Assembly (NCBI RefSeq): GCF_001422645.1
Contig: NZ_LMLR01000012.1
Span: 162,451-226,450 of the forward strand
Source: Arthrobacter sp. Leaf69
GTDB taxonomy: Bacteria > Actinomycetota > Actinomycetes > Actinomycetales > Micrococcaceae
Reading direction: 5' to 3'
DNA length: 64,000 nt
Part shown: positions 1 to 64,000 of the stretch, piece by piece
Layout of the letters: each line of letters opens with the position of its first letter
How positions within the stretch are numbered: position 1 is the first letter of the stretch
Made by a program: the position numbers and the translations under genes
Notes under the pieces: model-generated
The model's input: only the letters and a program-made list of their open reading frames with translations
The model's database searches: none
What the model was told of the DNA's origin: nothing

Positions 1-939
1 CACGGCGAGCCGCTGATCCCGATCTACGTCTTCTACTCGATGTTCGGTTTCCAGCGCACCGGCGATTCCTTCTGGGCCGCCGCGGACCAGATGACCCGCG
101 GGTTCATCATCGGCGCCACCGCCGGCCGCACCACCCTCACCGGTGAAGGCCTGCAGCACGCCGACGGCCACTCCCCCATCCTGGCCGCGACCAACCCGGC
201 CGTGCTCACCTACGACCCCGCGTACGGCTACGAGATGGGCCACATCATCCGGGACGGCCTGGAGCGGATGTATGGTCCCGGCGCCGCCGCCAATGACCCC
301 GACCGGAACCTCATGTACTACCTCACGGTCTACAACGAGCCCATCTTCCAGCCGGCCGAACCGGAGAACCTCGATGTCAACGGTGTGCTGAAGGGCATTT
401 ACCGGGTGTCGGCGTCGGACGCGGAAGGGCCCAAGAGCCAGATCCTGGCCTCCGGCGTGTCCGTCCCCTGGGCCCTCGAGGCCCAGCGGATCCTCGCCGA
501 GGACTGGGGCGTCTCCGCCGATGTCTGGTCCGTGACGTCCTGGAACGAACTCCGCCGGGACGGACTCGCTGCCGAAGAGGAAGCCTTCCTCAACCCCGGC
601 CAGCCCGCCCGCGTGCCGTTCGTCACCCAGCAGCTCGCCGGGGCCGCCGGTCCGATCGTGGCAGTCACCGACTACATGAAGGCCGTCCCGGACCAGATCC
701 GCCAGTTCCTGCCGCACCAGTTCGCCTCGCTCGGCGCCGACGGCTTCGGCTTCTCCGACACCCGCGCCGCAGCCCGCCGCTTCTTCAAGAACGACACCCA
801 CTCGATTGTGGTGAAGACCCTGCAGATGCTCGCCTCCCGCGGCGAGGTCGACGGCGAGGTCCCCGCCTATGCGATGGACCGCTACAAGCTCCTGGACGTC
901 AACGCCGGCACCACCGGCGGAGCGGGCGGCGACGCCTGA
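1..939 (+). CDS. aceE: Pyruvate dehydrogenase E1 component, C-terminal part (cut by window edge)
   Basis: The reading frame is open from base 1 and encodes the last 312 residues of a homodimeric-type pyruvate dehydrogenase E1 (full length is usually about 900 residues). This is the thiamine-diphosphate subunit that decarboxylates pyruvate and acetylates the E2 lipoyl group in the cytosolic complex. Diagnostic stretches are [25 protein letters not shown] and [11 protein letters not shown], followed by the C-terminal transketolase-like domain ending near residue 300. The start lies upstream of the window. A strong hairpin follows the stop, so the gene appears to end its transcript. It has no visible functional tie to the purine genes downstream. 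Confidence 0.95.
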
Positions 940-953
940 CGCCATCGAGTACG

Positions 954-993
954 CAGTTGACGGCAGTGTCCGGCCCGGGACTGCCGTCAACTG
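954..993. terminator. Hairpin after aceE
   Basis: A perfect 14-bp inverted repeat (954-967 with 980-993, 12-nt GC-rich loop) starts 14 bases after the aceE stop. There is no T-run, so it would be a hairpin-only terminator or a 3' end stabiliser. It reads the same on either strand. Confidence 0.6.
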
Positions 994-1018
994 TCATCCG
1001 GGTGCATAGGCTGGGACC

Positions 1019-1642
1019 ATGGCTGATTCATCGGAACCACTCACCACGGCGGGGTCAACGACGGCGGTCCTGCTCGCCGCCGGCGCCGGGAGGCGGCTGG
1101 GACTCGGGCCCAAGGCGGCGCTCCGGTTCCGCGGCCGCACGCTCGTGGAAGCCCTGGCCGACGTGCTGCTCGACGGCGGCTGCCGGGAAGTGGTGGCGGT
1201 GCTGGGCGCGGACGCGGCAACGGTCCGTGCCGCCACCGACCTCAGCCGGCACCGGGTCATCGACAACCCGGACTGGGCCACCGGCATGGGCGGCTCGTTC
1301 CGGCTGGGCGTCGCTGCGGCAGCGCCGGAGGACCATGTGCTCATCGCACTGGTGGACCAGCCCGGGCTGACCCCCGAAACCGTCGCCCGCCTGCTGGCAG
1401 CCCACCGGCCCGGCCGGGTGACGGCCGCCGCCTACCGGGACGCGGAAGGGAAACTGCGGCGGGGCCATCCGCTGCTCATCGACGCCGGACTCCGCACTGA
1501 AGCCACGGACACGGCAACGGGCGACGCCGGAGCGCGCTTCTTCCTTCAGGCCCACCCCGGGCTGGTCGACCTGGTGGACTGCAGCGACCTCACCGGCGGT
1601 GCGGACCTCGACACCCCGGACCAGCTGCATCTCCTCGACTAG
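1019..1642 (+). CDS. MobA/MocA-like nucleotidyltransferase (molybdenum cofactor type)
   Basis: This 207-residue protein belongs to the NTP-transferase family that includes MobA and MocA, which join CMP or GMP to molybdopterin. The N-terminus has the nucleotide-binding signature LLAAGAGRRLG (about residues 19-29) with a downstream lysine (LGPKAAL). DNPDWATGMGGS and LVDQPGLT are typical of the MocA branch. Xanthine dehydrogenases of the XdhABC type often have such a gene nearby, so a role in maturing the cofactor of the enzyme at 3952-7907 is likely but inferred. A -10 hexamer TAGGCT (1007-1012) sits six bases before ATG, which suggests a leaderless mRNA. The 3' end overlaps the convergent gene by 4 bp. 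Confidence 0.75.
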   Translation: MADSSEPLTTAGSTTAVLLAAGAGRRLGLGPKAALRFRGRTLVEALADVLLDGGCREVVAVLGADAATVRAATDLSRHRVIDNPDWATGMGGSFRLGVAAAAPEDHVLIALVDQPGLTPETVARLLAAHRPGRVTAAAYRDAEGKLRRGHPLLIDAGLRTEATDTATGDAGARFFLQAHPGLVDLVDCSDLTGGADLDTPDQLHLLD

Positions 1643-2304
1643 GACCCGGTGCCCGCCACTGCGCCGGGAGGGACCAGGAGCTCCTGAAGACCGCGCTTGA
1701 ACCCGGACCGGCCGCCGTGGGCGGGATGCCTGATTTTTGGCACGTCCAGGCCGCTGCGCTGCAGGCTGCGGTGCGCCACATTCCCCACGGCCACCACCGT
1801 TTCGATGGGAAAAAGCTCCGTCAGCGCCTGCCAGAACGGGGTTCCCAGCGCCGCCTCGGCCGACGTCGGCGTGCGGTTGGACAGCGGCCGCCCGGGCACG
1901 TGGGTATGCCACGGGCAGGCACTCCACAGCAGGGGCAGGAAATCCAGTTCGGCCAGCACCGCCCACATCACCGTGGCCGTCGGCTCCGCCGCGACACCCG
2001 CAGCATCCGCCGGCAGCGCATACCCCTTGCCCGGCCCGAACAGCCCGAACCCGTTGGCGGGGCCCTCAAACATGGTGCGGTTGGTGAAGGGAACCCCGGT
2101 GATCCTCATGCCCCGGAAGCCCGGCGCCTCCCCCACCAGCAGCACTCTCGGGGAGCGATCCCGCATTTCCTTCAGGTAGATCGCCAGGTTCCGCCGGCGC
2201 AGTGCATTTCCCGGGGCGGTGTGGTCGAAGAAGTTGGCGCACCCCGGTCCCGTTTCCACCGAAGCGAGCCGGTCCACAAAGCCCCCGATGGCCGATGAAA
2301 TCAT
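1639..2304 (-). CDS. Uracil-DNA glycosylase superfamily protein
   Basis: About 221 residues from the preferred ATG at 2304. The fold markers are VLLVGEAPGFRG near the N-terminus (the family's GEAPG-like motif) and a C-terminal IRHPAHGG (the position of the HPS/HPA loop). In this superfamily these motifs form the base-flipping pocket for uracil excision, but the motif following GEAPG is atypical, so the substrate is uncertain. An in-frame ATG at 2400 would extend the protein by 32 residues lacking family similarity and leave only 11 bp to the divergent gene. The internal start is therefore chosen. Confidence 0.6.
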   Translation of the reverse strand: MISSAIGGFVDRLASVETGPGCANFFDHTAPGNALRRRNLAIYLKEMRDRSPRVLLVGEAPGFRGMRITGVPFTNRTMFEGPANGFGLFGPGKGYALPADAAGVAAEPTATVMWAVLAELDFLPLLWSACPWHTHVPGRPLSNRTPTSAEAALGTPFWQALTELFPIETVVAVGNVAHRSLQRSGLDVPKIRHPAHGGRSGFKRGLQELLVPPGAVAGTGS

Positions 2305-2411
2305 TCCTGCCCGTTCCCTTGGCGTCTGGTCGGTCCACCAGAATATCCGGCCCGCCTCGCCGCCGACACAGGCCACTCCGCCACCGACACTGGCCGCCAT
2401 AGCATGGGGGC

Positions 2412-2936
2412 ATGGCGGACATGACCATCTTCACAGTGGGGCACTCCACCCACCCCATCGACGAATTCATTGGCATACTGCAGGCTCACGGCGTCAAGAA
2501 ACTGATCGATGTGCGCACTGTCCCGAAGTCGCGGCACAACCCGCAGTTTAATGCGGATGCCCTGGCGGCGAGTGTGCGGGCCAGCGGGATCACGTACCGG
2601 CGAATGGAATCCCTCGGCGGCCTGCGGCATGCCCGGAAGGACAGCCCCAATGGCGCCTGGCGCAACGCGTCGTTCCGGGGATACGCGGACTACATGCAGA
2701 CCGAGGAATTTGCCACTGCCATCGGCCAGCTGCTGGAACGCGGGCGGACCAACGATGCGGCGATCATGTGCGCTGAGGCGGTCCCGTGGCGCTGCCATCG
2801 CTCGCTGATCGGCGACGCGCTCCTGGTCCGGAATGTCCAGGTCCTGGACATCATGACGGAGAAGTCCGCCAAACCCCACACCCTGACCTCCTTCGCACGC
2901 GTCGAAGGAGAGCGGATCTGGTACCCGGCGGGCTGA
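2412..2936 (+). CDS. DUF488 family protein
   Basis: A 174-residue DUF488 protein. It starts with the family hallmark TIFTVGHSTHPIDEF, then IDVRTVPKSR and the conserved CAEAVPWRCHRSLI, which carries two cysteines and a histidine. DUF488 members are cytosolic proteins of undefined biochemical role with conserved basic and Cys/His residues. The gene is divergent from the glycosylase-like gene and stands alone. ATG at 2421 (MTIF) is an alternative start that would remove three residues. Confidence 0.75.
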   Translation: MADMTIFTVGHSTHPIDEFIGILQAHGVKKLIDVRTVPKSRHNPQFNADALAASVRASGITYRRMESLGGLRHARKDSPNGAWRNASFRGYADYMQTEEFATAIGQLLERGRTNDAAIMCAEAVPWRCHRSLIGDALLVRNVQVLDIMTEKSAKPHTLTSFARVEGERIWYPAG

Positions 2937-2968
2937 CGGCCGGTGAGCCAACCACAACGCGGGGTCAG

Positions 2969-3955
2969 CTACCAGCGCGGGTGGATCGAGGCGCGGAAGT
3001 ATCTGTCGTAGATTTCCCGGACGCCGACGTCGAACGTTGCGTCGATCCCGCCGACCCCCGCCGCTTCGGCGTTGGAGCGGGCCTGCTCCACGTTGCGGGC
3101 GCCCGGGATCACCGTGCTGACGCCGTCCTGCGCCGCGATCCAGGCGATGGCCGCCTGGGCGGTGCTGACGCCGTCGGGCACCAGTTCCTCGAACTCGGTC
3201 ACCGCCTGCAGGCCCTGCCCGAACTCCACACCGGAGAAGGTCTCCCCGACGTCGAACGCCGCTCCGGCGCGGTTGAAGTTCCGGTGGTCATCCGCCGCGA
3301 AGGACGTGTCCGCGGTGTATTTGCCGGACAGCAGCCCCGACGCGAGCGGCACGCGGGCGATGATGCCGACGCCGGCGGCCTCCGCCGCGGGCAGCACCTC
3401 GTCCAGCGGCTTGAGCCGGAAGGCATTGAGGATGATCTGGACAGTGGCCGTGCCTTCGTGCCGCATCGCTTCGAGGGCTTCGTCGGTCCGCTCCACGCTG
3501 ACGCCGTAATTCCTGATGGCCCCCTCCGCCACGAGGGTGTCCAGCGCGTCGTAGACCTCGGCGTTGCTGTACACGGCGGTGGGCGGGCAGTGCAGCTGGA
3601 CCAGGTCCAGACAGTCCGTCCCCAGGTTCCGCCGGGAGCGGTCCGTCCATTCGCGGAAGTTGGCCAGGTTGTAGTTCTCCGGCCGTTGTTCCGTCCGGCG
3701 GCCCATTTTGGTGCCCACCGTGATGTCCAGGCCCGGGTTATCGGCCAGGAATTTTCCGATGGCCTGTTCGCTACGGCCGTCGCCGTAAACGTCCGCCGTG
3801 TCGAAGAACGTGACCCCTGCTTCCGCCGAGGCGGCCAGGATGGCCTGCGCCTGCGCGGGGTCCACGTTGCCCCAGTCCGCGCCAAGCTGCCAGGTCCCCA
3901 GTCCAACGATGGAGACGTTCCGTCCGGTCTTGCCCAAGATTCGCTGTTCCATCAT
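2969..3955 (-). CDS. Aldo/keto reductase
   Basis: A 328-residue aldo/keto reductase with a TIM-barrel. The AKR tetrad is recognisable: Asp and Tyr in TADVYGDGRSE, Lys in VGTKMGRR and His in LVQLHCPP. The C-terminal NADPH-binding loop follows (VIPGARN...QARSN). The ATG overlaps the stop of the fused xanthine dehydrogenase subunit in an ATGA arrangement (3952-3955), so the two are translationally coupled and this is the last gene of that operon. AKRs are not part of known xanthine dehydrogenase systems. Its substrate is unknown, and the coupling suggests, without proof, an aldehyde or ketone met during purine turnover. Confidence 0.85.
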   Translation of the reverse strand: MMEQRILGKTGRNVSIVGLGTWQLGADWGNVDPAQAQAILAASAEAGVTFFDTADVYGDGRSEQAIGKFLADNPGLDITVGTKMGRRTEQRPENYNLANFREWTDRSRRNLGTDCLDLVQLHCPPTAVYSNAEVYDALDTLVAEGAIRNYGVSVERTDEALEAMRHEGTATVQIILNAFRLKPLDEVLPAAEAAGVGIIARVPLASGLLSGKYTADTSFAADDHRNFNRAGAAFDVGETFSGVEFGQGLQAVTEFEELVPDGVSTAQAAIAWIAAQDGVSTVIPGARNVEQARSNAEAAGVGGIDATFDVGVREIYDRYFRASIHPRW

Positions 3956-6849
3956 CCGACTATAGGCCTGACCTGCACTGCGGAGGCTGTCAGCCCGGCT
4001 TCCTTCAGGCCCAGGTAGATCTTGTCCCGGGCAATGGGCAGCTCCGCGAACCGGACCCCCGTGGCGTTGCGGATGGCGTTGGCCAGCGCCGGCGCCACCG
4101 GGTTGAACGGGCTCTCGCTCATGGACTTCGCGCCCAGCGGGCCCAGCTTGTCGCTGGTGTCGGCGAAATACACCTCGCTGCGCGGCACGTCCGCGAAGGA
4201 CGGGATGTGGTACTGCCGGAGAATGTCCGTGGTGACCCGGCCGGCGTCGTCCACCCTGACCTCCTCATACAGCGCGGCGCCCAGCGCCTGCGCGATCCCG
4301 CCTTCGATCTGCCCGCGGCACTGCCGCGGGTTGACCACGACGCCGGCGTCGGCGGCCTGGACGCTCTGCAGGATCCGCAGCTCCCCCGTCCCGGTGTTAA
4401 CGGCCACCCGGAAGCCGTGGACGTTGAACGCCACGGACCGCGGGGTCCCGCCCCAGTGCCCCTCGCCGGAAAGGTCGACGCCGGCCGCTGCGGCGGCGTC
4501 GTGCAGTTCCATCAGCGGCACCCGGGTTCCCTCGCACACCACCGCGTCCTCCTCCAGCACACACCCGGAGGCCTGGACCTGGCGGATGCCGGCGGCGAAG
4601 GCGCGGATCCGCACCGCGAGTTCCTCGGCCGCGGCCAGCGTGGCTTTCCCGGCCACCACCGTCCCGGCCGAGCCGAAGGCGCCGGAATCGTGGTCCACCA
4701 GGTCCGTGTCCGACTGCCGGACCGTGATCCGGCCCGCTGTGGTGGACAGGGCGGTGGCTGCGAGCTGGGCGTGCACGGTGGTGGTGCCGTTGCCGAATTC
4801 CGCGGTGCCCACGTCCACCCGGTAGGTCCCGTCGGGCAGGAGCCGGAGCTTGGAATGCGCGAAGTGGCCCCGCGGCGGGACCGTGTCGATCATGGACAGC
4901 GCCGAGCCCTCCCCGGTGACCCAGTCCGGGCCGAGGTCCTCGAGGCCGGCGTCCCGGTAGCGTTCCCGGCCGCGGTCCAGGGCGTCCTGCACCAGCCGCG
5001 TGCACTGGTCCAGCCCGTAGCTGCCGTAGAGCACGTCCTCCTCCGGGTCGGGGTGGGTGGAGAGCATGTCGTCGCCCTCGCGGACCATGTTGCGGCGGCG
5101 GAACTCCATCGGGTCCATGCCGATCCCGGCGGCGAGCTCGTCCACGGCGGACTCGATGGCGAAGACCGTCTGGCTCAGTCCGTAGCCGCGGAAGGCCCCG
5201 GACGGCACGGTGTTGGTGTACACCGCGTGGGCGTCCACTTTCTTGTTGGCGCAGTTGTACACAGCCAGGGATTCGCCGCAACCGTGAAACATCACGCCCA
5301 CGGAATGGTTGCCGTAGGCGCCGGCGTTGGTCAGCACCTCCAGCTGCAGGGCCGTCAGCTTGCCCTCGTTGCTGGCGGCGGCCTTGAGGTGGATGGTGAA
5401 CGGGTGCCGGGTGGTGGAGGCCGTGAACTGCTCGCTGCGGGTGAATTCCAGCTGCACCGGGCGCCGCAGTTTCAGCGCGGCGAGCGCCACGATGTCCTCG
5501 GTGAGGACTTCCTGCTTGCCGCCGAAGCCGCCGCCCACCCGTCCCGCGACCACCCGGATCCTGTCCTCGGGGAGGTCGAAGACCCGGCCCAGGGTGCGCC
5601 GGACCAGGAAGGGCACCTGGCTGGACGTGCGGACCTGGAGCCGGCCGTCGTCGTCGATCAGGGCGATGGCGGCGTGGGTCTCCAGGGCGGTGTGCTGCAC
5701 CCGCTGGGTGCGGTAGGTCTGTTCGTGGATGAAGTCCGCGGCGGCGAAGGCCGCGGCGACGTCCCCCAGTTCGGAGTGCAGCTCGGCCACGACGTTCTGT
5801 TCCGGCCGGCCGATGCGGGCCGTCGCGGCGTTCTTGTCGCCGTGGACCAGCGGCGCGCCGGGGCGCATGGCGTCCTGCGGGGTGAACACGGCATCCAGCA
5901 CCTGGTACTCCACTTTGAGTGCCCGGACGCCGGCTTCCGCCGCGGCCACGCTGTCGGCGACGACGGCGGCGATCCGCTGCCCGACGAACCGGACCACGTC
6001 GTCGAGCACGCGGGTGTCGTCCGGGTCGTCGGTGTAGAGCTCGTGCTGGGCCGTGGAGAACAGCTGCGCGGGCGCGTCCTCGTGGGTGAAGACCGCCTCG
6101 ACGCCGGGAATCCGCAGGGCGTCCGCGGAGTCGATGGACAGCACGCGGGCGTGGGCGTGCGGCGAGCGCAGGAGCTTCACGTGCAGGAGCCCGGGCAGCT
6201 CGGCCGCCGGGACGTCCAGGGTATAGCGCGCTGCGCCGGTGACGATGGCCCGGCTGGCGGGGGCCGGGACGTCGTCGCCCAGCTGGCCCGGGCGCGGCTC
6301 GGGCTGGCTCTCGCCGGCGATCCCGGATCCCGGCCCCGCGGGGTCCGGGTGGCTCGATTCGCCGTGCGCGGCCCCGCCGCAGACGGCGTCCGCAATGGCC
6401 CGGTAGCCCGTGCAGCGGCACAGGTTCCCCTTGAGGTTCCGTGGCAGGTTGGCCTTCTGCTCGTCGTCGAACGTGGCCGCCGTCATCACCATGCCCGCGG
6501 TGCAGAACCCGCACTGGAAGCCCTGCCGCTCCATGAACTGCTGCTGCATGGGGTGGAGGAGTCCCGCGCCGCCGGCTTCGGTGCCGGTGTCGGCGCGGGC
6601 GGTGCCGGCCAAGCCCTCCACCGTGGTCACAGCCCGGCCCTCCGCGCGGACCGCGGGGTAGATGCAGCTGTGCACGGGGGCACCGTCCACGTGGACGGTG
6701 CAGGCCCCGCAGTCGCCGCCGTCGCAGCCCTTCTTCACGCCGAAGTTGCCCTGCTCCCGCAGGAACGTCCGCAGGCACTGCCCCGGCCTGGGCTCGGCCT
6801 CCGCCGGCGTGCCGTTGATGGTCATTGCGCCATTGATCTCGATGGCCAT
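3952..6849 (-). CDS. Xanthine dehydrogenase, fused [2Fe-2S] and molybdopterin-binding subunit
   Basis: 965 residues combining two subunits that are often separate. Residues 1-150 form a ferredoxin-like and all-alpha [2Fe-2S] domain with cluster ligands in CDGGDCGAC (Cys42, 47, 50), Cys62, CGFC (113, 116) and CRC (144, 146). A Pro/Gly-rich linker of about 50 residues leads into the molybdenum hydroxylase domains, with GGGFGGK, GAFRGYG and AEFGNGTTTVHA. A C-terminal AKSMSESP segment keeps the catalytic glutamate, although the usual GxGE context is altered. It pairs with the FAD subunit two bases upstream to oxidise hypoxanthine or xanthine to urate. The reductase downstream is coupled by ATGA. 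Confidence 0.9.
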   Translation of the reverse strand: MAIEINGAMTINGTPAEAEPRPGQCLRTFLREQGNFGVKKGCDGGDCGACTVHVDGAPVHSCIYPAVRAEGRAVTTVEGLAGTARADTGTEAGGAGLLHPMQQQFMERQGFQCGFCTAGMVMTAATFDDEQKANLPRNLKGNLCRCTGYRAIADAVCGGAAHGESSHPDPAGPGSGIAGESQPEPRPGQLGDDVPAPASRAIVTGAARYTLDVPAAELPGLLHVKLLRSPHAHARVLSIDSADALRIPGVEAVFTHEDAPAQLFSTAQHELYTDDPDDTRVLDDVVRFVGQRIAAVVADSVAAAEAGVRALKVEYQVLDAVFTPQDAMRPGAPLVHGDKNAATARIGRPEQNVVAELHSELGDVAAAFAAADFIHEQTYRTQRVQHTALETHAAIALIDDDGRLQVRTSSQVPFLVRRTLGRVFDLPEDRIRVVAGRVGGGFGGKQEVLTEDIVALAALKLRRPVQLEFTRSEQFTASTTRHPFTIHLKAAASNEGKLTALQLEVLTNAGAYGNHSVGVMFHGCGESLAVYNCANKKVDAHAVYTNTVPSGAFRGYGLSQTVFAIESAVDELAAGIGMDPMEFRRRNMVREGDDMLSTHPDPEEDVLYGSYGLDQCTRLVQDALDRGRERYRDAGLEDLGPDWVTGEGSALSMIDTVPPRGHFAHSKLRLLPDGTYRVDVGTAEFGNGTTTVHAQLAATALSTTAGRITVRQSDTDLVDHDSGAFGSAGTVVAGKATLAAAEELAVRIRAFAAGIRQVQASGCVLEEDAVVCEGTRVPLMELHDAAAAAGVDLSGEGHWGGTPRSVAFNVHGFRVAVNTGTGELRILQSVQAADAGVVVNPRQCRGQIEGGIAQALGAALYEEVRVDDAGRVTTDILRQYHIPSFADVPRSEVYFADTSDKLGPLGAKSMSESPFNPVAPALANAIRNATGVRFAELPIARDKIYLGLKEAGLTASAVQVRPIVG

Positions 6850-6851
6850 GT

Positions 6852-7907
6852 TCAGGCCCCTTTCTGCTGTGGCGAAGCCTGCGGTGCCGGCTCGTGCTGT
6901 GCCGGCTCCTGCCGGGACGGCTCCTGCGGCGACGGGCGCCGCGGCGGCCAGAAATCCCCGGAGACACGGGCCGGCGCGGTGCCGGCCGGGGCCGACAGTT
7001 CGGCACGGATTTCCTCGGCGAGGCGGTAGGTCATGTCCTTGCGCCAGGCCGGCAGTCCGTGGATGTCGTCGTGGTAGAGCCCGTCCGGGATGGCGGCGTC
7101 GAGCGCGGCGGCGAGTCCGGCCGCCGCATCGGCTCCTGCCTCCGCACTGGCTCCGGCGCCGGTGCTGCCAGGGGTGCCGGTGCCGGTGCCGCCGGTGCCG
7201 GTGCTGCCAGAGCCGGGGAGGCGGAGCTGCACGGGGCGCTTGGTGGCGGCGGTAACGGTGAGGACCAGGGTGCCGTCGGCGTCGAGCCTGCCGATCAGCA
7301 GCACGCCGGAGCGGCCCAGATTGCTCAGCGACAACCGGCGGAACGCCACCCGCGAGGCAAGGGCCGGCGCCGGCAGGTGGATACTGCGGAGCAACTCGCC
7401 GGGCGCCAGGCAGTTGCGCCCGTCCCCGGTCACAAACTCCGCCACGGGGACGGTGCGGCTGGCGCCGCCCGGACCGAGCACCGTGCCCACGCCGTCCAGG
7501 GCCGCACAGAGCGAGATCATGGGTCCGGCCGGCAGGGAGGTGCAGAGGTTGCCGCCCACGGTGGACATGTTCCAGACCTTAAAGGACGCCACAAAAGAAT
7601 CGCAGCACGGCCGGATCAGCTCCAGCGCGGGCCACGACGCCGCATGCGCCCGGACGGTTTCGCCGGCGGGCAGGGCATACAGCTCCGCGACGGTGCAGGT
7701 GGCCGCGAGTTCGATCCCTTCTTCGGACACGGTGATGGCCGGCCAGCCGGTGGAGCCGAGGTCCAGCAGCCGCCGCAACGGCTCCTGGCCGAAGGCGAAG
7801 CTGCCGTAGGAAAACAGCACGGTGCCGCCGGCCAGCCAGGCGTCGCCGGCCTGCCAGTCGGCCGGATCCGCGGTGCGGACCACCGCCTCGATGGTGTTCA
7901 TGTCCAT
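6852..7907 (-). CDS. Xanthine dehydrogenase FAD-binding subunit
   Basis: 351 residues of the CO dehydrogenase flavoprotein/XDH medium-subunit family, passing electrons from the FeS clusters to NAD or another acceptor through FAD. AGGTVLFSYG (about 26-35) and STVGGNLCTSLPAG (115-128) match the two FAD pyrophosphate-binding motifs. Residues about 231-264 are a Gly/Ser/Thr/Ala low-complexity insert encoded by GGTGCC-type DNA repeats, and the C-terminus is a QEP/HEP-rich tail. The ATG at 7907 is chosen because AGGAG lies about five bases upstream. It overlaps the end of the upstream XdhC-like gene by 10 bp and ends two bases before the fused subunit. Confidence 0.88.
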   Translation of the reverse strand: MDMNTIEAVVRTADPADWQAGDAWLAGGTVLFSYGSFAFGQEPLRRLLDLGSTGWPAITVSEEGIELAATCTVAELYALPAGETVRAHAASWPALELIRPCCDSFVASFKVWNMSTVGGNLCTSLPAGPMISLCAALDGVGTVLGPGGASRTVPVAEFVTGDGRNCLAPGELLRSIHLPAPALASRVAFRRLSLSNLGRSGVLLIGRLDADGTLVLTVTAATKRPVQLRLPGSGSTGTGGTGTGTPGSTGAGASAEAGADAAAGLAAALDAAIPDGLYHDDIHGLPAWRKDMTYRLAEEIRAELSAPAGTAPARVSGDFWPPRRPSPQEPSRQEPAQHEPAPQASPQQKGA

Positions 7908-9226
7908 GGCATCTCCTGGTGGTGCGGGGTAAGGATTTCCGGCGTGCGGTGCGGAGTGTTCAAATCCGGGGTGCGGATTTCCGGGATATGGGGCTCCGGC
8001 ATAGGGATTTCCGGACCGCCGTACGGATGGATCGGTCCGCTCCCGTGTTTCAAGGACAACCCGCGGGCGGAACGGGTCCGGGCTGCCACCAGCTCCGCGG
8101 TGATGGAGACGGCCACCTCGGCCGGGGTGACCGCGCCGAGGTCTAGCCCAATTGGGGAATGCAGCCACTCGATCTCCGCCGGCGCCACCCCGGCGGCGAG
8201 CAGTGATTCCAGCCGCTGGCGGTGGCTCCGCCGCGATCCCATGGCCCCGACGTAGGCCAGGTCCAGGCGCAGCGCGGTCTGCAGCAGGGGGATGTCGAAC
8301 TTGGGATCATGGGTGAGCACGCAGACAACGGTCCGGGCGTCGAGCCGGCCGGACGCAGCTTCCGCGGCCAGGTAGCGGTGCGGCCAGTCCGTCGCCACCT
8401 CGTCGGCCGGGGCGAAGCGCTCCTGCCGGGTGAAGGCCGGCCGGGCATCGCACAGGGTCACGTGGTAGCCCAGCAGCCGGGCGGCCGGCACCAGGGCCGC
8501 GCCGAAATCGTTGGCGCCGAACACCAGCATCCGGGCCGGCGGCAGCCTGCTCTCCACCAGCACGGTGATGGGCCCGGCGGCGGGCCGGTCCGCGTCGCCA
8601 TAGCAGCCGGATTCCGCCGCCAGCCGTAGCACCCCGGTGGTCCCGCTTCTCAGCAGGGGCTCCAGTTGCGCGGCGGCCGCCCGGAGCCGGGGGCTGGTCC
8701 CGCCGGGTACTCCCAATAGCGCGGCCACGGCCTCGGACTGCGCCACCCGGTAGCTGGCCGGATCCGGGATGATGACGGCGCCGGCACCCCGCCGGGCACC
8801 GGTACCGCCCGGGGACCCGGCGTCGAGCCGGCGGATGAGCGCCAGGCCCGTGCCGGGGCCGTGGGCGTCCGTGGTGTTCAGGACCTCCGGCCGGAGACCG
8901 CCGAGGGCATCCGTCAGCAGTTCGATGTGGACTTCCAGCTCGCCCCCGCAGGTGAGCCCGACGGCGAACGCGTCCTCGGCGCTGTAGCCGAAGAACTCGC
9001 GGCGGGTGCCGCCGTCGGCCATCACCTCCAGGGCCGCAGCCACGACGGCGCCCTCGACGCAGCCGCCGGAGAGGCTGCCCAGGACATCGCCTGCCGCGGA
9101 CACCAGCATGGAGGTTCCCACCGGGCGCGGCACGGAACCGTTGGCGGCCACCACTGTGGCCACGGCGCAGGGCTGGTCTGCGGCGGCCGGCGGCCAGGCC
9201 GCCAGCGACGGCATCAGGTCCAACAT
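7898..9226 (-). CDS. XdhC/CoxI family molybdenum cofactor insertion factor
   Basis: 442 residues. The N-terminal CoxI domain (AVATVVAANGSVPRPVGTSM, SLSGGCVEGAV) and the C-terminal XdhC Rossmann domain (LVFGANDFGAALV, AYVGAMGSRRSHRQR) are both clear. XdhC proteins bind molybdenum cofactor, promote sulfuration and deliver it to xanthine dehydrogenase. The start at 9226 has AGAGG seven bases upstream. An in-frame extension upstream would run through the intergenic repeat and is rejected. The last 50 residues are an odd proline-rich tail with repeated PEI and TP units, produced by three copies of a GGATTTCCGG DNA motif (7933, 7975, 8005). Confidence 0.85.
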   Translation of the reverse strand: MLDLMPSLAAWPPAAADQPCAVATVVAANGSVPRPVGTSMLVSAAGDVLGSLSGGCVEGAVVAAALEVMADGGTRREFFGYSAEDAFAVGLTCGGELEVHIELLTDALGGLRPEVLNTTDAHGPGTGLALIRRLDAGSPGGTGARRGAGAVIIPDPASYRVAQSEAVAALLGVPGGTSPRLRAAAAQLEPLLRSGTTGVLRLAAESGCYGDADRPAAGPITVLVESRLPPARMLVFGANDFGAALVPAARLLGYHVTLCDARPAFTRQERFAPADEVATDWPHRYLAAEAASGRLDARTVVCVLTHDPKFDIPLLQTALRLDLAYVGAMGSRRSHRQRLESLLAAGVAPAEIEWLHSPIGLDLGAVTPAEVAVSITAELVAARTRSARGLSLKHGSGPIHPYGGPEIPMPEPHIPEIRTPDLNTPHRTPEILTPHHQEMPWT

Positions 9227-9320
9227 GGCTGCACCTCTATTTCCTGCACGGCGATGGTGTGCATATTCTCGTTCCAATCGTTGTCCGGGGACAGCACTGC
9301 CGCGGCGGCGTGGCCCAGAA

Positions 9321-9382
9321 TCGCTGCGCTTTCGGATTTTCGCACCCGGGATCCCGGGTGCGGCGGTCCGAAAGCGCAGCGA
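9321..9382. repeat. REP-like nested palindrome (element A)
   Basis: A perfect 16-bp inverted repeat (9321-9336 with 9367-9382) encloses a second perfect 22-bp palindrome (9341-9362) centred on CCCGGGATCCCGGG. It begins 12 bases downstream of the minus-strand permease stop and lacks a T-run. The GGATCC...CGGTCCGAAA content recurs at about 32221 and 33374, so it looks like a dispersed palindromic element that may also act as a transcript-end hairpin. Confidence 0.7.
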
Positions 9383-9393
9383 AAGTCCGGATG

Positions 9394-10932
9394 TCAGGCG
9401 CCGAGCAGCGCGTTGATGGGGCCTCGGGCGAAATAGACCAGGAATCCGGCCGTCACCACCCACATGAGCGGATGGATTTTCTTGGCCTTCCCGGACGCTG
9501 CCCCGATGATGACCCATGAGATGAAGCCGACGCCGATGCCGTTGGCGATCGAGTAGCTCAGCGGCATCGTGACGATGGTCAGGAACGCCGGCAGGGCCAC
9601 CGCGAACTTGGTGAACTTGATCTCGCGGATCTGGGCCATCATCATGGCGCCCACCACCACCAGGGCGGCGGCGGCTACTTCCAGCGGAACCACGCTGGTG
9701 AGCGGCGTAAGGAACATGGAGCCCAAGAACAGGACACCGGTGACCACGGAGGCCAGCCCGGTCCGGGCGCCCTCGCCAATGCCCGCGGCGGAATCGATGT
9801 AGACGGTGTTGGAGGATCCCGAGGTGGCTCCGCCGGCAACCGCGCCGACGCCTTCGACGATGAAGGCCGACTTGAGCCGCGGGAACGTGCCGTCCTTGTG
9901 GGCGACACCGGCGCTCTTGGCGAGTCCGGTCATGGTGCCCATGGCATCGAAGAAGTTGGTGAAGACCAGCGTGAAGACCAGCATGGTGGCGGCAAGCCCG
10001 CCGATCCGGCCGAATGCACCGAACAGGTCGAACTGTCCCACCAGGCCCAGGTCCGGCGCCGACACCAGCTGGCCGGAGAGCACCGGGGTGTTCAAGTGCC
10101 ATCCGCCTGGGTTTGTGTCGCTGCCGGGGCCGATGCGCAGGACCGCCTCGACGAGAGCTGCGAGCAACGTGGTGGCGACGATCCCGATCAGCAGTCCGCC
10201 CTGAACCTTGCGGGCGACGAGGATGCCCATGACGAGGAGTCCGACGATGAAGACGAGGGTGGGAACTGAGCTGATGGAACCGTTGTCGCCCAGTTGCACC
10301 GGGGGCCCGGCTGTCGTCGCCCGGACGAAGCCCGAGTCGACGAAGCCGATGAACGCGATAAACAGGCCGATGCCGACGGTGATGGCTGCCTTCAGTTCCT
10401 TAGGGACGGCCCGGAAGATGGCCGTCCGGGCGCCGGTGACGCCGAAGAGCACGATCAGGATGCCGTTGATGACCACCAGGCCCATGGCTTCGGGCCACGT
10501 GACCTCGTTGATCACCGAGACTGCGAGGAAGGAGTTGATGCCCAGTCCCGCGGCCAGGCCAAACGGCAGATTGGCTACCAGCCCGAACAGAATGGTCATC
10601 ACGCCGGCGGTGAGTCCGGTGACCGCGCCGACCTGCGCGGCCGACAGCCAGCCGCCGGCCACGTCGGTGGGGGCGTTGCCGGCGCTGAAGCCGCCCAGAA
10701 TCAGCGGATTCAGGATCACGATGTAGGCCATGGTGAAGAACGTGACCAGGCCGCCGCGGAACTCGCGGGCGAGTGTCGAACCGCGCTCGGTGATGTGGAA
10801 GAAGCGGTCCAGGAAAGCGTTGGACGCCGGCGGCCGGGTGTTGCGGTCCTGCCGCTTGGCGTGGGCTGCGGCGTTGGGGGCCGGCGTCGTTGCCGGCTGC
10901 GGGCCTTCGTGGGACTGATCGAGGATTGTCAT
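9394..10932 (-). CDS. NCS2 family purine permease (AzgA/PbuG-like)
   Basis: A 512-residue integral membrane transporter of the NCS2 family. The AzgA/PbuG branch is indicated by EFRGGLVTFFTMAYIVILNP after a cytosolic N-terminus, LPFGLAAGLGINSFLA in TM3, and VVTGVLFLGSMFLTPL near the end. Members import guanine, hypoxanthine or adenine with protons. About 12 hydrophobic segments are visible. It lies 14 bp downstream of the guanine deaminase, on the same strand, so import and deamination of guanine are probably co-transcribed. The xanthine dehydrogenase genes follow after the palindromic element. Confidence 0.88.
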   Translation of the reverse strand: MTILDQSHEGPQPATTPAPNAAAHAKRQDRNTRPPASNAFLDRFFHITERGSTLAREFRGGLVTFFTMAYIVILNPLILGGFSAGNAPTDVAGGWLSAAQVGAVTGLTAGVMTILFGLVANLPFGLAAGLGINSFLAVSVINEVTWPEAMGLVVINGILIVLFGVTGARTAIFRAVPKELKAAITVGIGLFIAFIGFVDSGFVRATTAGPPVQLGDNGSISSVPTLVFIVGLLVMGILVARKVQGGLLIGIVATTLLAALVEAVLRIGPGSDTNPGGWHLNTPVLSGQLVSAPDLGLVGQFDLFGAFGRIGGLAATMLVFTLVFTNFFDAMGTMTGLAKSAGVAHKDGTFPRLKSAFIVEGVGAVAGGATSGSSNTVYIDSAAGIGEGARTGLASVVTGVLFLGSMFLTPLTSVVPLEVAAAALVVVGAMMMAQIREIKFTKFAVALPAFLTIVTMPLSYSIANGIGVGFISWVIIGAASGKAKKIHPLMWVVTAGFLVYFARGPINALLGA

Positions 10933-10946
10933 CTCAGCCTCCGGCC

Positions 10947-11441
10947 CTAGTAGTCAATCCGGGAACCGAGCGTGTTCCAGGTGTGGAACGGTTCCAGCAC
11001 TGCAGGGGCCTGGGGATCGCCCAGATCCAGCTTGGACACCGGCATCAGGACATCCCGGTTGTCGTTCTCGAAGTACTCGTAGAAGACGGCATCATCGAAG
11101 CCGACCGAGGCGGCGTCGTGCCGGTCCGCCGCGAAGACGACGCGCTCCACCCGCGCCCACAGCGCGGAGGCGAGGCACATGGGGCAGGGCTCGCAGCTCG
11201 TGTAGAGGGTGGCCCCCCGCAGGTCGAACGTGCCGAGTTCGCTGCACGCCCGGCGGATGGCCGTGACTTCGGCATGGGCGGTGGGATCGTTGGTGGCGGT
11301 GACGCGGTTGACGCCGTCGAACGCTTGACCGCTCGCGGTGACGATGACGGCGCCGAACGGCCCGCCGCTGTTCAGGACGTTGGCCGTGGCCAGCTGGATG
11401 GATCTGGCCAGAAAATGTTCGGCCGTGACGGTGCTGCTCAT
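10947..11441 (-). CDS. guaD: Guanine deaminase, cytidine-deaminase fold (GuaD-like)
   Basis: A 164-residue nucleoside/base deaminase with the zinc motifs HAE (in TAHAEVTAI) and PCPMC (in SCEPCPMCLAS). The C-terminal half (FDDAVFYEYFENDNRDV) resembles B. subtilis-type GuaD, which converts guanine to xanthine. It is the first gene of the minus-strand purine transcript that continues into the permease and probably the xanthine dehydrogenase genes. A divergent amidohydrolase starts 373 bp away across a shared control region. Another purine or pterin deaminase activity is possible, but the context favours guanine. Confidence 0.8.
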   Translation of the reverse strand: MSSTVTAEHFLARSIQLATANVLNSGGPFGAVIVTASGQAFDGVNRVTATNDPTAHAEVTAIRRACSELGTFDLRGATLYTSCEPCPMCLASALWARVERVVFAADRHDAASVGFDDAVFYEYFENDNRDVLMPVSKLDLGDPQAPAVLEPFHTWNTLGSRIDY

Positions 11442-11813
11442 GATGCGACTCCCTTTGCCGGGAAGCCGGGTATACCGAGGTGAGACGGAAGGACCAGATG
11501 CGACGGTTACCAGACTTCAGCGTGTGCTTTTGAGGGTTAGGTTGCGCCTGGTAGATAGCTTCCCCGGGGTCCGGGGGCCCGCCTTTGGCAAGATCGAGAT
11601 TAGCACCGGAAAGTGAGCTGCGCCATAGATTTCTGGAAACTTAATTTCGGGATGTGAAATTTATGTTTCCGGATTCTCACTCCGCCCGACCATTGACGGA
11701 TGGGCCGCGGTCACCCTAGCCTATTGAAACCCGGCCACGATGCCGGGCACCCTGGATCAGCAGACAGGGCATCACTGAGCTGGCATTCCCTTCCCACGCT
11801 CAGACAGGAAACC
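11442..11813. promoter_or_regulatory. Divergent control region with three 21-bp-phased half or full sites
   Basis: This 372-bp gap between guaD (-) and the amidohydrolase (+) holds no gene I can support. It contains TTTC-N7-GAAA (11645-11659), with a right half-site GGAA exactly 21 bp before it (box starting 11624) and a left half-site TTTC 21 bp after it (box starting 11666). These also read as an imperfect inverted repeat, GGAAAC...GTTTCC. The layout matches the boxes at 14757, 15060, 18644 and 24419 and is a plausible binding region for the IclR regulator at 17756-18511. Confidence 0.5.
11693..11722 (+). promoter_or_regulatory. Candidate sigma-70-type promoter of the amidohydrolase gene
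   Basis: TTGACG (11693-11698), an 18-base spacer and TAGCCT (11717-11722) form a good actinobacterial vegetative promoter about 90 bases upstream of the start. The phased repeats at 11624-11680 lie immediately upstream, a position suited to an activator or upstream repressor. Confidence 0.5.
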
Positions 11814-13181
11814 ATGATGCCCACACCGTCCCCGCAATCCCGGCTCTGGATCAAGAATCCCCGCGGCGCCTTCACCGCCAACAGCCTCGACGCCTCCGGC
11901 GGAGTGGTGGTCAGCGGCGGCGTCATCACGGAGGTGCTCGCCGCCGGCCAGCTGCCCTCCGCCCCCTGCAGCGAGGTGTTCGACGCCGGCAATCACGTCC
12001 TGCTGCCCGGCCTCATCAACACGCATCACCACTTTTACCAGACGCTCACCCGGGCGTGGGGGCCGGTGGCCAACGCGCCACTCTTCCCCTGGCTGCAGAA
12101 CCTTTACCCGGTGTGGGCGCGCCTCACGCCCCGGGATTTGGAGCTGGCCACGACCGTGGCGCTCGCCGAGCTGCTCCTGTCCGGCTGCACCACCGCGGCG
12201 GACCACCACTACCTCTTTCCGGACGGCATGGAGGACGCCATCGACATCGAGGTTCGGGCGGTGAGCCGGCTCGGCATGCGGGCCACGCTCACACGGGGAT
12301 CCATGAGCCTCGGGGAGGACGACGGCGGCCTGCCGCCGCAGTCCACCGTGCAGTCACCGGACGTGATCCTGGCCGACAGCGAACGGCTCATCGGCGAGTA
12401 CCACCAGCGAGGGGACGGCGCCACGATCCAGATTGCGCTGGCCCCGTGCTCGCCGTTTTCCGTCACCCGGGAGATCATGGCGGAAAGCGCCGCCCTGGCG
12501 GAGCGGCACGATGTCCGGCTGCACACCCACCTCGCTGAGACCCTGGACGAGGAGGAGTTCTGCCGGGAGATGTTCGGCCTGCGGACCGTGGACTACCTCG
12601 ACAGTGTGGGCTGGCTGACCGGCCGGACATGGCTGGGTCACGGCATCCACTTCACCGACGGCGAGATCGCAGCGCTGGGGGCCGCCGGCACCGCCGTCGC
12701 GCACTGCCCCACGTCCAACATGCGTCTGGCCTCCGGAACCGCGAGGGTGCTGGAACTGGAGGACGCCGGGGTGCCCGTGGGGCTGGGTGTGGACGGCTCG
12801 GCGTCGAACGATGCCTCCAACATGATCCTGGAGGCGCGGCAGGCGCTGTACCTGCAGCGGCTGCGCTACGGCGCGCAGGTTCCGGTGGAACGGGCGCTGG
12901 GCTGGGCCACGAGGGGCTCCGCCGCAGTCCTGGGCCGGCCGGACCTGGGCCAAATAGCCCCCGGGATGCAGGCGGACCTGGCCCTCTTCACCCTGGACGA
13001 ACTGCGCTTCTCCGGCAGTCACGACCCCGTCGCGGCCCTGCTGCTGTGCGCGGCCGACAGGGCGGACCGCGTTATGGTGGGCGGACAATGGCGCGTGGTG
13101 GACGGCCACATTCCGGGGCTGGACCTTGCCGGGCTCATTGCGGAGCACTCCGCCGCGGCGCGGAGACTGGTGAACGGCTGA
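11814..13181 (+). CDS. 8-oxoguanine deaminase-like amidohydrolase
   Basis: A 455-residue amidohydrolase of the guanine/8-oxoguanine/chlorohydrolase (COG0402) group. Metal ligands are visible in LINTHHHFYQ, THLAETLDE, WLGHGIHF and GVDGSASND. GSMSLGEDDGGLPP and the NTHHHFYQTLTRAW start are typical of proteins annotated as 8-oxoguanine deaminase. Action on 8-oxoguanine would give urate directly, bypassing xanthine dehydrogenase and joining the pathway at uricase. AGGAA precedes two adjacent ATGs, and the second (11817) has slightly better spacing. Guanine or another aminopurine remains a possible substrate. Confidence 0.75.
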   Translation: MMPTPSPQSRLWIKNPRGAFTANSLDASGGVVVSGGVITEVLAAGQLPSAPCSEVFDAGNHVLLPGLINTHHHFYQTLTRAWGPVANAPLFPWLQNLYPVWARLTPRDLELATTVALAELLLSGCTTAADHHYLFPDGMEDAIDIEVRAVSRLGMRATLTRGSMSLGEDDGGLPPQSTVQSPDVILADSERLIGEYHQRGDGATIQIALAPCSPFSVTREIMAESAALAERHDVRLHTHLAETLDEEEFCREMFGLRTVDYLDSVGWLTGRTWLGHGIHFTDGEIAALGAAGTAVAHCPTSNMRLASGTARVLELEDAGVPVGLGVDGSASNDASNMILEARQALYLQRLRYGAQVPVERALGWATRGSAAVLGRPDLGQIAPGMQADLALFTLDELRFSGSHDPVAALLLCAADRADRVMVGGQWRVVDGHIPGLDLAGLIAEHSAAARRLVNG

Positions 13182-13253
13182 ACGATTTCCGGCCGCCTTC
13201 GCCGGTATGCCGCGGGTCTGGCTGCGGCATCCGATCGTTGCTAGCGTGTCGGA

Positions 13254-14498
13254 ATGAGCCCATCGAAGGCCCCGGCCGAGATCCTCAACATCGCCGGCAC
13301 TGAGGTTCGGATCTCGAGCCCGGACAAGGTGGTGTTCCCCGAACCCGGGCTGACGAAGCTGGACCTGGTGCGGTACTACCTCGCCGTGGCGGATGGTGCG
13401 CTGCGGGGCGCGGGCGGCCGGCCCATGGTGCTCAAGCGCTTCCCGAAGGGCATCGACGCTGAGCCGTTCTTCCAGAAGCGCGTGCCGGAAAACCATCCGG
13501 ACTTCATCGACACGGCGACCCTGCACTACGCGTCGGGGACATCCGCCGAGGAGGCCGTCATCCGGGATGCCGCGGGCCTGGCGTGGGTGGTGAACCTCGG
13601 CTGCCTGGACCTCAACCCGCATCCGGTGCGCGCCGAGGACCTCGAGCACCCCGACGAGCTGCGTGTCGATCTGGATCCGATGCCGGGAGTCGGCTGGTCC
13701 CAGATCGTCGACGTTGCGTATGTCGCCCGCGACGTGCTCGGCGACGCGGGACTCGTGGGGTGGCCGAAGACCAGCGGGTCGCGCGGACTCCACATCCTGG
13801 TGCGCATCTCGCCGCAGTGGTCATACCGCGACGTGCGGCTTGCCGCCGAGACCCTGGCCCGCGAGGTCGAAAACCGCGCGCCCGGCCTCGCCACCGCGCG
13901 GTGGTGGAAGGAGGAGCGCGGCGAGAGTGTGTTCGTCGACTTTAACCAGAACGCAAAAGACCGCACCGTGGCCTCGGCGTACTCGATCCGGCCTCTGCCC
14001 GACGCCCGGGTCTCGACGCCGCTCGTATGGGACGAGGTCCGCTCCGCGCGGCCGGAACTGTTCACGGTGCGCACAGTGCCCCGGCGCTTCGCGGACGGGG
14101 GCGACCCACACGCCGGCATCGACGGTGCGGCGGGCTCACTCGACAAACTCCTCGCGTTGGCGTCCGAGCTCGGCCCCGCCGAAAAGCCCCCGCGCGGCGG
14201 GGACGGCTCCGGCCGCCGGCAGTCGGTGATGCCGCTCATCGAAGTGGCCCGCACCAGGACCAAGCCCGAGGCGCTCGCGGCGCTGGATGAGTGGAAGACC
14301 CGGCATGCGGACATCGTCCCGGCGCTGCACCCCGCCGACGTGCTGGTCGACGGAATGCGCGGATCGAGCTCGCTCTGGTACAGGGTGCGGGTGAACCTGC
14401 AGCATGTCCCCGAGGCGGAGCGTCCGCCGCAGGAGGAGCTCATTGCCGACTACGACCCCTGGGCGGGCAAGGAGTGGCCGGGGCGCCGGGGGTCCTGA
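13254..14498 (+). CDS. Stand-alone LigD-type polymerase (AEP primase family)
   Basis: 414 residues matching the polymerase domain of LigD from bacterial non-homologous end joining. KVVFPEPGLTKLDLVRYY starts the domain. The catalytic metal motif is RVDLDP (about 137-142), followed by KTSGSRGLHI and a C-terminal YSIRPLPDARVSTPL. There is no ligase or nuclease domain in the chain and no Ku gene in the window, so it is the separate-polypeptide version known in actinobacteria. It sits between purine genes without obvious functional link. TAGCGT (13242-13247) lies six bases before ATG, suggesting a leaderless transcript. Confidence 0.88.
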   Translation: MSPSKAPAEILNIAGTEVRISSPDKVVFPEPGLTKLDLVRYYLAVADGALRGAGGRPMVLKRFPKGIDAEPFFQKRVPENHPDFIDTATLHYASGTSAEEAVIRDAAGLAWVVNLGCLDLNPHPVRAEDLEHPDELRVDLDPMPGVGWSQIVDVAYVARDVLGDAGLVGWPKTSGSRGLHILVRISPQWSYRDVRLAAETLAREVENRAPGLATARWWKEERGESVFVDFNQNAKDRTVASAYSIRPLPDARVSTPLVWDEVRSARPELFTVRTVPRRFADGGDPHAGIDGAAGSLDKLLALASELGPAEKPPRGGDGSGRRQSVMPLIEVARTRTKPEALAALDEWKTRHADIVPALHPADVLVDGMRGSSSLWYRVRVNLQHVPEAERPPQEELIADYDPWAGKEWPGRRGS

Positions 14499-14501
14499 CA
14501 C

Positions 14502-14554
14502 GGGGCGCTCGTTGAGGCGCGCCCCTCCAGTACGACAGAACCCCTGCGGGGGTT
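14502..14554. terminator. Two hairpins between convergent genes
   Basis: GGGGCGC/GCGCCCC (14502-14508 with 14519-14525) follows the polymerase gene. A second palindrome, AACCCC-tgc-GGGGGTT (about 14539-14554), overlaps the stop of the convergent small gene. Neither has a long T-run. Together they would separate the two transcripts. Confidence 0.45.
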
Positions 14555-14720
14555 AGCGGCCGAACAGCGGCAGCGCGCGCAGCCAGCGGGAGAATCCCCT
14601 GCCGGCGCGGTCGCAGTCGGCCGGGATGTAAAAGTCGGGATCCGTGGCGCCGAACGGCAGGTACAGCTCCTGGCCGGGCGCCGGAAAGTCAGCGACGTTG
14701 TTTTGATCCTGCTGGTCCAT
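14553..14720 (-). CDS. Small protein of unknown function (55 residues)
   Basis: A 55-residue reading frame with a near-perfect ribosome binding site: GAGGAGG lies six bases before the ATG at 14720. The product starts MDQQDQNNVADFPAPGQ, continues LPFGATDPDFYIPADCD and ends in a basic-aromatic GFSRWLRALPLFGR. It is soluble-looking, with acidic and Pro-rich N-terminal parts and an amphipathic C-terminus. I do not recognise the family. Upstream (14757-14771) is one of the TTCC-N7-GGAA boxes shared with the purine genes, so it is probably a member of the same regulon and may be a small regulator or accessory factor. Confidence 0.65.
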   Translation of the reverse strand: MDQQDQNNVADFPAPGQELYLPFGATDPDFYIPADCDRAGRGFSRWLRALPLFGR

Positions 14721-14756
14721 CTGTTCCTCCTCATTCTTGCCATTATTCCGTATTGT

Positions 14757-14792
14757 TTCCGCATTTCGGAAACTATTTATTGTCCTATGGAA
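14757..14792 (-). promoter_or_regulatory. TTCC-N7-GGAA operator pair upstream of the small gene
   Basis: TTCCGCATTTCGGAA (14757-14771) is a 15-bp palindrome extended to GTTTCCG/CGGAAAC. Exactly 21 bp further on (14778-14792) a second site keeps the right half TGGAA. The pair lies 37 bp upstream of the small-gene ATG and matches the boxes near uricase, malic enzyme and hydroxypyruvate isomerase. Confidence 0.55.
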
Positions 14793-14853
14793 ACTGTAAG
14801 ACGCGGGCCCGCGCCCGTCAACACCCTCCGCGCCCGCCGCAGACCCCGCCCGG

Positions 14854-14879
14854 TCACAATCGGAAAGTTGGGATTGTGA
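14854..14879. promoter_or_regulatory. Inverted repeat TCACAATC-N10-GATTGTGA
   Basis: Perfect 8-bp arms separated by 10 bases make a 26-bp operator-like site in the divergent region between the small gene and uricase. It differs from the TTCC-N7-GGAA boxes, so a second regulator is implied. A weak promoter (TGTACA 14880-14885, 17 bases, TAACCT 14903-14908) begins at its downstream edge. Confidence 0.5.
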
Positions 14880-14913
14880 TGTACACCACCGCCGGCCTGG
14901 GCTAACCTTGAAG

Positions 14914-14997
14914 GTAATTCGTGGCCCAGGTCACGTAACCTGGGAGCAGCAGGCAGGGTTGTAATGAGCTGGCGTCAACTGACGTCGGCTCTTTTTT
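14914..14997 (+). ncRNA. Structured leader RNA upstream of uricase (candidate attenuator or sRNA)
   Basis: From a predicted start near 14914 the RNA can fold a 7-bp hairpin CCCAGGT/ACCTGGG (14925-14931 with 14938-14944). It then forms an intrinsic terminator ending in six T at 14997, 92 bases before the uricase ATG. GCCCAGG (14924-14930) could instead pair with CCTGGGC at 14896-14902 if transcription starts further upstream, giving a possible alternative fold. It matches no riboswitch class I know. It could be a regulated attenuator of uricase or an independent small RNA of about 85 nt. Confidence 0.45.
14966..14997 (+). terminator. Intrinsic terminator in the uricase leader
   Basis: GAGCTGGCGTCA (14966-14977) pairs with TGACGTCGGCTC (14980-14991) through 12 positions with two G-U pairs, followed directly by TTTTTT (14992-14997). 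It is the clearest U-tract terminator in the window, and no upstream plus-strand gene is near enough to need it. Confidence 0.7.
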
Positions 14998-15044
14998 GTG
15001 GGCCGGCGGTGAAAGAAACGAACGCGAAACGCGTACGAAATTTC

Positions 15045-15074
15045 TATGTGGGAGTTTGATTCCACATACCGGAA
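15045..15074 (+). promoter_or_regulatory. Operator region upstream of uricase
   Basis: Two overlapping signals: a 7-bp inverted repeat TATGTGG-N10-CCACATA (15045-15068), and the 15-bp box TTCCACATACCGGAA (15060-15074), which agrees at 13 of 15 positions with the box at 24419. A partial right half (GGGA) lies 21 bp upstream. The box ends 15 bases before ATG, a repressor-like position that would also affect the leader transcript. Confidence 0.5.
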
Positions 15075-15089
15075 GTTGGGAACCACACC

Positions 15090-15998
15090 ATGAACAACAA
15101 GATCGTCCTCGGACAGAACCAGTACGGTAAGGCCGAAGTCCGCGTCGTCAAGATCACCCGCGACACTGAACGCCACGAGATCGAAGACCTCAACGTCACC
15201 TCGCAGCTCCGCGGCGACTTCGCGGCGGCCCACCTGGAAGGCGACAACAGCCACGTGGTGGCCACGGACACGCAGAAGAACACCATCTACGCCTTCGCCC
15301 GGGAGGGCATCGGCTCCCCGGAAGCCTTCCTCCTCCGGCTCGGCGACCACTTCACGTCCAGCTTCGACTGGGTGACCGGCGGCCGCTGGGAGGCCGAGGC
15401 GTACAGCTGGGACCGCATCCAGGCCCACGGCGCGGCCCACGACCACTCCTTCGTGCGCAACGGCCAGGAAGTCCGGACCGCAGTGCTGGTCCGCGACGGC
15501 GCCGACCGGCACCTCATCTCGGGGCTCAAGGACCTGACGGTCCTCAAGTCCACGCAGTCAGGCTTCGTCGGCTACCCGCGGGACAAGTACACCACCCTGC
15601 CTGAGACCACCGATCGGATCCTCGCCACGGACGTCTCCGCACGCTGGCGCTACAACGCCGGCACCGATTTCAGCGCCCTCGATTTCAACAAGAACTACGA
15701 CGACGTCAAGGCCCTCCTGCTGGAGGGTTTCACCGAAAAGTACTCCCACGCCCTGCAGCAGACCCTGTTCGATATGGGCACCAAGGTCCTCGAGGCACAC
15801 AGCGAGATCGACGAAATCAAGTTCTCGATGCCCAACAAGCACCACTTCCTGGTGGACCTCTCGCCGTTTGGCCTCGACAACCCCAACGAGGTCTTCTTCG
15901 CCGCCGACCGCCCGTACGGCCTCATCGAGGCCACGGTCCAGCGCGAAGAGGCAGCACCGGCCGACGCCGCTTGGTCCGGCATCGCCGGATTCTGCTAG
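15090..15998 (+). CDS. Uricase (urate oxidase, factor-independent urate hydroxylase)
   Basis: A 302-residue uricase of the cofactor-free T-fold family, closely resembling the well-known Arthrobacter globiformis enzyme. It converts urate and O2 to 5-hydroxyisourate. QNQYGKAEVRVVKI at the N-terminus, VATDTQKNTIYA (with the catalytic Thr), LKSTQSGFVGYPRDKYTTL in the middle and SMPNKHHFLVDLSPFG near the end are family signatures. The length is normal. No HIU hydrolase or OHCU decarboxylase gene is adjacent, which is unusual for a uricase locus. The ribosome site is weak (GGGAA, seven bases). A hairpin follows the stop. Confidence 0.95.
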   Translation: MNNKIVLGQNQYGKAEVRVVKITRDTERHEIEDLNVTSQLRGDFAAAHLEGDNSHVVATDTQKNTIYAFAREGIGSPEAFLLRLGDHFTSSFDWVTGGRWEAEAYSWDRIQAHGAAHDHSFVRNGQEVRTAVLVRDGADRHLISGLKDLTVLKSTQSGFVGYPRDKYTTLPETTDRILATDVSARWRYNAGTDFSALDFNKNYDDVKALLLEGFTEKYSHALQQTLFDMGTKVLEAHSEIDEIKFSMPNKHHFLVDLSPFGLDNPNEVFFAADRPYGLIEATVQREEAAPADAAWSGIAGFC

Positions 15999-16022
15999 GC
16001 ACCCCCGCCCGTTCACAACGCC

Positions 16023-16070
16023 GCGGCCTGTTCCAGGGCCAGCCCCAGCGCCGGCCCCGGAACAGGCCGC
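16023..16070 (+). terminator. Hairpin after uricase
   Basis: GCGGCCTGTTCC (16023-16034) pairs perfectly with GGAACAGGCCGC (16059-16070), with further GC pairing inside. It is 25 bases after the uricase stop and lacks a T-run. Confidence 0.6.
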
Positions 16071-16091
16071 CAGTACCCCACCAAGCCACAT

Positions 16092-16157
16092 CTGTTAGCC
16101 AGACACTGTTAGCCAGACAAAGACGTCTGCCATGAACCAAGAAAGTCTGCCATGAAC
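16092..16157 (+). repeat. Two short duplications at the permease translation start
   Basis: CTGTTAGCCAGACA is tandemly duplicated (16092-16105, 16106-16119). GTCTGCCATGAAC then occurs twice, 20 bases apart (16125-16137, 16145-16157). The second duplication copies the start codon context, giving one ATG at 16132 and one at 16152. Confidence 0.85.
16132..16155 (+). CDS. Possible 7-residue upstream open reading frame
   Basis: The duplicated ATG at 16132 opens MNQESLP and stops at a TGA (16153-16155) that overlaps the permease ATG (16152-16154) in an ATGA arrangement. If translated it would couple initiation of the permease to this leader peptide. No strong ribosome site precedes it. It may simply be a by-product of the local duplication. 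Confidence 0.3.
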   Translation: MNQESLP

Positions 16158-17657
16158 ATGAAAAAGAAGCCGTCCGCGGTCAAGTCCCGCTCCGGCCGCA
16201 CACAGTCCGACCGGCCCGAAGACGAACGCCTCCCGATCGGCAGCACCTTCGCCTACGGCCTCCAGCACGTCCTGACGATGTACGGCGGCATCATCGCACC
16301 CCCGCTCATCATTGGCGCGGCGGCCGGAATGCCCTCCGAGGAAATCGGCCTGCTGATCGCAGCCTGCCTCTTTGTGGGCGGCCTCGCCACCATTCTCCAG
16401 ACCATCGGCATCCCGTTCTTCGGCTCCCGGCTTCCGCTGGTCCAGGGCGTCTCGTTCGCGGGCGTCTCCACCATGGTGGCGATCGTGGATGAGGGCGGCG
16501 GGATCCAGTCCGTGTTCGGTTCGGTGATTGCCGCGTCGCTGATCGGCCTGCTCATCACACCGCTGTTCTCCAAGATCATCCGCTTCTTCCCGCCGGTGGT
16601 CACGGGAACGGTCATTACCGTCATCGGGCTGACCCTGATGCCGGTGGCCGCGAACTGGGCCATGGGCGGCAACAAGGCCGCGCCCAACTACGGTTCCGTG
16701 GCCAACATCGGGCTGGCGGCGGCCACCATGGCCATCGTGCTGCTGCTGAGCAAGGTGGGAAGCGCCACCATCTCGCGGCTTTCCATTCTCCTGGCCATGG
16801 TGCTGGGCACGGTCATCGCCTTTATTGCCGGCATGACGGACTTCTCCAAGGTGGCGCAGGGCCCCATCGTGGCGTTCCCCACCCCGTTCGCCTTCGGGCC
16901 GCCCACGTTCCACGTCGCGGCGATCATCTCGATGCTGATCGTCATCCTGGTGACCCTCACGGAGACGTCCGCGGACATCATTGCCGTGGGTGAAATCGTG
17001 GGCACCAAGGTGGACTCCAAGCGCATCGGCGACGGCCTGCGGGCCGACATGCTCTCCAGCGCCATCTCGCCGCTGTTCAACTCCTTCACCCAGAGCGCCT
17101 TCGCCCAGAACGTGGGGCTCGTCGCCATCACGGGTGTCAAGAGCCGCTTCGTGGTCAGCGCCGGCGGCGCCATCCTGGTGATCCTGGGCCTCCTCCCGGT
17201 CCTGGGCCGGGTGGTAGCCGCGGTGCCGACACCGGTACTGGGCGGTGCCGGCGTCGTACTCTTCGGCACGGTGGCCGCCAGCGGCATCCGGACGCTGGCG
17301 AAGGTGGAGTACAAGAACAACATGAACCTGGTCATCGTGGCCGCGTCGATCGGCTTCGGGATGATCCCGATCGCCGCCCCGACCTTCTACGATCAGTTCC
17401 CGTCGTGGTTCGCCACCATCTTCCACTCCGGCATCAGCTCTGCGGCCGTGATGGCCATCCTGCTGAACCTGCTCTTCAACCACCTCAAGGCGGGCAACTC
17501 GGAAAACCAGTCCGTGTTCGTGGCGGGGACCGGACGAATCGTGAAGGAACAGGACCTCAAAGGCCTGGCCGACGGCGACCGCTTCGAGGGCGGCAAGCTG
17601 ATCGACTGCGACGGCAAGGAAGTCCCCGTGGAGTCGGCGTCGAAATCCGAGCACTGA
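16152..17657 (+). CDS. NCS2 family xanthine/uric acid-type permease
   Basis: A 501-residue NCS2 (UraA/PbuX/UapA-like) transporter, a different branch from the permease at 9394. GLQHVLTMYGGIIAPPLIIG opens TM1. LVQGVSFAGVSTM, VTLTETSADIIAVGEIVG (the family Glu/Asp motif in TM8) and FNSFTQSAFAQNVGLVAITGVKSR (TM10 signature) follow. Members move xanthine, urate or uracil with protons. Position right after uricase favours urate or xanthine. The first 28 residues are basic and cytosolic. A second in-frame ATG lies at 16158. A bidirectional terminator separates it from the IclR gene. Confidence 0.88.
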   Translation: MNMKKKPSAVKSRSGRTQSDRPEDERLPIGSTFAYGLQHVLTMYGGIIAPPLIIGAAAGMPSEEIGLLIAACLFVGGLATILQTIGIPFFGSRLPLVQGVSFAGVSTMVAIVDEGGGIQSVFGSVIAASLIGLLITPLFSKIIRFFPPVVTGTVITVIGLTLMPVAANWAMGGNKAAPNYGSVANIGLAAATMAIVLLLSKVGSATISRLSILLAMVLGTVIAFIAGMTDFSKVAQGPIVAFPTPFAFGPPTFHVAAIISMLIVILVTLTETSADIIAVGEIVGTKVDSKRIGDGLRADMLSSAISPLFNSFTQSAFAQNVGLVAITGVKSRFVVSAGGAILVILGLLPVLGRVVAAVPTPVLGGAGVVLFGTVAASGIRTLAKVEYKNNMNLVIVAASIGFGMIPIAAPTFYDQFPSWFATIFHSGISSAAVMAILLNLLFNHLKAGNSENQSVFVAGTGRIVKEQDLKGLADGDRFEGGKLIDCDGKEVPVESASKSEH

Positions 17658-17683
17658 CGGCCGGCGGCACCACCGTTATGAAT

Positions 17684-17721
17684 GCAGCGGCCCCTTTCCC
17701 GAAAGGAAAAGGGGCCGCTGC
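17684..17721. terminator. Bidirectional terminator between permease and iclR-type gene
   Basis: GCAGCGGCCCCTTTCC (17684-17699) pairs with its complement at 17705-17721 with a single bulged A and a 5-nt loop. The run of A/T in the stem tip gives partial U-tracts in both directions. It serves both convergent genes. Confidence 0.75.
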
Positions 17722-17755
17722 GCGGCCGCGCGGGCCGCAGTTTGAATGCCGGGGC

Positions 17756-18511
17756 TCAGGCCTTGTTGAGGTCCTGCGAGATCGCCAGGGCGGCCTCGCG
17801 CAGCAGCGGCACGGCCCTTGCGGCGAACGACTCGTCCACCCGGGACACAGGGCCGGAGACGGAAATCGCGGCCGGGGTGGGCGCATTGGGGATGGCGATC
17901 GCGAAGCAGCGGACGCCGAGCTCCTGCTCCTCCTCGTCGATGGAGTAGCCGCGGTCCCGGATCAGCTTCAGGTCCGCAAACAGGGATTCGACGTCGCCGA
18001 TGCTCTTCGGCGTGGGGGTGGGCATGCCCTTGCGGGTGACGATGCCGCGCACCGTCTCGTCGTCCAGCTGGGCCAGGATGGCCTTGCCCATGCCGGTGGC
18101 GTGCATAAAGCCGCGGCGGCCCACCTCGGTGATCATCCGCATGGAGTGCAGCGACGGGACCTGGGCCACGTACATGACCATGTCCGAGTCCAGCACCGCC
18201 ATGTTGGCGGTTTCCCCGAGCCGCTCCACCAGCGACTGGAGCTCCGGCCGGGCCAGCGCGCCCAGCTGCTTGTTCGCGGCCTCACCCAGGCGGATCAGGC
18301 GCGGGCCCAGCGCATAGCGGCGGTTCGGCAGCTGCCGGATGTAGCCGAGGGTGACCAGCGTGCGGAGCAGCCGGTGGATGGTGGGCAGCGGCAGGTCGGT
18401 GGAGGAAGACAGTTCACTGAGGGTGACGTCGCCGCCGGCATCAGTGATCAGTTCCAGAAGTTCGAAAACGCGTTCAACGGACTGCACGCCTCCGGGGGCT
18501 TTTTCCGCCAT
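17756..18511 (-). CDS. IclR family transcriptional regulator (AllR-like context)
   Basis: 251 residues. The N-terminal winged helix includes VTLSELSSSTDLPLPTIHRLLRTL (split here as a helix-turn-helix of about residues 30-52). The C-terminal effector domain has THE usual IclR features (MRMITEVGRRGFMHATGMGKAILA, EEEQELGVRCFAIAIP). Relatives such as AllR sense glyoxylate or allantoin-pathway metabolites. The ATG at 18511 has AGGAG upstream and is preferred over an in-frame TTG at 18544. It is divergent from malic enzyme, with a twin operator between them, and the same box recurs at other purine genes, making it the prime candidate for the regulon's controller. Confidence 0.85.
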   Translation of the reverse strand: MAEKAPGGVQSVERVFELLELITDAGGDVTLSELSSSTDLPLPTIHRLLRTLVTLGYIRQLPNRRYALGPRLIRLGEAANKQLGALARPELQSLVERLGETANMAVLDSDMVMYVAQVPSLHSMRMITEVGRRGFMHATGMGKAILAQLDDETVRGIVTRKGMPTPTPKSIGDVESLFADLKLIRDRGYSIDEEEQELGVRCFAIAIPNAPTPAAISVSGPVSRVDESFAARAVPLLREAALAISQDLNKA

Positions 18512-18643
18512 GGCTTGGGTCTCCTGAGAGTTCGCTTGCGACAACTTTTATCCGCATCGTGAAAAAAGTGCTTAGTAGACCCAAGATACAGCACCGCCTG
18601 CCCGCCGTCGACGCCGCGTCAGAGTCACATTCGGGGCTTGTAT

Positions 18644-18679
18644 TTCCACAAAGTAGATAATAATATCCATAATACGAAA
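18644..18679. promoter_or_regulatory. Twin operator between iclR-type gene and malic enzyme
   Basis: TTCCACAAAGTAGAT (18644-18658) and, exactly 21 bp later, ATCCATAATACGAAA (18665-18679). The first ten bases of site 1 are identical to the box at 24419. The AT-rich surroundings contrast with the GC-rich neighbourhood and probably include the malic enzyme promoter. Confidence 0.5.
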
Positions 18680-18729
18680 TAAGTGATTGCAGAGAGCGCC
18701 CGTCCGCGGGCCGACTAGGAGGAAATTCA

Positions 18730-20142
18730 ATGGCGAATCCGAGCCCCGGAAATTCGATCACCCTGCGCGTGGAGGCACCGTCCAGCTTCACCGCCACGTC
18801 CGAGCTGGCCGCCGCCGTCGGAGCCGCCGGCGCCGCGATCACCGCCCTGGACGTCACCGAATCCCACCACGAGACACTGGTGGTCGACGTCACCTGCAAC
18901 ACCACGGACGACGACCACGCGGCCCGCGTCAAGGACGCGCTCAACGCGCTCGACGGCGTCACCGTCCGCAACGTCTCCGACCGCACCTTCCTGATGCACC
19001 TCGGCGGCAAGCTGGAGGTTGTCCCAAAGGTCGCGCTGCGGAACCGCGACGACCTCTCCCGCGCCTACACCCCCGGGGTGGCGCGCGTCTGCCTGGCCAT
19101 CGCGGAAAACCCCGAGGCCGCCCGGAACCTGACCATCAAACGCAACACGATCGCCGTAGTGACCGACGGGTCCGCCGTCCTGGGCCTCGGCAACATCGGC
19201 CCGGCCGCGGCACTGCCCGTCATGGAAGGCAAGGCGGCACTGTTTAAGCAGTTCGCCAACGTCGACGCCTGGCCGGTCTGCCTGGACACCCAGGACACCG
19301 AGGAGATCATCAGCATCGTCAAGGCCCTCGCCCCGGTCTACGGCGGCGTCAACCTCGAGGACATCGCCGCGCCGCGCTGCTTCGAGATCGAAAACCGGCT
19401 CCGCGAGGAACTCGACATCCCGGTCTTCCACGACGACCAGCACGGCACCGCCATCGTCACGCTCGCGGCCCTCGCCAACGCCCTGCGCGTGGTGGACAAG
19501 AAGCTCCCCGAAGTCCGGATTGTGGTGTCGGGCGTCGGCGCGGCCGGCTCGGCCATCATCCAGCTGCTCAAGGCGCAGGGCGCGCGCAACATCATTGCCG
19601 CCGGGCGCTCGGGAGCGATCCACTTCGGCGAACAGTACGACGACGAGCACCGCACTTGGATCGCCGAGAACACCAACGAACAGGGTTTCTCCGGCACCCT
19701 GCACGAGGCCCTCAGGGGAGCCGACGTCTTCATCGGCGTCAGCGCACCGCACGTGATCGGCGAAGAGCAGGTGGCTTCCATGGCCAAGGACGCTATTGTG
19801 TTCGCCATGGCCAACCCCACGCCGGAAATCGACCCCGTGGTCGCGTCACGGCACGCCGCCGTGGTGGCCACCGGCCGCAGCGACTTCCCCAACCAGATCA
19901 ACAACGTTCTGGCGTTCCCCGGATTCTTCCGCGGCCTGCTGGACGCCGGGGCGTCGGACATCACCCCCCAGATGCTCGTGGCCGCCGCCGAGGCAATCGC
20001 GAACCGGGTGGCTGACGACGAGCTGAACGCCAGCTACATCATTCCCAGCGTCTTCGACCCCCACGTGGCCTCCGATGTCGCCGCCGCTGTTGCCGCCGCC
20101 GCCCACGCGGCGGCCCCGGCCGCTGCCCTCTCCCACGCCTGA
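18730..20142 (+). CDS. NAD(P)-dependent malic enzyme with N-terminal ACT domain
   Basis: 470 residues. Residues 10-85 look like an ACT regulatory domain (ITLRVEAPSSFTATSELAAA). The malic enzyme core follows: LSRAYTPGVARVC, AVVTDGSAVLGLGNIGP, metal-binding FHDDQHGTAIV and the Rossmann GVGAAGSAIIQLL. It oxidatively decarboxylates malate to pyruvate. Preceding malate synthase by 59 bp, it completes a route from glyoxylate plus acetyl-CoA through malate to pyruvate. AGGAGG lies seven bases before ATG. The ACT domain suggests allosteric control by an amino acid or related ligand. The cofactor (NAD or NADP) cannot be read from sequence alone. Confidence 0.9.
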   Translation: MANPSPGNSITLRVEAPSSFTATSELAAAVGAAGAAITALDVTESHHETLVVDVTCNTTDDDHAARVKDALNALDGVTVRNVSDRTFLMHLGGKLEVVPKVALRNRDDLSRAYTPGVARVCLAIAENPEAARNLTIKRNTIAVVTDGSAVLGLGNIGPAAALPVMEGKAALFKQFANVDAWPVCLDTQDTEEIISIVKALAPVYGGVNLEDIAAPRCFEIENRLREELDIPVFHDDQHGTAIVTLAALANALRVVDKKLPEVRIVVSGVGAAGSAIIQLLKAQGARNIIAAGRSGAIHFGEQYDDEHRTWIAENTNEQGFSGTLHEALRGADVFIGVSAPHVIGEEQVASMAKDAIVFAMANPTPEIDPVVASRHAAVVATGRSDFPNQINNVLAFPGFFRGLLDAGASDITPQMLVAAAEAIANRVADDELNASYIIPSVFDPHVASDVAAAVAAAAHAAAPAAALSHA

Positions 20143-20201
20143 TCCGCCGCCTAACCAAGCGCCTGATTCACCGCCTGACTCACCGAACAGGAAGGACCAC
20201 A

Positions 20202-21800
20202 ATGGCTCTCACAATCTCAGCCCACCGCCCCGTAGACCGCTCGGAGGAGATCCTCACCCCGGAGGCGCTGGCCTTCATCGAGGAACTGCACCAGCGGTTC
20301 GCCGCCACCCGCGGGGAGCTCCTCAAGGCCCGTGCGGTCAAGCGGGAGGAAGTGGCGCGCACCGGCCGGCTCGACTTCCTGCCGGAGACACGGGACATCC
20401 GCGAGGGAGACTGGGCCGTCGCCCCGGCCCCCGCTGCCCTCCAGGACCGCCGGGTGGAAATGACGGGACCGGCCGCACCGGCGAAAATGGCGATCAACGC
20501 CCTCAACTCCGGGGCAAAGGTCTGGCTCGCCGACCTCGAGGACGCCAGCACCCCCACCTGGTCCAACGTGATCGAATCGATCCTGAACCTCCGCGACGCC
20601 GCGGCGGGCACCCTGGCCTACACCTCCCCTGAAGGCAAGGAATACACGCTCCGCACCGACGCCCCGCTGGCCGTCGTCGTGGCCCGCCCGCGAGGCTGGC
20701 ACATGAGCGAGCGCCATCTGCTGATCGGCGGCGAACACACCGTGGGCGCCCTGGTGGACTTCGGCCTGCACTTCTTCCACACCGCCAAGCGGCTGCTGGA
20801 CAACGGCCAGGGCCCGTACTACTACCTGCCCAAGATGGAGAGCCATCTCGAGGCCCGTCTCTGGAACGAGATCTTCGTCTTCGCCCAGGACTACCTCGGC
20901 ATCCCGCAGGGCACCATCCGCGCCACGGTCCTGATCGAGACCATCCCCGCGGCGTTCGAGATGGACGAGATCCTCTACGAACTCCGCGACCACGCCTCCG
21001 GACTGAACGCCGGGCGCTGGGATTACCTGTTCAGCATCATCAAGTACTTCCGCGACGCCGGCCCGCGGTTCGTGCTGCCGGACCGCGCCACCGTGGCCAT
21101 GACCGCGCCGTTTATGCGCGCCTACACCGAGCTGCTGGTCAAGACCTGCCACCTCCGCGGCGCCTTCGCCATGGGCGGCATGGCGGCCGTCATCCCCAAC
21201 CGCCGCGAACCCGAGGTGACGGCCCAGGCCTTCGAGAAGGTGCGCGCGGACAAGACCCGTGAGGCAAACGACGGCTTTGACGGCTCCTGGGTGGCCCACC
21301 CGGACCTGGTGCCGGTCTGCCGGGACGTCTTCGACGCGGTCCTGGGCGACCGGCCGAACCAGCTGGACAAGCAGCGCCCGGAAGTCTCCGTCACCGCGGA
21401 CCAGCTCCTGGACGTCGCCTCCGCCGACGGCACGGTCACCGAGGCCGGCCTGCGCCTGAACCTCTACGTCGCCATCGCCTACACCGCGGTGTGGATCTCG
21501 GGCAACGGCGCCGTCGCCATCCACAACCTGATGGAGGACGCCGCGACGGCGGAGATCTCCCGCTCGCAGGTCTGGCAGCAGATCCGCAACCAGGTGGTCC
21601 TCGCCGACACCGGCCGGACCGTGACCCGCGAGCTGGTGACCGGGATCCTGGCCGAAGAAACGGAGAAGCTCCGCGGCGAGGTGGGCGAGGACGCGTTCGC
21701 GAAGCACTACCTGCCCGCCAGCAAGCTCATCGGCGATATCTGCCTCTCCGAGGACTACACGGACTTCCTCACCACCCCGGCCTACGAATTGGTGGGCTGA
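20202..21800 (+). CDS. aceB: Malate synthase A
   Basis: A 532-residue malate synthase of the A class (short form, without the insert of GlcB). KVWLADLEDASTPTW carries the metal-binding region, ARPRGWHMSERHLLIGGE and YYLPKMESHLEARLWNEIF are class signatures, and AMGGMAAVIPNR and DGSWVAHPDLVP complete the active site. It condenses glyoxylate with acetyl-CoA to malate. Since no isocitrate lyase is present here, the glyoxylate probably comes from ureide breakdown. It is co-directional with malic enzyme upstream and with the DUF6986 gene 3 bp downstream. Confidence 0.93.
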   Translation: MALTISAHRPVDRSEEILTPEALAFIEELHQRFAATRGELLKARAVKREEVARTGRLDFLPETRDIREGDWAVAPAPAALQDRRVEMTGPAAPAKMAINALNSGAKVWLADLEDASTPTWSNVIESILNLRDAAAGTLAYTSPEGKEYTLRTDAPLAVVVARPRGWHMSERHLLIGGEHTVGALVDFGLHFFHTAKRLLDNGQGPYYYLPKMESHLEARLWNEIFVFAQDYLGIPQGTIRATVLIETIPAAFEMDEILYELRDHASGLNAGRWDYLFSIIKYFRDAGPRFVLPDRATVAMTAPFMRAYTELLVKTCHLRGAFAMGGMAAVIPNRREPEVTAQAFEKVRADKTREANDGFDGSWVAHPDLVPVCRDVFDAVLGDRPNQLDKQRPEVSVTADQLLDVASADGTVTEAGLRLNLYVAIAYTAVWISGNGAVAIHNLMEDAATAEISRSQVWQQIRNQVVLADTGRTVTRELVTGILAEETEKLRGEVGEDAFAKHYLPASKLIGDICLSEDYTDFLTTPAYELVG

Positions 21801-21803
21801 GCC

Positions 21804-23090
21804 ATGGCTGCATCGCCCTCCGGGGCGCTCTCCGCGGCGGACCTGGGCAGGATCGATGCCCAGCTGGCGGCGACGGATGAGCTACTGGAACGTAACTACC
21901 CGGGCGACGACGGCACCCGCCAGCCGGTGCACACCGTCTATGTCCCGGCCGACCGCTTCACTCCGGGGTTCGCCGCCGGCTGGGGCGCCCAGGCGCTGGC
22001 TGCCGCCGACGCCCACGGCGGACTGGAACAGCTCTGCACCCTGCTCGGCCAGGATCCCGCACTGGCCGGCGCCGTCGCCCCCCGCGTGGCCGCGAAGCTC
22101 GGCAGCGAGCCGATCGAGGACCTCCGGCTGGATTTCGAGGACGGCTACGGGGACCGGGGTGACGACGCCGAGGACGCGGACGCCGTCACTGCCGCGGCCT
22201 CCGTGGCCGCCGCGGTGGCCGACGGCAGTGCCCCGCCGTTCATCGGGATCCGGTTCAAGTGCTTCGAGGCGCCCACCCGGGCCCGCGGGCTGCGCACCCT
22301 GGACCTGTTCGTCTCCGGCCTGGCCGCCGCCGGCGAGCTCCCGGAGGGGCTGGTCCTCACCCTGCCGAAGGTCACCACCGTGGCCCAGGTGCAGGCGATG
22401 GACTACGCCGTGTCCCGGCTGGAGGAGGTCCACTCGCTGCCCGCCGGACGCCTGCGCTTTGAGGTCCAGGTGGAAACGCCGCAGCTGATCCTGGGCCCGG
22501 ACGGCACCTCCCCGGTGGCACAGCTGCCGCACGCCGTTCCCGGCCGGATCAGCGCCCTGCACTACGGCACCTACGACTACTCTGCGTCCCTGCAGATCTC
22601 CGCGGAATACCAGTCCATGGAGCACCCGGTGGCGGACTACGCCAAGGAAGTGATGCAGCTGGCCGTGGCCGGCACCGGCATCCGGCTCTCCGACGGGTCC
22701 ACCAACGTCATCCCCGTCGGCGACGGGGTGCAGGACGCCTGGCGGCTCCACGGCCGCCTGGTCCGCCGCTCGCTGGAACGCGGCTACTACCAGGGCTGGG
22801 ACCTCCACCCCGCCCAGCTGCCGAGCCGCTTCGCCGCCACCTACGCGTTCTACCGGCAGGGTCTTCCCGCCGCCGCCGCGCGGCTCCGCAACTATGTGGA
22901 GCGCACCGATGGCGGCGTGATGGACGAACCCGCCACGGCCAGGGCCCTCGCGGCCTTCGTGCTGCGCGGCATCCAGTGCGGTGCCGCCGGCGCGGAGGAA
23001 GTCCTGGAACTGAGCGGCCTCGCACTGCCCCGGCTGACCGCCCTGGCGCACCCCCGGCTGGCCCAGCCGGCCGCCGCCCACAACCACTGA
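21804..23090 (+). CDS. DUF6986 family protein (HpcH/CitE aldolase-like)
   Basis: 428 residues. LRLDFEDGYGDRGDDAEDAD, RFKCFEAPTRARGLRTLDLF, RFEVQVETPQLI and ALHYGTYDYSAS resemble the metal- and CoA-binding elements of the HpcH/HpaI/CitE-malate synthase barrel. The assignment to DUF6986 is from memory of actinobacterial annotations, where this family follows malate synthase in purine/allantoin clusters. No reaction is established. It starts 3 bp after aceB and 24 bp before the ureidoglycine aminohydrolase, so it is almost certainly in the same operon. Plausible roles are C-C bond cleavage or condensation of a glyoxylate-derived acid. Confidence 0.65.
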   Translation: MAASPSGALSAADLGRIDAQLAATDELLERNYPGDDGTRQPVHTVYVPADRFTPGFAAGWGAQALAAADAHGGLEQLCTLLGQDPALAGAVAPRVAAKLGSEPIEDLRLDFEDGYGDRGDDAEDADAVTAAASVAAAVADGSAPPFIGIRFKCFEAPTRARGLRTLDLFVSGLAAAGELPEGLVLTLPKVTTVAQVQAMDYAVSRLEEVHSLPAGRLRFEVQVETPQLILGPDGTSPVAQLPHAVPGRISALHYGTYDYSASLQISAEYQSMEHPVADYAKEVMQLAVAGTGIRLSDGSTNVIPVGDGVQDAWRLHGRLVRRSLERGYYQGWDLHPAQLPSRFAATYAFYRQGLPAAAARLRNYVERTDGGVMDEPATARALAAFVLRGIQCGAAGAEEVLELSGLALPRLTALAHPRLAQPAAAHNH

Positions 23091-23114
23091 CCCCATTTAC
23101 ACAGGAGTGACCCA

Positions 23115-23930
23115 ATGAGCACCTACTTTTCCCCCGAAGGCGGCCTGCCGCCGCAGACCCAGCTCCTCACCGACCGCGCCGTCGTCAAAGAGGCCTACAC
23201 CGTGATCCCCAAGGGGGTGCTGCGCGACATCGTCACCAGCAACCTCCCCGGCTGGACCAAAACCCGCGCCTGGATCATCGCCCGCCCCATCGCCGGGTTC
23301 GCCACCACCTTCTCGCAGCTGATCGTGGAGGTGGCGCCGGGCGGCGGCAGCGACAAGCCCGAGGCGGAGGCCGGCGTCGAAGGCGTCATCTTCCTCACCA
23401 AGGGCGAACTGACACTGACCCTCGACGGCGAGATCCACCACCTGGAGTCCGGCGGCTACGCCTACCTCGCCGCCGGCTCGGACTGGAAGGTCTCCAACGA
23501 TTCCGCCGGGGACGCCGCCAGCTTCCAGTGGATCCGCAAGGCCTACGAGCCGCTGGACGGCTTCACCGCGAAGTCCTTCGTGACCCGCGACCAGGACGTC
23601 GAACCGCGGCCTATGCCGGACACCAACGGCGCCTGGGCGACCACCCGTTTCGTGGATCCGGACGATCTGGCCCACGACATGCACGTCAACATCGTCACGT
23701 TCCAGCCGGGCGGCTCGATCCCGTTCGCCGAAACCCATGTGATGGAGCACGGACTCTTTGTCCTGGAGGGCAAAGCCGTCTACCGGCTCAACGACGACTG
23801 GGTGGAGGTCGAGGCCGGCGACTTTATGTGGCTCCGCGCTTTCTGCCCGCAGGCCTGCTACGCCGGCGGACCGGGCCCGTTCCGCTACCTGCTCTACAAG
23901 GACGTCAACCGGCAGATCCGCCTCACCTAA
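23115..23930 (+). CDS. allE: (S)-ureidoglycine aminohydrolase
   Basis: A 271-residue bicupin of the AllE/YlbA family, which releases ammonia from (S)-ureidoglycine to give (S)-ureidoglycolate. N-terminal TDRAVVKEAYTVIPKGVLRD and IARPIAGFATTFSQLIVEV, with two cupin barrels (GVIFLTKGELTLTL near residue 95, and PFAETHVMEHGLFVLEG near 205), fit the family. The second barrel holds the Mn ligands (His/Glu/His). AGGAG lies seven bases before ATG. The enzyme that forms ureidoglycine (allantoate amidohydrolase) is not in the window. Confidence 0.88.
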   Translation: MSTYFSPEGGLPPQTQLLTDRAVVKEAYTVIPKGVLRDIVTSNLPGWTKTRAWIIARPIAGFATTFSQLIVEVAPGGGSDKPEAEAGVEGVIFLTKGELTLTLDGEIHHLESGGYAYLAAGSDWKVSNDSAGDAASFQWIRKAYEPLDGFTAKSFVTRDQDVEPRPMPDTNGAWATTRFVDPDDLAHDMHVNIVTFQPGGSIPFAETHVMEHGLFVLEGKAVYRLNDDWVEVEAGDFMWLRAFCPQACYAGGPGPFRYLLYKDVNRQIRLT

Positions 23931-23980
23931 ACAAGTTCCCTGCGCTGTTCCCGCCCGGCCGGACACCCGTCACTGCCCCA

Positions 23981-24001
23981 CCCCGGGAGCGCGGCCCGGG
24001 G
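23981..24001 (+). terminator. Possible hairpin after allE
   Basis: CCCCGGG (23981-23987) pairs with CCCGGGG (23995-24001) across a 7-nt loop, 51 bases after the allE stop. There is no T-run. It marks a plausible end of the malic enzyme-allE transcript. Confidence 0.35.
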
Positions 24002-24128
24002 CGCTGCCGGATGCCATATGGCGTTCGACGGCGCCCCGCGGCACGTCGGCTGCCTCCCCCAACACAGTGGCCCCTTGCGCATCCTTGTGCCCCCTTGTGC
24101 GCCCGGCGATGCTTGCTAGCCTGAGGCT

Positions 24129-24290
24129 GTGAAGTACGAGTCCCTGTGGATCGGAATGCTCCTTGGCGCGGCCCTTGGCCTCGTCATTGGAGTGGTCACT
24201 GCCGACAAACCGTTCACCGGTCTGCTGATCGGGCTGGGGGTCGGGGCGCTGGTAGGCCTGGCGGCCCGGAAAGACCCCACGAAGCGGTAG
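24129..24290 (+). CDS. Small two-helix membrane protein (53 residues)
   Basis: Starts at GTG: MKYESLWIGMLLGAALGLVI, then a short loop TADKPFT and a second hydrophobic helix GLLIGLGVGALVGLA, ending in a basic ARKDPTKR. Both helices carry GxxxG-like small-residue patterns. I do not recognise a named family. The frame has TAGCCT (24117-24122) exactly six bases before GTG and TTGTGC 16 bases before that. This is the same leaderless promoter layout as several other genes here and supports it as a real gene. Confidence 0.6.
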   Translation: MKYESLWIGMLLGAALGLVIGVVTADKPFTGLLIGLGVGALVGLAARKDPTKR

Positions 24291-24397
24291 AGATATCCCG
24301 CGCCCCGCACTGCCGGGCCCCGGCCTCCCGCGCACTCCGCGCCTTGATTCCCCACGTCGCCCACCCCCTTGACTGACCTGCCTACCTTCCCTACACT

Positions 24398-24433
24398 TTT
24401 CATAAAGCAGAATTAAGATTCCACAAAGCGGAA
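24398..24433 (+). promoter_or_regulatory. Twin operator upstream of hydroxypyruvate isomerase
   Basis: TTTCATAAAGCAGAA (24398-24412) and TTCCACAAAGCGGAA (24419-24433) agree at 12 of 15 positions and are offset by exactly 21 bp, two helical turns. The second is the best copy of the regulon box and ends 84 bases before the ATG. A promoter with AT-rich elements probably overlaps (AAAATATAAAG follows). Confidence 0.6.
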
Positions 24434-24517
24434 AATATAAAGAAACCTGAATTGGAAGCGACAGACGGGCAACGACGCCCGGTATCCAGTTCCCGCCCTC
24501 ACCGGAAAGAACCCGCC

Positions 24518-25318
24518 ATGACGTACTCCGTGAACTGCTCCATCCTCTTGACCGAACTGCCCCTCCTCGAGCGGCCCGCCGCGGCGAAGGCCGCCGGCTT
24601 TGACGCCGTCGAGTTCTGGTGGCCCTTCGCCTCATCGGTGCCCGGCGATGCCGAACTGACCCGCTTTGAGCGGGCCATCACCGATGCCGGCGTCCAGCTC
24701 GCCGGGCTCAACTTCAACGCCGGCGACATGCCGGCCGGGGACCGGGGCCTGGTGTCCTGGAAGGGCCGTTGCGCCGAGTTCAAGGACAACATCGACGCCG
24801 TCGCCGGGATCGGCGGACGGCTCGGCTGCACGTCCTTCAACGCGCTCTACGGCAACCGGCAGGACGAGCACACCCCGGAGGCGCAGGACGAGCTGGCGGT
24901 CCAGAACCTCGCCGCCGCGGCCGCCGGCGTTGCCGGCATCGGCGGCACCGTGCTGCTGGAGCCGGTCAGCGGCGCCCCGCGCTACCCGCTCCTCACGGCC
25001 GACGACGCCCTGCAGGTCATCTCCCGGGTGAAGGCGGAAACCGGTGCGGAGAACATCAGGCTCCTCGCCGATTTCTACCACCTGTCGGTCAACGGCGACG
25101 ACGTCCCCGCCGTCATTGAAAAGCACGCCAAGGACTTCGGCCACATCCAGATCGCCGACAACCCCGGCCGCGGGGCTCCCGGAACCGGTGAGCTTCCCCT
25201 CGGCGATTGGATCGCCCGCAGCCGCCAACTCGGCTACGAGGGCTACATCGGCCTCGAGTACAAGGAACCGGCGGAGACCGCCTTTGCCTGGGCCATCCGC
25301 CAGCGCGTGGCCCGCTAG
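24518..25318 (+). CDS. hyi: Hydroxypyruvate isomerase
   Basis: 266 residues of the xylose-isomerase-like TIM-barrel family to which Hyi belongs, interconverting hydroxypyruvate and tartronate semialdehyde. GFDAVEFWWPF, LNFNAGDMPAGDRGLVS, LLEPVSGAPRYPL, RLLADFYHLSVNGDD and HIQIADNPGRGAPGTGEL give the metal site and are typical. The ATG at 24518 follows GGAAAG, and an in-frame upstream ATG at 24452 would add 22 unrelated residues. It opens the glyoxylate-to-glycerate operon. Confidence 0.9.
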   Translation: MTYSVNCSILLTELPLLERPAAAKAAGFDAVEFWWPFASSVPGDAELTRFERAITDAGVQLAGLNFNAGDMPAGDRGLVSWKGRCAEFKDNIDAVAGIGGRLGCTSFNALYGNRQDEHTPEAQDELAVQNLAAAAAGVAGIGGTVLLEPVSGAPRYPLLTADDALQVISRVKAETGAENIRLLADFYHLSVNGDDVPAVIEKHAKDFGHIQIADNPGRGAPGTGELPLGDWIARSRQLGYEGYIGLEYKEPAETAFAWAIRQRVAR

Positions 25319-25387
25319 TCCCCACCCGCACCCGCACCCGCCACGCAGCACACCCGCGCTAAAAAGACTTCAGAAAAGAGAACCATC

Positions 25388-26266
25388 ATGAGCAACGTTG
25401 CAGTCATCGGACTCGGAATCATGGGCCTGCCCATGGCCATCAACCTGGTCAACGCCGGCCACACTGTCACCGGCTTCAACCGCAGCCAGGACAAAATCGA
25501 CAAGCTCGTCTCCGAAGGCGGCCGGGGCGCCACGAGCATCGCCGACGCCGTCAAGGACGCCGACGTCGTCATCACCATGGTGCCGGACTCCCCCGACGTC
25601 GAGGGAGTCGTCAGCGGGCCCGACGGCGTCTTCGCCAACGTCAAGTCCGGAGCCCTGTGGATCGACGCCAGCAGCATCCGCCCGGACGTCGCCAAGCGCC
25701 TCGCCGAGGACGCCAAGGCCGCCGGGATCCGCGCTCTGGACGCTCCGGTGTCCGGCGGCGAGCAGGGCGCCATCGACGCCGCCCTGTCCATCATGGTGGG
25801 CGGCGACGCGGCAGATTTCGAGGCCGCCCAGGATGTCCTCAACGCGGTAGGCAAGACCATCGTCCACGTCGGCCCCGCAGGCTCCGGCCAGACCGTCAAG
25901 GCAGCCAACCAGCTGATCGTCGCCGTCAATATCGAGGTCCTGGCGGAGGCCATCGCCTTCCTTGAGGCCTACGGCGTGGACACGGACGCGGCCCTGAAGG
26001 TCCTGGGCGGCGGCCTGGCCGGTTCCAAGGTCCTGGACCAGAAGGGCCAGAAGATGCTGGACCGCAACTTCGACCCCGGCTTCCGCCTGGCCCTGCACCA
26101 CAAGGACTTGGGCATCGTTACCTCGGCCGCCCGCGAAGCCAACGTCGCCGTCCCCCTCGGCGCCGTCGTCGCTCAGCTCGTTGCCGCCACCGTCAGCCAG
26201 GGCGACGGCGGACTCGACCACTCCGGACTCTTCAAGCAGGTCCTGCAGCTCTCCGGCCGGAAGTAG
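25388..26266 (+). CDS. glxR: 2-hydroxy-3-oxopropionate (tartronate semialdehyde) reductase
   Basis: A 292-residue beta-hydroxyacid dehydrogenase. It has an N-terminal Rossmann motif [12 protein letters not shown], substrate motif [11 protein letters not shown], catalytic lysine in [13 protein letters not shown] and a C-terminal [13 protein letters not shown]. It reduces tartronate semialdehyde, made by the carboligase downstream, to glycerate with NAD(P)H. The order hyi-glxR-gcl-glxK matches the allantoin/glyoxylate regulons of enterobacteria. The spacing to hyi is 69 bp and to gcl 206 bp. Confidence 0.92.
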
Positions 26267-26344
26267 CGCAGGCCGCCACTAAGCGGCCCGCCGCCCGCCG
26301 GCTGCTGCCCAGTCGTCGCCGGGCGCAACCCAACCGGCCGTCCG

Positions 26345-26412
26345 GGGGCACTTCGACACGGACACGCCGGCCGCCGTCGTGGATTACGACGCCGGCTCCC
26401 CCAAAGTGCCCC
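26345..26412. repeat. Long-spaced inverted repeat between glxR and gcl
   Basis: GGGGCACTT (26345-26353) and AAGTGCCCC (26404-26412) form a perfect 9-bp inverted repeat around 50 bases in the 206-bp gap between glxR and gcl. A small GGCCGC/GCGGCC hairpin lies just after the glxR stop. Nothing else is seen in this gap. Confidence 0.4.
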
Positions 26413-26472
26413 GCGACCGTTCGCCGGGCCTCCCTTCAGCACACCCAAAATCAGACTTTCAAGGAGCACCCC

Positions 26473-28263
<1,791 letters not shown>

Positions 28264-28266
28264 GAC

Positions 28267-29499
28267 ATGCGCGTAGTCATAGCTCCGGACAAGTTCAAGG
28301 GGTCGCTGTCCGCCCCGGACGTCGCCCGGCACGTCGAGGCCGGGCTGCAGGCGGCGACGGGCTCCAACCTTGACGTCCTCCGGATTCCGGTGGCCGACGG
28401 CGGCGAAGGGACCCTCGACGCCGCCGTCGGCTCCGGTTTCACCCGCCGCAGCGCTGTGGTCAGCGGCCCCACCGGGCAGCGGATCCGGGCGGACTTCGCG
28501 GTCCGCGGCCGGGAAGCCGTCATCGAAATGGCCGCCGCGTCCGGACTTGCCGTCCTGCCCGGCAGCCCAGCCGGGACCGGCGAAGGGGGCTCGGGCGGCC
28601 GGGCGGATTCGGCCAGCGCCAAGAGCGCTACCAGCCTCGGCACCGGGGAACTGATCCGGGCAGCGCTCGACGCCGGGTGCCGGCAGATCATCCTCGGCGT
28701 CGGCGGCAGCGCCAACACCGACGGCGGCGCCGGCGTCCTGCAGGGACTCGGCGCCAGGCTCCTCGACGCCGACGGCGCCGACCTCCCGCCCGGCGGCGCG
28801 GCCCTCGCCCGGCTGGACCGGATCGATTTCTCCGGCTTCGATTCCCGGCTGGACGGTGCCCGCTTCGTCCTGGCCAGCGACGTGGACAACCCGCTGCTCG
28901 GCGCGGAAGGCGCCCCGGCGGTTTTCGGCCCGCAGAAGGGCGCCACGGCGGAGGACGTAGCAGTCCTCGACTCGGCCCTAACCCGCTTTGTGGACGCCCT
29001 CGCAGCCGAGATCGGACCCCGGGCGCTGAAGGCCGCGGCCGCTCCAGGCGCCGGTGCCGCCGGCGGGGTGGGCTACGCGGCGATCGCGGTACTGGCCGCG
29101 ACCCGCCGGCCCGGCATCGACGTCGTACTGGAATTCACCGGGCTGGCCGACCGGCTGGCCGGCGCGGACCTGGTGATCACCGGCGAAGGCAGCCTGGATG
29201 AACAGAGCCTGCTCGGCAAAACGCCCCTGGGGGTTGCCCGGGCGGCCGCGCGGGCGGGCGTGCCGGTGGTGGCCGTCTGCGGCCGGACCACGCTGACGGC
29301 CGAGCAGCAGAAGGATTCCGGATTCCGGCAGGTCTACCCCCTGACCGCGCTGGAGGCCAAGGTAGAACTGTGTATAGCCGAAGCAGGACCCCTGCTTGAA
29401 CAAGTGGGCAAGCAGATCGGCGCGGAACTGGCGGACCTGACCCGCGCCGGCACCGCGCCGGCGGAAAGTGCCCGCACGAAGGAGCCACTCAATGTCTGA
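28267..29499 (+). CDS. glxK: Glycerate 2-kinase
   Basis: A 410-residue GarK/GlxK-type kinase that phosphorylates glycerate to 2-phosphoglycerate, delivering ureide carbon to glycolysis. It starts [52 protein letters not shown] and [17 protein letters not shown] are the conserved loops. It is about 30 residues longer than usual because of a Gly/Ser/Ala-rich insert near residues 96-121. The 3' end overlaps the allantoinase start by 8 bp. A second glycerate kinase at 47375 belongs to a different cluster. Confidence 0.9.
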
Positions 29500-30835
29500 A
29501 GAAAACTTTGACCTTGTCGTCCGTGGCCGGCGCATCCTCACGACGGCCGGTATCGCGGCCCGTGAGGTGGGTGTGCGCGGCGGCAGGATCGCCGCGATCG
29601 TGCCGCTTGGCAACGGGCTCTCCGGCACGGAAGTCATTGAACTCGCCGACGACGAAACCCTGATCCCGGGCCTGGTGGACACGCACGTCCACGTCAACGA
29701 GCCCGGCCGCACCGAGTGGGAGGGATTCGCGTCCGCCACCCGCGCCGCGGCAGCCGGAGGCGTCACCACCATCATCGACATGCCGCTGAATTCCATCCCG
29801 CCCACCACCACCGTGGAAGGACTCAAGCTCAAACGCGAGGTGGCCGAGGACCAGGCGTTCGTCGACGTCGGGTTCTGGGGCGGGGCCGTGCCAGGCAACA
29901 AGGCGGAGCTGCGCGGACTCCATGACGAGGGCGTGTTCGGTTTCAAGTGCTTCCTGCTGCACTCCGGCGTGGACGAGTTCCCGCACCTGGAAGCGGACGA
30001 GATGGAAGAGGACATGGCCGAGCTCAAGTCCTTCGACTCGCTCATGATCGTCCACGCCGAGGACTCCCATGCAATCGACCGCGCGCCCCACCCGGGCGGC
30101 GACCACTACGCCACGTTCCTGGCTTCTCGCCCCCGCGGCGCCGAGAACAAGGCCATCGCCGAGGTCATTGAACGGGCCCGCTGGACCGGCGCCCGCGCCC
30201 ACATCCTGCACCTCTCGTCCTCCGACGCCCTGCCGATGATCGCCACGGCCAAGCGCGACGGCGTCCACCTCACCGTGGAGACCTGCCCGCACTACCTCAC
30301 CCTCATGGCCGAGGAAATCCCCAACGGCGCCACCGCCTACAAGTGCTGCCCGCCCATCCGCGAGGCCGCCAACCGCGAGCTGCTGTGGAAGGGCCTGGAG
30401 GACGGGACCATCGACTGCATCGTCTCCGACCACTCGCCCAGCACCCTGGACCTCAAGGACCTGGAAAACGGCGACTTTGCCGTGGCCTGGGGCGGGGTCT
30501 CGTCGCTGCAGCTGGGCCTGTCCCTGATCTGGACGGAGGCCCGGCACCGCGGCATTCCCCTGGAGCAGGTCGTGTCCTGGATGGCCGAGAAGCCGGCCGC
30601 CCTGGCCCGGCTCTCCACCAAGGGCCAGCTGGCCCTCGGGTTCGACGCGGACTTCTCGGTCTTCGCGCCCGACGAGGCCTTCGTGGTGGACGTGTCCAAG
30701 CTCAAGCACAAGAACCCCATCACGCCCTACGACGGCAAGGCGCTCTCCGGTGTGGTCCGGAGGACATTCCTGCGCGGGCATGAGATCGACGGCCAGACCC
30801 CCGGTGGAAAGCTCATCCGCCGCGGCGGCGTCTGA
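29492..30835 (+). CDS. allB: Allantoinase
   Basis: A 447-residue cyclic amidohydrolase converting allantoin to allantoate. Metal-site motifs are [18 protein letters not shown], the carbamylated lysine region [32 protein letters not shown] and IVSDHSPST. The ATG at 29492 overlaps the end of glycerate kinase and has GGAG eight bases upstream, and an upstream in-frame start at 29468 is less likely. Being last in the gcl operon, it links allantoin opening with glyoxylate disposal. The allantoate-hydrolysing enzyme needed next is absent here. Confidence 0.93.
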
Positions 30836-30840
30836 GGCAG

Positions 30841-31632
30841 ATGACCGTGGCAGTCCAAGTACATGCCCCGCGCGGCATATGCGCAGCGGCCCCGGCGAAG
30901 CCGACGCCCGTCACCCCGGCGCCTGTCCCGTCGGAGCGCGCCCAGGCGGGGCCGGCTCAGGCGGGTCCGGTTCAGGCGGGGCCGGTTCAGGCGGGCCCAG
31001 CCCTCAAGGCCCACGGCCTGGCGGTCTGGGTTGCGCCGGGCGGCGGACAGGACATTGATAAGGCCGTGATGGCCCGTGCCGCGGAACTGCTGCTGGCGCG
31101 CGCCCTGAAGATTGCCCCGGAGGCGGAAGTCCACGTCAGGCCCGCCGCCGGGGCTGCAACCTCCGCTGCTACCCCCCTCCCGCAGGGTGGACCGGCGGGA
31201 ACACCCGGCAGCGGAACCCGGGCGCCGTCGTCGTCCGTTCCGGAGGACTCCCCGGAAGACTTCCCGGGAGATAGCGGCGCACCCCGGCTCCCGCCGTCGG
31301 CCGGTCCGGACACCCTGGTGTCCGTAGACCTTGCCGCCGGCGAGGTGCTGCTGGACGGCCGGCCGGTGGCCCTGACCGGTGTCGAGTTCAGGCTGCTGCG
31401 CCACCTCGTGGAGAACTGCTCGCGCACCGTCAGCCGGGAGGAACTGCGGATGTTCCTCGAATCGTTCGATTCCTCCGCGGCGGCCTCGCGGTCCATCGAT
31501 GTGTACGTGGGGCGCGTGCGGCGCAAACTGCGGCGCGGGCGGCACGCGATCGCGACAGTCCGCGGCGGCGGCTACCAGTTTGTGCCCGGACCCCGGACCA
31601 AGGTGCGCGGGCCGGCGGAATACAGCATCTGA
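30841..31632 (+). CDS. Orphan OmpR-type winged-helix DNA-binding protein
   Basis: 263 residues. Residues about 165-255 form a complete Trans_reg_C winged helix (VALTGVEFRLLRHLVENCSRT, ASRSIDVYVGRVRRKLRR, TVRGGGYQFVP). The first half lacks a response-regulator receiver. It holds four QAGP repeats (DNA 30943-31002), a short predicted alpha/beta stretch (LAVWVAPGGGQDIDKAVMARAAELL) and a long Pro/Ser-rich linker. It begins 5 bp after allantoinase with GAGG upstream, so it is probably the operon's last gene. It may regulate the ureide genes, but by what signal is unknown. Similar orphan proteins are called winged-helix domain-containing in actinobacteria. Confidence 0.75.
   Translation: MTVAVQVHAPRGICAAAPAKPTPVTPAPVPSERAQAGPAQAGPVQAGPVQAGPALKAHGLAVWVAPGGGQDIDKAVMARAAELLLARALKIAPEAEVHVRPAAGAATSAATPLPQGGPAGTPGSGTRAPSSSVPEDSPEDFPGDSGAPRLPPSAGPDTLVSVDLAAGEVLLDGRPVALTGVEFRLLRHLVENCSRTVSREELRMFLESFDSSAAASRSIDVYVGRVRRKLRRGRHAIATVRGGGYQFVPGPRTKVRGPAEYSI
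30943..31002 (+). repeat. Four 15-bp in-frame repeats (QAGP)
   Basis: Four consecutive 15-bp units beginning CAGGCGGG (30943, 30958, 30973, 30988) encode QAGP plus one variable residue each. Their near identity at DNA level suggests recent slippage expansion within the linker of the winged-helix protein. Confidence 0.85.
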
Positions 31633-31701
31633 AACCGTGGTTGTGCATCAGCAAACCGCCTTTTCCCAGTCGACAGACCACACCAGACCCGAAGGATCCT
31701 T

Positions 31702-32181
31702 ATGAGCCCCAACCTGACCACCAAGCTCCAGCCCGGAACCCCCGCCCCGGAGTTCACGCTCCCGGACGCCGCGGGCCAAAAGGTGTCCCTGGCCGATTAC
31801 CGCGGCAAGAACGTCATCGTGTATTTCTACCCGCAGGCCGCCACCCCGGGCTGCACCACCGAGGCCTGCGATTTCCGCGACAGCCTGTCCTCCCTGCAGG
31901 GCTCCGGCTATGAAGTGCTGGGTGTCTCCCCCGACGGCCCCGAGGCCCTGGCCGAGTTCACGGGCGACTTCGCGCTGACGTTCCCGCTGCTCGCCGACGA
32001 GGACCACTCCGTGGCGCTGGCCTACGGCGCCTGGGGCGAGAAGCTGGTCAACGGCGAAGTCACCGAGGGCATCGTCCGGTCCACAGTGGTCCTGGATCCC
32101 GAGGGCAACGTCAAGCTGGCGCAGTACCAGGTCAAGGCGCAGGGCCACGTCGCCGCGCTGAAGGATGCCCTCGGCATCTGA
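31702..32181 (+). CDS. bcp: Bcp-type peroxiredoxin (thiol peroxidase)
   Basis: A 159-residue thioredoxin-fold peroxiredoxin of the Bcp/PrxQ class. Peroxidatic and resolving cysteines lie five residues apart in TPGCTTEACDFRD (about residues 49-54), the atypical 2-Cys arrangement. AYGAWGEK and IVRSTVVLDPEG are family motifs. It detoxifies hydrogen peroxide and organic peroxides using thioredoxin. Xanthine dehydrogenase and uricase produce peroxide, so its position just after the purine genes may be meaningful, though bcp is common everywhere. It has its own leader with AAGGA upstream. Confidence 0.92.
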   Translation: MSPNLTTKLQPGTPAPEFTLPDAAGQKVSLADYRGKNVIVYFYPQAATPGCTTEACDFRDSLSSLQGSGYEVLGVSPDGPEALAEFTGDFALTFPLLADEDHSVALAYGAWGEKLVNGEVTEGIVRSTVVLDPEGNVKLAQYQVKAQGHVAALKDALGI

Positions 32182-32220
32182 CGCCACGATGTCCGTTGCC
32201 CGGTCTCGGACAGGCGCCCC

Positions 32221-32280
32221 GATTTCGGACCGGCGCCCCGGGGATCCATGGCGCGGCGGTCCGATTTCGCCGCGCTTTTC
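32221..32280. repeat. REP-like palindrome (element B)
   Basis: Inverted TCGGACCG...CGGTCCGA arms surround GCGCCCCGGGGATCCATGGCGC, 40 bases downstream of bcp. It shares the GGATCC core and the GCGGCGGTCCGA arm with the elements at 9321 and 33374. It could also serve as the bcp transcript end. Confidence 0.6.
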
Positions 32281-32379
32281 CGACAGCGCCGCCCCGGGCC
32301 GAAGTCGCCGCGGGAAAGTTCTCCACATCCGCTGCACCGGCCGTTGCCCGGACCGTCTTGGCCGACCAGCATCTGTGGC

Positions 32380-33459
32380 ATGGACGTACCGGAACTGATT
32401 CTCAGTAGCGACCTCTCACGGCTTGGCCAGGACGCTCGGGACCTGGCCCGGAAGGCGAAGTCCGGGCAGCTCCGCCGCATCCGGCAGGGCGTCTACGTCC
32501 GGGCGCAGGACTGGGAGACGCTGACGCCGTGGGACCGGTATCCGCTCCTCATCAGGGCGGCGGCCGCCACTTTGCAGAGCCGCACGGTCTTCTGCCGCCA
32601 GTCCTCCGGCGTGCTCTGAGACATGCCGGTGCTGGGCCTTCAACATCCAGTGCACGCATGCACCTCCGACGCCGGCGGCGGACGCTCGCGTGCCGGGGTC
32701 CGCCGGCATTTCGTCGATTTGGACTCGGCCCGGATCGAGGAGCGCCACGGCCTGCTGGTCTTGGACCGCGCGCGTACAGCCTTGGACCTGGCAGCCTTCG
32801 AATCATTTGAGCAGGGCGTCGCGGTATTCGACCACGTCCTCCGGCCGCAGCCGGGCACCCTTGCACCGCTCAGCAAAGCGGAACTCGACGCCGGCGTCGA
32901 CGGTAATTACACGGCGGCTGCCGCCCGGCGGATCCGGGCCGCCCTGAGGTTTGCCGATCCCGCGTCCGGTTCCCCGGGCGAATCCGTCAGCCGTGCCATG
33001 ATGCACCGGCTTGGCTTCCGGGTTCCCCTCCTTCAGGTCGAGATCCGGGACGGGCGCGGGCTGGTGGCCATCACAGACTTTGACTGGCCCGAGGAGCGGC
33101 TGTGCGGAGAATTCGACGGCCTCGTGAAATACCGGAATCCGGAGTACCTTCGCGGCCGGACGACGGCGCGGGCGCTCACCGACGAGAAGCGCCGGGAGGA
33201 CCGGATCCGTGCCACGGGCCGGCGGGTGGTCCCCTGGACGTGGTCTGAGCTGTCCAGTCCCGCACGGTTTGCCGCTTTTTTCGGAGGCGGGCGTTCCGCG
33301 GGCGACACTCCCGTCCTGCCGTCGCTGATCCGGACACGCTTCCGGAAAACTGCTGCGGAATCAGACACACGCTCCCCGGATCCGCGCCGGGCCGGTCCGA
33401 AATCGCGGCGCGAGACGGAAAACGGCGCGGAAAACGGCGCAGCAGCAGCAGCAGCCTAA
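32380..33459 (+). pseudogene. AbiEi-antitoxin-like/DUF559-type gene interrupted by a TGA codon
   Basis: Two segments in one frame, MDVPELILSSDLSRLG... to ...FCRQSSGVL and DMPVLGLQHPVHACT... onward, are separated by a single TGA at 32617-32619. The intact family (N-terminal AbiEi-like winged helix, C-terminal restriction-like domain with DFDWPEERLCGEFDG, common in Micrococcaceae) has LWGLPVLG at this spot, so the stop most simply replaces a Trp codon. The N-part retains a DLARKAKSGQLRRIRQGVYV helix-turn-helix. The last 30 residues come from a palindromic repeat and an Ala run. Readthrough or an internal start at 32623 cannot be excluded. Confidence 0.75.
33374..33412. repeat. REP-like element C inside the 3' end of the disrupted gene
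   Basis: CCCCGGATCC followed by GGGCCGGTCCGAAATCGCGGC resembles elements A and B. It lies within the last codons of the disrupted gene and supplies its C-terminal tail, indicating insertion of the repeat at the gene's 3' end. Confidence 0.5.
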
Positions 33460-34304
33460 ACCCGGGTCCCCGCCACAATGGTGGCCGTGGAGCGGAGGCG
33501 GAGGGCGCCGTCGTGCTCGTAGCGGCCCAGCAGCCGGAAGACGTCGGAGCGGATCAGTTCCCGGGCTTCCCTGTCGGCCCGGGCCAGGCCCACCGCCACG
33601 GTGGTCGCAATATCGGTCATGAACTCCCAATAGAGCTCCGGTGAGTCCTGGACCAGGTCCGTGCTGACCTTCCGCTCGCTGACGTCGACCAGGCCGGCGT
33701 CCCTGAACATCCGGGTCATAAAACCCTGCGCGGCGCAACGGAACAGGCCGGGCGTGCCCGCCGGAGGTACCGGCAGTTCGGTATGGCGGGCGATCGTGCC
33801 GAGGATCAGGCTGGCCCACGGGTTCTCGGCGGCGCGGCTCCAGACGGCGGCGCTGATCCGGGCGCCCGGTTTGGCCACGCGTACCATTTCGCCCACGGCG
33901 GTGGACATCCTGGGGAAGAACATCAGGCCGAAGCGGCAGAGGACCGCATCGAAAGATGCGTCGTCGAACGGCAGGGCGGCGGCGTCGCCGACGGCGGTCT
34001 CCACGTTGGCCAGACCGCGGGCCGCAGCCTTCTCCGCGGCCACCCGCAGCATCCCCTCGGAGATGTCCAGCAGGGCGACGCTTCCGCGGGGAACGAGGGC
34101 GGCGGCGGTCAGGCCCGGCTCTCCGGTTCCGGCCGCGACGTCGAGTACCGCCGAGTCCGGTCGGAGCCACGCCTCCTCGATGACGGCGTCGCCAAAGGAT
34201 GCGTGCCAGTCCATCACTTCGGCGTCCCATTTCCGCCAGCCTGCGGAGAACTCGTCCCAGGTGCTGCGCTGCTGGTCCCTGATCTGCTCCGCTGAGGCTG
34301 ACAT
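33456..34304 (-). CDS. Class I SAM-dependent methyltransferase
   Basis: 282 residues from the ATG at 34304, which has AAGGAG five bases upstream (an in-frame start at 34337 is less good). The SAM-binding fold is clear: VLDVAAGTGEPGL (motif I), ALLDISEGML, VGDAAALPFDDASFDAVLCRFGLMFF (motifs II-III). The protein resembles UbiE/MenG-type or small-molecule methyltransferases. The substrate is unknown. It converges with and overlaps the disrupted AbiEi-like gene by 4 bp, which suggests the latter's end is tightly packed. Confidence 0.8.
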   Translation of the reverse strand: MSASAEQIRDQQRSTWDEFSAGWRKWDAEVMDWHASFGDAVIEEAWLRPDSAVLDVAAGTGEPGLTAAALVPRGSVALLDISEGMLRVAAEKAAARGLANVETAVGDAAALPFDDASFDAVLCRFGLMFFPRMSTAVGEMVRVAKPGARISAAVWSRAAENPWASLILGTIARHTELPVPPAGTPGLFRCAAQGFMTRMFRDAGLVDVSERKVSTDLVQDSPELYWEFMTDIATTVAVGLARADREARELIRSDVFRLLGRYEHDGALRLRSTATIVAGTRV

Positions 34305-34400
34305 GGCGCTCCTTGGCTGTTCCTTGCCCTCCCCCACCCCTTAGTGTGCTCCCCCGCCCCGGGCCGAGGCAATGGTTCCAGTGGCAGTAGGCTTAACGGC

Positions 34401-34745
34401 ATGTCTACCCCCGAAAACCCCGGCACCCCAGACGAGCAGCACGTCCCCGAACGGCGCGAAATCACCGTGCGCCGGGCGCCGAAGTACGTGCCATTCCTGG
34501 TCCTGGGCGGGCTTGTGGGCTTCGTCGTGGCCGCGTTCCTCGCCTACGGCCTCCCGGGCGACGAAAGTTACGACGCCAGCGCCGTCTTCGGCTTCTTTAT
34601 GATCATGTGCGGCGCCGGAGGCGTCATATTGGGTGGCACTGTTGCGCTCATCCTGGACCGGCTGAGCGTCCGCCGGGCCAAGCGCGCCGTCGTCGAATCC
34701 GTCCCGGATTCCGTTCCCGACACCGAGGACCAGCAGGGGGCCTAA
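34401..34745 (+). CDS. Two-helix membrane protein of unknown function
   Basis: 114 residues: a charged cytosolic N-terminus with RREITVRRAPKYVPF, TM1 FLVLGGLVGFVVAAFLAYGL, a short external loop, TM2 FGFFMIMCGAGGVILGGTVA and a basic-acidic tail. Proteins of this pattern immediately upstream of purF are common in Arthrobacter relatives. No function is known to me. TAGGCT (34388-34393) seven bases before ATG points to a leaderless transcript. Confidence 0.7.
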   Translation: MSTPENPGTPDEQHVPERREITVRRAPKYVPFLVLGGLVGFVVAAFLAYGLPGDESYDASAVFGFFMIMCGAGGVILGGTVALILDRLSVRRAKRAVVESVPDSVPDTEDQQGA

Positions 34746-34822
34746 GGGCTGCAGGTCAAACGCTGCAGGTCATAAACCGGCCGCCGGGAAAGTCCTAGCG
34801 CACAACGTGAGATAATCGACCA

Positions 34823-36487
34823 GTGGCACGCGGCGATGGAAAACTTTCTCATGACCTTCTCTCTGGCGAAAAAGGCCCTCAGGACGCATGTGGCGTCTTC
34901 GGGGTCTGGGCTCCCGGCGAAGAGGTTGCAAAACTCACCTATTACGGGCTGTATGCACTGCAGCACCGCGGTCAGGAGTCCGCTGGTATAGCCACCAGCG
35001 ACGGCAACCGGATCAACGTCTACAAGGACATGGGACTTGTGTCCCAGGTCTTCGACGAGACCACACTCAACACCCTGACCGGGCACCTGGCCGTCGGGCA
35101 CTGCCGTTACTCCACCACAGGCGCGAGCCACTGGGCCAACGCGCAGCCCACCCTGGGCGCGACCGCGACCGGCACCGTGGCCCTGGCGCACAACGGCAAC
35201 CTGACCAACACCGCCGAGCTCAAGGCCATGATCGTGGACCGCAACGGCGGCCAGCTCACCGGCGAAATGAAACAGGGCAACACCTCGGACACCGCCCTGG
35301 TCACCGCCCTGCTGGAGGGCGAAGAGGGCAAGTCGCTCGAACAGACCGCCATGGAACTGCTGCCCAAGATCAAGGGCGGCTTCTGCTTCGTCTTTATGGA
35401 TGAGGGCACCCTCTACGCGGCCCGGGACACCTACGGCATCCGTCCGCTTTGCCTCGGCCGGCTGGAACGCGGCTGGGTGGTGGCCTCCGAGCAGTCCGCC
35501 CTCGCCACCGTCGGCGCCAGCTTCATCCGCGAAATCGAGCCCGGCGAGTTCATCGCGATCGACGAGGACGGCGTCCGCTCGCAGCGCTTCGCCGAGGCGA
35601 CACCGGCCGGCTGCGTCTTCGAGTATGTTTACCTCGCCCGCCCGGACGCCTCCATCGCGGGCCGCTCGGTGTACGAATCCCGCGTGGAAATGGGACGCCA
35701 GCTGGCCCGGGAAAACACCCAGGAAGCGGACATCGTCATCCCGGTGCCGGAATCCGGCACCCCCGCCGCTGTGGGCTACGCCGAGGAATCCGGCATCCCC
35801 TTCGCGCACGGCTTCGTCAAGAACTCCTATGTGGGCCGCACGTTCATCCAGCCCTCGCAGACCCTGCGGCAGCTCGGCATCCGGCTCAAGCTCAACGCCC
35901 TCGAATCGGTGATCCGCGGCAAGCGTGTGGTGGTGGTGGACGACTCGATCGTCCGCGGCAACACCCAGCGCGCCATTGTGCGGATGCTCCGCGAGGCCGG
36001 CGCCGCAAGCGTCCACATCAAGATCTCCTCCCCGCCGGTCAAGTGGCCCTGCTTCTACGGCATCGACTTCGCCTCCCGCGCGGAACTCATCGCCAACGGC
36101 GCCACCATCGAAGAGATCACCCAGGCCATCGGCGCCGACTCGCTCGCCTACATTTCCGAAGACGGCATGATCGAAGCCACCCGCCAGCCGCGCGAACGCC
36201 TGTGCACCGCCTGCTTCACAGGCAAGTACCCCATTGAGCTCCCGGCCCCCGACAGGCTGGGCAAGAACCTGCTCGAACGCACCGATCTGGGCGGGCTCCC
36301 CGCCGCCGGCACCGCGGCCGTCTCCGCTGCGGGGGCCGCCGACGTCGATCCCGGCACCGCCGAGGATGAGGACCCGGCAGAGAAGCCCGGTGCCACCGGC
36401 TGCGATCCGGGCCCGGACGCCGAATTCGAAGAACTGCTCACCGATGCCGATCGCGTCACCCCAGCCGACAAGAAAGAGCCCGTATGA
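34823..36487 (+). CDS. purF: Amidophosphoribosyltransferase
   Basis: 554 residues catalysing the first step of de novo purine synthesis (PRPP plus glutamine to phosphoribosylamine). A propeptide of 22 residues precedes the catalytic Cys23 in DACGVFGVW. The PRPP loop is VVVVDDSIVRGNTQRA. Four cysteines suited to the [4Fe-4S] cluster of the B. subtilis type are present (VFEYVY upstream Cys, WPCFYG, CTAC). About 60 C-terminal residues are an acidic Ala-rich extension. It starts at GTG, six bases after GATAAT (34811-34816), probably leaderless. The stop overlaps the purM start (ATGA). Confidence 0.95.
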   Translation: MARGDGKLSHDLLSGEKGPQDACGVFGVWAPGEEVAKLTYYGLYALQHRGQESAGIATSDGNRINVYKDMGLVSQVFDETTLNTLTGHLAVGHCRYSTTGASHWANAQPTLGATATGTVALAHNGNLTNTAELKAMIVDRNGGQLTGEMKQGNTSDTALVTALLEGEEGKSLEQTAMELLPKIKGGFCFVFMDEGTLYAARDTYGIRPLCLGRLERGWVVASEQSALATVGASFIREIEPGEFIAIDEDGVRSQRFAEATPAGCVFEYVYLARPDASIAGRSVYESRVEMGRQLARENTQEADIVIPVPESGTPAAVGYAEESGIPFAHGFVKNSYVGRTFIQPSQTLRQLGIRLKLNALESVIRGKRVVVVDDSIVRGNTQRAIVRMLREAGAASVHIKISSPPVKWPCFYGIDFASRAELIANGATIEEITQAIGADSLAYISEDGMIEATRQPRERLCTACFTGKYPIELPAPDRLGKNLLERTDLGGLPAAGTAAVSAAGAADVDPGTAEDEDPAEKPGATGCDPGPDAEFEELLTDADRVTPADKKEPV

Positions 36488-37656
36488 CTTCCGCCTCCCC
36501 GGCCGCTGACATGAACGCCGCCCAGAACGCCGTTGGCATCACCTACGCCTCCGCCGGCGTCGACGTCGAAGCGGGCGACCGCGCCGTCGAACTCATGAAG
36601 GACGCCATCAAGGCGACGCACAACTCCTCGGTGATTGGCGGCGTCGGCGGCTTTGCCGGCCTGTACGACGTCTCGAAGCTGCTGACGTACAAGCGCCCGC
36701 TGCTGGCCACGTCCACCGACGGCGTCGGCACGAAGGTCGCCATCGCGCAGGCCATGGACATCCACGACACCATCGGCTTCGACCTCGTCGGCATGGTGGT
36801 CGATGACATCGTGGTGGTGGGCGCCGAGCCGCTGTACATGACCGACTACATCGCCTGCGGCAAGGTTGTCCCGGAGCGCATCGCGGACATCGTCCGCGGC
36901 ATCGCGGCCGCCTGCTCCGTTGCCGGCACCGCCCTGGTGGGCGGCGAAACCGCCGAGCACCCGGGGCTGCTGGGCGAGCACGAGTACGACGTCGCCGGTG
37001 CCGCCACCGGTGTTGTCGAAGCCGCCGACCTGCTGGGCCCGGACCGCGTCCGCGCCGGCGACGTCGTGATTGGCATGGCCTCCTCCGGGCTGCACTCCAA
37101 CGGCTACTCCCTGGTCCGCCGCGTCATCAACCACGCCGGCTGGGCCCTGGACCGCCATGTCTCCGAGTTCAGCCGCACGCTGGGTGAGGAACTGCTGGAA
37201 CCGACCCGCGTCTACGCCGCCGACTGCCTGGACCTGGCCCGCACTTTCCCGGTGAACGGCTCCGCCGCCGGCCAGGCCGTGCACGGCTTCAGCCACGTGA
37301 CCGGCGGCGGGCTCGCCGCCAATCTGGCCCGCGTCCTGCCGCAGGGCCTGCTGGCCACCGTGGACCGCGCCACCTGGCAGCTCCCGGCCATCTTCCGGCT
37401 CGTCGCCGAGCTGGGCAACGTCCCGCTGGCCGACCTGGAGCGCACGCTGAACCTTGGTGTGGGCATGGTGGCGATCGTTTCCCCCGAAGCCGCCGACGCC
37501 GCCGTGAACCGTCTCAACGAGCGCGGGCTGCCGGCCTGGGTCATGGGCACCGTCGAGGAAAACTCGGACTCCGTAGTCAAGACCGGCCCGGACTACGTGC
37601 AGGGCGCCAAGGGCGTCGACGGCGGCGCAGTCCGCCTGGTCAACGCCTACGCCTAA
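36484..37656 (+). CDS. purM: Phosphoribosylformylglycinamidine cyclo-ligase (AIR synthetase)
   Basis: 390 residues of the PurM/SelD ATP-grasp-like family, forming aminoimidazole ribotide from FGAM. Typical stretches are TYASAGVDVEAGDRAVELM, STDGVGTKVAIAQAMD, DDIVVVGAEPLYMTDYIACGK, GGETAEHPG and GFSHVTGGGLAANLARVLP. It is translationally coupled to purF by ATGA overlap (36484-36487). The length is slightly above the usual 350 because of an N-terminal extension. A strong hairpin ends the operon. Confidence 0.95.
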   Translation: MTSASPAADMNAAQNAVGITYASAGVDVEAGDRAVELMKDAIKATHNSSVIGGVGGFAGLYDVSKLLTYKRPLLATSTDGVGTKVAIAQAMDIHDTIGFDLVGMVVDDIVVVGAEPLYMTDYIACGKVVPERIADIVRGIAAACSVAGTALVGGETAEHPGLLGEHEYDVAGAATGVVEAADLLGPDRVRAGDVVIGMASSGLHSNGYSLVRRVINHAGWALDRHVSEFSRTLGEELLEPTRVYAADCLDLARTFPVNGSAAGQAVHGFSHVTGGGLAANLARVLPQGLLATVDRATWQLPAIFRLVAELGNVPLADLERTLNLGVGMVAIVSPEAADAAVNRLNERGLPAWVMGTVEENSDSVVKTGPDYVQGAKGVDGGAVRLVNAYA

Positions 37657-37670
37657 CCCCCTCGTCACCG

Positions 37671-37711
37671 ACATCGAGTGCTCCTCCCCACCGGAGTGGA
37701 GCACTCGATGT
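37671..37711. terminator. Terminator between purM and the VOC gene
   Basis: A perfect 14-bp stem (ACATCGAGTGCTCC 37671-37684 with its complement 37698-37711, 13-nt loop) follows purM by 14 bases, then GTTTAAG. It can serve both convergent genes. Confidence 0.75.
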
Positions 37712-37726
37712 GTTTAAGCCGCGGCC

Positions 37727-38509
37727 TCAGACCTCCAGCACGCTGAACACGCCGCCCTGCGGATCCTCGAGGGTGGCGATGGTGCCGGCTTCCTCGGCCT
37801 CGTCCGGTGCGATCAGGACCGTGCCGCCGGCGGCCTCTGCCGCCGCGACGGCCTTTGCGACGCTTGACACCCCGAAGTACACCTGCCATCCCGGTTTGAG
37901 CGTACCCTCGGCGTCCGCCGGGACCGCGGCAATCCCGGCCACTTCGGTGCCGTTCACCATCAGCGTGGAGTACTTGCCGCCGTCGTCCTGCGGGTATTCG
38001 GTGACGTCGTGCCCGAACAACTGCTGGAAGAATCCGACGGCGGACTGCGGCTCGGGCGTCAGCAGCTCGGCCCAGGTCAGGGCGCCGGGCTCCCCGCCGC
38101 GCGCGGTGCCGAGGTGGGTTCCGGCCTGCCAGGCACCGGTGGTGCCCCCTCCGGGCGGGGCGAAGAAGACCATCACGCCCGTGCCGCCCACCGCCTCCGG
38201 ACCAAACTCAAGGGTTCCGCCGGCGTGGACCAGGCCGGCAGCGAGCTCGGCGGCATCGGGGGATGCGAAGTACACGTTCCACTGCGGAGCCGCTGCGGCG
38301 GCCATCTGGTGCGGGTTCTGCGGCGCGATCACAGTGACCAGGTCTTCGCCCAGGAATGCCTGCGCGTAGCTGCGCCCGTCCGGGGTGGGAAGGTCCTCGA
38401 AGCGCCAGCCGAACACCGCCGCATAGAATTTCTTGGCCGCCGGGACGTCGCTGGTCTGGAGGTCCGTCCAGCAAATCTCGCCTTCGGTGAACCCCGTGCG
38501 CATGGTCAT
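37727..38509 (-). CDS. Two-domain VOC (glyoxalase/dioxygenase superfamily) protein
   Basis: 260 residues made of two vicinal-oxygen-chelate modules. The first begins EICWTDLQTSDVPAAKKFYAAVFGW, the second ALTWAELLTPEPQSAVGFFQQLFGHD. Each has the beta-alpha-beta-beta-beta pattern of the fold. Members range from glyoxalases to antibiotic-binding proteins, and such two-module proteins of actinobacteria are often described as hydrolases or resistance proteins without proof. AAGGA precedes the ATGs at 38509/38503. The substrate is unknown. Confidence 0.8.
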   Translation of the reverse strand: MTMRTGFTEGEICWTDLQTSDVPAAKKFYAAVFGWRFEDLPTPDGRSYAQAFLGEDLVTVIAPQNPHQMAAAAAPQWNVYFASPDAAELAAGLVHAGGTLEFGPEAVGGTGVMVFFAPPGGGTTGAWQAGTHLGTARGGEPGALTWAELLTPEPQSAVGFFQQLFGHDVTEYPQDDGGKYSTLMVNGTEVAGIAAVPADAEGTLKPGWQVYFGVSSVAKAVAAAEAAGGTVLIAPDEAEEAGTIATLEDPQGGVFSVLEV

Positions 38510-38636
38510 GGCAATCCTTCCGAACGGTTGGTGCGGGTCCGGCGGAGCCGCAGCTTCAACCTAGCCCGAGGGGCCGGCCCGGACAACCGCGCCCCCGCCC
38601 CCGGGAGTGGCTCGGGTATGGACCGGCAGCAGAAAA

Positions 38637-38672
38637 CCCGCCGTCCACACCCTTGCGGGAGTGGACGGCGGG
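38637..38672 (-). terminator. Terminator downstream of the DUF3073 gene
   Basis: CCCGCCGTCCAC (38637-38648) pairs with GTGGACGGCGGG (38661-38672). Read on the minus strand it is followed by TTTTCT, fitting an intrinsic terminator of the gene at 38731-38964. Confidence 0.65.
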
Positions 38673-38730
38673 CCTGAAATCATGTGGTCGGCAATCCGCT
38701 AAAGAAGCTGATGCCGGGAAGAAGTGTCGA

Positions 38731-38964
38731 CTAACCTATCCGACGGGAATCAACCTCGTCGTCGTCCTCTTCCACATCGTCCGCGTACTTATCCACATAA
38801 GCCGAATAATCCGGCTCAACCGGCTCACTCGAGAAACGACTCGGTGCACGACCCTCTGAGCTCTTGAGCTCACGCTGAAGCGCAGAGTAGTCAGTGTTCG
38901 GGGAATAGTACTTAATATCCCGAGCCTGCTTGGTAGCTTTTGCCTTTTGACGGCCGCGCCCCAT
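38731..38964 (-). CDS. DUF3073 family protein
   Basis: 77 residues: basic N-terminus GRGRQKAKATKQARDIKYYSP, central Ser/Asp-rich part and a strongly acidic C-terminus (DDVEEDDDEVDSRR). This is the actinobacterial DUF3073 family, conserved near purM/purF and of unknown function. The ATG at 38964 has a G-rich ribosome site, and an in-frame upstream ATG (39006) would add 14 unrelated residues. The charge distribution suggests nucleic-acid or ribosome association, which is only a guess. Confidence 0.85.
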   Translation of the reverse strand: MGRGRQKAKATKQARDIKYYSPNTDYSALQRELKSSEGRAPSRFSSEPVEPDYSAYVDKYADDVEEDDDEVDSRRIG

Positions 38965-39255
38965 GGCGTGACCCCCTTTTGTACTCGGACCGGAGGTGGT
39001 CACCATTGGCGATCGGTGAGGCCCCGGAATGTTTGGTCAATTTGTCGTACACCTAGATTACATGCTTTCTGCTGCAACTGCTCCCCGGGGCGGCCGCCGG
39101 GGGCAGTGTTGCGCGCTCCGGAACCCCGGGCGGCGCCCCTGCGGCATGCAGGCCGCCCGGCATCTTAGATAGAGTTCCGTAGTGGACTCGCGGAAACGGG
39201 TCCTTCCGCCGCGCGTCCAGCCGCGGCAAAGACGCTCGAAAGTGGTGAATTCTCA

Positions 39256-40077
39256 GTGACCGAAGAGAACGAGAGGCGCAGCGGCCCCCGCCTGCCTGGG
39301 GTTCCTCCTGCCGGCGGACCGGGCGAACGGTCCGCCCCCGCCGCACCACACACCCCATCTGCCATCCCCCCGAAGCCGTCGACGCCGCCGACCTCCGCGA
39401 CGCCGATCGTGCCGGCGCCCCCGGCAACTCCCGTTGCGCCCCCGGCCGCTCCTGCTGCACCCCCGACGCCGGGACGCGCCGCGGCGGCGTCCAACGCCTT
39501 GGCCGGGGCGGGCAAGGCGGCCTCGGAAAAGGCCTCGCAGCTGGGAGGCTGGCTGCGCCGCCAGAGCCCCGTGCGGATGGGCACCGCCGCGGCCGCCGTC
39601 GTCGTCGTGGGTCTGCTGGTCTGGCTGGTTGCCTCGCTGGGCGGCGGCAGCAAGCAGCCTGTCGCGGATACGTCCCCGGCCGCGTCCGCCACGACGTCGG
39701 CCGCCCCCGTGAAGCGGGGACCGCTTCCGCTGAAGGGAGTCGGCCCGCTGGAATTCCAGCCCGGCGACTGTTTCAAGGATTTCGACCCGGAAGCTCCGGA
39801 GTCGACGGTCGTGGACTGCTCCACGGGGCACTCGGCCCAGCTGATCGCCGTCCACCACTTTGAGGATTCCGCCGGCTATCCCGGGCTGAACGCGTTGAAG
39901 GACAAGGGCCGCGAGACCTGCCGGAATGCGCAGCTGGCCGCCGCTGCCACCGGTTACGACCTGAAGCAGCGCAACGCGTACCCGAGCTCCACGAGCTGGG
40001 ACAACGGCGACCGCCGCGTGGACTGCTACGTCACCGCCGATGCCGGCAATGTCATCAAGGAATCGCTGATCCCCTAA
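39256..40077 (+). CDS. Membrane-anchored septum-formation-family-like protein
   Basis: 273 residues starting at GTG. Residues 1-75 are a Pro/Ala-rich cytosolic region, a single TM helix lies at about 110-128 (MGTAAAAVVVVGLLVWLVAS), and the outside domain (150-273) has paired cysteines in FQPGDCFKDFD, TVVDCSTGHSAQL, ETCRN and RVDCYV. The four-Cys GDC...C.GH pattern resembles the actinobacterial septum-formation (Septum_form) domain. The exact role is unknown. A perfect hairpin follows. Confidence 0.7.
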   Translation: MTEENERRSGPRLPGVPPAGGPGERSAPAAPHTPSAIPPKPSTPPTSATPIVPAPPATPVAPPAAPAAPPTPGRAAAASNALAGAGKAASEKASQLGGWLRRQSPVRMGTAAAAVVVVGLLVWLVASLGGGSKQPVADTSPAASATTSAAPVKRGPLPLKGVGPLEFQPGDCFKDFDPEAPESTVVDCSTGHSAQLIAVHHFEDSAGYPGLNALKDKGRETCRNAQLAAAATGYDLKQRNAYPSSTSWDNGDRRVDCYVTADAGNVIKESLIP

Positions 40078-40114
40078 GGGTTCACGAACCCTCGCGGCAC
40101 TCGTCCTGAAGAAA

Positions 40115-40152
40115 AGAACTGCCAGCCGGAGCACGCTCCGGCTGGCAGTTCT
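40115..40152. terminator. Bidirectional intrinsic terminator
   Basis: A perfect 18-bp stem with a 2-nt tip (40115-40132 with 40135-40152) is flanked by AAAA on the left and CTTTT on the right, so it terminates both the septum-family gene and the convergent clpB. Confidence 0.85.
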
Positions 40153-40169
40153 CTTTTGATGCTTCGGGC

Positions 40170-42839
40170 CTACCCCTTGCGGCGGACGGACAGCCCTCTG
40201 CCGGTGGAGGCGCCGCCGTCGGGCCGGTCCGACGCCTCGGCGCCGCCCATGGTCAGCTCCGTGAGATCCGGTGCGGTATCCACGAGCACCGTGTCGCCGT
40301 CGGCGATGGTCCCGGCCAGGATGGCCTTCGCCAGCCGGTCGCCGATTTCCCGCTGCACCAGGCGGCGCAGCGGCCGGGCGCCGTAGGCCGGGTCGAAGCC
40401 GGTCACCGCGAGCCAGGCACGGGCCCCCTCGGTCACTTCCAGGTTGAGGCGGCGGCCCTTGAGGCGTTCGCCCAGTTCCTTGACCTGCAGCTCCACGATC
40501 CGGGACAGCTCCTCGATGTTCAGCGGGTCGAAGAGCACCACTTCATCGAGCCGGTTCAGGAACTCGGGCTTGAAGGAGGCGTGCACAGTGGCCATAACAG
40601 CCTCGCGCTTGGCATTCGCGTCCAGGGTCGGGTCCACCAGGAACTGGCTGCCCAGGTTGGAGGTCAGCACCAGGATCACGTTGCGGAAGTCCACGGTGCG
40701 GCCCTGGCCGTCGGTGAGGCGGCCGTCGTCGAGCACCTGCAGGAGGATGTCGAACACCTCGGGATGGGCCTTCTCCACCTCGTCCAGCAGCAGCACGGAG
40801 TAGGGGCGGCGGCGGACGGCTTCGGTGAGCTGGCCGCCCTCCTCGTAGCCCACGTAGCCGGGAGGGGCGCCGACGAGGCGGGCCACGGAGTGCTTCTCCG
40901 AGTATTCGGACATGTCGATCCGCACCATGGCGCGTTCGTCGTCGAACAGGAAGTCGGCCAGGGCCTTCGCCAGTTCTGTCTTGCCGACACCGGTGGGGCC
41001 CAGGAACAGGAAGGAACCGGTGGGCCGGTTGGGGTCGCTGATTCCGGCGCGGGCGCGGCGGACGGCGTCCGAGACCGCGGTGACGGCCTTGGACTGGCCG
41101 ATCAGCCGCTCGCCTAGCACGTGCTCCATCTCCAGCAGCTTCTGGCTCTCGCCCTGCAGCATGCGGCCGGCGGGGATCCCGGTCCAGGCCGAAATCACCT
41201 CGGCGATGTCGTCGGCGGTGACCTCGTCGGCCACCATTAGGTCCTGCTTGGCGCCGCCGCCGGCCACCCGCGCCGACTCCGCTTCAGCGGCTTCGCTGAG
41301 TTCCCGCTCCAGGGCGGGCAGTTCGCCGTACAGGATCCGCGAGGCCGCCTCGAGGTCGCCTTCGCGCTGGAACTTCTCGGCGGCGGAGCGCAGTTCGTCG
41401 ATCCGGGCCTTGAGGTCTCCCACACGGTTCAGGCCCGCCTTCTCGGACTCCCAGCGGGCGTTGAGCGCGGCCAATTCTTCCTTTTTGTCCGCCATGTCCG
41501 CCCGGATCGCGGCCAGCCGCTCCACCGACGCCGGATCGGTCTCGTTGGCCAGGGCCAGTTCCTCCATGGTCAGGCGGTCCACCGAGCGGCGCAGCTGGTC
41601 GATCTCCTCCGGGGCGGAGTCGATCTCCATGCGCAGCCGGGAGGCGGCCTCATCCACGAGGTCGATCGCCTTGTCCGGCAGCTGCCGGCCGGAGATGTAG
41701 CGGTTGGAGAGCGCGGCGGCGGCGACGAGGGCGGAGTCGGCGATGGCGACCTTGTGGTGCGCCTCGTAGCGCTCCTTGAGCCCGCGCAGGATGCCGATGG
41801 TGTCCTCCACGCTGGGCTCGCCGACGAAGACCTGCTGGAAGCGGCGTTCCAGGGCGGGGTCCTTCTCGATGTTTTCGCGGTACTCGTCCAGCGTGGTGGC
41901 GCCGATGAGGCGCAGCTCGCCGCGGGCCAGCATGGGCTTGAGCATGTTGCCGGCGTCCATGGAGCTGTCCCCGGTGGCGCCGGCCCCCACCACGGTGTGA
42001 ATCTCGTCGATGAACGTGACGATCTGGCCTTCGGAGCCTTTGATTTCCTCCAGCACGGCCTTGAGCCGCTCCTCGAATTCGCCGCGGTACTTGGCGCCGG
42101 CCACCATGGACGCGAGGTCCAGCGCGATCAGGGTCTTGCCGCGCAGGCTCTCGGGGACGTCGCCGGCCACGATCCGCTGGGCAAGGCCTTCGACGACGGC
42201 GGTCTTGCCGACGCCGGGTTCGCCGATGATGACGGGGTTGTTCTTGGTCCGCCGGCTCAGCACCTGGATGATGCGGCGGATCTCGGCGTCGCGGCCGATC
42301 ACCGGGTCCAGCTTTCCCGAGCGGGCAATCGCGGTGAGGTCGGTGCCGTACTTCTCCAGCGCCTGGAAGGAGTTTTCGGGGTCCGCGTTGTCCACCTTGC
42401 GGTCGCCGCGGACGCCCGGCAGGGCGGCGAGCAGGGCTTCGTGGGAGGCGCCGGCGTCGCGCATCAGCTTGCCGACGGCGTCGCTTCCGGAGGCCAGCCC
42501 CAGCAGCAGGTGCTCGGTGGAGACGAAGCTGTCGCCGAGCCGCTCGGCCTCATTTTGGGCGTTCTTGATGGCCTGCAGGGCAGTACGGGACAGCTGCGGC
42601 TGCTGCACACTGCTCCCGGAGGTGGCGGGAAGGGCCTTGATGGCGGTGCTCGCCTGGACGCTGACGGAATCCGGGTCCGCCCCCGTGGCGCGGAGGAGCG
42701 CGACGGCGACACCCTCGCGCTGGTCCATCAGCGCCTTGAGCAGGTGGGCGGGTTCGAGCTGGGGGTTCCCGGCCGTCGAGGCGTTCATCGCGGCGGCCGC
42801 GAGAGCCTCCTGGCTCTTGGTGGTGAACTTGGCGTCCAA
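40170..42839 (-). CDS. clpB: ATP-dependent chaperone ClpB
   Basis: 889 residues of the Hsp100 disaggregase. An N-terminal double Clp repeat ([16 protein letters not shown]...), NBD1 with GEPGVGKT, a coiled-coil middle domain (about 400-525) and NBD2 with [15 protein letters not shown] are all present. It rescues aggregated proteins with DnaK. The start is taken as TTG at 42839, since AAGGAG is six bases upstream and [12 protein letters not shown] is the usual N-terminus. No in-frame ATG fits as well. A HAIR operator overlaps the likely promoter, predicting HspR repression. Confidence 0.95.
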
Positions 42840-42871
42840 AGAGAGCTCCTTTCGGGAACATGCTGGTCTTA

Positions 42872-42896
42872 AAGTTGAGTGTACTCCGCTCAACTT
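42872..42896 (-). promoter_or_regulatory. HAIR box (HspR operator) with overlapping clpB promoter
   Basis: GTTGAGT-N7-GCTCAAC (42874-42894), extended to AAGTTGAG/CTCAACTT, matches the HspR consensus CTTGAGT-N7-ACTCAAG at most positions. On the minus strand TTGAGC and TAAGAC, 16 bases apart, make a promoter overlapping the operator, so bound HspR would block clpB until heat shock. Confidence 0.75.
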
Positions 42897-42994
42897 TGTA
42901 TCGGGACCGTTTGGGTCCATGTTTGCCCACGGCGAAATGACTGTCTAGGGCCGGAGTCCCCACGGCGTCGCGTTCCGACTCGGCCCGGAAATCA

Positions 42995-43031
42995 CTTAAC
43001 GTTGCTTAACGCGAACTCGCCTACCTAATGT
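42995..43031 (+). promoter_or_regulatory. Promoter and operator of the LacI-type gene
   Basis: TTGCTT (43002-43007), an 18-base spacer and TAATGT (43026-43031) form a promoter. CTTAACG occurs twice, 10 bp apart (42995-43001, 43005-43011), with AACGTT at the junction, overlapping the -35. This is a plausible autoregulatory LacI-family site. Confidence 0.45.
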
Positions 43032-43075
43032 AACTGAGGTCACAGGGGCCAACAACGACGCGAAGGAGGGCCGGG

Positions 43076-44134
43076 ATGCGCAGGAACACCACGAGTGCTG
43101 CCGCAGAACGCCCTGCCCCGCAGGTATCGGCCGCCGCCGTGGCCCGGGCAGCGGGAGTCTCCCCCGCCTCGGTGTCCTACGTTCTCAACGGCAAGGGCGG
43201 CGTGTCGCCGGAAACCCGCCGCCACATCATCCACGTGGCCAACGAACTGGGCTTCAGGCCCCGTAAGTCCTCTCAGTCCACCGATGCGCAGCGGACCCGG
43301 GTGATCGGCCTGATCCTGCCGAACATCATCAACCCCATGTTTCCCAGGTGGGCCCAGGCAGTCATTTCCGCCGCGGCCGAGTCCGGCTACGAAGTCTTCG
43401 TCGCCACCACCCAGGACGATCCGGACGTGCTCGCCCAGGTCACGTCCACCCTCGCGCACCGCAACGTGGACGGCATCATCCTGGCAGCGTCACTCCGGGA
43501 CGACGCCACCGCGCTCCGCACCCTGCGGGCAGCCCGGATTCCCTACGTCTGCCTCTCGCGCCGGGCCGACTTCCTCGATTCCGACTTTGTCGGGATCGAC
43601 GACGACGCCGCCGCGACGACGCTGATGCAGCACATGCTCAGCCACGGCTTCACGGAGATCGCCACAGTGATCGGGCCGCGGTTTTCCACTGCGTCACTGG
43701 CCCGGGAACAGGCCTTCGTCCGCACCGCCGCGGCTGCGGGGATCACTATCAGCGGTGACCGCAAGATCAGCACCCGGGTAAACAACGAAGGCGGCCGGCT
43801 GGCGGCCGAGCGCCTGTTTTCCGCGGCGACACCGCCGCAGGCCGTGGTCTGCGGGAGCGACGAACTGGCCATCGGCGTTATGGAATACGCCCTGGCGAAA
43901 GGGCTGCGGATTCCCGACGACGTCGCCGTCGCCGGCTGTGACGGTCTCCCCCACAGCCGGTCCGGGCTCATCAACCTGACCAGCATCGTCCAGCCGCAAC
44001 AGGAAATGGCCCACGAGGCCTTCGCCATGCTGCTCAAACGCATCGAAGCCCCCTCCGGGACCTACAGCTCCAAGGTATGCACGCACCGCCTTCATATCGG
44101 GCGGACCTGCGGCTGCATCCCATCCCCCGGCTGA
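43076..44134 (+). CDS. LacI family transcriptional regulator
   Basis: 352 residues. The helix-turn-helix is SAAAVARAAGVSPASVSYVLNGKGGVS, with the hinge at ELGFRPRKSS, then a periplasmic-binding-protein-like effector domain (VIGLILPNIINPMF, GIDDDAAATTLMQHML, LPHSRSGLINLTSIVQP). GAAGGAGG precedes ATG. It heads the MFS-SDR-BKACE-glycerate kinase cluster and is likely its local repressor, responding to the imported sugar acid or an intermediate. Confidence 0.88.
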   Translation: MRRNTTSAAAERPAPQVSAAAVARAAGVSPASVSYVLNGKGGVSPETRRHIIHVANELGFRPRKSSQSTDAQRTRVIGLILPNIINPMFPRWAQAVISAAAESGYEVFVATTQDDPDVLAQVTSTLAHRNVDGIILAASLRDDATALRTLRAARIPYVCLSRRADFLDSDFVGIDDDAAATTLMQHMLSHGFTEIATVIGPRFSTASLAREQAFVRTAAAAGITISGDRKISTRVNNEGGRLAAERLFSAATPPQAVVCGSDELAIGVMEYALAKGLRIPDDVAVAGCDGLPHSRSGLINLTSIVQPQQEMAHEAFAMLLKRIEAPSGTYSSKVCTHRLHIGRTCGCIPSPG

Positions 44135-44267
44135 CCTCCGCCACCCGCTGACCCCCGCCAACGCACATCCCCGGCCAGGCACCCTGGCTCCTGCCCTGCT
44201 GCCCGGCCTCCGGGCTGCCCCGAACCCCCATCCACCAGACCTGACCACCAATACAAGGACGAAGACC

Positions 44268-45587
44268 ATGTCAGTTGTATCCGCACCAACGAAGATGCGC
44301 ACACCGAAAGAAATCAACGGTGTGATCCTCCGCAGAGTCATGCCGATCCTTATCGGCGCCTACATCATGGCGTTCCTGGACCGCACCAACATCGGCATGG
44401 CCAAGGACCGGCTGGAGATCGACCTCGGCATCTCCGCCACCGCCTACGGCATTGGCGCCGGGCTGTTCTTCCTGACCTATGCCCTCTCCGAAATCCCGTC
44501 CAACCTGATCATGCACAAGGTGGGCGCGCGTTTCTGGATCATGCGGATCATGATCACATGGGGCATCATCTCCGCCTGCATGGCCTTCGTGCAGGGCGAA
44601 TGGTCCTTCTACATCATGCGGATGCTGCTCGGCGTCGCCGAGGCGGGGCTCTTCCCCGGCGTGATGTATTTCCTGACCCAGTGGTTCGTGGTGAAGGACC
44701 GGGCGAAAGCCAACGGCATGTTCCTGCTGGGCGTTTCCATCGCCAACATCGTCGGCGCACCGCTCGGCGGCCTGCTGCTCACCATGGACGGTTTCGGTGG
44801 CCTGCACGGCTGGCAGTGGATGTTCATCATCGAAGGCCTGCCCGCTTGCCTCCTGGCCTACGTCGTCTGGAAGAAGCTCCCGGACCGGCCCACCCAGGCA
44901 TCATTCCTTACCCCTGAAGAAGCCACAGACCTCGAAGCCCGCATCGCCGCTGAGGAAAAGGCCGGCGCCGAAGCGTCCGGCAACCACCGCCTCCGCGACA
45001 TCCTGAAGGACAAGCAGATCCTCCTGGTGGTCGGCATCTACTTCACGCACCAGATCGCCGTCTACGCCCTGTCCTACTTCCTGCCCTCCATCATCGGCAC
45101 CTACGGCAAGCTCAACCCGCTGCAGATCGGCCTGCTGACGGCCATCCCGTGGATCTTCTCCGCCGCCGGCGCCCTGCTGATTCCCCGGTTCGCCACCGAC
45201 GGCCGGCGCTCCCGCCTCCTCGTCACGGGAACGATGATCGGCATCGTCTCCGGCTTCGCCCTCGGCGCCGTCGGCGGTCCCGTGCTCGGCATGATCGGCT
45301 TCTGCCTCGCCGCGTTCAACTTCTTCGCCCTGCAGCCGATCCTCTTCACCTACCCGGCCACCCGGCTCACCGGCGCCACCCTCGCCGGCGGCATCGCCTT
45401 CGTCAACACCATCGGCCTCTGCGGCGGTTTCCTCGGCCCGTACGTCATGGGCATGATGCAGGACACCACCGGCTCCAAGCTCTCCGGTCTCTGGTTCATC
45501 GTGGGCATGTGCATCATCGGCGCCCTGCTCTCGCTCATGCTCAAGCGCGGCACGGAAAAGCCGCAGCTCGCCCCCGTAGCCCACTAG
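44268..45587 (+). CDS. MFS transporter, anion:cation symporter (sugar-acid) family
   Basis: 439 residues with 12 predicted TM helices. DRTNIGMAKDRLEIDLGIS after TM1, YALSEIPSNLIMHKVGARFW and EAGLFPGVMYFLTQWF are hallmarks of the ACS family that imports glucarate, galactonate, tartrate and related acids with protons. The large central loop (about 205-235) is acidic. It is the uptake step of the cluster. If the pathway call is right, its substrate is 2-deoxy-D-ribonate or a close relative. Confidence 0.85.
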   Translation: MSVVSAPTKMRTPKEINGVILRRVMPILIGAYIMAFLDRTNIGMAKDRLEIDLGISATAYGIGAGLFFLTYALSEIPSNLIMHKVGARFWIMRIMITWGIISACMAFVQGEWSFYIMRMLLGVAEAGLFPGVMYFLTQWFVVKDRAKANGMFLLGVSIANIVGAPLGGLLLTMDGFGGLHGWQWMFIIEGLPACLLAYVVWKKLPDRPTQASFLTPEEATDLEARIAAEEKAGAEASGNHRLRDILKDKQILLVVGIYFTHQIAVYALSYFLPSIIGTYGKLNPLQIGLLTAIPWIFSAAGALLIPRFATDGRRSRLLVTGTMIGIVSGFALGAVGGPVLGMIGFCLAAFNFFALQPILFTYPATRLTGATLAGGIAFVNTIGLCGGFLGPYVMGMMQDTTGSKLSGLWFIVGMCIIGALLSLMLKRGTEKPQLAPVAH

Positions 45588-45628
45588 GCCTGCCCTCCCC
45601 ACCGCTTCACCAACGCAAGGAAAAGTTC

Positions 45629-46393
45629 ATGGATTTCAGCTCAAAGAGGGTGCTGGTCACCGCCGGGGCCAACGGCATCGGCCTGGCCATCGCCACCAAG
45701 TTCCAGGCGCTCGGCGCCGCCGTCTTCGTCACGGACATTGACCCTGACGCCGTCGAGAAGGCCCGCGTCAACGGCCTCGCCGCCGCCGTCAGCGACGTCT
45801 CCGACGAGGATCAGGTCCGCGAACTGATGGCCCTGGTCCAGGCGGAACTGGGCGGCCTGGACGTCCTCGTCAACAACGCCGGCATCGCGGGACCCACCGG
45901 GCCCGTCGAATCGCTGGACACGGCCGCGTGGAAAGCCACGTTCGACGTCAACATCCACGGCCAGTTCTTCTGCATCAAGCACGCCCTGCCGATGCTGCGG
46001 CAGGGCCGGGAAGCCTCGATCGTGAACCTCTCCTCCGCCGCCGGGCGGCTGGGCATGGCCGGCCGCAGCGCCTATTCGGCGTCGAAGTGGGCCGTCATCG
46101 GGCTGACCAAGACCCTCGCGATCGAGCTCGGTCCCGACCGGATCCGGGTCAACGCCATTTGCCCCGGCGCGGTCAACGGCCCCCGGATCGACGCCGTCAT
46201 CGCGGCCAAGGCACAAATGCTGGACCTGCCGGCGGACAAGGTCTCGGAGCTCTACCACAACCAGTCCTCGCTGGGGCGGCTGATCGAGGCCGAGGACATC
46301 GCGAACATGGCCGCCTTCGCCGCGAGCGACATGGCCCGCAACGTCAACGGCCAGGCCCTGGCCGTCGACGGCAACACCGAGAAACTCTACTGA
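45629..46393 (+). CDS. Short-chain dehydrogenase (candidate deoxyribonate 3-dehydrogenase)
   Basis: 254 residues of the classical SDR family. The NAD(P) motif is TAGANGIGLAIA, followed by NNAGIAGP and the catalytic YSASK, with Ser in VNLSSAAGR. Asp at the end of beta-2 (FVTDIDPDAVEKA) favours NAD. The C-terminus keeps NVNGQALAVDGNTEKLY. The ATG at 45629 follows AAGGAAAA. Placed between an acid transporter and a beta-keto acid cleavage enzyme, it probably oxidises a 3-hydroxy acid to the 3-keto acid. Confidence 0.85.
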   Translation: MDFSSKRVLVTAGANGIGLAIATKFQALGAAVFVTDIDPDAVEKARVNGLAAAVSDVSDEDQVRELMALVQAELGGLDVLVNNAGIAGPTGPVESLDTAAWKATFDVNIHGQFFCIKHALPMLRQGREASIVNLSSAAGRLGMAGRSAYSASKWAVIGLTKTLAIELGPDRIRVNAICPGAVNGPRIDAVIAAKAQMLDLPADKVSELYHNQSSLGRLIEAEDIANMAAFAASDMARNVNGQALAVDGNTEKLY

Positions 46394-46437
46394 TCCAGCC
46401 CGCCCGGACGATTCGACCCACCCTAGGAGACCTTCCC

Positions 46438-47370
46438 ATGGCTGCTTCCCGCAAAGTCATCATCACCAGCGCCGTTACCGGCGCCATCCACACCCCGTCC
46501 ATGTCCCAGTACCTTCCGGTCTCCCCCGATGAGATCGCCGACGCCGCCATCGGCGCCGCCGAGGCGGGCGCCGCCATCGTGCACATGCACGCCCGCGACC
46601 CCCGGGACGGCCGCCCCTCCCAGGACCCGGAACACTTCGCCCCGATCCTGGACAAGCTCAAGCGCAACACCGACGCCGTCATCAACATCACCACCGGCGG
46701 CTCGCCGCACATGACCGTGGAAGAGCGCATGCAGCCCGCGGCCCTGTTCAAGCCCGAGCTCGCATCCCTGAACATGGGTTCGATGAACTTCGGCCTCTAC
46801 CCGATGCTGGACCGCTTCACCGAGTTCGGCCACGCCTGGGAGCGGGAAGGACTCGAAAAGAGCCGCGACCTGGTCTTTAAGAACACCTTCCAGGACATCG
46901 AGACCATCTTAGGCATCGGCAACGAGAACGGCACCCGCTTCGAATTCGAGTGCTACGACATCTCGCACCTGAACAACCTCGCGCACTTCCACGCCCGCGG
47001 TCTGGCCCAGGGGCCCTTGTTCGTCCAGTCGGTCTTCGGCCTGCTCGGTGGGATCGGCGCGCACCCGGAGGACCTCATGCACATGCGCCGGACAGCGGAC
47101 CGGCTCCTCGGCGACGACTACGAATGGTCCATCCTGGGCGCCGGGAAGAACCAGATGCCCCTGGCCACCATCGGCGCGGCCATGGGCTCCCATGTCCGGG
47201 TGGGACTGGAGGACTCGCTCTGGATCGGCCCCGGCCAGCTGGCCACGTCCAACGCCCAGCAGGTCACCCGGATCCGCACCATCCTCGAGGCCCTCAACTT
47301 CGAGGTCGCCACCCCGGATGAGGCCCGCGACATGCTGCAGCTCAAAGGCCGCGACAAGGTCGGCTTCTGA
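46438..47370 (+). CDS. Beta-keto acid cleavage enzyme (BKACE, DUF849)
   Basis: A 310-residue DUF849 protein, the family that reacts a beta-keto acid with acetyl-CoA to give acetoacetate and a new acyl-CoA. The start VIITSAVTGAIHTPSMSQYLP, zinc-binding AIVHMHARDPRDGRPSQDP and C-terminal EWSILGAGKNQMPLATIGAA and HVRVGLEDSLW are typical. AGGAG precedes ATG by eight bases. With the dehydrogenase before it and a glycerate kinase after it, cleavage of 3-keto-2-deoxypentonate to glyceryl-CoA is the most economical reading. Confidence 0.9.
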   Translation: MAASRKVIITSAVTGAIHTPSMSQYLPVSPDEIADAAIGAAEAGAAIVHMHARDPRDGRPSQDPEHFAPILDKLKRNTDAVINITTGGSPHMTVEERMQPAALFKPELASLNMGSMNFGLYPMLDRFTEFGHAWEREGLEKSRDLVFKNTFQDIETILGIGNENGTRFEFECYDISHLNNLAHFHARGLAQGPLFVQSVFGLLGGIGAHPEDLMHMRRTADRLLGDDYEWSILGAGKNQMPLATIGAAMGSHVRVGLEDSLWIGPGQLATSNAQQVTRIRTILEALNFEVATPDEARDMLQLKGRDKVGF

Positions 47371-47374
47371 GCGC

Positions 47375-48379
47375 ATGAGCATCCTCGTTGCCCCGGACAG
47401 CTTCAAGGGGACCTTCACCGCCGTCGAGGTGTCCCGGCACATTGCGGCCGGGATCCGCTCGGCCGGCGGCGCGGCCGTCGAACTGCCGGTGGCCGACGGC
47501 GGCGAAGGCACCTTCGACGTGCTGGCCCGCGGCCTCGGCGCGCGGCGCGTCAGCGTCAGCACCATCGGACCGTGGGGCGACGATCTGACTGCGGAGATCG
47601 GGCTGACGGCGGACGGGACCGCCGTCGTCGAGCTTGCCGCGGCGGGCGGTCTCAATCTTCCCTCCAGCCGGGAGCGGGATCCGGTGACGGCCAGCACCTT
47701 CGGCACCGGAGTGCTCATCGCCGAGGCCGCGCGGCTGGGCGCCCGCCGGATCCTGGTGGCCTGCGGCGGGTCCGCCACGACCGACGGCGGCGCCGGCGCC
47801 ATCGCCGCGATCGAGGAACGCGGCGGACTCCGCGGCGCGGAGGTGGTGGTCCTCAGCGACGTGACCACCCGGTTCGGCGACGCCGCCCGGGTGTTCGGGC
47901 CGCAGAAGGGCGCCGGGCCGGCCGCCGTCGAAATGCTGACCGGCCGTCTTGAGCAGCAGGCCCTGACGTTTCTCCGCGAACACGGCCGCGACCCGCGCAC
48001 CGTGGACCGGACCGGGGCAGCCGGGGGATTTTCCGGCGGCCTGTGGGCCAGATACGGGGCCACGCTGGTCTCCGGCGCCGACTATGTGCTGGACCTGCTC
48101 GACTTTGACCGCCACCTCCCCGGCTGCAGTGCCGTGGTGGTCGGAGAGGGCCGGCTGGATTCCCAGACCGGCCAGGGCAAGATCATCGCCGCGGTGCTGG
48201 CCCGGAGCGGCACAACACCGGTGTACGCCGTCGTCGGCTCCGTCCACGAGGACTTGGGCGGCTACGCCAAGAACTTCGCCCGTGTGATTGTGGCGAGCGA
48301 CGCGGCCGCGATGACACGTGCGGGTGCGGCGGTCGCCACGGCGTGCCCGGCGAACACGAGGGGACATGCCCTCCGCTAG
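47375..48379 (+). CDS. Glycerate kinase (second copy)
   Basis: 334 residues of the GarK family: [68 protein letters not shown] and VVGEGRLDSQTGQGK. It starts 4 bp after the BKACE stop, so it is the last gene of the operon and phosphorylates the glycerate made there. It is 76 residues shorter than the copy at 28267 and lacks that copy's Gly/Ser insert. The last codons overlap the first unit of a GGACATGTCC repeat array. Confidence 0.88.
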   Translation: MSILVAPDSFKGTFTAVEVSRHIAAGIRSAGGAAVELPVADGGEGTFDVLARGLGARRVSVSTIGPWGDDLTAEIGLTADGTAVVELAAAGGLNLPSSRERDPVTASTFGTGVLIAEAARLGARRILVACGGSATTDGGAGAIAAIEERGGLRGAEVVVLSDVTTRFGDAARVFGPQKGAGPAAVEMLTGRLEQQALTFLREHGRDPRTVDRTGAAGGFSGGLWARYGATLVSGADYVLDLLDFDRHLPGCSAVVVGEGRLDSQTGQGKIIAAVLARSGTTPVYAVVGSVHEDLGGYAKNFARVIVASDAAAMTRAGAAVATACPANTRGHALR

Positions 48380-48519
48380 CTCCAAGCACTGGACATAGCC
48401 CCCATATGCCCACTCTCCGGGCCAAAGACTGGACATGTCCCCCGGGATCGAGCCGCAAGACTGGGCATGTCCCCTAGTGCGTCCAGGGCGGGCTGCACCC
48501 GGGACTGGACATGTCCCGC
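48360..48519. repeat. Array of GGACATGTCC-centred palindromic repeats
   Basis: One inverted unit GGGGACATGCCC (48360-48371) is followed by four direct units ACTGGACATRGYCCCC-like at 48388, 48428, 48460 and 48504, with 32-44 bases between starts. The core GGACATGTCC is a perfect palindrome in units 2 and 4. Some spacer bases before ACTGG are also shared (CCAAAG, CGCAAG). The first unit lies in the end of the glycerate kinase gene. Confidence 0.75.
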
Positions 48520-48555
48520 AGGCGGCGCCTCGGCCCAAACCCCGTTAAACCATTT

Positions 48556-48588
48556 CGGCGGTCGGCTCCCCCAAGGAGCCGACCGCCG
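48556..48588 (+). terminator. Terminator after the sugar-acid operon
   Basis: A perfect 14-bp stem CGGCGGTCGGCTCC (48556-48569) with complement at 48575-48588 and a 5-nt loop, followed by ATTAATGG. It ends the operon 177 bases after the last stop, beyond the repeat array. Confidence 0.65.
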
Positions 48589-48679
48589 ATTAATGGGGCT
48601 GGTCCGATGTCGGCGGACCAGCTCCAGTGGAACGGCCGGGGGAACCGCTCCTGCAGGGGATTTCGCTGTTCATGCATCT

Positions 48680-48705
48680 TGTCACACATGTGACAGATTT
48701 GTCAC
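48680..48705 (+). promoter_or_regulatory. Operator-like palindrome upstream of the AhpD-like gene
   Basis: TGTCACA-CA-TGTGACA (48680-48695) has perfect 7-bp arms, followed by another TTTGTCAC half-site (to 48705). It lies 48 bases before the start codon, and a -10 TAGGCT (48732-48737) sits six bases before ATG. The spacing suits a dimeric regulator. Which family binds it is not evident. Confidence 0.5.
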
Positions 48706-48743
48706 GCGGTATTTTTGCTGTTTCCCGTGGGTAGGCTTTTGAC

Positions 48744-49235
48744 ATGGATGAGACAGCAGCAGCGCAGCACCACACCACCCGGTCCGTCTTCCTGGACAAG
48801 GCCCACCCCGCCGCCTGGCGGGCCCTCAACGGGCTCGGCCTGAAAGCCAAGGAAGCCGCCGATGAGGCCGGCCTGGACCAGACCCTGATCGAGCTGCTGA
48901 ATGTCCGCATCTCACAGATCAACGGCTGCGCTTACTGCCTGGACCTGCACGTGGGCGACGCCGTGAAAAACGGCGAAACCGCGCAGCGCCTCGCGGTCCT
49001 GCCGGCCTGGCGGGATACGGACCTGTTCACCGAGAAGGAACGCGCCGCCCTGACCCTGGCCGAAGCCATCACCAACATTTCCGACGCCCGGGCCCGCGAG
49101 CATGAAGGCGCCGCCGCGAGGAAACACCTCACGGACGGGGAGTTCTCCGCCGTCAGCTGGCTGGTGATCGCCATGAACGCCTTCAACCGGGTGTCGATCG
49201 TCAGCCAGCACCCCGTCCGCAAGGACCGCGGGTAA
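48744..49235 (+). CDS. AhpD-like carboxymuconolactone decarboxylase family protein
   Basis: A 163-residue all-helical CMD/AhpD-fold protein. ISQINGCAYCLDLHVGDAVKNGE carries the CxxC and distal His of the alkylhydroperoxidase active site. NAFNRVSIVSQHPVRK at the C-terminus is usual for the small stand-alone members. It probably acts as a thiol-dependent peroxidase or peroxidase partner in the cytosol. It is probably leaderless, behind the TGTCACA palindrome. Confidence 0.85.
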   Translation: MDETAAAQHHTTRSVFLDKAHPAAWRALNGLGLKAKEAADEAGLDQTLIELLNVRISQINGCAYCLDLHVGDAVKNGETAQRLAVLPAWRDTDLFTEKERAALTLAEAITNISDARAREHEGAAARKHLTDGEFSAVSWLVIAMNAFNRVSIVSQHPVRKDRG

Positions 49236-49326
49236 GCCGGCGCCGGCTGCCCCAGCAGGACGCCGCACCCGCCCGCCCCTGCCGCCCGCCGGGCCCAACG
49301 CCCGCCCACCCGCACCCCGGCCGCCG

Positions 49327-50376
49327 TCACGACGGGTAAATCGACACCGCCGCCGCCTTGACCACGAAATAGACGTCGAGGCCGGGAGCGAGGCCGAGGT
49401 CCGCGGAGGCAGCCGGGGTGACGTCCGCGGACAGCTCCCCGGCGCGGACCCGGATCTGGTCCCCGTGCGGCTCCAGGTCAGTGACCGTGACACGGAACGA
49501 GTTCCGCGGGCTGCCATGCGCCTCGCCCAGGAACACCGAGACGGCCGACGGCGGGAACGCCGCCACGCCGGCTTGCCCGGCGACGAGCGGCGCGTCGTGC
49601 TGGCCCGCGAATTCGAGGCCCCCGGCAGTCCTGATACCCGCTGACGTCACAGTGCCCGAGACCAGGTTCAGTCCGGCCAGCCCGGCGGCGAAGCGGCTGC
49701 GCGGCCGCCGGAGCACCTCACGGGTGGGCCCGTCCTCGGTGATCCTGCCCTCCTCCATAACAATCACCCGGTCCGCCAGCATGTAGGCGTCCAGGACGTC
49801 GTGGGTGACGATGATGGCGCGCCGCCCGGCCAGTACCCGTTTGAGCAGCCTTCGCAGCAGCGGGGCCGCGTGGATGTCCAGGGCGGACAGGGGCTCGTCC
49901 AGCAGCAGCACCTCCGGATCCACGGCCAGGGCACGGGCCGCCGCCACTCGCTGTGCCTGCCCGCCGGACAACTCCCCCGGCCGGCGGTCCGCGAGATCCG
50001 CGGCGTCCACCTCAGCCAGCCAGTGCCGGGCAGACTCCCGGGCCTCCCGCTTGGGCATCCCGGCACTCCGGGGCCCGAAGGCGACGTTTTCGAGGGCGCT
50101 CAGGTGCGGAAACAGCAGGGGATCCTGGGCCAGCAGGGCGGTTCCGCGGCGGTGCGGCGCGGTCCACGTGTGCACGCCGGGACCGAGCTCGAACAGGACC
50201 CGCCCGTTCACCTCGGCCCGGCCGGTGTCCGGGCGCAGCAGCCCGGAGATCACCGAGAGCAGGGTGGATTTTCCCGCCCCGTTCGGGCCGAGCACGGCCA
50301 CCGTCTCGCCCGGCGCCAGGCTCAGTGACACGTCGAAGCGGCGGGCGGCGAGGGCGGCGTCGAGCGTAAACGTCAT
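49327..50376 (-). CDS. modC: Molybdate ABC transporter ATP-binding protein
   Basis: 349 residues. ATPase part: Walker [10 protein letters not shown], signature [16 protein letters not shown], Walker [13 protein letters not shown] and switch His IIVTHD. The C-terminal third is a TOBE/MOP-type module ([21 protein letters not shown]). The ATG at 50376 overlaps the modB stop (ATGA), so a longer in-frame extension upstream is rejected. It energises molybdate import and so supplies the metal for the molybdenum enzymes, including the xanthine dehydrogenase in this window. Confidence 0.9.
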
Positions 50377-51221
50377 GCCGGCACCCGCCCGGGGGTGCCG
50401 GTACGCGCTGATCTGCCGCCGGACCCGGCCGGCGCCGGTCCACGGTAGGAGAGCCCGACGACGACGACCGCCACCACAACGAGGAGCAGGGACAGCGCGA
50501 CGGCGGCGTCGGCGTCGGTCTCCCGCTGCAGGTAGATTTCCAGCGGCAGCGTGCGGGTGACCCCCGGCAGGCTCCCGGCGAAGGTGAGCGTGGCGCCGAA
50601 TTCGCCCAGGCTCCTGGCGAAGGAGAGCACCGCCCCGGACGCGAGCCCGGGCAGGACCAGCGGCAGGGTGACCCGGCGCAGCACGGTGGTGGGGCGCGCC
50701 CCGAGTGTGGCGGCCACGGACTCGTACCGGCTGCCGGCCGAGCGGAGGGCGCCTTCGAGGCTGACCACAAGGAACGGAAGCGCCACGAACGTCTGGGCGA
50801 GGATCACCGCCGTCGTCGTGAACGCGATCTGGAGGCCGGCGATGCCGAGGCTCTGCCCCAGGAGGCCCTGGCGGCCGAAGGCGTAGAGCAGCGCGATGCC
50901 GCCCACCACAGGGGGCAGCACCAGCGGCAGCAGGACGAAGGACCGCAGCAGCCGCTGGCCGGGGAAGTCGCCGCGGGCCAGCACCAGCGCCAGCGGCACC
51001 CCAAACAGCACGCACAGCACCGTGCTCGCGGCGGCCGTGCGGAGGCTGAGTCCCAGTGCGGTGAGCGAGGATTCGGAGGTGATGAGCGGGATGAACTGCG
51101 GCCAGTTGACCCGGCCCAGCATGGCCGCGAGCGGCAGCAGCACAAACAGCGCCCCGACGGCGGCAATGGCCGCGACCCAGCGCGGGATCCCGGTGTACAT
51201 GGTGTCTCTCCGGCGTTTCAT
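50373..51221 (-). CDS. modB: Molybdate ABC transporter permease
   Basis: 282 residues with about six TM helices. [20 protein letters not shown] begins the membrane domain, and the EAA loop reads [17 protein letters not shown], which contacts ModC. The C-terminus is a Gly/Arg-rich tail. It starts 6 bp after the modA stop and overlaps modC by 4 bp, so modABC is one transcript with the HTH-TOBE gene. An ATG seven codons in (MYTGIPRW) is an alternative start. Confidence 0.9.
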
Positions 51222-51227
51222 CCGGGC

Positions 51228-51992
51228 CTAAGGCGTTCCGAAGCCGGCGCCGCGGAGGATCCGCTGGCCGTCGGTGCCCGTGACTGCCTCGATGAAGGCG
51301 TCCGCGAGGTCCTGGTTCTTGCCGGTCCGCACCGCAGCGATCGGGTAGGTGTTGACTGCTTGCGCGGACTCGGGGAAGGGGATCGCCTGCACTTTGTCCC
51401 CGGCGGCTTTCACGTCCGTGACGTAGACCAGCCCGGCGTCGGCCTCGCCCGAGACGACCTTGCCCAGGACATCGGTGACGGACGATTCCTCACTCACCGG
51501 TGTCAGCGTGGTGCCGGTTTCCTGTTCGACCCTCTTCGTGGCCGCGCCGCACGGGACCTGCGCCGCGCAAATCACGGTCCTGACCCCCGGTTTGGCGAGA
51601 TCCGCGAAGGAGGCGATGGACGCGGGGTTCTCCGGGGGCACCGCGATGGTCAGCACGTTGGTGGCGAAGTCCCGGGGTGATCCTTCCACCAGGCCTGCGC
51701 CACCGAGCTTGGCCATGTTTTTCGTGTCGGCGGAGGCGAAGACATCCGCCGGTGCGCCTTGGCTGATCTGGGTGGCGAGGTCGGAGGACCCGGCGAAGCT
51801 GAGGGTCACGGTGGTCCCCGGGTGCGCGGCCTCAAACTCCTCGGCGAGCGCAGTGAAGGGGGTCTGGAGGGATGCCGCGGCGAAGACTGTGAGGGTTTTG
51901 CCGGCGTCTCCGGCCGGTGCGGCGCAGCCCGTGAGGACGGCGGCAACGGTTCCTGCCCCCAGCACCGCGGAGGCCCTGATGCCGGGCCTCAT
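51228..51992 (-). CDS. modA: Molybdate-binding lipoprotein
   Basis: 254 residues. The signal peptide ends in a lipobox LTGC (Cys22), so the protein is anchored outside the membrane. TVFAAASLQTPFTALAEEFE, SFAGSSDLATQISQGAPADVF and SVTDVLGKVVSGEADAGLVYVTDV are ModA signatures. The oxyanion-binding residues lie in the AASL and GSS loops. The start overlaps the HTH-TOBE stop in an ATGA arrangement. Confidence 0.92.
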   Translation of the reverse strand: MRPGIRASAVLGAGTVAAVLTGCAAPAGDAGKTLTVFAAASLQTPFTALAEEFEAAHPGTTVTLSFAGSSDLATQISQGAPADVFASADTKNMAKLGGAGLVEGSPRDFATNVLTIAVPPENPASIASFADLAKPGVRTVICAAQVPCGAATKRVEQETGTTLTPVSEESSVTDVLGKVVSGEADAGLVYVTDVKAAGDKVQAIPFPESAQAVNTYPIAAVRTGKNQDLADAFIEAVTGTDGQRILRGAGFGTP

Positions 51993-52399
51993 ATAACGCC
52001 CTTGCCCTTGGGCGTTTCGATGATCACCGTGGTGGCCTTGACGACGGCGGTCGCCACCGAGCCAAGCTCCAGGCCCAGCTCCCGCACGGCCTCACTGCTC
52101 ATCAGCGACACCACCCGGAACGGCCCGCACTGCAGTTCCACCTGGGCCATCACGGTATCGGCCGTGATGGCGGTGACGAGGCCAACGAAGCGGTTGCGGG
52201 CCGAACTGCCCGCCTTGGCCGGGTCGTCGGGAAGCTGGGCCTGCTCCCGGGCGAGCCGGGCGAGTTCCAACCCGTCCACGGCGAGCCGGCCGGCGTCGTC
52301 CTTGAGCGGGGTCAGGCTTCCGTTCTCGGTCCAGCGCCGGATGGTGTCGTCACTGACGCCCAGGAACCGGGCCGCCTCGGAAACGCGAATATTGGGCAT
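51989..52399 (-). CDS. HTH-TOBE molybdate-responsive regulator/molbindin
   Basis: 136 residues. The N-terminus is a MerR/excisionase-type helix-turn-helix (RVSEAARFLGVSDDTIRRW), and residues about 68-136 form a single TOBE/MOP domain (NRFVGLVTAITADTVMAQVEL) that binds molybdate. This combination heads many actinobacterial modABC operons and probably represses them when molybdate is ample. The ATG at 52399 has TAGGGT (52406-52411 on the minus strand) six bases upstream, consistent with a leaderless mRNA. Confidence 0.85.
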   Translation of the reverse strand: MPNIRVSEAARFLGVSDDTIRRWTENGSLTPLKDDAGRLAVDGLELARLAREQAQLPDDPAKAGSSARNRFVGLVTAITADTVMAQVELQCGPFRVVSLMSSEAVRELGLELGSVATAVVKATTVIIETPKGKGVI

Positions 52400-52571
52400 A
52401 ATGCCACCCTAACCCGCATTCGCGGAACTTTGATGGGATTCTGCCCGCGATTCCGAATCGGCGCGCAGGCCCCCTCCGGCCGCCACGCAGGTTTCTCCCC
52501 TAGCCCCGGCGCCGCCACCGGACTTAAAATTTCTGCGAGGGGTGGAGCCGCGGTCGCCGAGGAGCACCGCC

Positions 52572-53906
52572 GTGAAGTGGATTACACCTGTTGACCCGGG
52601 CTACAACGAGTCCCGGACGCTGTTCAACGCCATGATCGACCGCCACCCGGCGGTGATCGCCCCCTGCAGCGACGCGGACGACGTCGCCGAGGCCCTCAAA
52701 TACGCAGGGGAACACCACCTTGACGTCGCGGTCCGCGCCGGCGGCCACTCGGTGGCGGGCATGTCACTGAACGACGGCGGCCTGGTGATCGACGTGCGGC
52801 CGATGAAGTCCGTCCGTGTGGACCCGGACGCCCGCACGGTCACCGCCGGCGCCGGACTGACATGCGGGGAATTCGACCGGGCCACCCAGCAGCACGGCCT
52901 CGCCCTCACCGGCGGCCGGGTGTCCACCACGGGCCTGGCCGGGTTCACCCTCGGCGGCGGCTCCGGCTGGCTGGAGCGTGCCTTCGGTTTCGCCTGCGAC
53001 AGCCTCCTCTCCGTGGACCTGGTGACCGCTTCCGGGGAACGGGTGACGGCCAGCGCCACGGAGAACCCGGAGCTGTTCTGGGCCCTGCACGGCGGCGGCG
53101 GGAATTTCGGCGTCGCCACCTCCTTTACCTTCGGGCTGCACCGGCTGGGGCCCCGGGTCCACGCGGGCCTCATGCTGTGGCCCGGCGACGCGGCGGATGA
53201 AGTCAGCCGGGGCTTCCGGGAGCTGGCGCTCGCGGCGCCGAACGAGGAAACCGGCGCCATCATCTACCTGACCGTCCCGGACGAGCCCGGCATGCCGCCG
53301 GAGATGGTCGGCAAGATGGCGGTCGCCGTCGTCTACCTCTACGCCGGGGACGCCGCGGAGGGGGCTGAACACACGAAGCCCTACCGCGCGCTGAAGCCTG
53401 CCGCGGACTTCCTGGAGGACATCGACTACGCCGACTTCCAGTGTTCCCTGGACGATCCGCCGGGCAAGTACAACTACTGGAGCGCGGACTACCACGACGA
53501 CCTGTCCGACGACGCCCTCGACGTCATCGTTGATTCCGCCCGGAACCTTCCCGGGCCGAGTTCGCAGCAGCTGATTGCCCGCTGGGGCGGGGCGGTGGGC
53601 GGCCCGGCCGCGACGGCGACCCCGCTGATGAACAGAAACGCCAGCTGGGTGACCCATCCCTTCGGCCTGGGCGAAACACCGCAGGGCGGGCAGGAAGCGA
53701 AGGTCTGGGTCAAAAGGTTCCGCCAGGACATCGCGCCGTATGCGACCGGCGGCGTGTGGCTGAACTTCATCGGCGACGAGGGCCAGGAACGGGTCCGGGC
53801 GGCCTTCGGCGAGGAGAATTACAGCCGGCTGGCCCGGGTCAAACAGGAGTTCGATCCGGAGAACACCTTCCACGGAAACCAGAACATCCGGCCAGCCGCG
53901 TCCTGA
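52572..53906 (+). CDS. FAD-linked oxidoreductase, berberine bridge enzyme-like
   Basis: 444 residues from the GTG at 52572, which has GAGGAG seven bases upstream; a GTG at 52542 is the alternative. The FAD PCMH-type domain has VRAGGHSVAGMS, whose His is the covalent FAD attachment site in this family, and GRVSTTGLAGFTLGGGSGWL. The second cysteinyl attachment of bicovalent members is not evident. The C-terminus (YSRLARVKQEFDPENTFHGNQNI) is the BBE domain. It oxidises alcohols, sugars or other small molecules with O2. The substrate is unknown. Confidence 0.85.
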   Translation: MKWITPVDPGYNESRTLFNAMIDRHPAVIAPCSDADDVAEALKYAGEHHLDVAVRAGGHSVAGMSLNDGGLVIDVRPMKSVRVDPDARTVTAGAGLTCGEFDRATQQHGLALTGGRVSTTGLAGFTLGGGSGWLERAFGFACDSLLSVDLVTASGERVTASATENPELFWALHGGGGNFGVATSFTFGLHRLGPRVHAGLMLWPGDAADEVSRGFRELALAAPNEETGAIIYLTVPDEPGMPPEMVGKMAVAVVYLYAGDAAEGAEHTKPYRALKPAADFLEDIDYADFQCSLDDPPGKYNYWSADYHDDLSDDALDVIVDSARNLPGPSSQQLIARWGGAVGGPAATATPLMNRNASWVTHPFGLGETPQGGQEAKVWVKRFRQDIAPYATGGVWLNFIGDEGQERVRAAFGEENYSRLARVKQEFDPENTFHGNQNIRPAAS

Positions 53907-54008
53907 GGCCCCGGACAGCGTGTGCGGGCAAGTCCCGCGGGTCTGCGGCTCCGGCTGTGAGACGGTTGGTAAGTAACATGACCAACCGACAGTGGGAGAC
54001 ACATCAGC

Positions 54009-55202
54009 ATGGGCAGTCCGGACAAGACAACCCCCTGGGGCGACAGCCTGGGCCGCGCCAGCATCAGGACCGCCCAGGTGCTCCTGCTGCTGGTCCTGAC
54101 CGTCGTGGTGGTCTATGCCCTGATCCAGGTGCGGCTCGTGGTGATTCCGGCGCTGCTGGCCCTCATCCTCGCCGCCGCGATCGCCCCGTTCGTCCACTGG
54201 CTGCGCCGCCGCGGCTGGCCCAGCACGGCCGCCACCACCCTGTCGTTTGTGCTGCTCCTGCTCGCGTTCGGGGCCGTGATCACCGGCATCGTCTTCGCCG
54301 TCATGAGCCAGGCGGACGAGCTGGGCAGCAAGGCCACGGAGGGCTTCGACCGGGTCTACGACTTCATCCGCACCGGCCCCATCCCAATCGATGACCAGCA
54401 GATCCAGCAGGCGCGCGACGCCGCCATCGACTTCGCCACCAGCAGCACCGTCGGCGCCGGCGCCATTTCCGGACTCAGCGCGGCCGGCAACTTCATCACC
54501 GGCGCGGTGCTCATGGCCGTGATCCTGTTCTTCTTCCTGAAGGACGGCGAGAGCATCTGGGCCTTCATGCTGCGGGCGTTCAAGGGCCAGAACCTGGTGA
54601 AGGCGCGCCGGGCCGGGGAGCGAAGCCTCAACGTGCTGGGCGGCTATGTGCGCGGCACCTCCATCGTGGCCTTCGTGGACGCGTTCTTCATCGGCCTCGC
54701 GCTGGTAATCATGGGCGTGCCGCTTGCGCTGCCGCTCGCCGCGCTGACCTTCATCGGCGCCTTCATCCCACTGATCGGCGCCACCCTGGCCGGCATCCTC
54801 GCGGCGCTCGTCGCGCTGGTGGCCAACGGACCGCTCGCGGCCCTGGTCGTCATCATCGTTGTGATCGTCGTCAACCAGCTGGAGGGCAACTTCCTGCAGC
54901 CCGTCGTGATGGGCCAGGCGCTCAACGTCCACGCCCTCGTGATCCTGCTGGCCCTTACCGCCGGCACCATCCTCGCCGGCATCATCGGCGCGATCCTCGC
55001 CGTTCCGCTGGTGGCCGTGGCGTGGGCCGCGATCAAGGCCTGGAACTCAGGGGGCGACATCACCCCCGAGGCCGTTGCCGAGGCCGAGCATGAGACCCGG
55101 CTGAACGAACAGGGCGAAGGCGTCCGTTCCAAGCCGCGCAGTGCACGGACGCAGGACGAGGAGCAGTCCGACACCGCTGCCGCTGACGCCAGCCAGGGCT
55201 GA
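54009..55202 (+). CDS. AI-2E family transporter (PerM/YdiK-like)
   Basis: 397 residues with seven or eight TM helices arranged as in the AI-2E/UPF0118 family: two N-terminal pairs, a long amphipathic central region (about 110-160), then FFLKDGESIWAFMLRAF and the C-terminal block LTFIGAFIPLIGATLAGILA plus VNQLEGNFLQPVVMG. Members export diverse small molecules or ions. The name derives from E. coli TqsA and does not fix a substrate. The last 60 residues are a charged cytosolic tail. Confidence 0.88.
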   Translation: MGSPDKTTPWGDSLGRASIRTAQVLLLLVLTVVVVYALIQVRLVVIPALLALILAAAIAPFVHWLRRRGWPSTAATTLSFVLLLLAFGAVITGIVFAVMSQADELGSKATEGFDRVYDFIRTGPIPIDDQQIQQARDAAIDFATSSTVGAGAISGLSAAGNFITGAVLMAVILFFFLKDGESIWAFMLRAFKGQNLVKARRAGERSLNVLGGYVRGTSIVAFVDAFFIGLALVIMGVPLALPLAALTFIGAFIPLIGATLAGILAALVALVANGPLAALVVIIVVIVVNQLEGNFLQPVVMGQALNVHALVILLALTAGTILAGIIGAILAVPLVAVAWAAIKAWNSGGDITPEAVAEAEHETRLNEQGEGVRSKPRSARTQDEEQSDTAAADASQG

Positions 55203-55227
55203 TCCGGCGCCGGAATAGACTTCCCCC

Positions 55228-56097
55228 ATGGCCATCTACATTGATCCTCCGCTCTGGCCGGCGCACGGAACGCACTTCTCGCACCTGATCTCGGACACGT
55301 CCCTGGCGGAGCTGCACGCCTTCGCGGCGGCGGCCGGCATTCCGGACAGGGCGTTCGACGGCGACCATTACGACGTCGCGGAAGCGCGCTACGGCGCACT
55401 CGTGGCGGCCGGGGCCGTCCCCGTGGAGGGGCGGGTCCTGGTCCGCAAACTGATCGCCAGCGGCCTGCGGATCCCGGCCCGGCGGCGCAGCAGCTCCCTC
55501 AAGCTTCCCCTGCTGACACGCTGGAACGCGGTGCTGCCCGGCCACGACGCGCTCTTCCTGGACCTGCTGGACCGCTGGGGCGAGGAGCACCGGAAGTACC
55601 ACGGCCGCACCCACCTGCTCGCCGTCCTGGAGGCCCTGGACCTCCTCACCGAACCGGCTGATCCGCCCCGCACCGTGCTCCTCGCCGCCTGGTTCCACGA
55701 CGCCGTCTACCGCGGGGTCGCGGGCCAGGACGAGGAGGAGTCGGCCCGGCTCGCCGAGGACCGGCTGGCCCAGGCGGGCCTTCCTGCGGCCGAGGTGGAC
55801 GAGGTGGCCCGCCTGGTGCGGATGACGGCCGACCACCGGCCGGAGGCCGGCGACGGCGCGGCCGCCCTGCTCAGCGACGCTGATCTCTCCGTGCTGGGCG
55901 GGGAGCCGGCAGCCTACGCCCGGTACCTGGCCGCCGTCCGGCAGGACTTTGCGCACATCGGCGACGACGACTTCGCCGCCGGACGCGCCGCCGTCGTCCG
56001 CCAGCTCCTGCAGCTGGATCCGCTCTTCCACACCCCGCGGGGCAGGGACCTGTGGCTGGACGCGGCGCGGCGGAACCTGCAGGCCGAACTCGGGTAA
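55228..56097 (+). CDS. DUF4031-HD domain fusion protein
   Basis: 289 residues. The N-terminal 80 residues (MAIYIDPPLWPAHGTHFSHL...DHYDV) are a DUF4031 domain. The remainder is a metal-dependent HD hydrolase of the predicted-phosphohydrolase type, with HGRTHLLAVLEAL, WFHDAVY (the HD pair), MTADH and SDADLSVLG. The fusion is recurrent in actinobacteria as far as I know. No reaction is assigned. TAGACT (55216-55221) lies six bases before ATG. Confidence 0.75.
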   Translation: MAIYIDPPLWPAHGTHFSHLISDTSLAELHAFAAAAGIPDRAFDGDHYDVAEARYGALVAAGAVPVEGRVLVRKLIASGLRIPARRRSSSLKLPLLTRWNAVLPGHDALFLDLLDRWGEEHRKYHGRTHLLAVLEALDLLTEPADPPRTVLLAAWFHDAVYRGVAGQDEEESARLAEDRLAQAGLPAAEVDEVARLVRMTADHRPEAGDGAAALLSDADLSVLGGEPAAYARYLAAVRQDFAHIGDDDFAAGRAAVVRQLLQLDPLFHTPRGRDLWLDAARRNLQAELG

Positions 56098-56122
56098 CCG
56101 GGCCGACGCCAGCGACGCGGGG

Positions 56123-56635
56123 TCAGGCGCCCCGGCGGAGGTGTTCGGCGAGGCGGTCGAAGGATTCGCGCCAGCCGACGCCGTGGCCGTCGCGGTTGTC
56201 GATGGTGTCGAAGGGGCCCTGGATGAACGTCATCCGGGTGCCGCCGTCGATCTCGTCCAGCTGGAAGGTCACTTCGGTTTCGAAGCCGCGGGTGCCGTCG
56301 GGTTTGTCCCAGGCGTGGGTGAAGACGAGGAGGTTGGGCGGTTCAATGTCCGTGTGGACGCCGCTCCACCACTGCTCCTCCCCCGTGCTGTCGTGGACCA
56401 TGCAGGCCCGGTAGAGGCCGCCGATCTCCAGGTCCGCGTCAATACTCTGCCTGGGGGTGTGGAAGCCGCGCGGTCCCCACCACGCCGTGGCCTGGTCCGG
56501 GTCCGTGAGGGCAGACCACACCCGGGTAATGGGGGCCTGGAATTCACGGGTAATGACCAGCATGAGATCTTCGGCCGGAGCGGGGGATTCACCCTGGCCG
56601 GTCGTTGCCGGAACAGCGGTGACATGCTCGGACAT
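56123..56635 (-). CDS. SRPBCC/AHSA1 domain protein
   Basis: A 170-residue START-like protein of the Aha1 C-terminal (AHSA1) group: REFQAPITRVWSALTDPDQATAWWGP, VFTHAWDKPDGTRGFETEVTF and the closing helix WRESFDRLAEHL. These bind small hydrophobic ligands in a deep cavity, and the ligand is unknown. It sits 22 bp upstream of the yccF-like gene on the same strand, so the two may share a transcript. Confidence 0.8.
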   Translation of the reverse strand: MSEHVTAVPATTGQGESPAPAEDLMLVITREFQAPITRVWSALTDPDQATAWWGPRGFHTPRQSIDADLEIGGLYRACMVHDSTGEEQWWSGVHTDIEPPNLLVFTHAWDKPDGTRGFETEVTFQLDEIDGGTRMTFIQGPFDTIDNRDGHGVGWRESFDRLAEHLRRGA

Positions 56636-56657
56636 TGCGGTCCTCCTCTGATGGTGG

Positions 56658-57071
56658 CTAGCGGTAGGCCTTGCTGTAGGTCGTCACGAAGGGCCTGTCA
56701 GTCGGGACGATCTGTTTGCCCAGGGGCATGAGCGAGACCGGAATGAGCTTGAGGTTGGCGATGGCCAGCGGGATGCCGATGATGGTGATGGCCATGGCAA
56801 AGGCGGTTACCACGTGGGCGATCGCAATCCAGATGCCGGCGACCAGCAGCCAGATGACGTTCCCGAGCAGGGCGAACAACCCGGTTCCGCCCGGGCGGTC
56901 CACCACCGTGCGGCCAAACGGCCAGAGCGCATAGTTGGCGATGCGGAACGATGCGAGTCCCCACGGGATGGTGACGATCAGCAAGCAGCAGATGACCCCG
57001 GCCGCGAAGTATCCAAGCGCGAGCCACAGCCCGCCAAAGAGCAGCCAGATGATGTTAAGCAATGTCTTCAT
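56658..57071 (-). CDS. YccF domain-containing membrane protein
   Basis: 137 residues with two copies of the YccF module (IIWLLFGGLWLALGYFAAG and NVIWLLVAGIWIAIAHVVTA, each followed by a TIPWG or TIIGIPL turn and a PFG/PLG end). It is an inner-membrane protein family of unknown function. The gene's start faces the divergent small membrane protein at 57204. Confidence 0.85.
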   Translation of the reverse strand: MKTLLNIIWLLFGGLWLALGYFAAGVICCLLIVTIPWGLASFRIANYALWPFGRTVVDRPGGTGLFALLGNVIWLLVAGIWIAIAHVVTAFAMAITIIGIPLAIANLKLIPVSLMPLGKQIVPTDRPFVTTYSKAYR

Positions 57072-57203
57072 GGCTCCATTGTCCTCCGCCGGAGGCCGAT
57101 CCGGCCTAGGGGTTCACCCTGAACAATTCCTGAAACGGCCCCGGTGACGCCAGCCGCGGGCGGGGAGCTTTGCGAACGCCCAAAAGGGCACAATACTGGG
57201 AGC

Positions 57204-57362
57204 ATGCCTGCACTCCTGAAGATCGCCCTCATTGTCGCCCTTGTCCTATTGGTTGTCGGGCTTGTTGTGAAGGCCGTGCAGTTCCTGCTCTGCGTGGGCC
57301 TCCTGGTCCTGGTGGGCGCAGGCATCCTGTTCGTCGTGCGCCGCTCGCGCGTCACGCGCTGA
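57204..57362 (+). CDS. Small membrane protein (52 residues)
   Basis: Almost wholly hydrophobic: PALLKIALIVALVLLVVGLV, then VKAVQFLLCVGLLVLVGAGI, ending in VVRRSRVTR. Two TM helices are followed by a positively charged tail. No named family is recognised. AATACT (57192-57197) lies six bases before the ATG, and an in-frame ATG at 57144 would add 20 non-hydrophobic residues. Confidence 0.65.
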   Translation: MPALLKIALIVALVLLVVGLVVKAVQFLLCVGLLVLVGAGILFVVRRSRVTR

Positions 57363-57387
57363 CACCGCCCGTCCGGCCCGCGCGCAG

Positions 57388-57783
57388 ATGACTAATTTCG
57401 GGGACCTCCTCGGGCCCATTCTCGAGGTCATGACGTGGGTGGGCTTCGTCCTGGGCGTGCCGCTGCTGGTGTGGGGCTGGATTGCCCGGCGGCGGCACTG
57501 CGAGTGGGTGGGGACCACCGGCACGGTGATCAGCGCCGGCGGCTTCACCGGTTACAGCTGGACTGACCACCACGACGCCGACCACCGGTCCCTGTTGCCC
57601 GCGGCCGAGTCGCACGGCCTAGTGGTCGGCTCCGACGTCGACCTCTTCTACGACGTGTGCCACCCGTCCCGCTGGGGACTCACCCCGCCGAAGCACGATA
57701 ACGCGGCGTGGACCCTGGGCTGGATCCTTACCGGGGTGGGCATCCTCTCCACGGTCGGCGGATTCGTTTTGCTGCTTTTCTGA
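57388..57783 (+). CDS. Membrane protein of unknown function with extracytoplasmic domain
   Basis: 131 residues: TM1 about 13-31 (VMTWVGFVLGVPLLVWGWIA), a polar middle with His/Asp-rich YSWTDHHDADHRSLLPA, and TM2 at the C-terminus (LGWILTGVGILSTVGGFVLL). The arrangement recalls small DUF3592-like proteins, but similarity is not clear. It lies 25 bp after the previous small membrane gene, so the two are likely co-transcribed. Confidence 0.6.
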   Translation: MTNFGDLLGPILEVMTWVGFVLGVPLLVWGWIARRRHCEWVGTTGTVISAGGFTGYSWTDHHDADHRSLLPAAESHGLVVGSDVDLFYDVCHPSRWGLTPPKHDNAAWTLGWILTGVGILSTVGGFVLLLF

Positions 57784-57802
57784 TCGGCCGGCGGCCCGCC
57801 CG

Positions 57803-58348
57803 CTAACCCTGCTTCACCATGGCGGCTTCGACGCTGATTTTGACCTTGTCGCTGACCAGCAGCCCGCCGGCTTCGAGCGCGGCGTTCCAGGTCAGGCCGA
57901 ATTCCTTGCGGCTGATGTCCGCTTCCGCGCTGAACCCCGCGCGGGTGGCGCCGAACGGATCCACCGCGATCCCGGTGAACTCAACCTCCAGGTCCACCGG
58001 CTTGGTGACGCCGCGGATGGTCAGGTCGCCGGTCAGCACGTAGTCCTCGCCGTCGCCCCGGATGCCCGTGGCCCGGAACGTCATCTCCGGATACTGTTCG
58101 ACGTCGAAGAAGTCAGCGCCGCGGACGTGGGCGTCGCGGTTGGCGTCGCCGGAGTCGAAGCTGGCAGTCTTGATGCTCGCATGCAGGCTGGAGTCGGCGA
58201 GGGAATCGCCGACGTGCGCCTCCGCCGAGGCTTCGTTGAAGCGGCCGCGGACCTTGCTGATGCCGGCGTGCCGGACGCTGAAGCCGACTTCGCTGTGGGA
58301 CATGTCCAGTGTCCAGACGCCGGGGGTCAAACCTTCGGGCAGAGTCAC
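57803..58348 (-). CDS. YceI family protein
   Basis: 181 residues of the lipocalin-like YceI family: GVWTLDMSHSEVGFSVRHAGISKVRGRF (in two parts), SFDSGDANRDAHVRGADFFD and YPEMTFRATGI. Members bind polyisoprenoid or other lipids. GTG at 58348 is chosen as start because AAGGAG lies six bases upstream. In-frame ATGs at 58369 and 58426 have no good ribosome site. No signal peptide is present, so it is probably cytosolic, as in many actinobacteria. Confidence 0.85.
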   Translation of the reverse strand: MTLPEGLTPGVWTLDMSHSEVGFSVRHAGISKVRGRFNEASAEAHVGDSLADSSLHASIKTASFDSGDANRDAHVRGADFFDVEQYPEMTFRATGIRGDGEDYVLTGDLTIRGVTKPVDLEVEFTGIAVDPFGATRAGFSAEADISRKEFGLTWNAALEAGGLLVSDKVKISVEAAMVKQG

Positions 58349-58469
58349 AACGGTCTCCTTCGCACGCATGGCGGGCCGGGCCCGCCGGGTCATCGGGGTA
58401 CTCCCCCAAACAGCCATGCTAGCCACGGCAACGCGGACCGGCTAGCCTTTCGCGGTGCCGCGGCCCGGG

Positions 58470-59507
58470 CTAGGACCGGGACTTCGGCGCCCAGCCGATG
58501 GCCGGGGCGATATGCCGGACCACGGTGCCCAGCAGCTTGGCATTGAAATCCACGCCGAGCTGGTTCGGGACGGTGAGCAGCAGGGTGTCGGCATCCCGCA
58601 CGGCAGCGTCGGCGGCAAGGTCCTCGGCGATGGCGTCGGGGGCTCCGACGTAGCTCCGGCCGAAACGCGCCACCAGCCCGTCGATCACCCCGACCTGGTC
58701 GCGTTTCTCCCGCAGCGCGCTGAGGCCGAAGAACCGCCGGTCCTCCTCGTCGACGATCGGCAGGACGCTGCGGCTGACGGATACGCGCGGCTCGTGCTGG
58801 TGGCCGGCGTCGGCCCAGGCCTTGCGGAACATGCCGATCTGCTCGGCCTGCAGCTGGTCGAACGGCACACCCGTGTCCTCGGTGAGCAGCGTGGAGCTCA
58901 TGAGGTTCATCCCCTGCTCCGCAGTCCAGACGGCGGTGGCACGCGAGCCGGCGCCCCACCAGATCCGCTCGCCGAGCCCGGGTGAATGTGGCTGCACGGG
59001 CAACAGCCCGGACCCGCCGCCCGCGTAGCGCGGCTCCGCCTCCGCCATCCCGGCCCCCGAGATCGCACGGCGGAACACCGCGGTATGCCGCCGTGCCATG
59101 TCCGCGACGGTCTCACCGTCCTCCGGCACATGGCCGAAGGCGGCGGCGCCGTCGCGGGCGGGTTCGGGTGAGCCCCGGCTGATCCCCAGCTGCAGCCGCC
59201 CGCCGCTGATCAGGTCGGTCGCGGCGGCCTCTTCGGCCATGTACAGGGGGTTCTCGTAGCGCATGTCGATCACGCCGGTACCCATTTCGATCCGGCTGGT
59301 CCGGGCGGCGACGGCGGCCAGCAGGGGGAACGGTGAGGCTTGCTGCCGGGCGAAGTGGTGCACGCGGAAAAACGCGCCGTCCACGCCCAGTTCCTCGGCG
59401 GCGACGGCCAGGTCAATGCCCTGCAGGAGGGCGTCGCGGGCGGTCCGGGTGCGGGAACCCTCGCCGGGCCCCCAATGGCCAAAGGACAGGAATCCGATGC
59501 GCTTCAT
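58470..59507 (-). CDS. LLM class flavin-dependent oxidoreductase
   Basis: A 345-residue luciferase-like monooxygenase: IGFLSFGHWGPGEGSRTRTA, LGVDGAFFRVHHFARQQASP, RTSRIEMGTGVIDMRYENP, GGRLQLGISRGSPEPA and the late FGRSYVGAPDAIAEDLA. It uses reduced FMN (or F420 in some members) to oxidise an unknown substrate. The length is normal and the gene is solitary. Confidence 0.88.
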   Translation of the reverse strand: MKRIGFLSFGHWGPGEGSRTRTARDALLQGIDLAVAAEELGVDGAFFRVHHFARQQASPFPLLAAVAARTSRIEMGTGVIDMRYENPLYMAEEAAATDLISGGRLQLGISRGSPEPARDGAAAFGHVPEDGETVADMARRHTAVFRRAISGAGMAEAEPRYAGGGSGLLPVQPHSPGLGERIWWGAGSRATAVWTAEQGMNLMSSTLLTEDTGVPFDQLQAEQIGMFRKAWADAGHQHEPRVSVSRSVLPIVDEEDRRFFGLSALREKRDQVGVIDGLVARFGRSYVGAPDAIAEDLAADAAVRDADTLLLTVPNQLGVDFNAKLLGTVVRHIAPAIGWAPKSRS

Positions 59508-59576
59508 GTCAGGGGCAACGCGGCGCGGGCGGGCGGCATTCCTGCCGGCTGGTCAGGGGTTCGGCGTGGGCAGCCG

Positions 59577-60221
59577 TCAGGGTCTCCGACGTTGCTCCGG
59601 CCGAACAGGGCCCCCCGTCCGCCCTGCACCGACCGGGAGGATGTTGACCGGCCAGGTTGCAGGCGCAGACGTTAAGGCAGACGCTGGCCGGGGGGAAGAA
59701 ACGTTCTCGGCCAAGGCAGGGTGTCGCGGGCACTCCGCTGGTCCGAGCGTTCGCCCGATTCCCCATGGTGGGCGCGGTGAAGCGTGGATCCTGGCTTCGT
59801 GTCGGCTGAGGAGTTCGGCGCGTTTCTTGACGGCGCTGAGGTATTCGGCGAAGGCCTTTTCGATATCGGGGACGGCGTTCCAAAGCAGGCCCGGCAGTGG
59901 GCCGGCAAAATCCTGCCTGACGTGCAGGAGCGTCTGCCCGCCGTGCGGTGTGAGCGTGAATGTGCGCACGCTCTTGAACAGGGCAAGGGGCATGCCTCCG
60001 GTCCAGGTCATTACTTCGCCCGGTATTTGCCGGACGCGTAAGCGGAAGGTACGGCTGCCGCCGGTCCGGGTGCGGACTCTTATCGTGACGCCGTGGCGCA
60101 GTTCGCCGTCAATGTGAGTGATGCCGGAGTTCCAGACGGTGTAGTTGCCGCCGTCAGTAATGATGTCCCACACCGTGCATTCCCGGGCATTGATCAGTGT
60201 CTTGGACTCGTAGGATTTCAT
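59577..60221 (-). CDS. SRPBCC family protein with unusual C-terminal tail
   Basis: 214 residues. The first 145 are a polyketide-cyclase/START-like domain (SKTLINARECTVWDIITDGGNYTVW, PGEVMTWTGGMPLALFKSVRTFTL, GLLWNAVPDIEKAF). The last 65 or so are Pro/Arg-rich without recognisable fold and may result from loss of an earlier stop, as SRPBCC proteins of this type usually end near residue 145-150. It is a ligand-binding protein of unknown ligand. Confidence 0.7.
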   Translation of the reverse strand: MKSYESKTLINARECTVWDIITDGGNYTVWNSGITHIDGELRHGVTIRVRTRTGGSRTFRLRVRQIPGEVMTWTGGMPLALFKSVRTFTLTPHGGQTLLHVRQDFAGPLPGLLWNAVPDIEKAFAEYLSAVKKRAELLSRHEARIHASPRPPWGIGRTLGPAECPRHPALAENVSSPRPASALTSAPATWPVNILPVGAGRTGGPVRPEQRRRP

Positions 60222-60251
60222 GTCACAGTCAGGCCAGTGACAGTCCGGAAC

Positions 60252-60698
60252 TTAACACTTCGCCGCCGTCTGCAGGTCGCTGACGGCGGCCTGGACGTTG
60301 GCTGCTTCGTCTCGCAGGGAACCGACTGCCTGGGTGAGGGTTGCATCGTCGGGAACGTCCTTGACGGCTCGATCGAAGTTCTTTTCGGCCGCTTGAACGG
60401 CGTTCACCTCGTCTCTTGCGACGTCCTGGCTGGCCTTGATCAGATCGTCGTAGGTCTTCGCGACCTGGTCTCGCGCCGAGCGGATCTGCTCCACCGTGGC
60501 ACCAGGCTTAAGGGTCTGCTTGAAGTTTGTCAGGGCTGCCGCGTAGGCACTGGCAGCAGCGCACGCCTGGGAAACGTTCTCCTGCGCTCTGGCGCTGCTG
60601 GCGCTCGTCCCGGGGCTGGAGGCGCTGCAGCCCGTGAGTAGCGCTGCGGCTGCCGCGAGTGCGATCGATCCTTCAAGGATTGCGTGACGTCTCGACAT
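60252..60698 (-). CDS. Small lipoprotein with helical repeat region
   Basis: 148 residues. The signal peptide has a lipobox LTGC, followed by a Ser/Ala-rich spacer and a long helical, probably coiled-coil domain (QAAEKNFDRAVKDVPDDATL, AVGSLRDEAANVQAAVSDLQ) with cysteines near 45 and at the C-terminus. Proteins of this type are extracytoplasmic and uncharacterised. The ATG at 60698 follows GGAAAGAAG, and an in-frame start at 60743 would add 15 residues before the signal peptide. Confidence 0.75.
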   Translation of the reverse strand: MSRRHAILEGSIALAAAAALLTGCSASSPGTSASSARAQENVSQACAAASAYAAALTNFKQTLKPGATVEQIRSARDQVAKTYDDLIKASQDVARDEVNAVQAAEKNFDRAVKDVPDDATLTQAVGSLRDEAANVQAAVSDLQTAAKC

Positions 60699-60921
60699 TG
60701 GAGGCTTCTTTCCGATGAGGGTTGCGACAGGTGGGTCTGCCACTGGCGGGTAAGACCATTTTCGGGCCGCACCGGGGGCGCGGACCTCATCCGGGGAAGA
60801 TGATTCCCGGTGGTAATACGGAGATCAGACAGCGCGTCGCCGGGGAACTCACCCTCGCAGCGTCCACGGAATACTGCCTGTCCTCAACAGGCCCGGAGCC
60901 TGGGCAACCGGCCGGCCGGCG

Positions 60922-61599
60922 CTACCCGGGGATCCGGAATTCCTGGGCCGTCAGCGTCCACGCGGTTCCGGTGGCGCTCACTATCAGTGTGTAGGTCCCG
61001 GGTTCCACGGTGACGCCGATCGCCCCGGCGCCGCCGGCCTTACCCAGGGACAGCACAGCGATGGCGGGTCCTTTCACGGGTTGGAGGTAAGCGACGGCCG
61101 GCCCGGTGAACTTGTACTCGATGTGGACCCTGCCGGTGAGGGTCACGAGCGAAGCCGGGGCCTTAGTGCTGGAGGACTCCGCGACGGTGACCCACTCTTT
61201 CGTCGGTGGCGGTGGGACCGGGTCCAGCAATGCCTTTATGGCGGTGACAGTCCCTGCGAGGGGGGCCGCACTGACGCAGATCAGGACACCCGCGAGTGCG
61301 GCGACCAGAACAGCCGAAGCCACGCGCAGGCCTCGGCGCAGTACGTTCGTCCCGGCCAACGGCATGGATGCACCGTCGGCGGCGTACTCGTTGGTGATCC
61401 GGAACAGGTCAATGATCCACCAGATCCCGAGCCCACCGAGCGTCAGCAGCTTCAGGGTGCCGGAGACGGGCTGGCGGAGGTAGAATCGGTCCGCGCCGGC
61501 GATGCCCAGGAACAATGCCAGCAGCCACGCCGTGCGCAGGGAGCGCATCGGCGGCAGCTCACCTTCGAAGAACAGCCCATGCTGCTCGGTCAGAGTCAC
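60922..61599 (-). CDS. TM2 domain membrane protein with extracytoplasmic beta domain
   Basis: About 225 residues from GTG 61599. An N-terminal TM2 domain (AWLLALFLGIAGADRFYLRQ, LTLGGLGIWWIIDLFRI) is followed by a third TM helix (about 95-118) and a C-terminal 110-residue outside domain rich in beta strands (HIEYKFTGPAVAYLQPVKG). TM2 proteins typically carry the DRFYLG-like turn, here DRFYLR. Function is unknown. An ATG 17 codons in (MRSLRTAW) is an alternative start. Confidence 0.75.
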   Translation of the reverse strand: MTLTEQHGLFFEGELPPMRSLRTAWLLALFLGIAGADRFYLRQPVSGTLKLLTLGGLGIWWIIDLFRITNEYAADGASMPLAGTNVLRRGLRVASAVLVAALAGVLICVSAAPLAGTVTAIKALLDPVPPPPTKEWVTVAESSSTKAPASLVTLTGRVHIEYKFTGPAVAYLQPVKGPAIAVLSLGKAGGAGAIGVTVEPGTYTLIVSATGTAWTLTAQEFRIPG

Positions 61600-61666
61600 A
61601 TTTCCGATTCTCGACCAGCCACGCGCAGGATGTCCACGGTCTTTCGGCACGGATGGAACGTCGCAA

Positions 61667-61684
61667 CCCGGGTCAGGACCCGGG
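61667..61684 (-). terminator. Short palindrome after trpF
   Basis: CCCGGGTC-ag-GACCCGGG (61667-61684) forms an 8-bp arm palindrome 16 bases past the trpF stop on the minus strand. There is no T-run, so its role as terminator is tentative. Confidence 0.4.
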
Positions 61685-61700
61685 ATTCAAGGCTTCCGAT

Positions 61701-62312
61701 TCAGGGCTTCGGCGCCGGGGACTTGGCTGCCGACACGAAGTTCCGGATCCTGGCCAGGTCCTTGACCCCGCGGGAGGACTCGACGCCGGAGGAGACGTCC
61801 ACCCCCCACGCGCCGGCCTGCAACCCGGCGTCGGCGACGTTGGCGGGATCGAGCCCGCCGGCGAGCAGCCACTTGCGCCCCTCCAGTCCCTTGGCGCGCA
61901 CCGAGGCGTAGTCCCAGGCCTCGCCGGAGCCTGGCACCGCGGCGTCGATCAGGAGCAGGTCCTCGCCCCAGTCCGCAAACGCGTCGGGCGCGGCGGACAT
62001 GGTGACGGCCCGGATGAGTTTCAACCCGGCGTCGTGCACGGTATCCACGTCCTCCGGCGTGCGGTCGCCGTGGAGCTGAACCCAACCGAGCCCGGCTTCA
62101 CGGGCGACGACGACGGCGTCCGCCGCCGCCTCGTGCCGGAAGACGCCGACGGCGGGGAGGCCGGCCGGGACGTGGGCCAGGAGCTCCCGGGCCTGCGCCG
62201 GAGTCACTTCGCGGGGGCTGCGGGTCAGGACGAAGCCGACGGCGTCCGCCCCGGCCTCCGCGGCGGTCCGCACCGACTCCGGGGTGCTCAGCCCGCATAC
62301 CTTGACGAACAT
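61701..62312 (-). CDS. trpF: Phosphoribosylanthranilate isomerase
   Basis: A 203-residue TIM-barrel enzyme of tryptophan synthesis. VKVCGLSTPESV carries the catalytic Cys, AVGFVLTRSPREVTPAQA and WVQLHGDRTPEDVD the phosphate- and substrate-binding loops, and WLLAGGLDPANVADA and GVDVSSGVESSRGVKD end the barrel with the catalytic Asp. The ATG at 62312 has AAGGAG five bases upstream. It stands alone, away from other trp genes, as is common in actinobacteria. Confidence 0.92.
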   Translation of the reverse strand: MFVKVCGLSTPESVRTAAEAGADAVGFVLTRSPREVTPAQARELLAHVPAGLPAVGVFRHEAAADAVVVAREAGLGWVQLHGDRTPEDVDTVHDAGLKLIRAVTMSAAPDAFADWGEDLLLIDAAVPGSGEAWDYASVRAKGLEGRKWLLAGGLDPANVADAGLQAGAWGVDVSSGVESSRGVKDLARIRNFVSAAKSPAPKP

Positions 62313-62404
62313 TCGGCTCCTTCTGGTGTGTTTCCTACTTCTGTCTCCGACGTTTCTGCCTCCGACCGTAGCAAGGACCGAGGCCTGCCGGCTTGCCCGG
62401 CCCG

Positions 62405-62461
62405 CGAGGTGAGACTTCGCGCCCATGTTTGCCGGGAGCATGGGCGCGAAGTCTCACCTCG
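62405..62461. repeat. Perfect 23-bp inverted repeat in the trpF-hutD divergent region
   Basis: Bases 62405-62427 and 62439-62461 are exact reverse complements, separated by 11 bases. The arms contain GTGAGACTTCGCGCC. Both flanking genes are transcribed away from it, so it cannot be their terminator. The strength and length suggest a mobile palindromic unit (REP/MITE-like) or a very strong operator. Confidence 0.8.
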
Positions 62462-62491
62462 GCGCTCGTGGCCGGCGGATAGGGTGGAGGG

Positions 62492-63154
62492 ATGGAAATC
62501 ATCCGCTATGCCGAGCTGAAAGCCCAACCCTGGCGCAACGGCGGCGGGGTGACCCGCGAGGTGGCCAGCCATCCTGCGGGCGCATCTTCCGCGCCCGGCA
62601 CAGGAGACGGAGGCTGGGACTGGCGCGTGAGCATCGCCGAAGTGTCCAAAGCGGGCGACTTCTCGGCGTTCCCCGGCATGGACCGCGTCCTCACGGTGGT
62701 GGAAGGTGAATTGCTGCTGCTGAGCGTCGATGGCGCCGAGCACCCGCTAGAGAAATACCGTCCGTTCCGGTTCTCCGGCGAAGCCGCTGCGGCCGGTTCA
62801 CTTCCCACCGGCGACATCCGGGACCTCAACGTCATCACCCGCAACGGCGTGTTCAAGGGCTACACCTCCATCATCGAACTCTCCAAGAAGCGGGCGCATC
62901 CCGTGTTCGGCGGCCAGCTGGGGATTCTGCTGCAGGGCCAAGCGGCGGTCACCCCCGGCACAGCCGGAGCCGGTCAGGCCGGCGTCGAACCCGCCGACGC
63001 CGCACCGGCCGGAACAGCCGGCGCGGCTGGAACCCCGGACGGGCCGACGACGCTGGCCCGCTATGACGCCGTCGTGGGTTCCGATACGGACACTCCGGAG
63101 ATCCTGGGCCGCGGCTTCCTGGCCGTCGTGTCGATCGACCCGGTCAGCGACTAA
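62492..63154 (+). CDS. HutD/Ves family protein
   Basis: 220 residues of the HutD/Ves cupin family. LKAQPWRNGGGVTREVASHP and WDWRVSIAEVSKAGDFSAFPGMDR are near-invariant in the family, and RPFRFSGE and DLNVITRNG follow. HutD is often linked to histidine use in other bacteria, but its role is unresolved and no hut genes are nearby. A Gly/Ala-rich insert of about 45 residues precedes the C-terminal strand. TAGGGT (62480-62485) lies six bases before ATG. Confidence 0.85.
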   Translation: MEIIRYAELKAQPWRNGGGVTREVASHPAGASSAPGTGDGGWDWRVSIAEVSKAGDFSAFPGMDRVLTVVEGELLLLSVDGAEHPLEKYRPFRFSGEAAAAGSLPTGDIRDLNVITRNGVFKGYTSIIELSKKRAHPVFGGQLGILLQGQAAVTPGTAGAGQAGVEPADAAPAGTAGAAGTPDGPTTLARYDAVVGSDTDTPEILGRGFLAVVSIDPVSD

Positions 63155-63978
63155 CCCTCCGCAGCTTTCACCCGCGTTCCGCCGATTCCCACTGAATCCT
63201 GCGACAGGCGTTGCGCGAGCCAGATCGGCACAATCGACACGACGATCAGGACGACGGCCACGACGTTGACCACCGGCGCCTGGTTGGGCCGGAAGAGGTT
63301 CTGCAGGATCCAGATCGGCAGGGTGGTGTCGCCGGCGCCGATGGTGAACGTGGTGACGATGATCTCGTCGAAACTCAGCGCGAAGGCCAGCAGCCCGCCG
63401 GCCAGCAGGGCGGAGCGCAGCTGCGGGAACGTGACCAGCCGGAACGTGGTGAACACACCGGCGCCAAGATCGGCGGACGCCTCCTCCAGGCCTGCGTGCA
63501 TTCGGCGCAGCCGCGCAATGACGTTGTTGAACACGGTCACCATGCAGAAGGTGGCGTGCGCGATCACCACCGTCCACATGCTCAGCGAGACCCCCAGGAT
63601 GGTGGTGAACATGTTGTTCAAGGCGATGCCGGTCACGATGCCGGGCAGCGCGATCGGCAGGATCACGAGCAGGCTGATGACGTCCCGGCCGAAGAATTTG
63701 TAGCGCAGCAGGGCCAGCGCCAGGAGCGTGCCCAGCACCAGCGAAATGACGGTCGACACCGCCGCCACCCACAGCGAGGAAACCACGGCCTCGCGGACGC
63801 CGGTGGAATCCAAGGCCCGACCCCACCACTCCAGGGTGAACCCCTGCGGCGGCCAGCCGAAGGTCCGGTCCGCGTTGAAGGAGTTCACCACCACCAGCAG
63901 CAGCGGGACATAGATGAAGAGGAAGACAAGCGCGGTGACGACGCCCAGGATGACTTTGGCACTTCGGGAAAGTCTCAT
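63151..63978 (-). CDS. ABC transporter permease, PotC-like (spermidine/putrescine type)
   Basis: 275 residues with six TM helices. It starts VILGVVTALVFLFIYVPLLLVVVNSFN and has the inner-membrane EAA-like loop ASADLGAGVFTTFRLVTFPQL followed by ALSFDEIIVTTFTIG, a combination typical of PotC. It would be one of two permeases for polyamines or a similar solute. The partner permease, ATPase and binding protein should lie upstream, beyond the window's right edge. GGAG precedes ATG. The 3' end overlaps hutD by 4 bp. Confidence 0.88.
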   Translation of the reverse strand: MRLSRSAKVILGVVTALVFLFIYVPLLLVVVNSFNADRTFGWPPQGFTLEWWGRALDSTGVREAVVSSLWVAAVSTVISLVLGTLLALALLRYKFFGRDVISLLVILPIALPGIVTGIALNNMFTTILGVSLSMWTVVIAHATFCMVTVFNNVIARLRRMHAGLEEASADLGAGVFTTFRLVTFPQLRSALLAGGLLAFALSFDEIIVTTFTIGAGDTTLPIWILQNLFRPNQAPVVNVVAVVLIVVSIVPIWLAQRLSQDSVGIGGTRVKAAEG

Positions 63979-64000
63979 GGTGCTCCTGCCGCCTGTTCCG

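Follow-up and report, generated by a model that had tools for sequence, protein, structure and literature searches.

Among the RNAs described so far, the nearest known system in function to the one reported here is the NMT1 motif, a xanthine/uric acid riboswitch which, in the parts of its description drawn on here, is built as a P1/P2 hairpin with a bulge and occurs exclusively in Proteobacteria (PMC7373994). According to the same parts it switches translation OFF and hardly ever has a terminator, and its authors saw no oxidised-purine degradation genes; its association with purine oxidation genes, including amidohydrolases such as 8-hydroxyguanine and guanine deaminases, resembles our case and the candidate ligands overlap (PMC7373994). 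However, the RNA of this study lies in Actinobacteria, with terminators and with uricase, and is set apart from NMT1 by what these parts describe. The guanine-I variants for xanthine or 8-oxoguanine form a three-stem junction in the cited portions of two papers (PMC9295807, PMC11625349), with kissing loops in the first, and the 8-oxoguanine riboswitch among them possibly has its ligand in common with one subtype of our RNA (subtype B below); but the uricase-leader RNA consists of two hairpins and a distal linear element, with no three-stem junction. ANTAR-target RNAs, reported in Arthrobacter, also have two stem-loops that can precede a terminator and follow an antitermination logic, yet the cited portion of their description gives hexaloops with A1 and G4 (PMC8164766), whereas here the P1 loop is mostly 4 nt in the aligned uricase leaders and the P2 loop 10-11 nt. 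In the HMP-PP (thiS) riboswitch, a terminator-embedded aptamer in the relevant part of its source (PMC6478431), the 5' arm of the terminator belongs to the conserved core, as it does here. Its genes are unrelated to ours, however, and the uricase-type core persists where no terminator follows. Another comparison is with H-type pseudoknot riboswitches such as preQ1 (PMC11625349). In this architecture the loop of a small hairpin pairs with a strand further 3' that also serves the expression platform. The same may hold for our RNA, but the uricase-leader RNA has no Rfam match and stands before different genes.

We analysed the 5' leader of the uricase gene of Arthrobacter sp. Leaf69 within a window of 64,000 nucleotides, i.e. 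the whole stretch of DNA under study, and found it to belong to a family of cis-acting structured RNAs that has apparently not been described before. At gathering level the window has no match in Rfam 15; at the relaxed level each of its two copies gives chance-level matches only, and 14 loci with diverse copies yielded two tRNAs and nothing else from this database. Among the titles and abstracts listed from the open-licence literature none describes such an RNA, so that a report outside them is possible. The main text of two surveys of bacterial RNAs, covering 50 and 26 genomes, names neither Arthrobacter nor Micrococcaceae, and the words xanthine and uric appear there solely in the title of a reference (PMC11109978, PMC8632094), and a word search through the accessible text of two reviews brought nothing closer (PMC7266159, PMC10043782). 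As far as these searches reach, the best reading is a riboswitch-like leader of an ordinary kind, yet of an unreported class. An earlier note on this DNA had likewise seen a cis-acting riboswitch candidate of no named class, with which the lack of an Rfam match and the purine-linked gene contexts given below agree. We regard it as practically certain that the leader is a cis-acting structured regulatory RNA, and as very probable that this RNA is a metabolite riboswitch.

The uricase gene (factor-independent urate hydroxylase; TIGR03383, 379 bits, cut-off 168) occupies 15090-15998 on the plus strand and is 98-99% identical to its closest named relatives. Behind it on the same strand lies a xanthine permease of the pbuX subfamily of NCS2 (16152-17657; TIGR03173, 515 bits, cut-off 414), homologs of which in other genera have their own copy of the RNA (type A, defined below). 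The promoter-like pair and the perfect operator that the earlier note had placed upstream of uricase both stand. The former reads TGTACA (14880-14885), a spacer of 17 nt and TAACCT (14903-14908) on the plus strand, and a TANNNT -10 at constant spacing is kept in 49 of the 50 uricase leaders, the window counted; the latter, a palindromic operator candidate TCACAATC-N10-GATTGTGA without strand (14854-14879), lies directly 5' of the -35 and is partly kept in the aligned relatives, where often only a TCACAAT or a GTGATG half is left. A promoter scan did not list the TGTACA/TAACCT pair, and its sole site, at 14821-14793 on the minus strand, points left to a possible small minus-strand frame near 14553-14721, which is putative. 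The RNA is predicted to start at about 14915, some 5 nt 5' of P1.

Downstream, the intrinsic terminator with six T claimed in the same note was confirmed, with arms at 14966-14976 and 14981-14991 on the plus strand forming 11 pairs around a loop of 4, and the T at 14992-14997. Alone it is not above chance, since 3 kb contain 4 terminator-like sites on both strands against 2.3 +/- 1.8 in shuffles; as chance could supply one of such quality, its weight comes from its conservation, a GC-rich hairpin with a U run being present 5' of the gene in the 49 aligned uricase leaders, as expected of an attenuator of the intrinsic-terminator type. Two other elements of the note hold for the window species but hardly beyond it. 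The hairpin at 14925-14944 is present in the letters and is the minimum-energy fold of the Leaf69 leader in place of P1/P2, but its CCCAGG occurs in only 7 of 50 leaders, and when the leaders of 13 relatives were folded, one (L003) folded like the window and the other 12 formed P1. The supposedly competing CCTGGGC (14896-14902) can be read in the window but in only 4 of 50 leaders, and it lies inside the promoter spacer, upstream of the predicted start, so that it should be absent from the RNA.

Between the terminator and uricase, the stretch 15015-15068 holds GAAAC-N6-GAAAC boxes and a second palindrome, TATGTGG-N10-CCACATA (15045-15068, no strand), both read from the sequence, which may be GlnR-like or IclR-like sites. 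A similar stretch remains in two loci (L033 and L051) which keep only the part below the terminator and thus have uricase without the RNA; this hints at a second uricase promoter below the terminator, which would bypass the switch. On the other side of the leader, a LigD-type polymerase-domain frame (13254-14498; TIGR02778, 225 bits) separates it from the deaminase gene described below, and in L033 a LigD-like polymerase-domain frame ends directly 5' of uricase.

The leader contains a conserved core of 34 nt (14939-14972), which the earlier note had missed together with a second copy of the RNA in the window. Over 49 relatives the mean identity of this core to the window is 96.3%, and that of the third codon positions of the uricase gene is 69.0%, a comparison in which an indel understates L058. 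The alignment of the 49 leaders has 56 invariant columns, and the run from ACCTG to GAGCTG contains two variable positions and a one-base insertion in two rows. Directly upstream lies the P1 hairpin, CGUGGC-CCAG-GUCACG (14920-14935, plus strand), which is supported by covariation. The core itself would begin with a P2 hairpin, in which CCUG (14939-14942) faces CAGG (14954-14957) across a nearly invariant loop, GGAGCAGCAGG (14943-14953), and it ends with the element UGAGCUGG (14965-14972), common to the core and to the 5' arm of the terminator. From their invariant complementarity, the CAGC of the P2 loop (14947-14950) and the GCUG of this element (14968-14971) are proposed as the two strands of a pseudoknot.

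Covariation among homologous leaders, which had been suggested as a check, was found for two of these helices. In 38 sequences, both-side changes occur in 4 of the 6 pairs of P1 and in 4 of the 11 pairs of the terminator; the covariation score, the percentage paired and the both-side pair count are each reached by 0 of 500 shuffles, while the number of further pair types is not above chance (reached by 104 of 500), and for slid structures the covariation score drops to roughly one third or below. The covariation alignment (A4) omits L120, L132, L138-L140 and L149 as well as many near-identical uricase leaders, of which 13 of 50 were used, the window included. In A4, a one-base shift of five type B rows at P2 costs P2 pairs in this test, and since a further alignment (A6) misplaces the same P2 gap, P2 was tallied by pattern instead. 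A6 also omits three copies with linkers above 12 nt, another alignment (A1) omits L040, which has an insertion in P1, and one more (A3) was discarded for containing an antisense match. A helix ending at most 5 nt from P2 is predicted in 105 of 105 type A and in 50 of 56 type B copies, 2 of the 58 type B copies having been dropped for too little upstream sequence; hairpins at the P1 position beat shuffles clearly in type A (mean z -2.23) and mildly in type B (mean z -0.85, 11 of 56 at p<0.05).

Compared with P1, P2 hardly varies. Its CCUG/CAGG is almost invariant, with one pair broken in one copy (L261) and a compensatory CUUG/CAAG in three distinct type B copies of one genus, which probably go back to one event. 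A shorter loop proposed by RNAalifold, CCUG-(7 nt)-CAGG, was rejected, as the type B copies (CCUGGAUCAGCAGACAGG) and the CUUG/CAAG copies fit only a loop of 10-11 nt, and a helix at columns 46-49/96-99 of the model R1 was likewise given up, being unproven. A search with the P2 hairpin pattern alone finds UGRGCUGR behind it in 163 of 163 distinct copies, and this element is also kept in the 64 of them that have no T-run. The linker between P2 and this distal element measures 5-8 nt, apart from L132, L228 and L230, with 24, 21 and 54 nt, of which the longest can perhaps form a hairpin of its own.

The second copy in the window (type B, 11730-11784) matches the models R2 and R3, introduced below, with 31.9 and 50.2 bits. 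On the plus strand, a promoter-like pair read from the sequence, TTGACG (11693-11698), 18 nt and TAGCCT (11717-11722), is followed by P1, CCCGGC-CACGAU-GCCGGG (11730-11747), in agreement with the model matches and the minimum-energy fold, and by P2, CCCUG/CAGGG (11750-11769) with the loop GAUCAGCAGA (11755-11764), on the evidence of sequence, R2 match and fold. In place of a terminator there is a hairpin beside the ribosome-binding site: CUGAGC (11775-11780) folds with GCUCAG (11798-11803), spanning 11775-11803 directly 5' of ACAGGAAACC, and the proposed pseudoknot strand (11779-11782) lies within this region. The energy of the duplex, -13.5 kcal/mol, is reached by 0 of 200 shuffles (p 0.005), and the copy, folded without constraints, forms exactly P1, P2 and the hairpin that precedes the start codon. 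The gene behind it encodes an 8-oxoguanine deaminase (11814-13181, plus strand; NF006055, 683 bits, cut-off 532).

For the gene contexts, 240 pattern matches were reduced to 163 copies distinct by flanking sequence, only pattern-matching copies being counted. One of six gene families follows 161 of the 163 on the same strand within 1.2 kb, which is the position of a leader as expected for riboswitches. The copies fall into two subtypes, which differ at few positions of the near-invariant core and are split cleanly by gene. Type A (n=105) precedes uricase (82), a small protein (14), an NCS2 permease (5), a BMP lipoprotein matching Bmp/PnrA (2), a xanthine dehydrogenase gene matching 2Fe-2S domains (1), or none of these (1, L139), and never 8-oxoguanine deaminase; type B (n=58) precedes 8-oxoguanine deaminase (57) and nothing else, the remaining copy (L262) standing before a deaminase remnant. 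One RNA thus stands before five purine-linked gene families and a small protein of unknown function, as expected of one aptamer serving one pathway. The copies cannot be counted as independent, and since 80 loci were chosen for their similarity to uricase, that gene is over-represented; the split of the subtypes by gene does not depend on this bias.

Of the two kinds of expression platform seen in the window, the terminator recurs among the copies, and the hairpin beside the ribosome-binding site may do so as well. By a crude test, which flags L082 and L237 although they have no terminator arm and misses L133, a T-run is present in 99 of 163 copies and absent in 64. In type B copies without T-run, the distal element is complementary to a stretch before the start codon at p<0.05 in 12 of 43, where about 2 are expected, with a mean z of -1.02 and a median p of 0.18, so that significance is reached in a minority; because of short stretches, this test excludes 6 of 49 type B copies lacking a T-run and 1 of 8 that have one.

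In the 80 loci with close uricases, 49 carry the leader, which makes 50 with the window; the other 31 have another sequence upstream, which in 20 of them shows the end of a neighbour reading like HIU hydrolase by a crude pattern. For the survey of genomes we used a covariance model of the 49 leaders (R1), a second one of 38 diverse members (R2) and a core-only sequence model (R3). R1 matches 91 of 395 Micrococcaceae genomes, among them 71 of 77 in the same genus; these matches include second copies as well as copies from other genera that precede other genes. R3 matches 123 of the 395 genomes in 14 of 32 genera, the individual matches having been inspected in part, and 21 of 376 genomes of the order, 12 of them Micrococcaceae. 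Eight of the nine other genomes were inspected (G397 was left out), and seven carry the core, from three families: G406, G453, G570, G657 and G675 in one, G482 and G485 in two others. In six of the seven the core stands before an 8-oxoguanine deaminase frame, and in G482 (L262) before the remnant, which has a stop after 39 codons. The R3 match in G456 is false, and neither the R3 matches L238 and L263 nor the R2 matches L169 in the family and G000:C4:40284 (L172) have a core by the P2-hairpin pattern. Over 396 genomes of the phylum, R2 gave only the own genus and two matches without core; its matches outside the family, L162-L168, L179 and L180, have none even by the P2-hairpin-only pattern. 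Viral contigs, scanned with one pattern, gave 0 matches. All named source records with the leader are Actinobacteria. In six same-genus genomes matched by neither R1 nor R3, an 8-oxoguanine deaminase over the family cut-off is absent, and five have no uricase; in the sixth (G347) a uricase 87% identical follows a sequence like the C-terminus of XdhC, without the leader.

With regard to mechanism, the reading we favour, as reasonably probable though well short of assured from the sequences, is a riboswitch class for an oxidised purine that works as a pseudoknot ON switch. The RNA would begin about 5 nt before P1, P1 and P2 would fold, and polymerase would then reach UGAGCUGG. With ligand bound, the CAGC of the P2 loop would pair with the GCUG of UGAGCUGR, and this pseudoknot would take the 5' arm from the terminator or from the ribosome-binding-site hairpin and so turn the gene on; with no ligand, the downstream hairpin would form and the gene would be off. 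The pseudoknot strands hardly vary, so that covariation speaks neither for nor against their pairing: in L131 the loop strand reads UAGC, which preserves a wobble pair with GCUG, and no compensatory change was found in the copies. The U of GCUG faces a G within the terminator in all 94 parsed copies (5 of 99 were not parsed), as though a second function kept GCUG constant. Against the mechanism, a pseudoknot of 4 pairs competes with a terminator of 11 and would need kinetics or the ligand to win. The uricases without the RNA (L033, L051, G347), the putative second uricase promoter, the Leaf69 minimum-energy fold, the broken P2 pair of L261, the pair-type count at shuffle level and the weak downstream complementarity of many copies without T-run also speak against it. 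The sequence GGGYCGRC, which lies behind the T run and is complementary to the terminator 3' arm, was rejected as an antiterminator, since it is transcribed only once the terminator has been made.

As to the ligand, we infer urate as first choice, xanthine as second and, for subtype B, 8-oxoguanine as third. Urate comes first because the genes surround it: xanthine dehydrogenase and 8-oxoguanine deaminase produce it, uricase destroys it, and the importers take up purines. The gene contexts thus narrow the hypothesis of the earlier note that a ligand such as urate or xanthine could tune readthrough. A further idea, that one fold has two specificities, subtype A binding urate (or xanthine) and subtype B 8-oxoguanine, both as pseudoknot ON switches, is tentative and rather doubtful in our judgement; if true, the RNA would drive purine uptake and degradation down to uricase. 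We know of no earlier riboswitch class that activates urate breakdown. With its strong conservation, clear gene contexts, two subtypes and expression platforms of two kinds, the RNA lends itself to direct tests of ligand and mechanism. An RNA that responds to urate would have practical value too, since urate sensors serve diagnostics and synthetic biology, and Arthrobacter uricase is a commercial enzyme.

Several other explanations have to be weighed against a pseudoknot ON switch. The same RNA might be bound by a purine-sensing protein, an antiterminator or a repressor, in which case the core would be a protein site and not an aptamer. The strong conservation of a small hairpin and linker would fit this as well, but the conserved letters spread across loop, linker and distal element in an aptamer-like way, and the two hexaloops with A1 and G4 given in the cited portion on ANTAR targets (PMC8164766) are missing, so that we consider a protein site unlikely. 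Improbable too, in our view, is an OFF riboswitch, in which the ligand, for example urate in feedback, would stabilise the downstream hairpin as a terminator-embedded aptamer. The GAGCUG segment is indeed common to core and expression platform in the uricase copies, where it forms the terminator 5' arm; terminator-embedded aptamers exist, as the cited part on HMP-PP describes (PMC6478431), and the NMT1 RNAs are OFF switches for related genes in the parts of their description referred to above (PMC7373994). Against it, the small-protein copies keep the GAGCUGR core although their complementarity downstream barely exceeds chance (4 of 13 at p<0.05, median p 0.49); an aptamer thus does not seem to require the terminator helix. 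Moreover, genes of uptake and degradation are usually induced by their substrates.

An independent small RNA of about 83 nt beside uricase, which the earlier note had raised as an alternative with about 85 nt, would explain why a promoter-like pair, a short RNA and a terminator are all present, but it did not survive the comparison and is now very improbable: the core lies on the coding strand before six gene families, in two or three copies in many same-genus genomes, and 64 of 163 copies lack the T-run. Attenuation by a leader peptide from the AUG in GUAAUGAGCUG is the least credible of all, for although all aligned uricase leaders have this AUG (e.g. AUG AGC UGR), the frame ends after two codons in some rows (AUG AGC UGA) and continues in others, and the type B cores have CUGAGC and hence no AUG.

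Some observations concern single copies or neighbours of the RNA. The small protein behind 14 type A copies (L116-L118, L120, L138, L140, L149, L239-L241, L244-L247; 13 of the 14 without T-run by the crude test) is basic, has about 80-100 aa with the pattern RKRTRHPRF..GERV.F..G...GTGVVDA.T.D.S..WVW.D.G.GRRMF.QG.GSI, and has no Pfam match in the two versions scanned; possibly it takes part in purine control as well. A GTCACAWTCG-type motif lies 5' of the promoter in both uricase and small-protein copies (e.g. L239 and L240, and 14854-14879 in the window), as if one transcription factor might serve both. The leader and uricase are found on a plasmid in L024 (Pseudarthrobacter sp. NamE5 plasmid pE5100) and L115, which means that this unit can move between replicons. 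Finally, 5' of a deaminase gene, the type B core at L123:1315-1373 is partly duplicated in tandem, with CCTGGATCAGCAG occurring twice.
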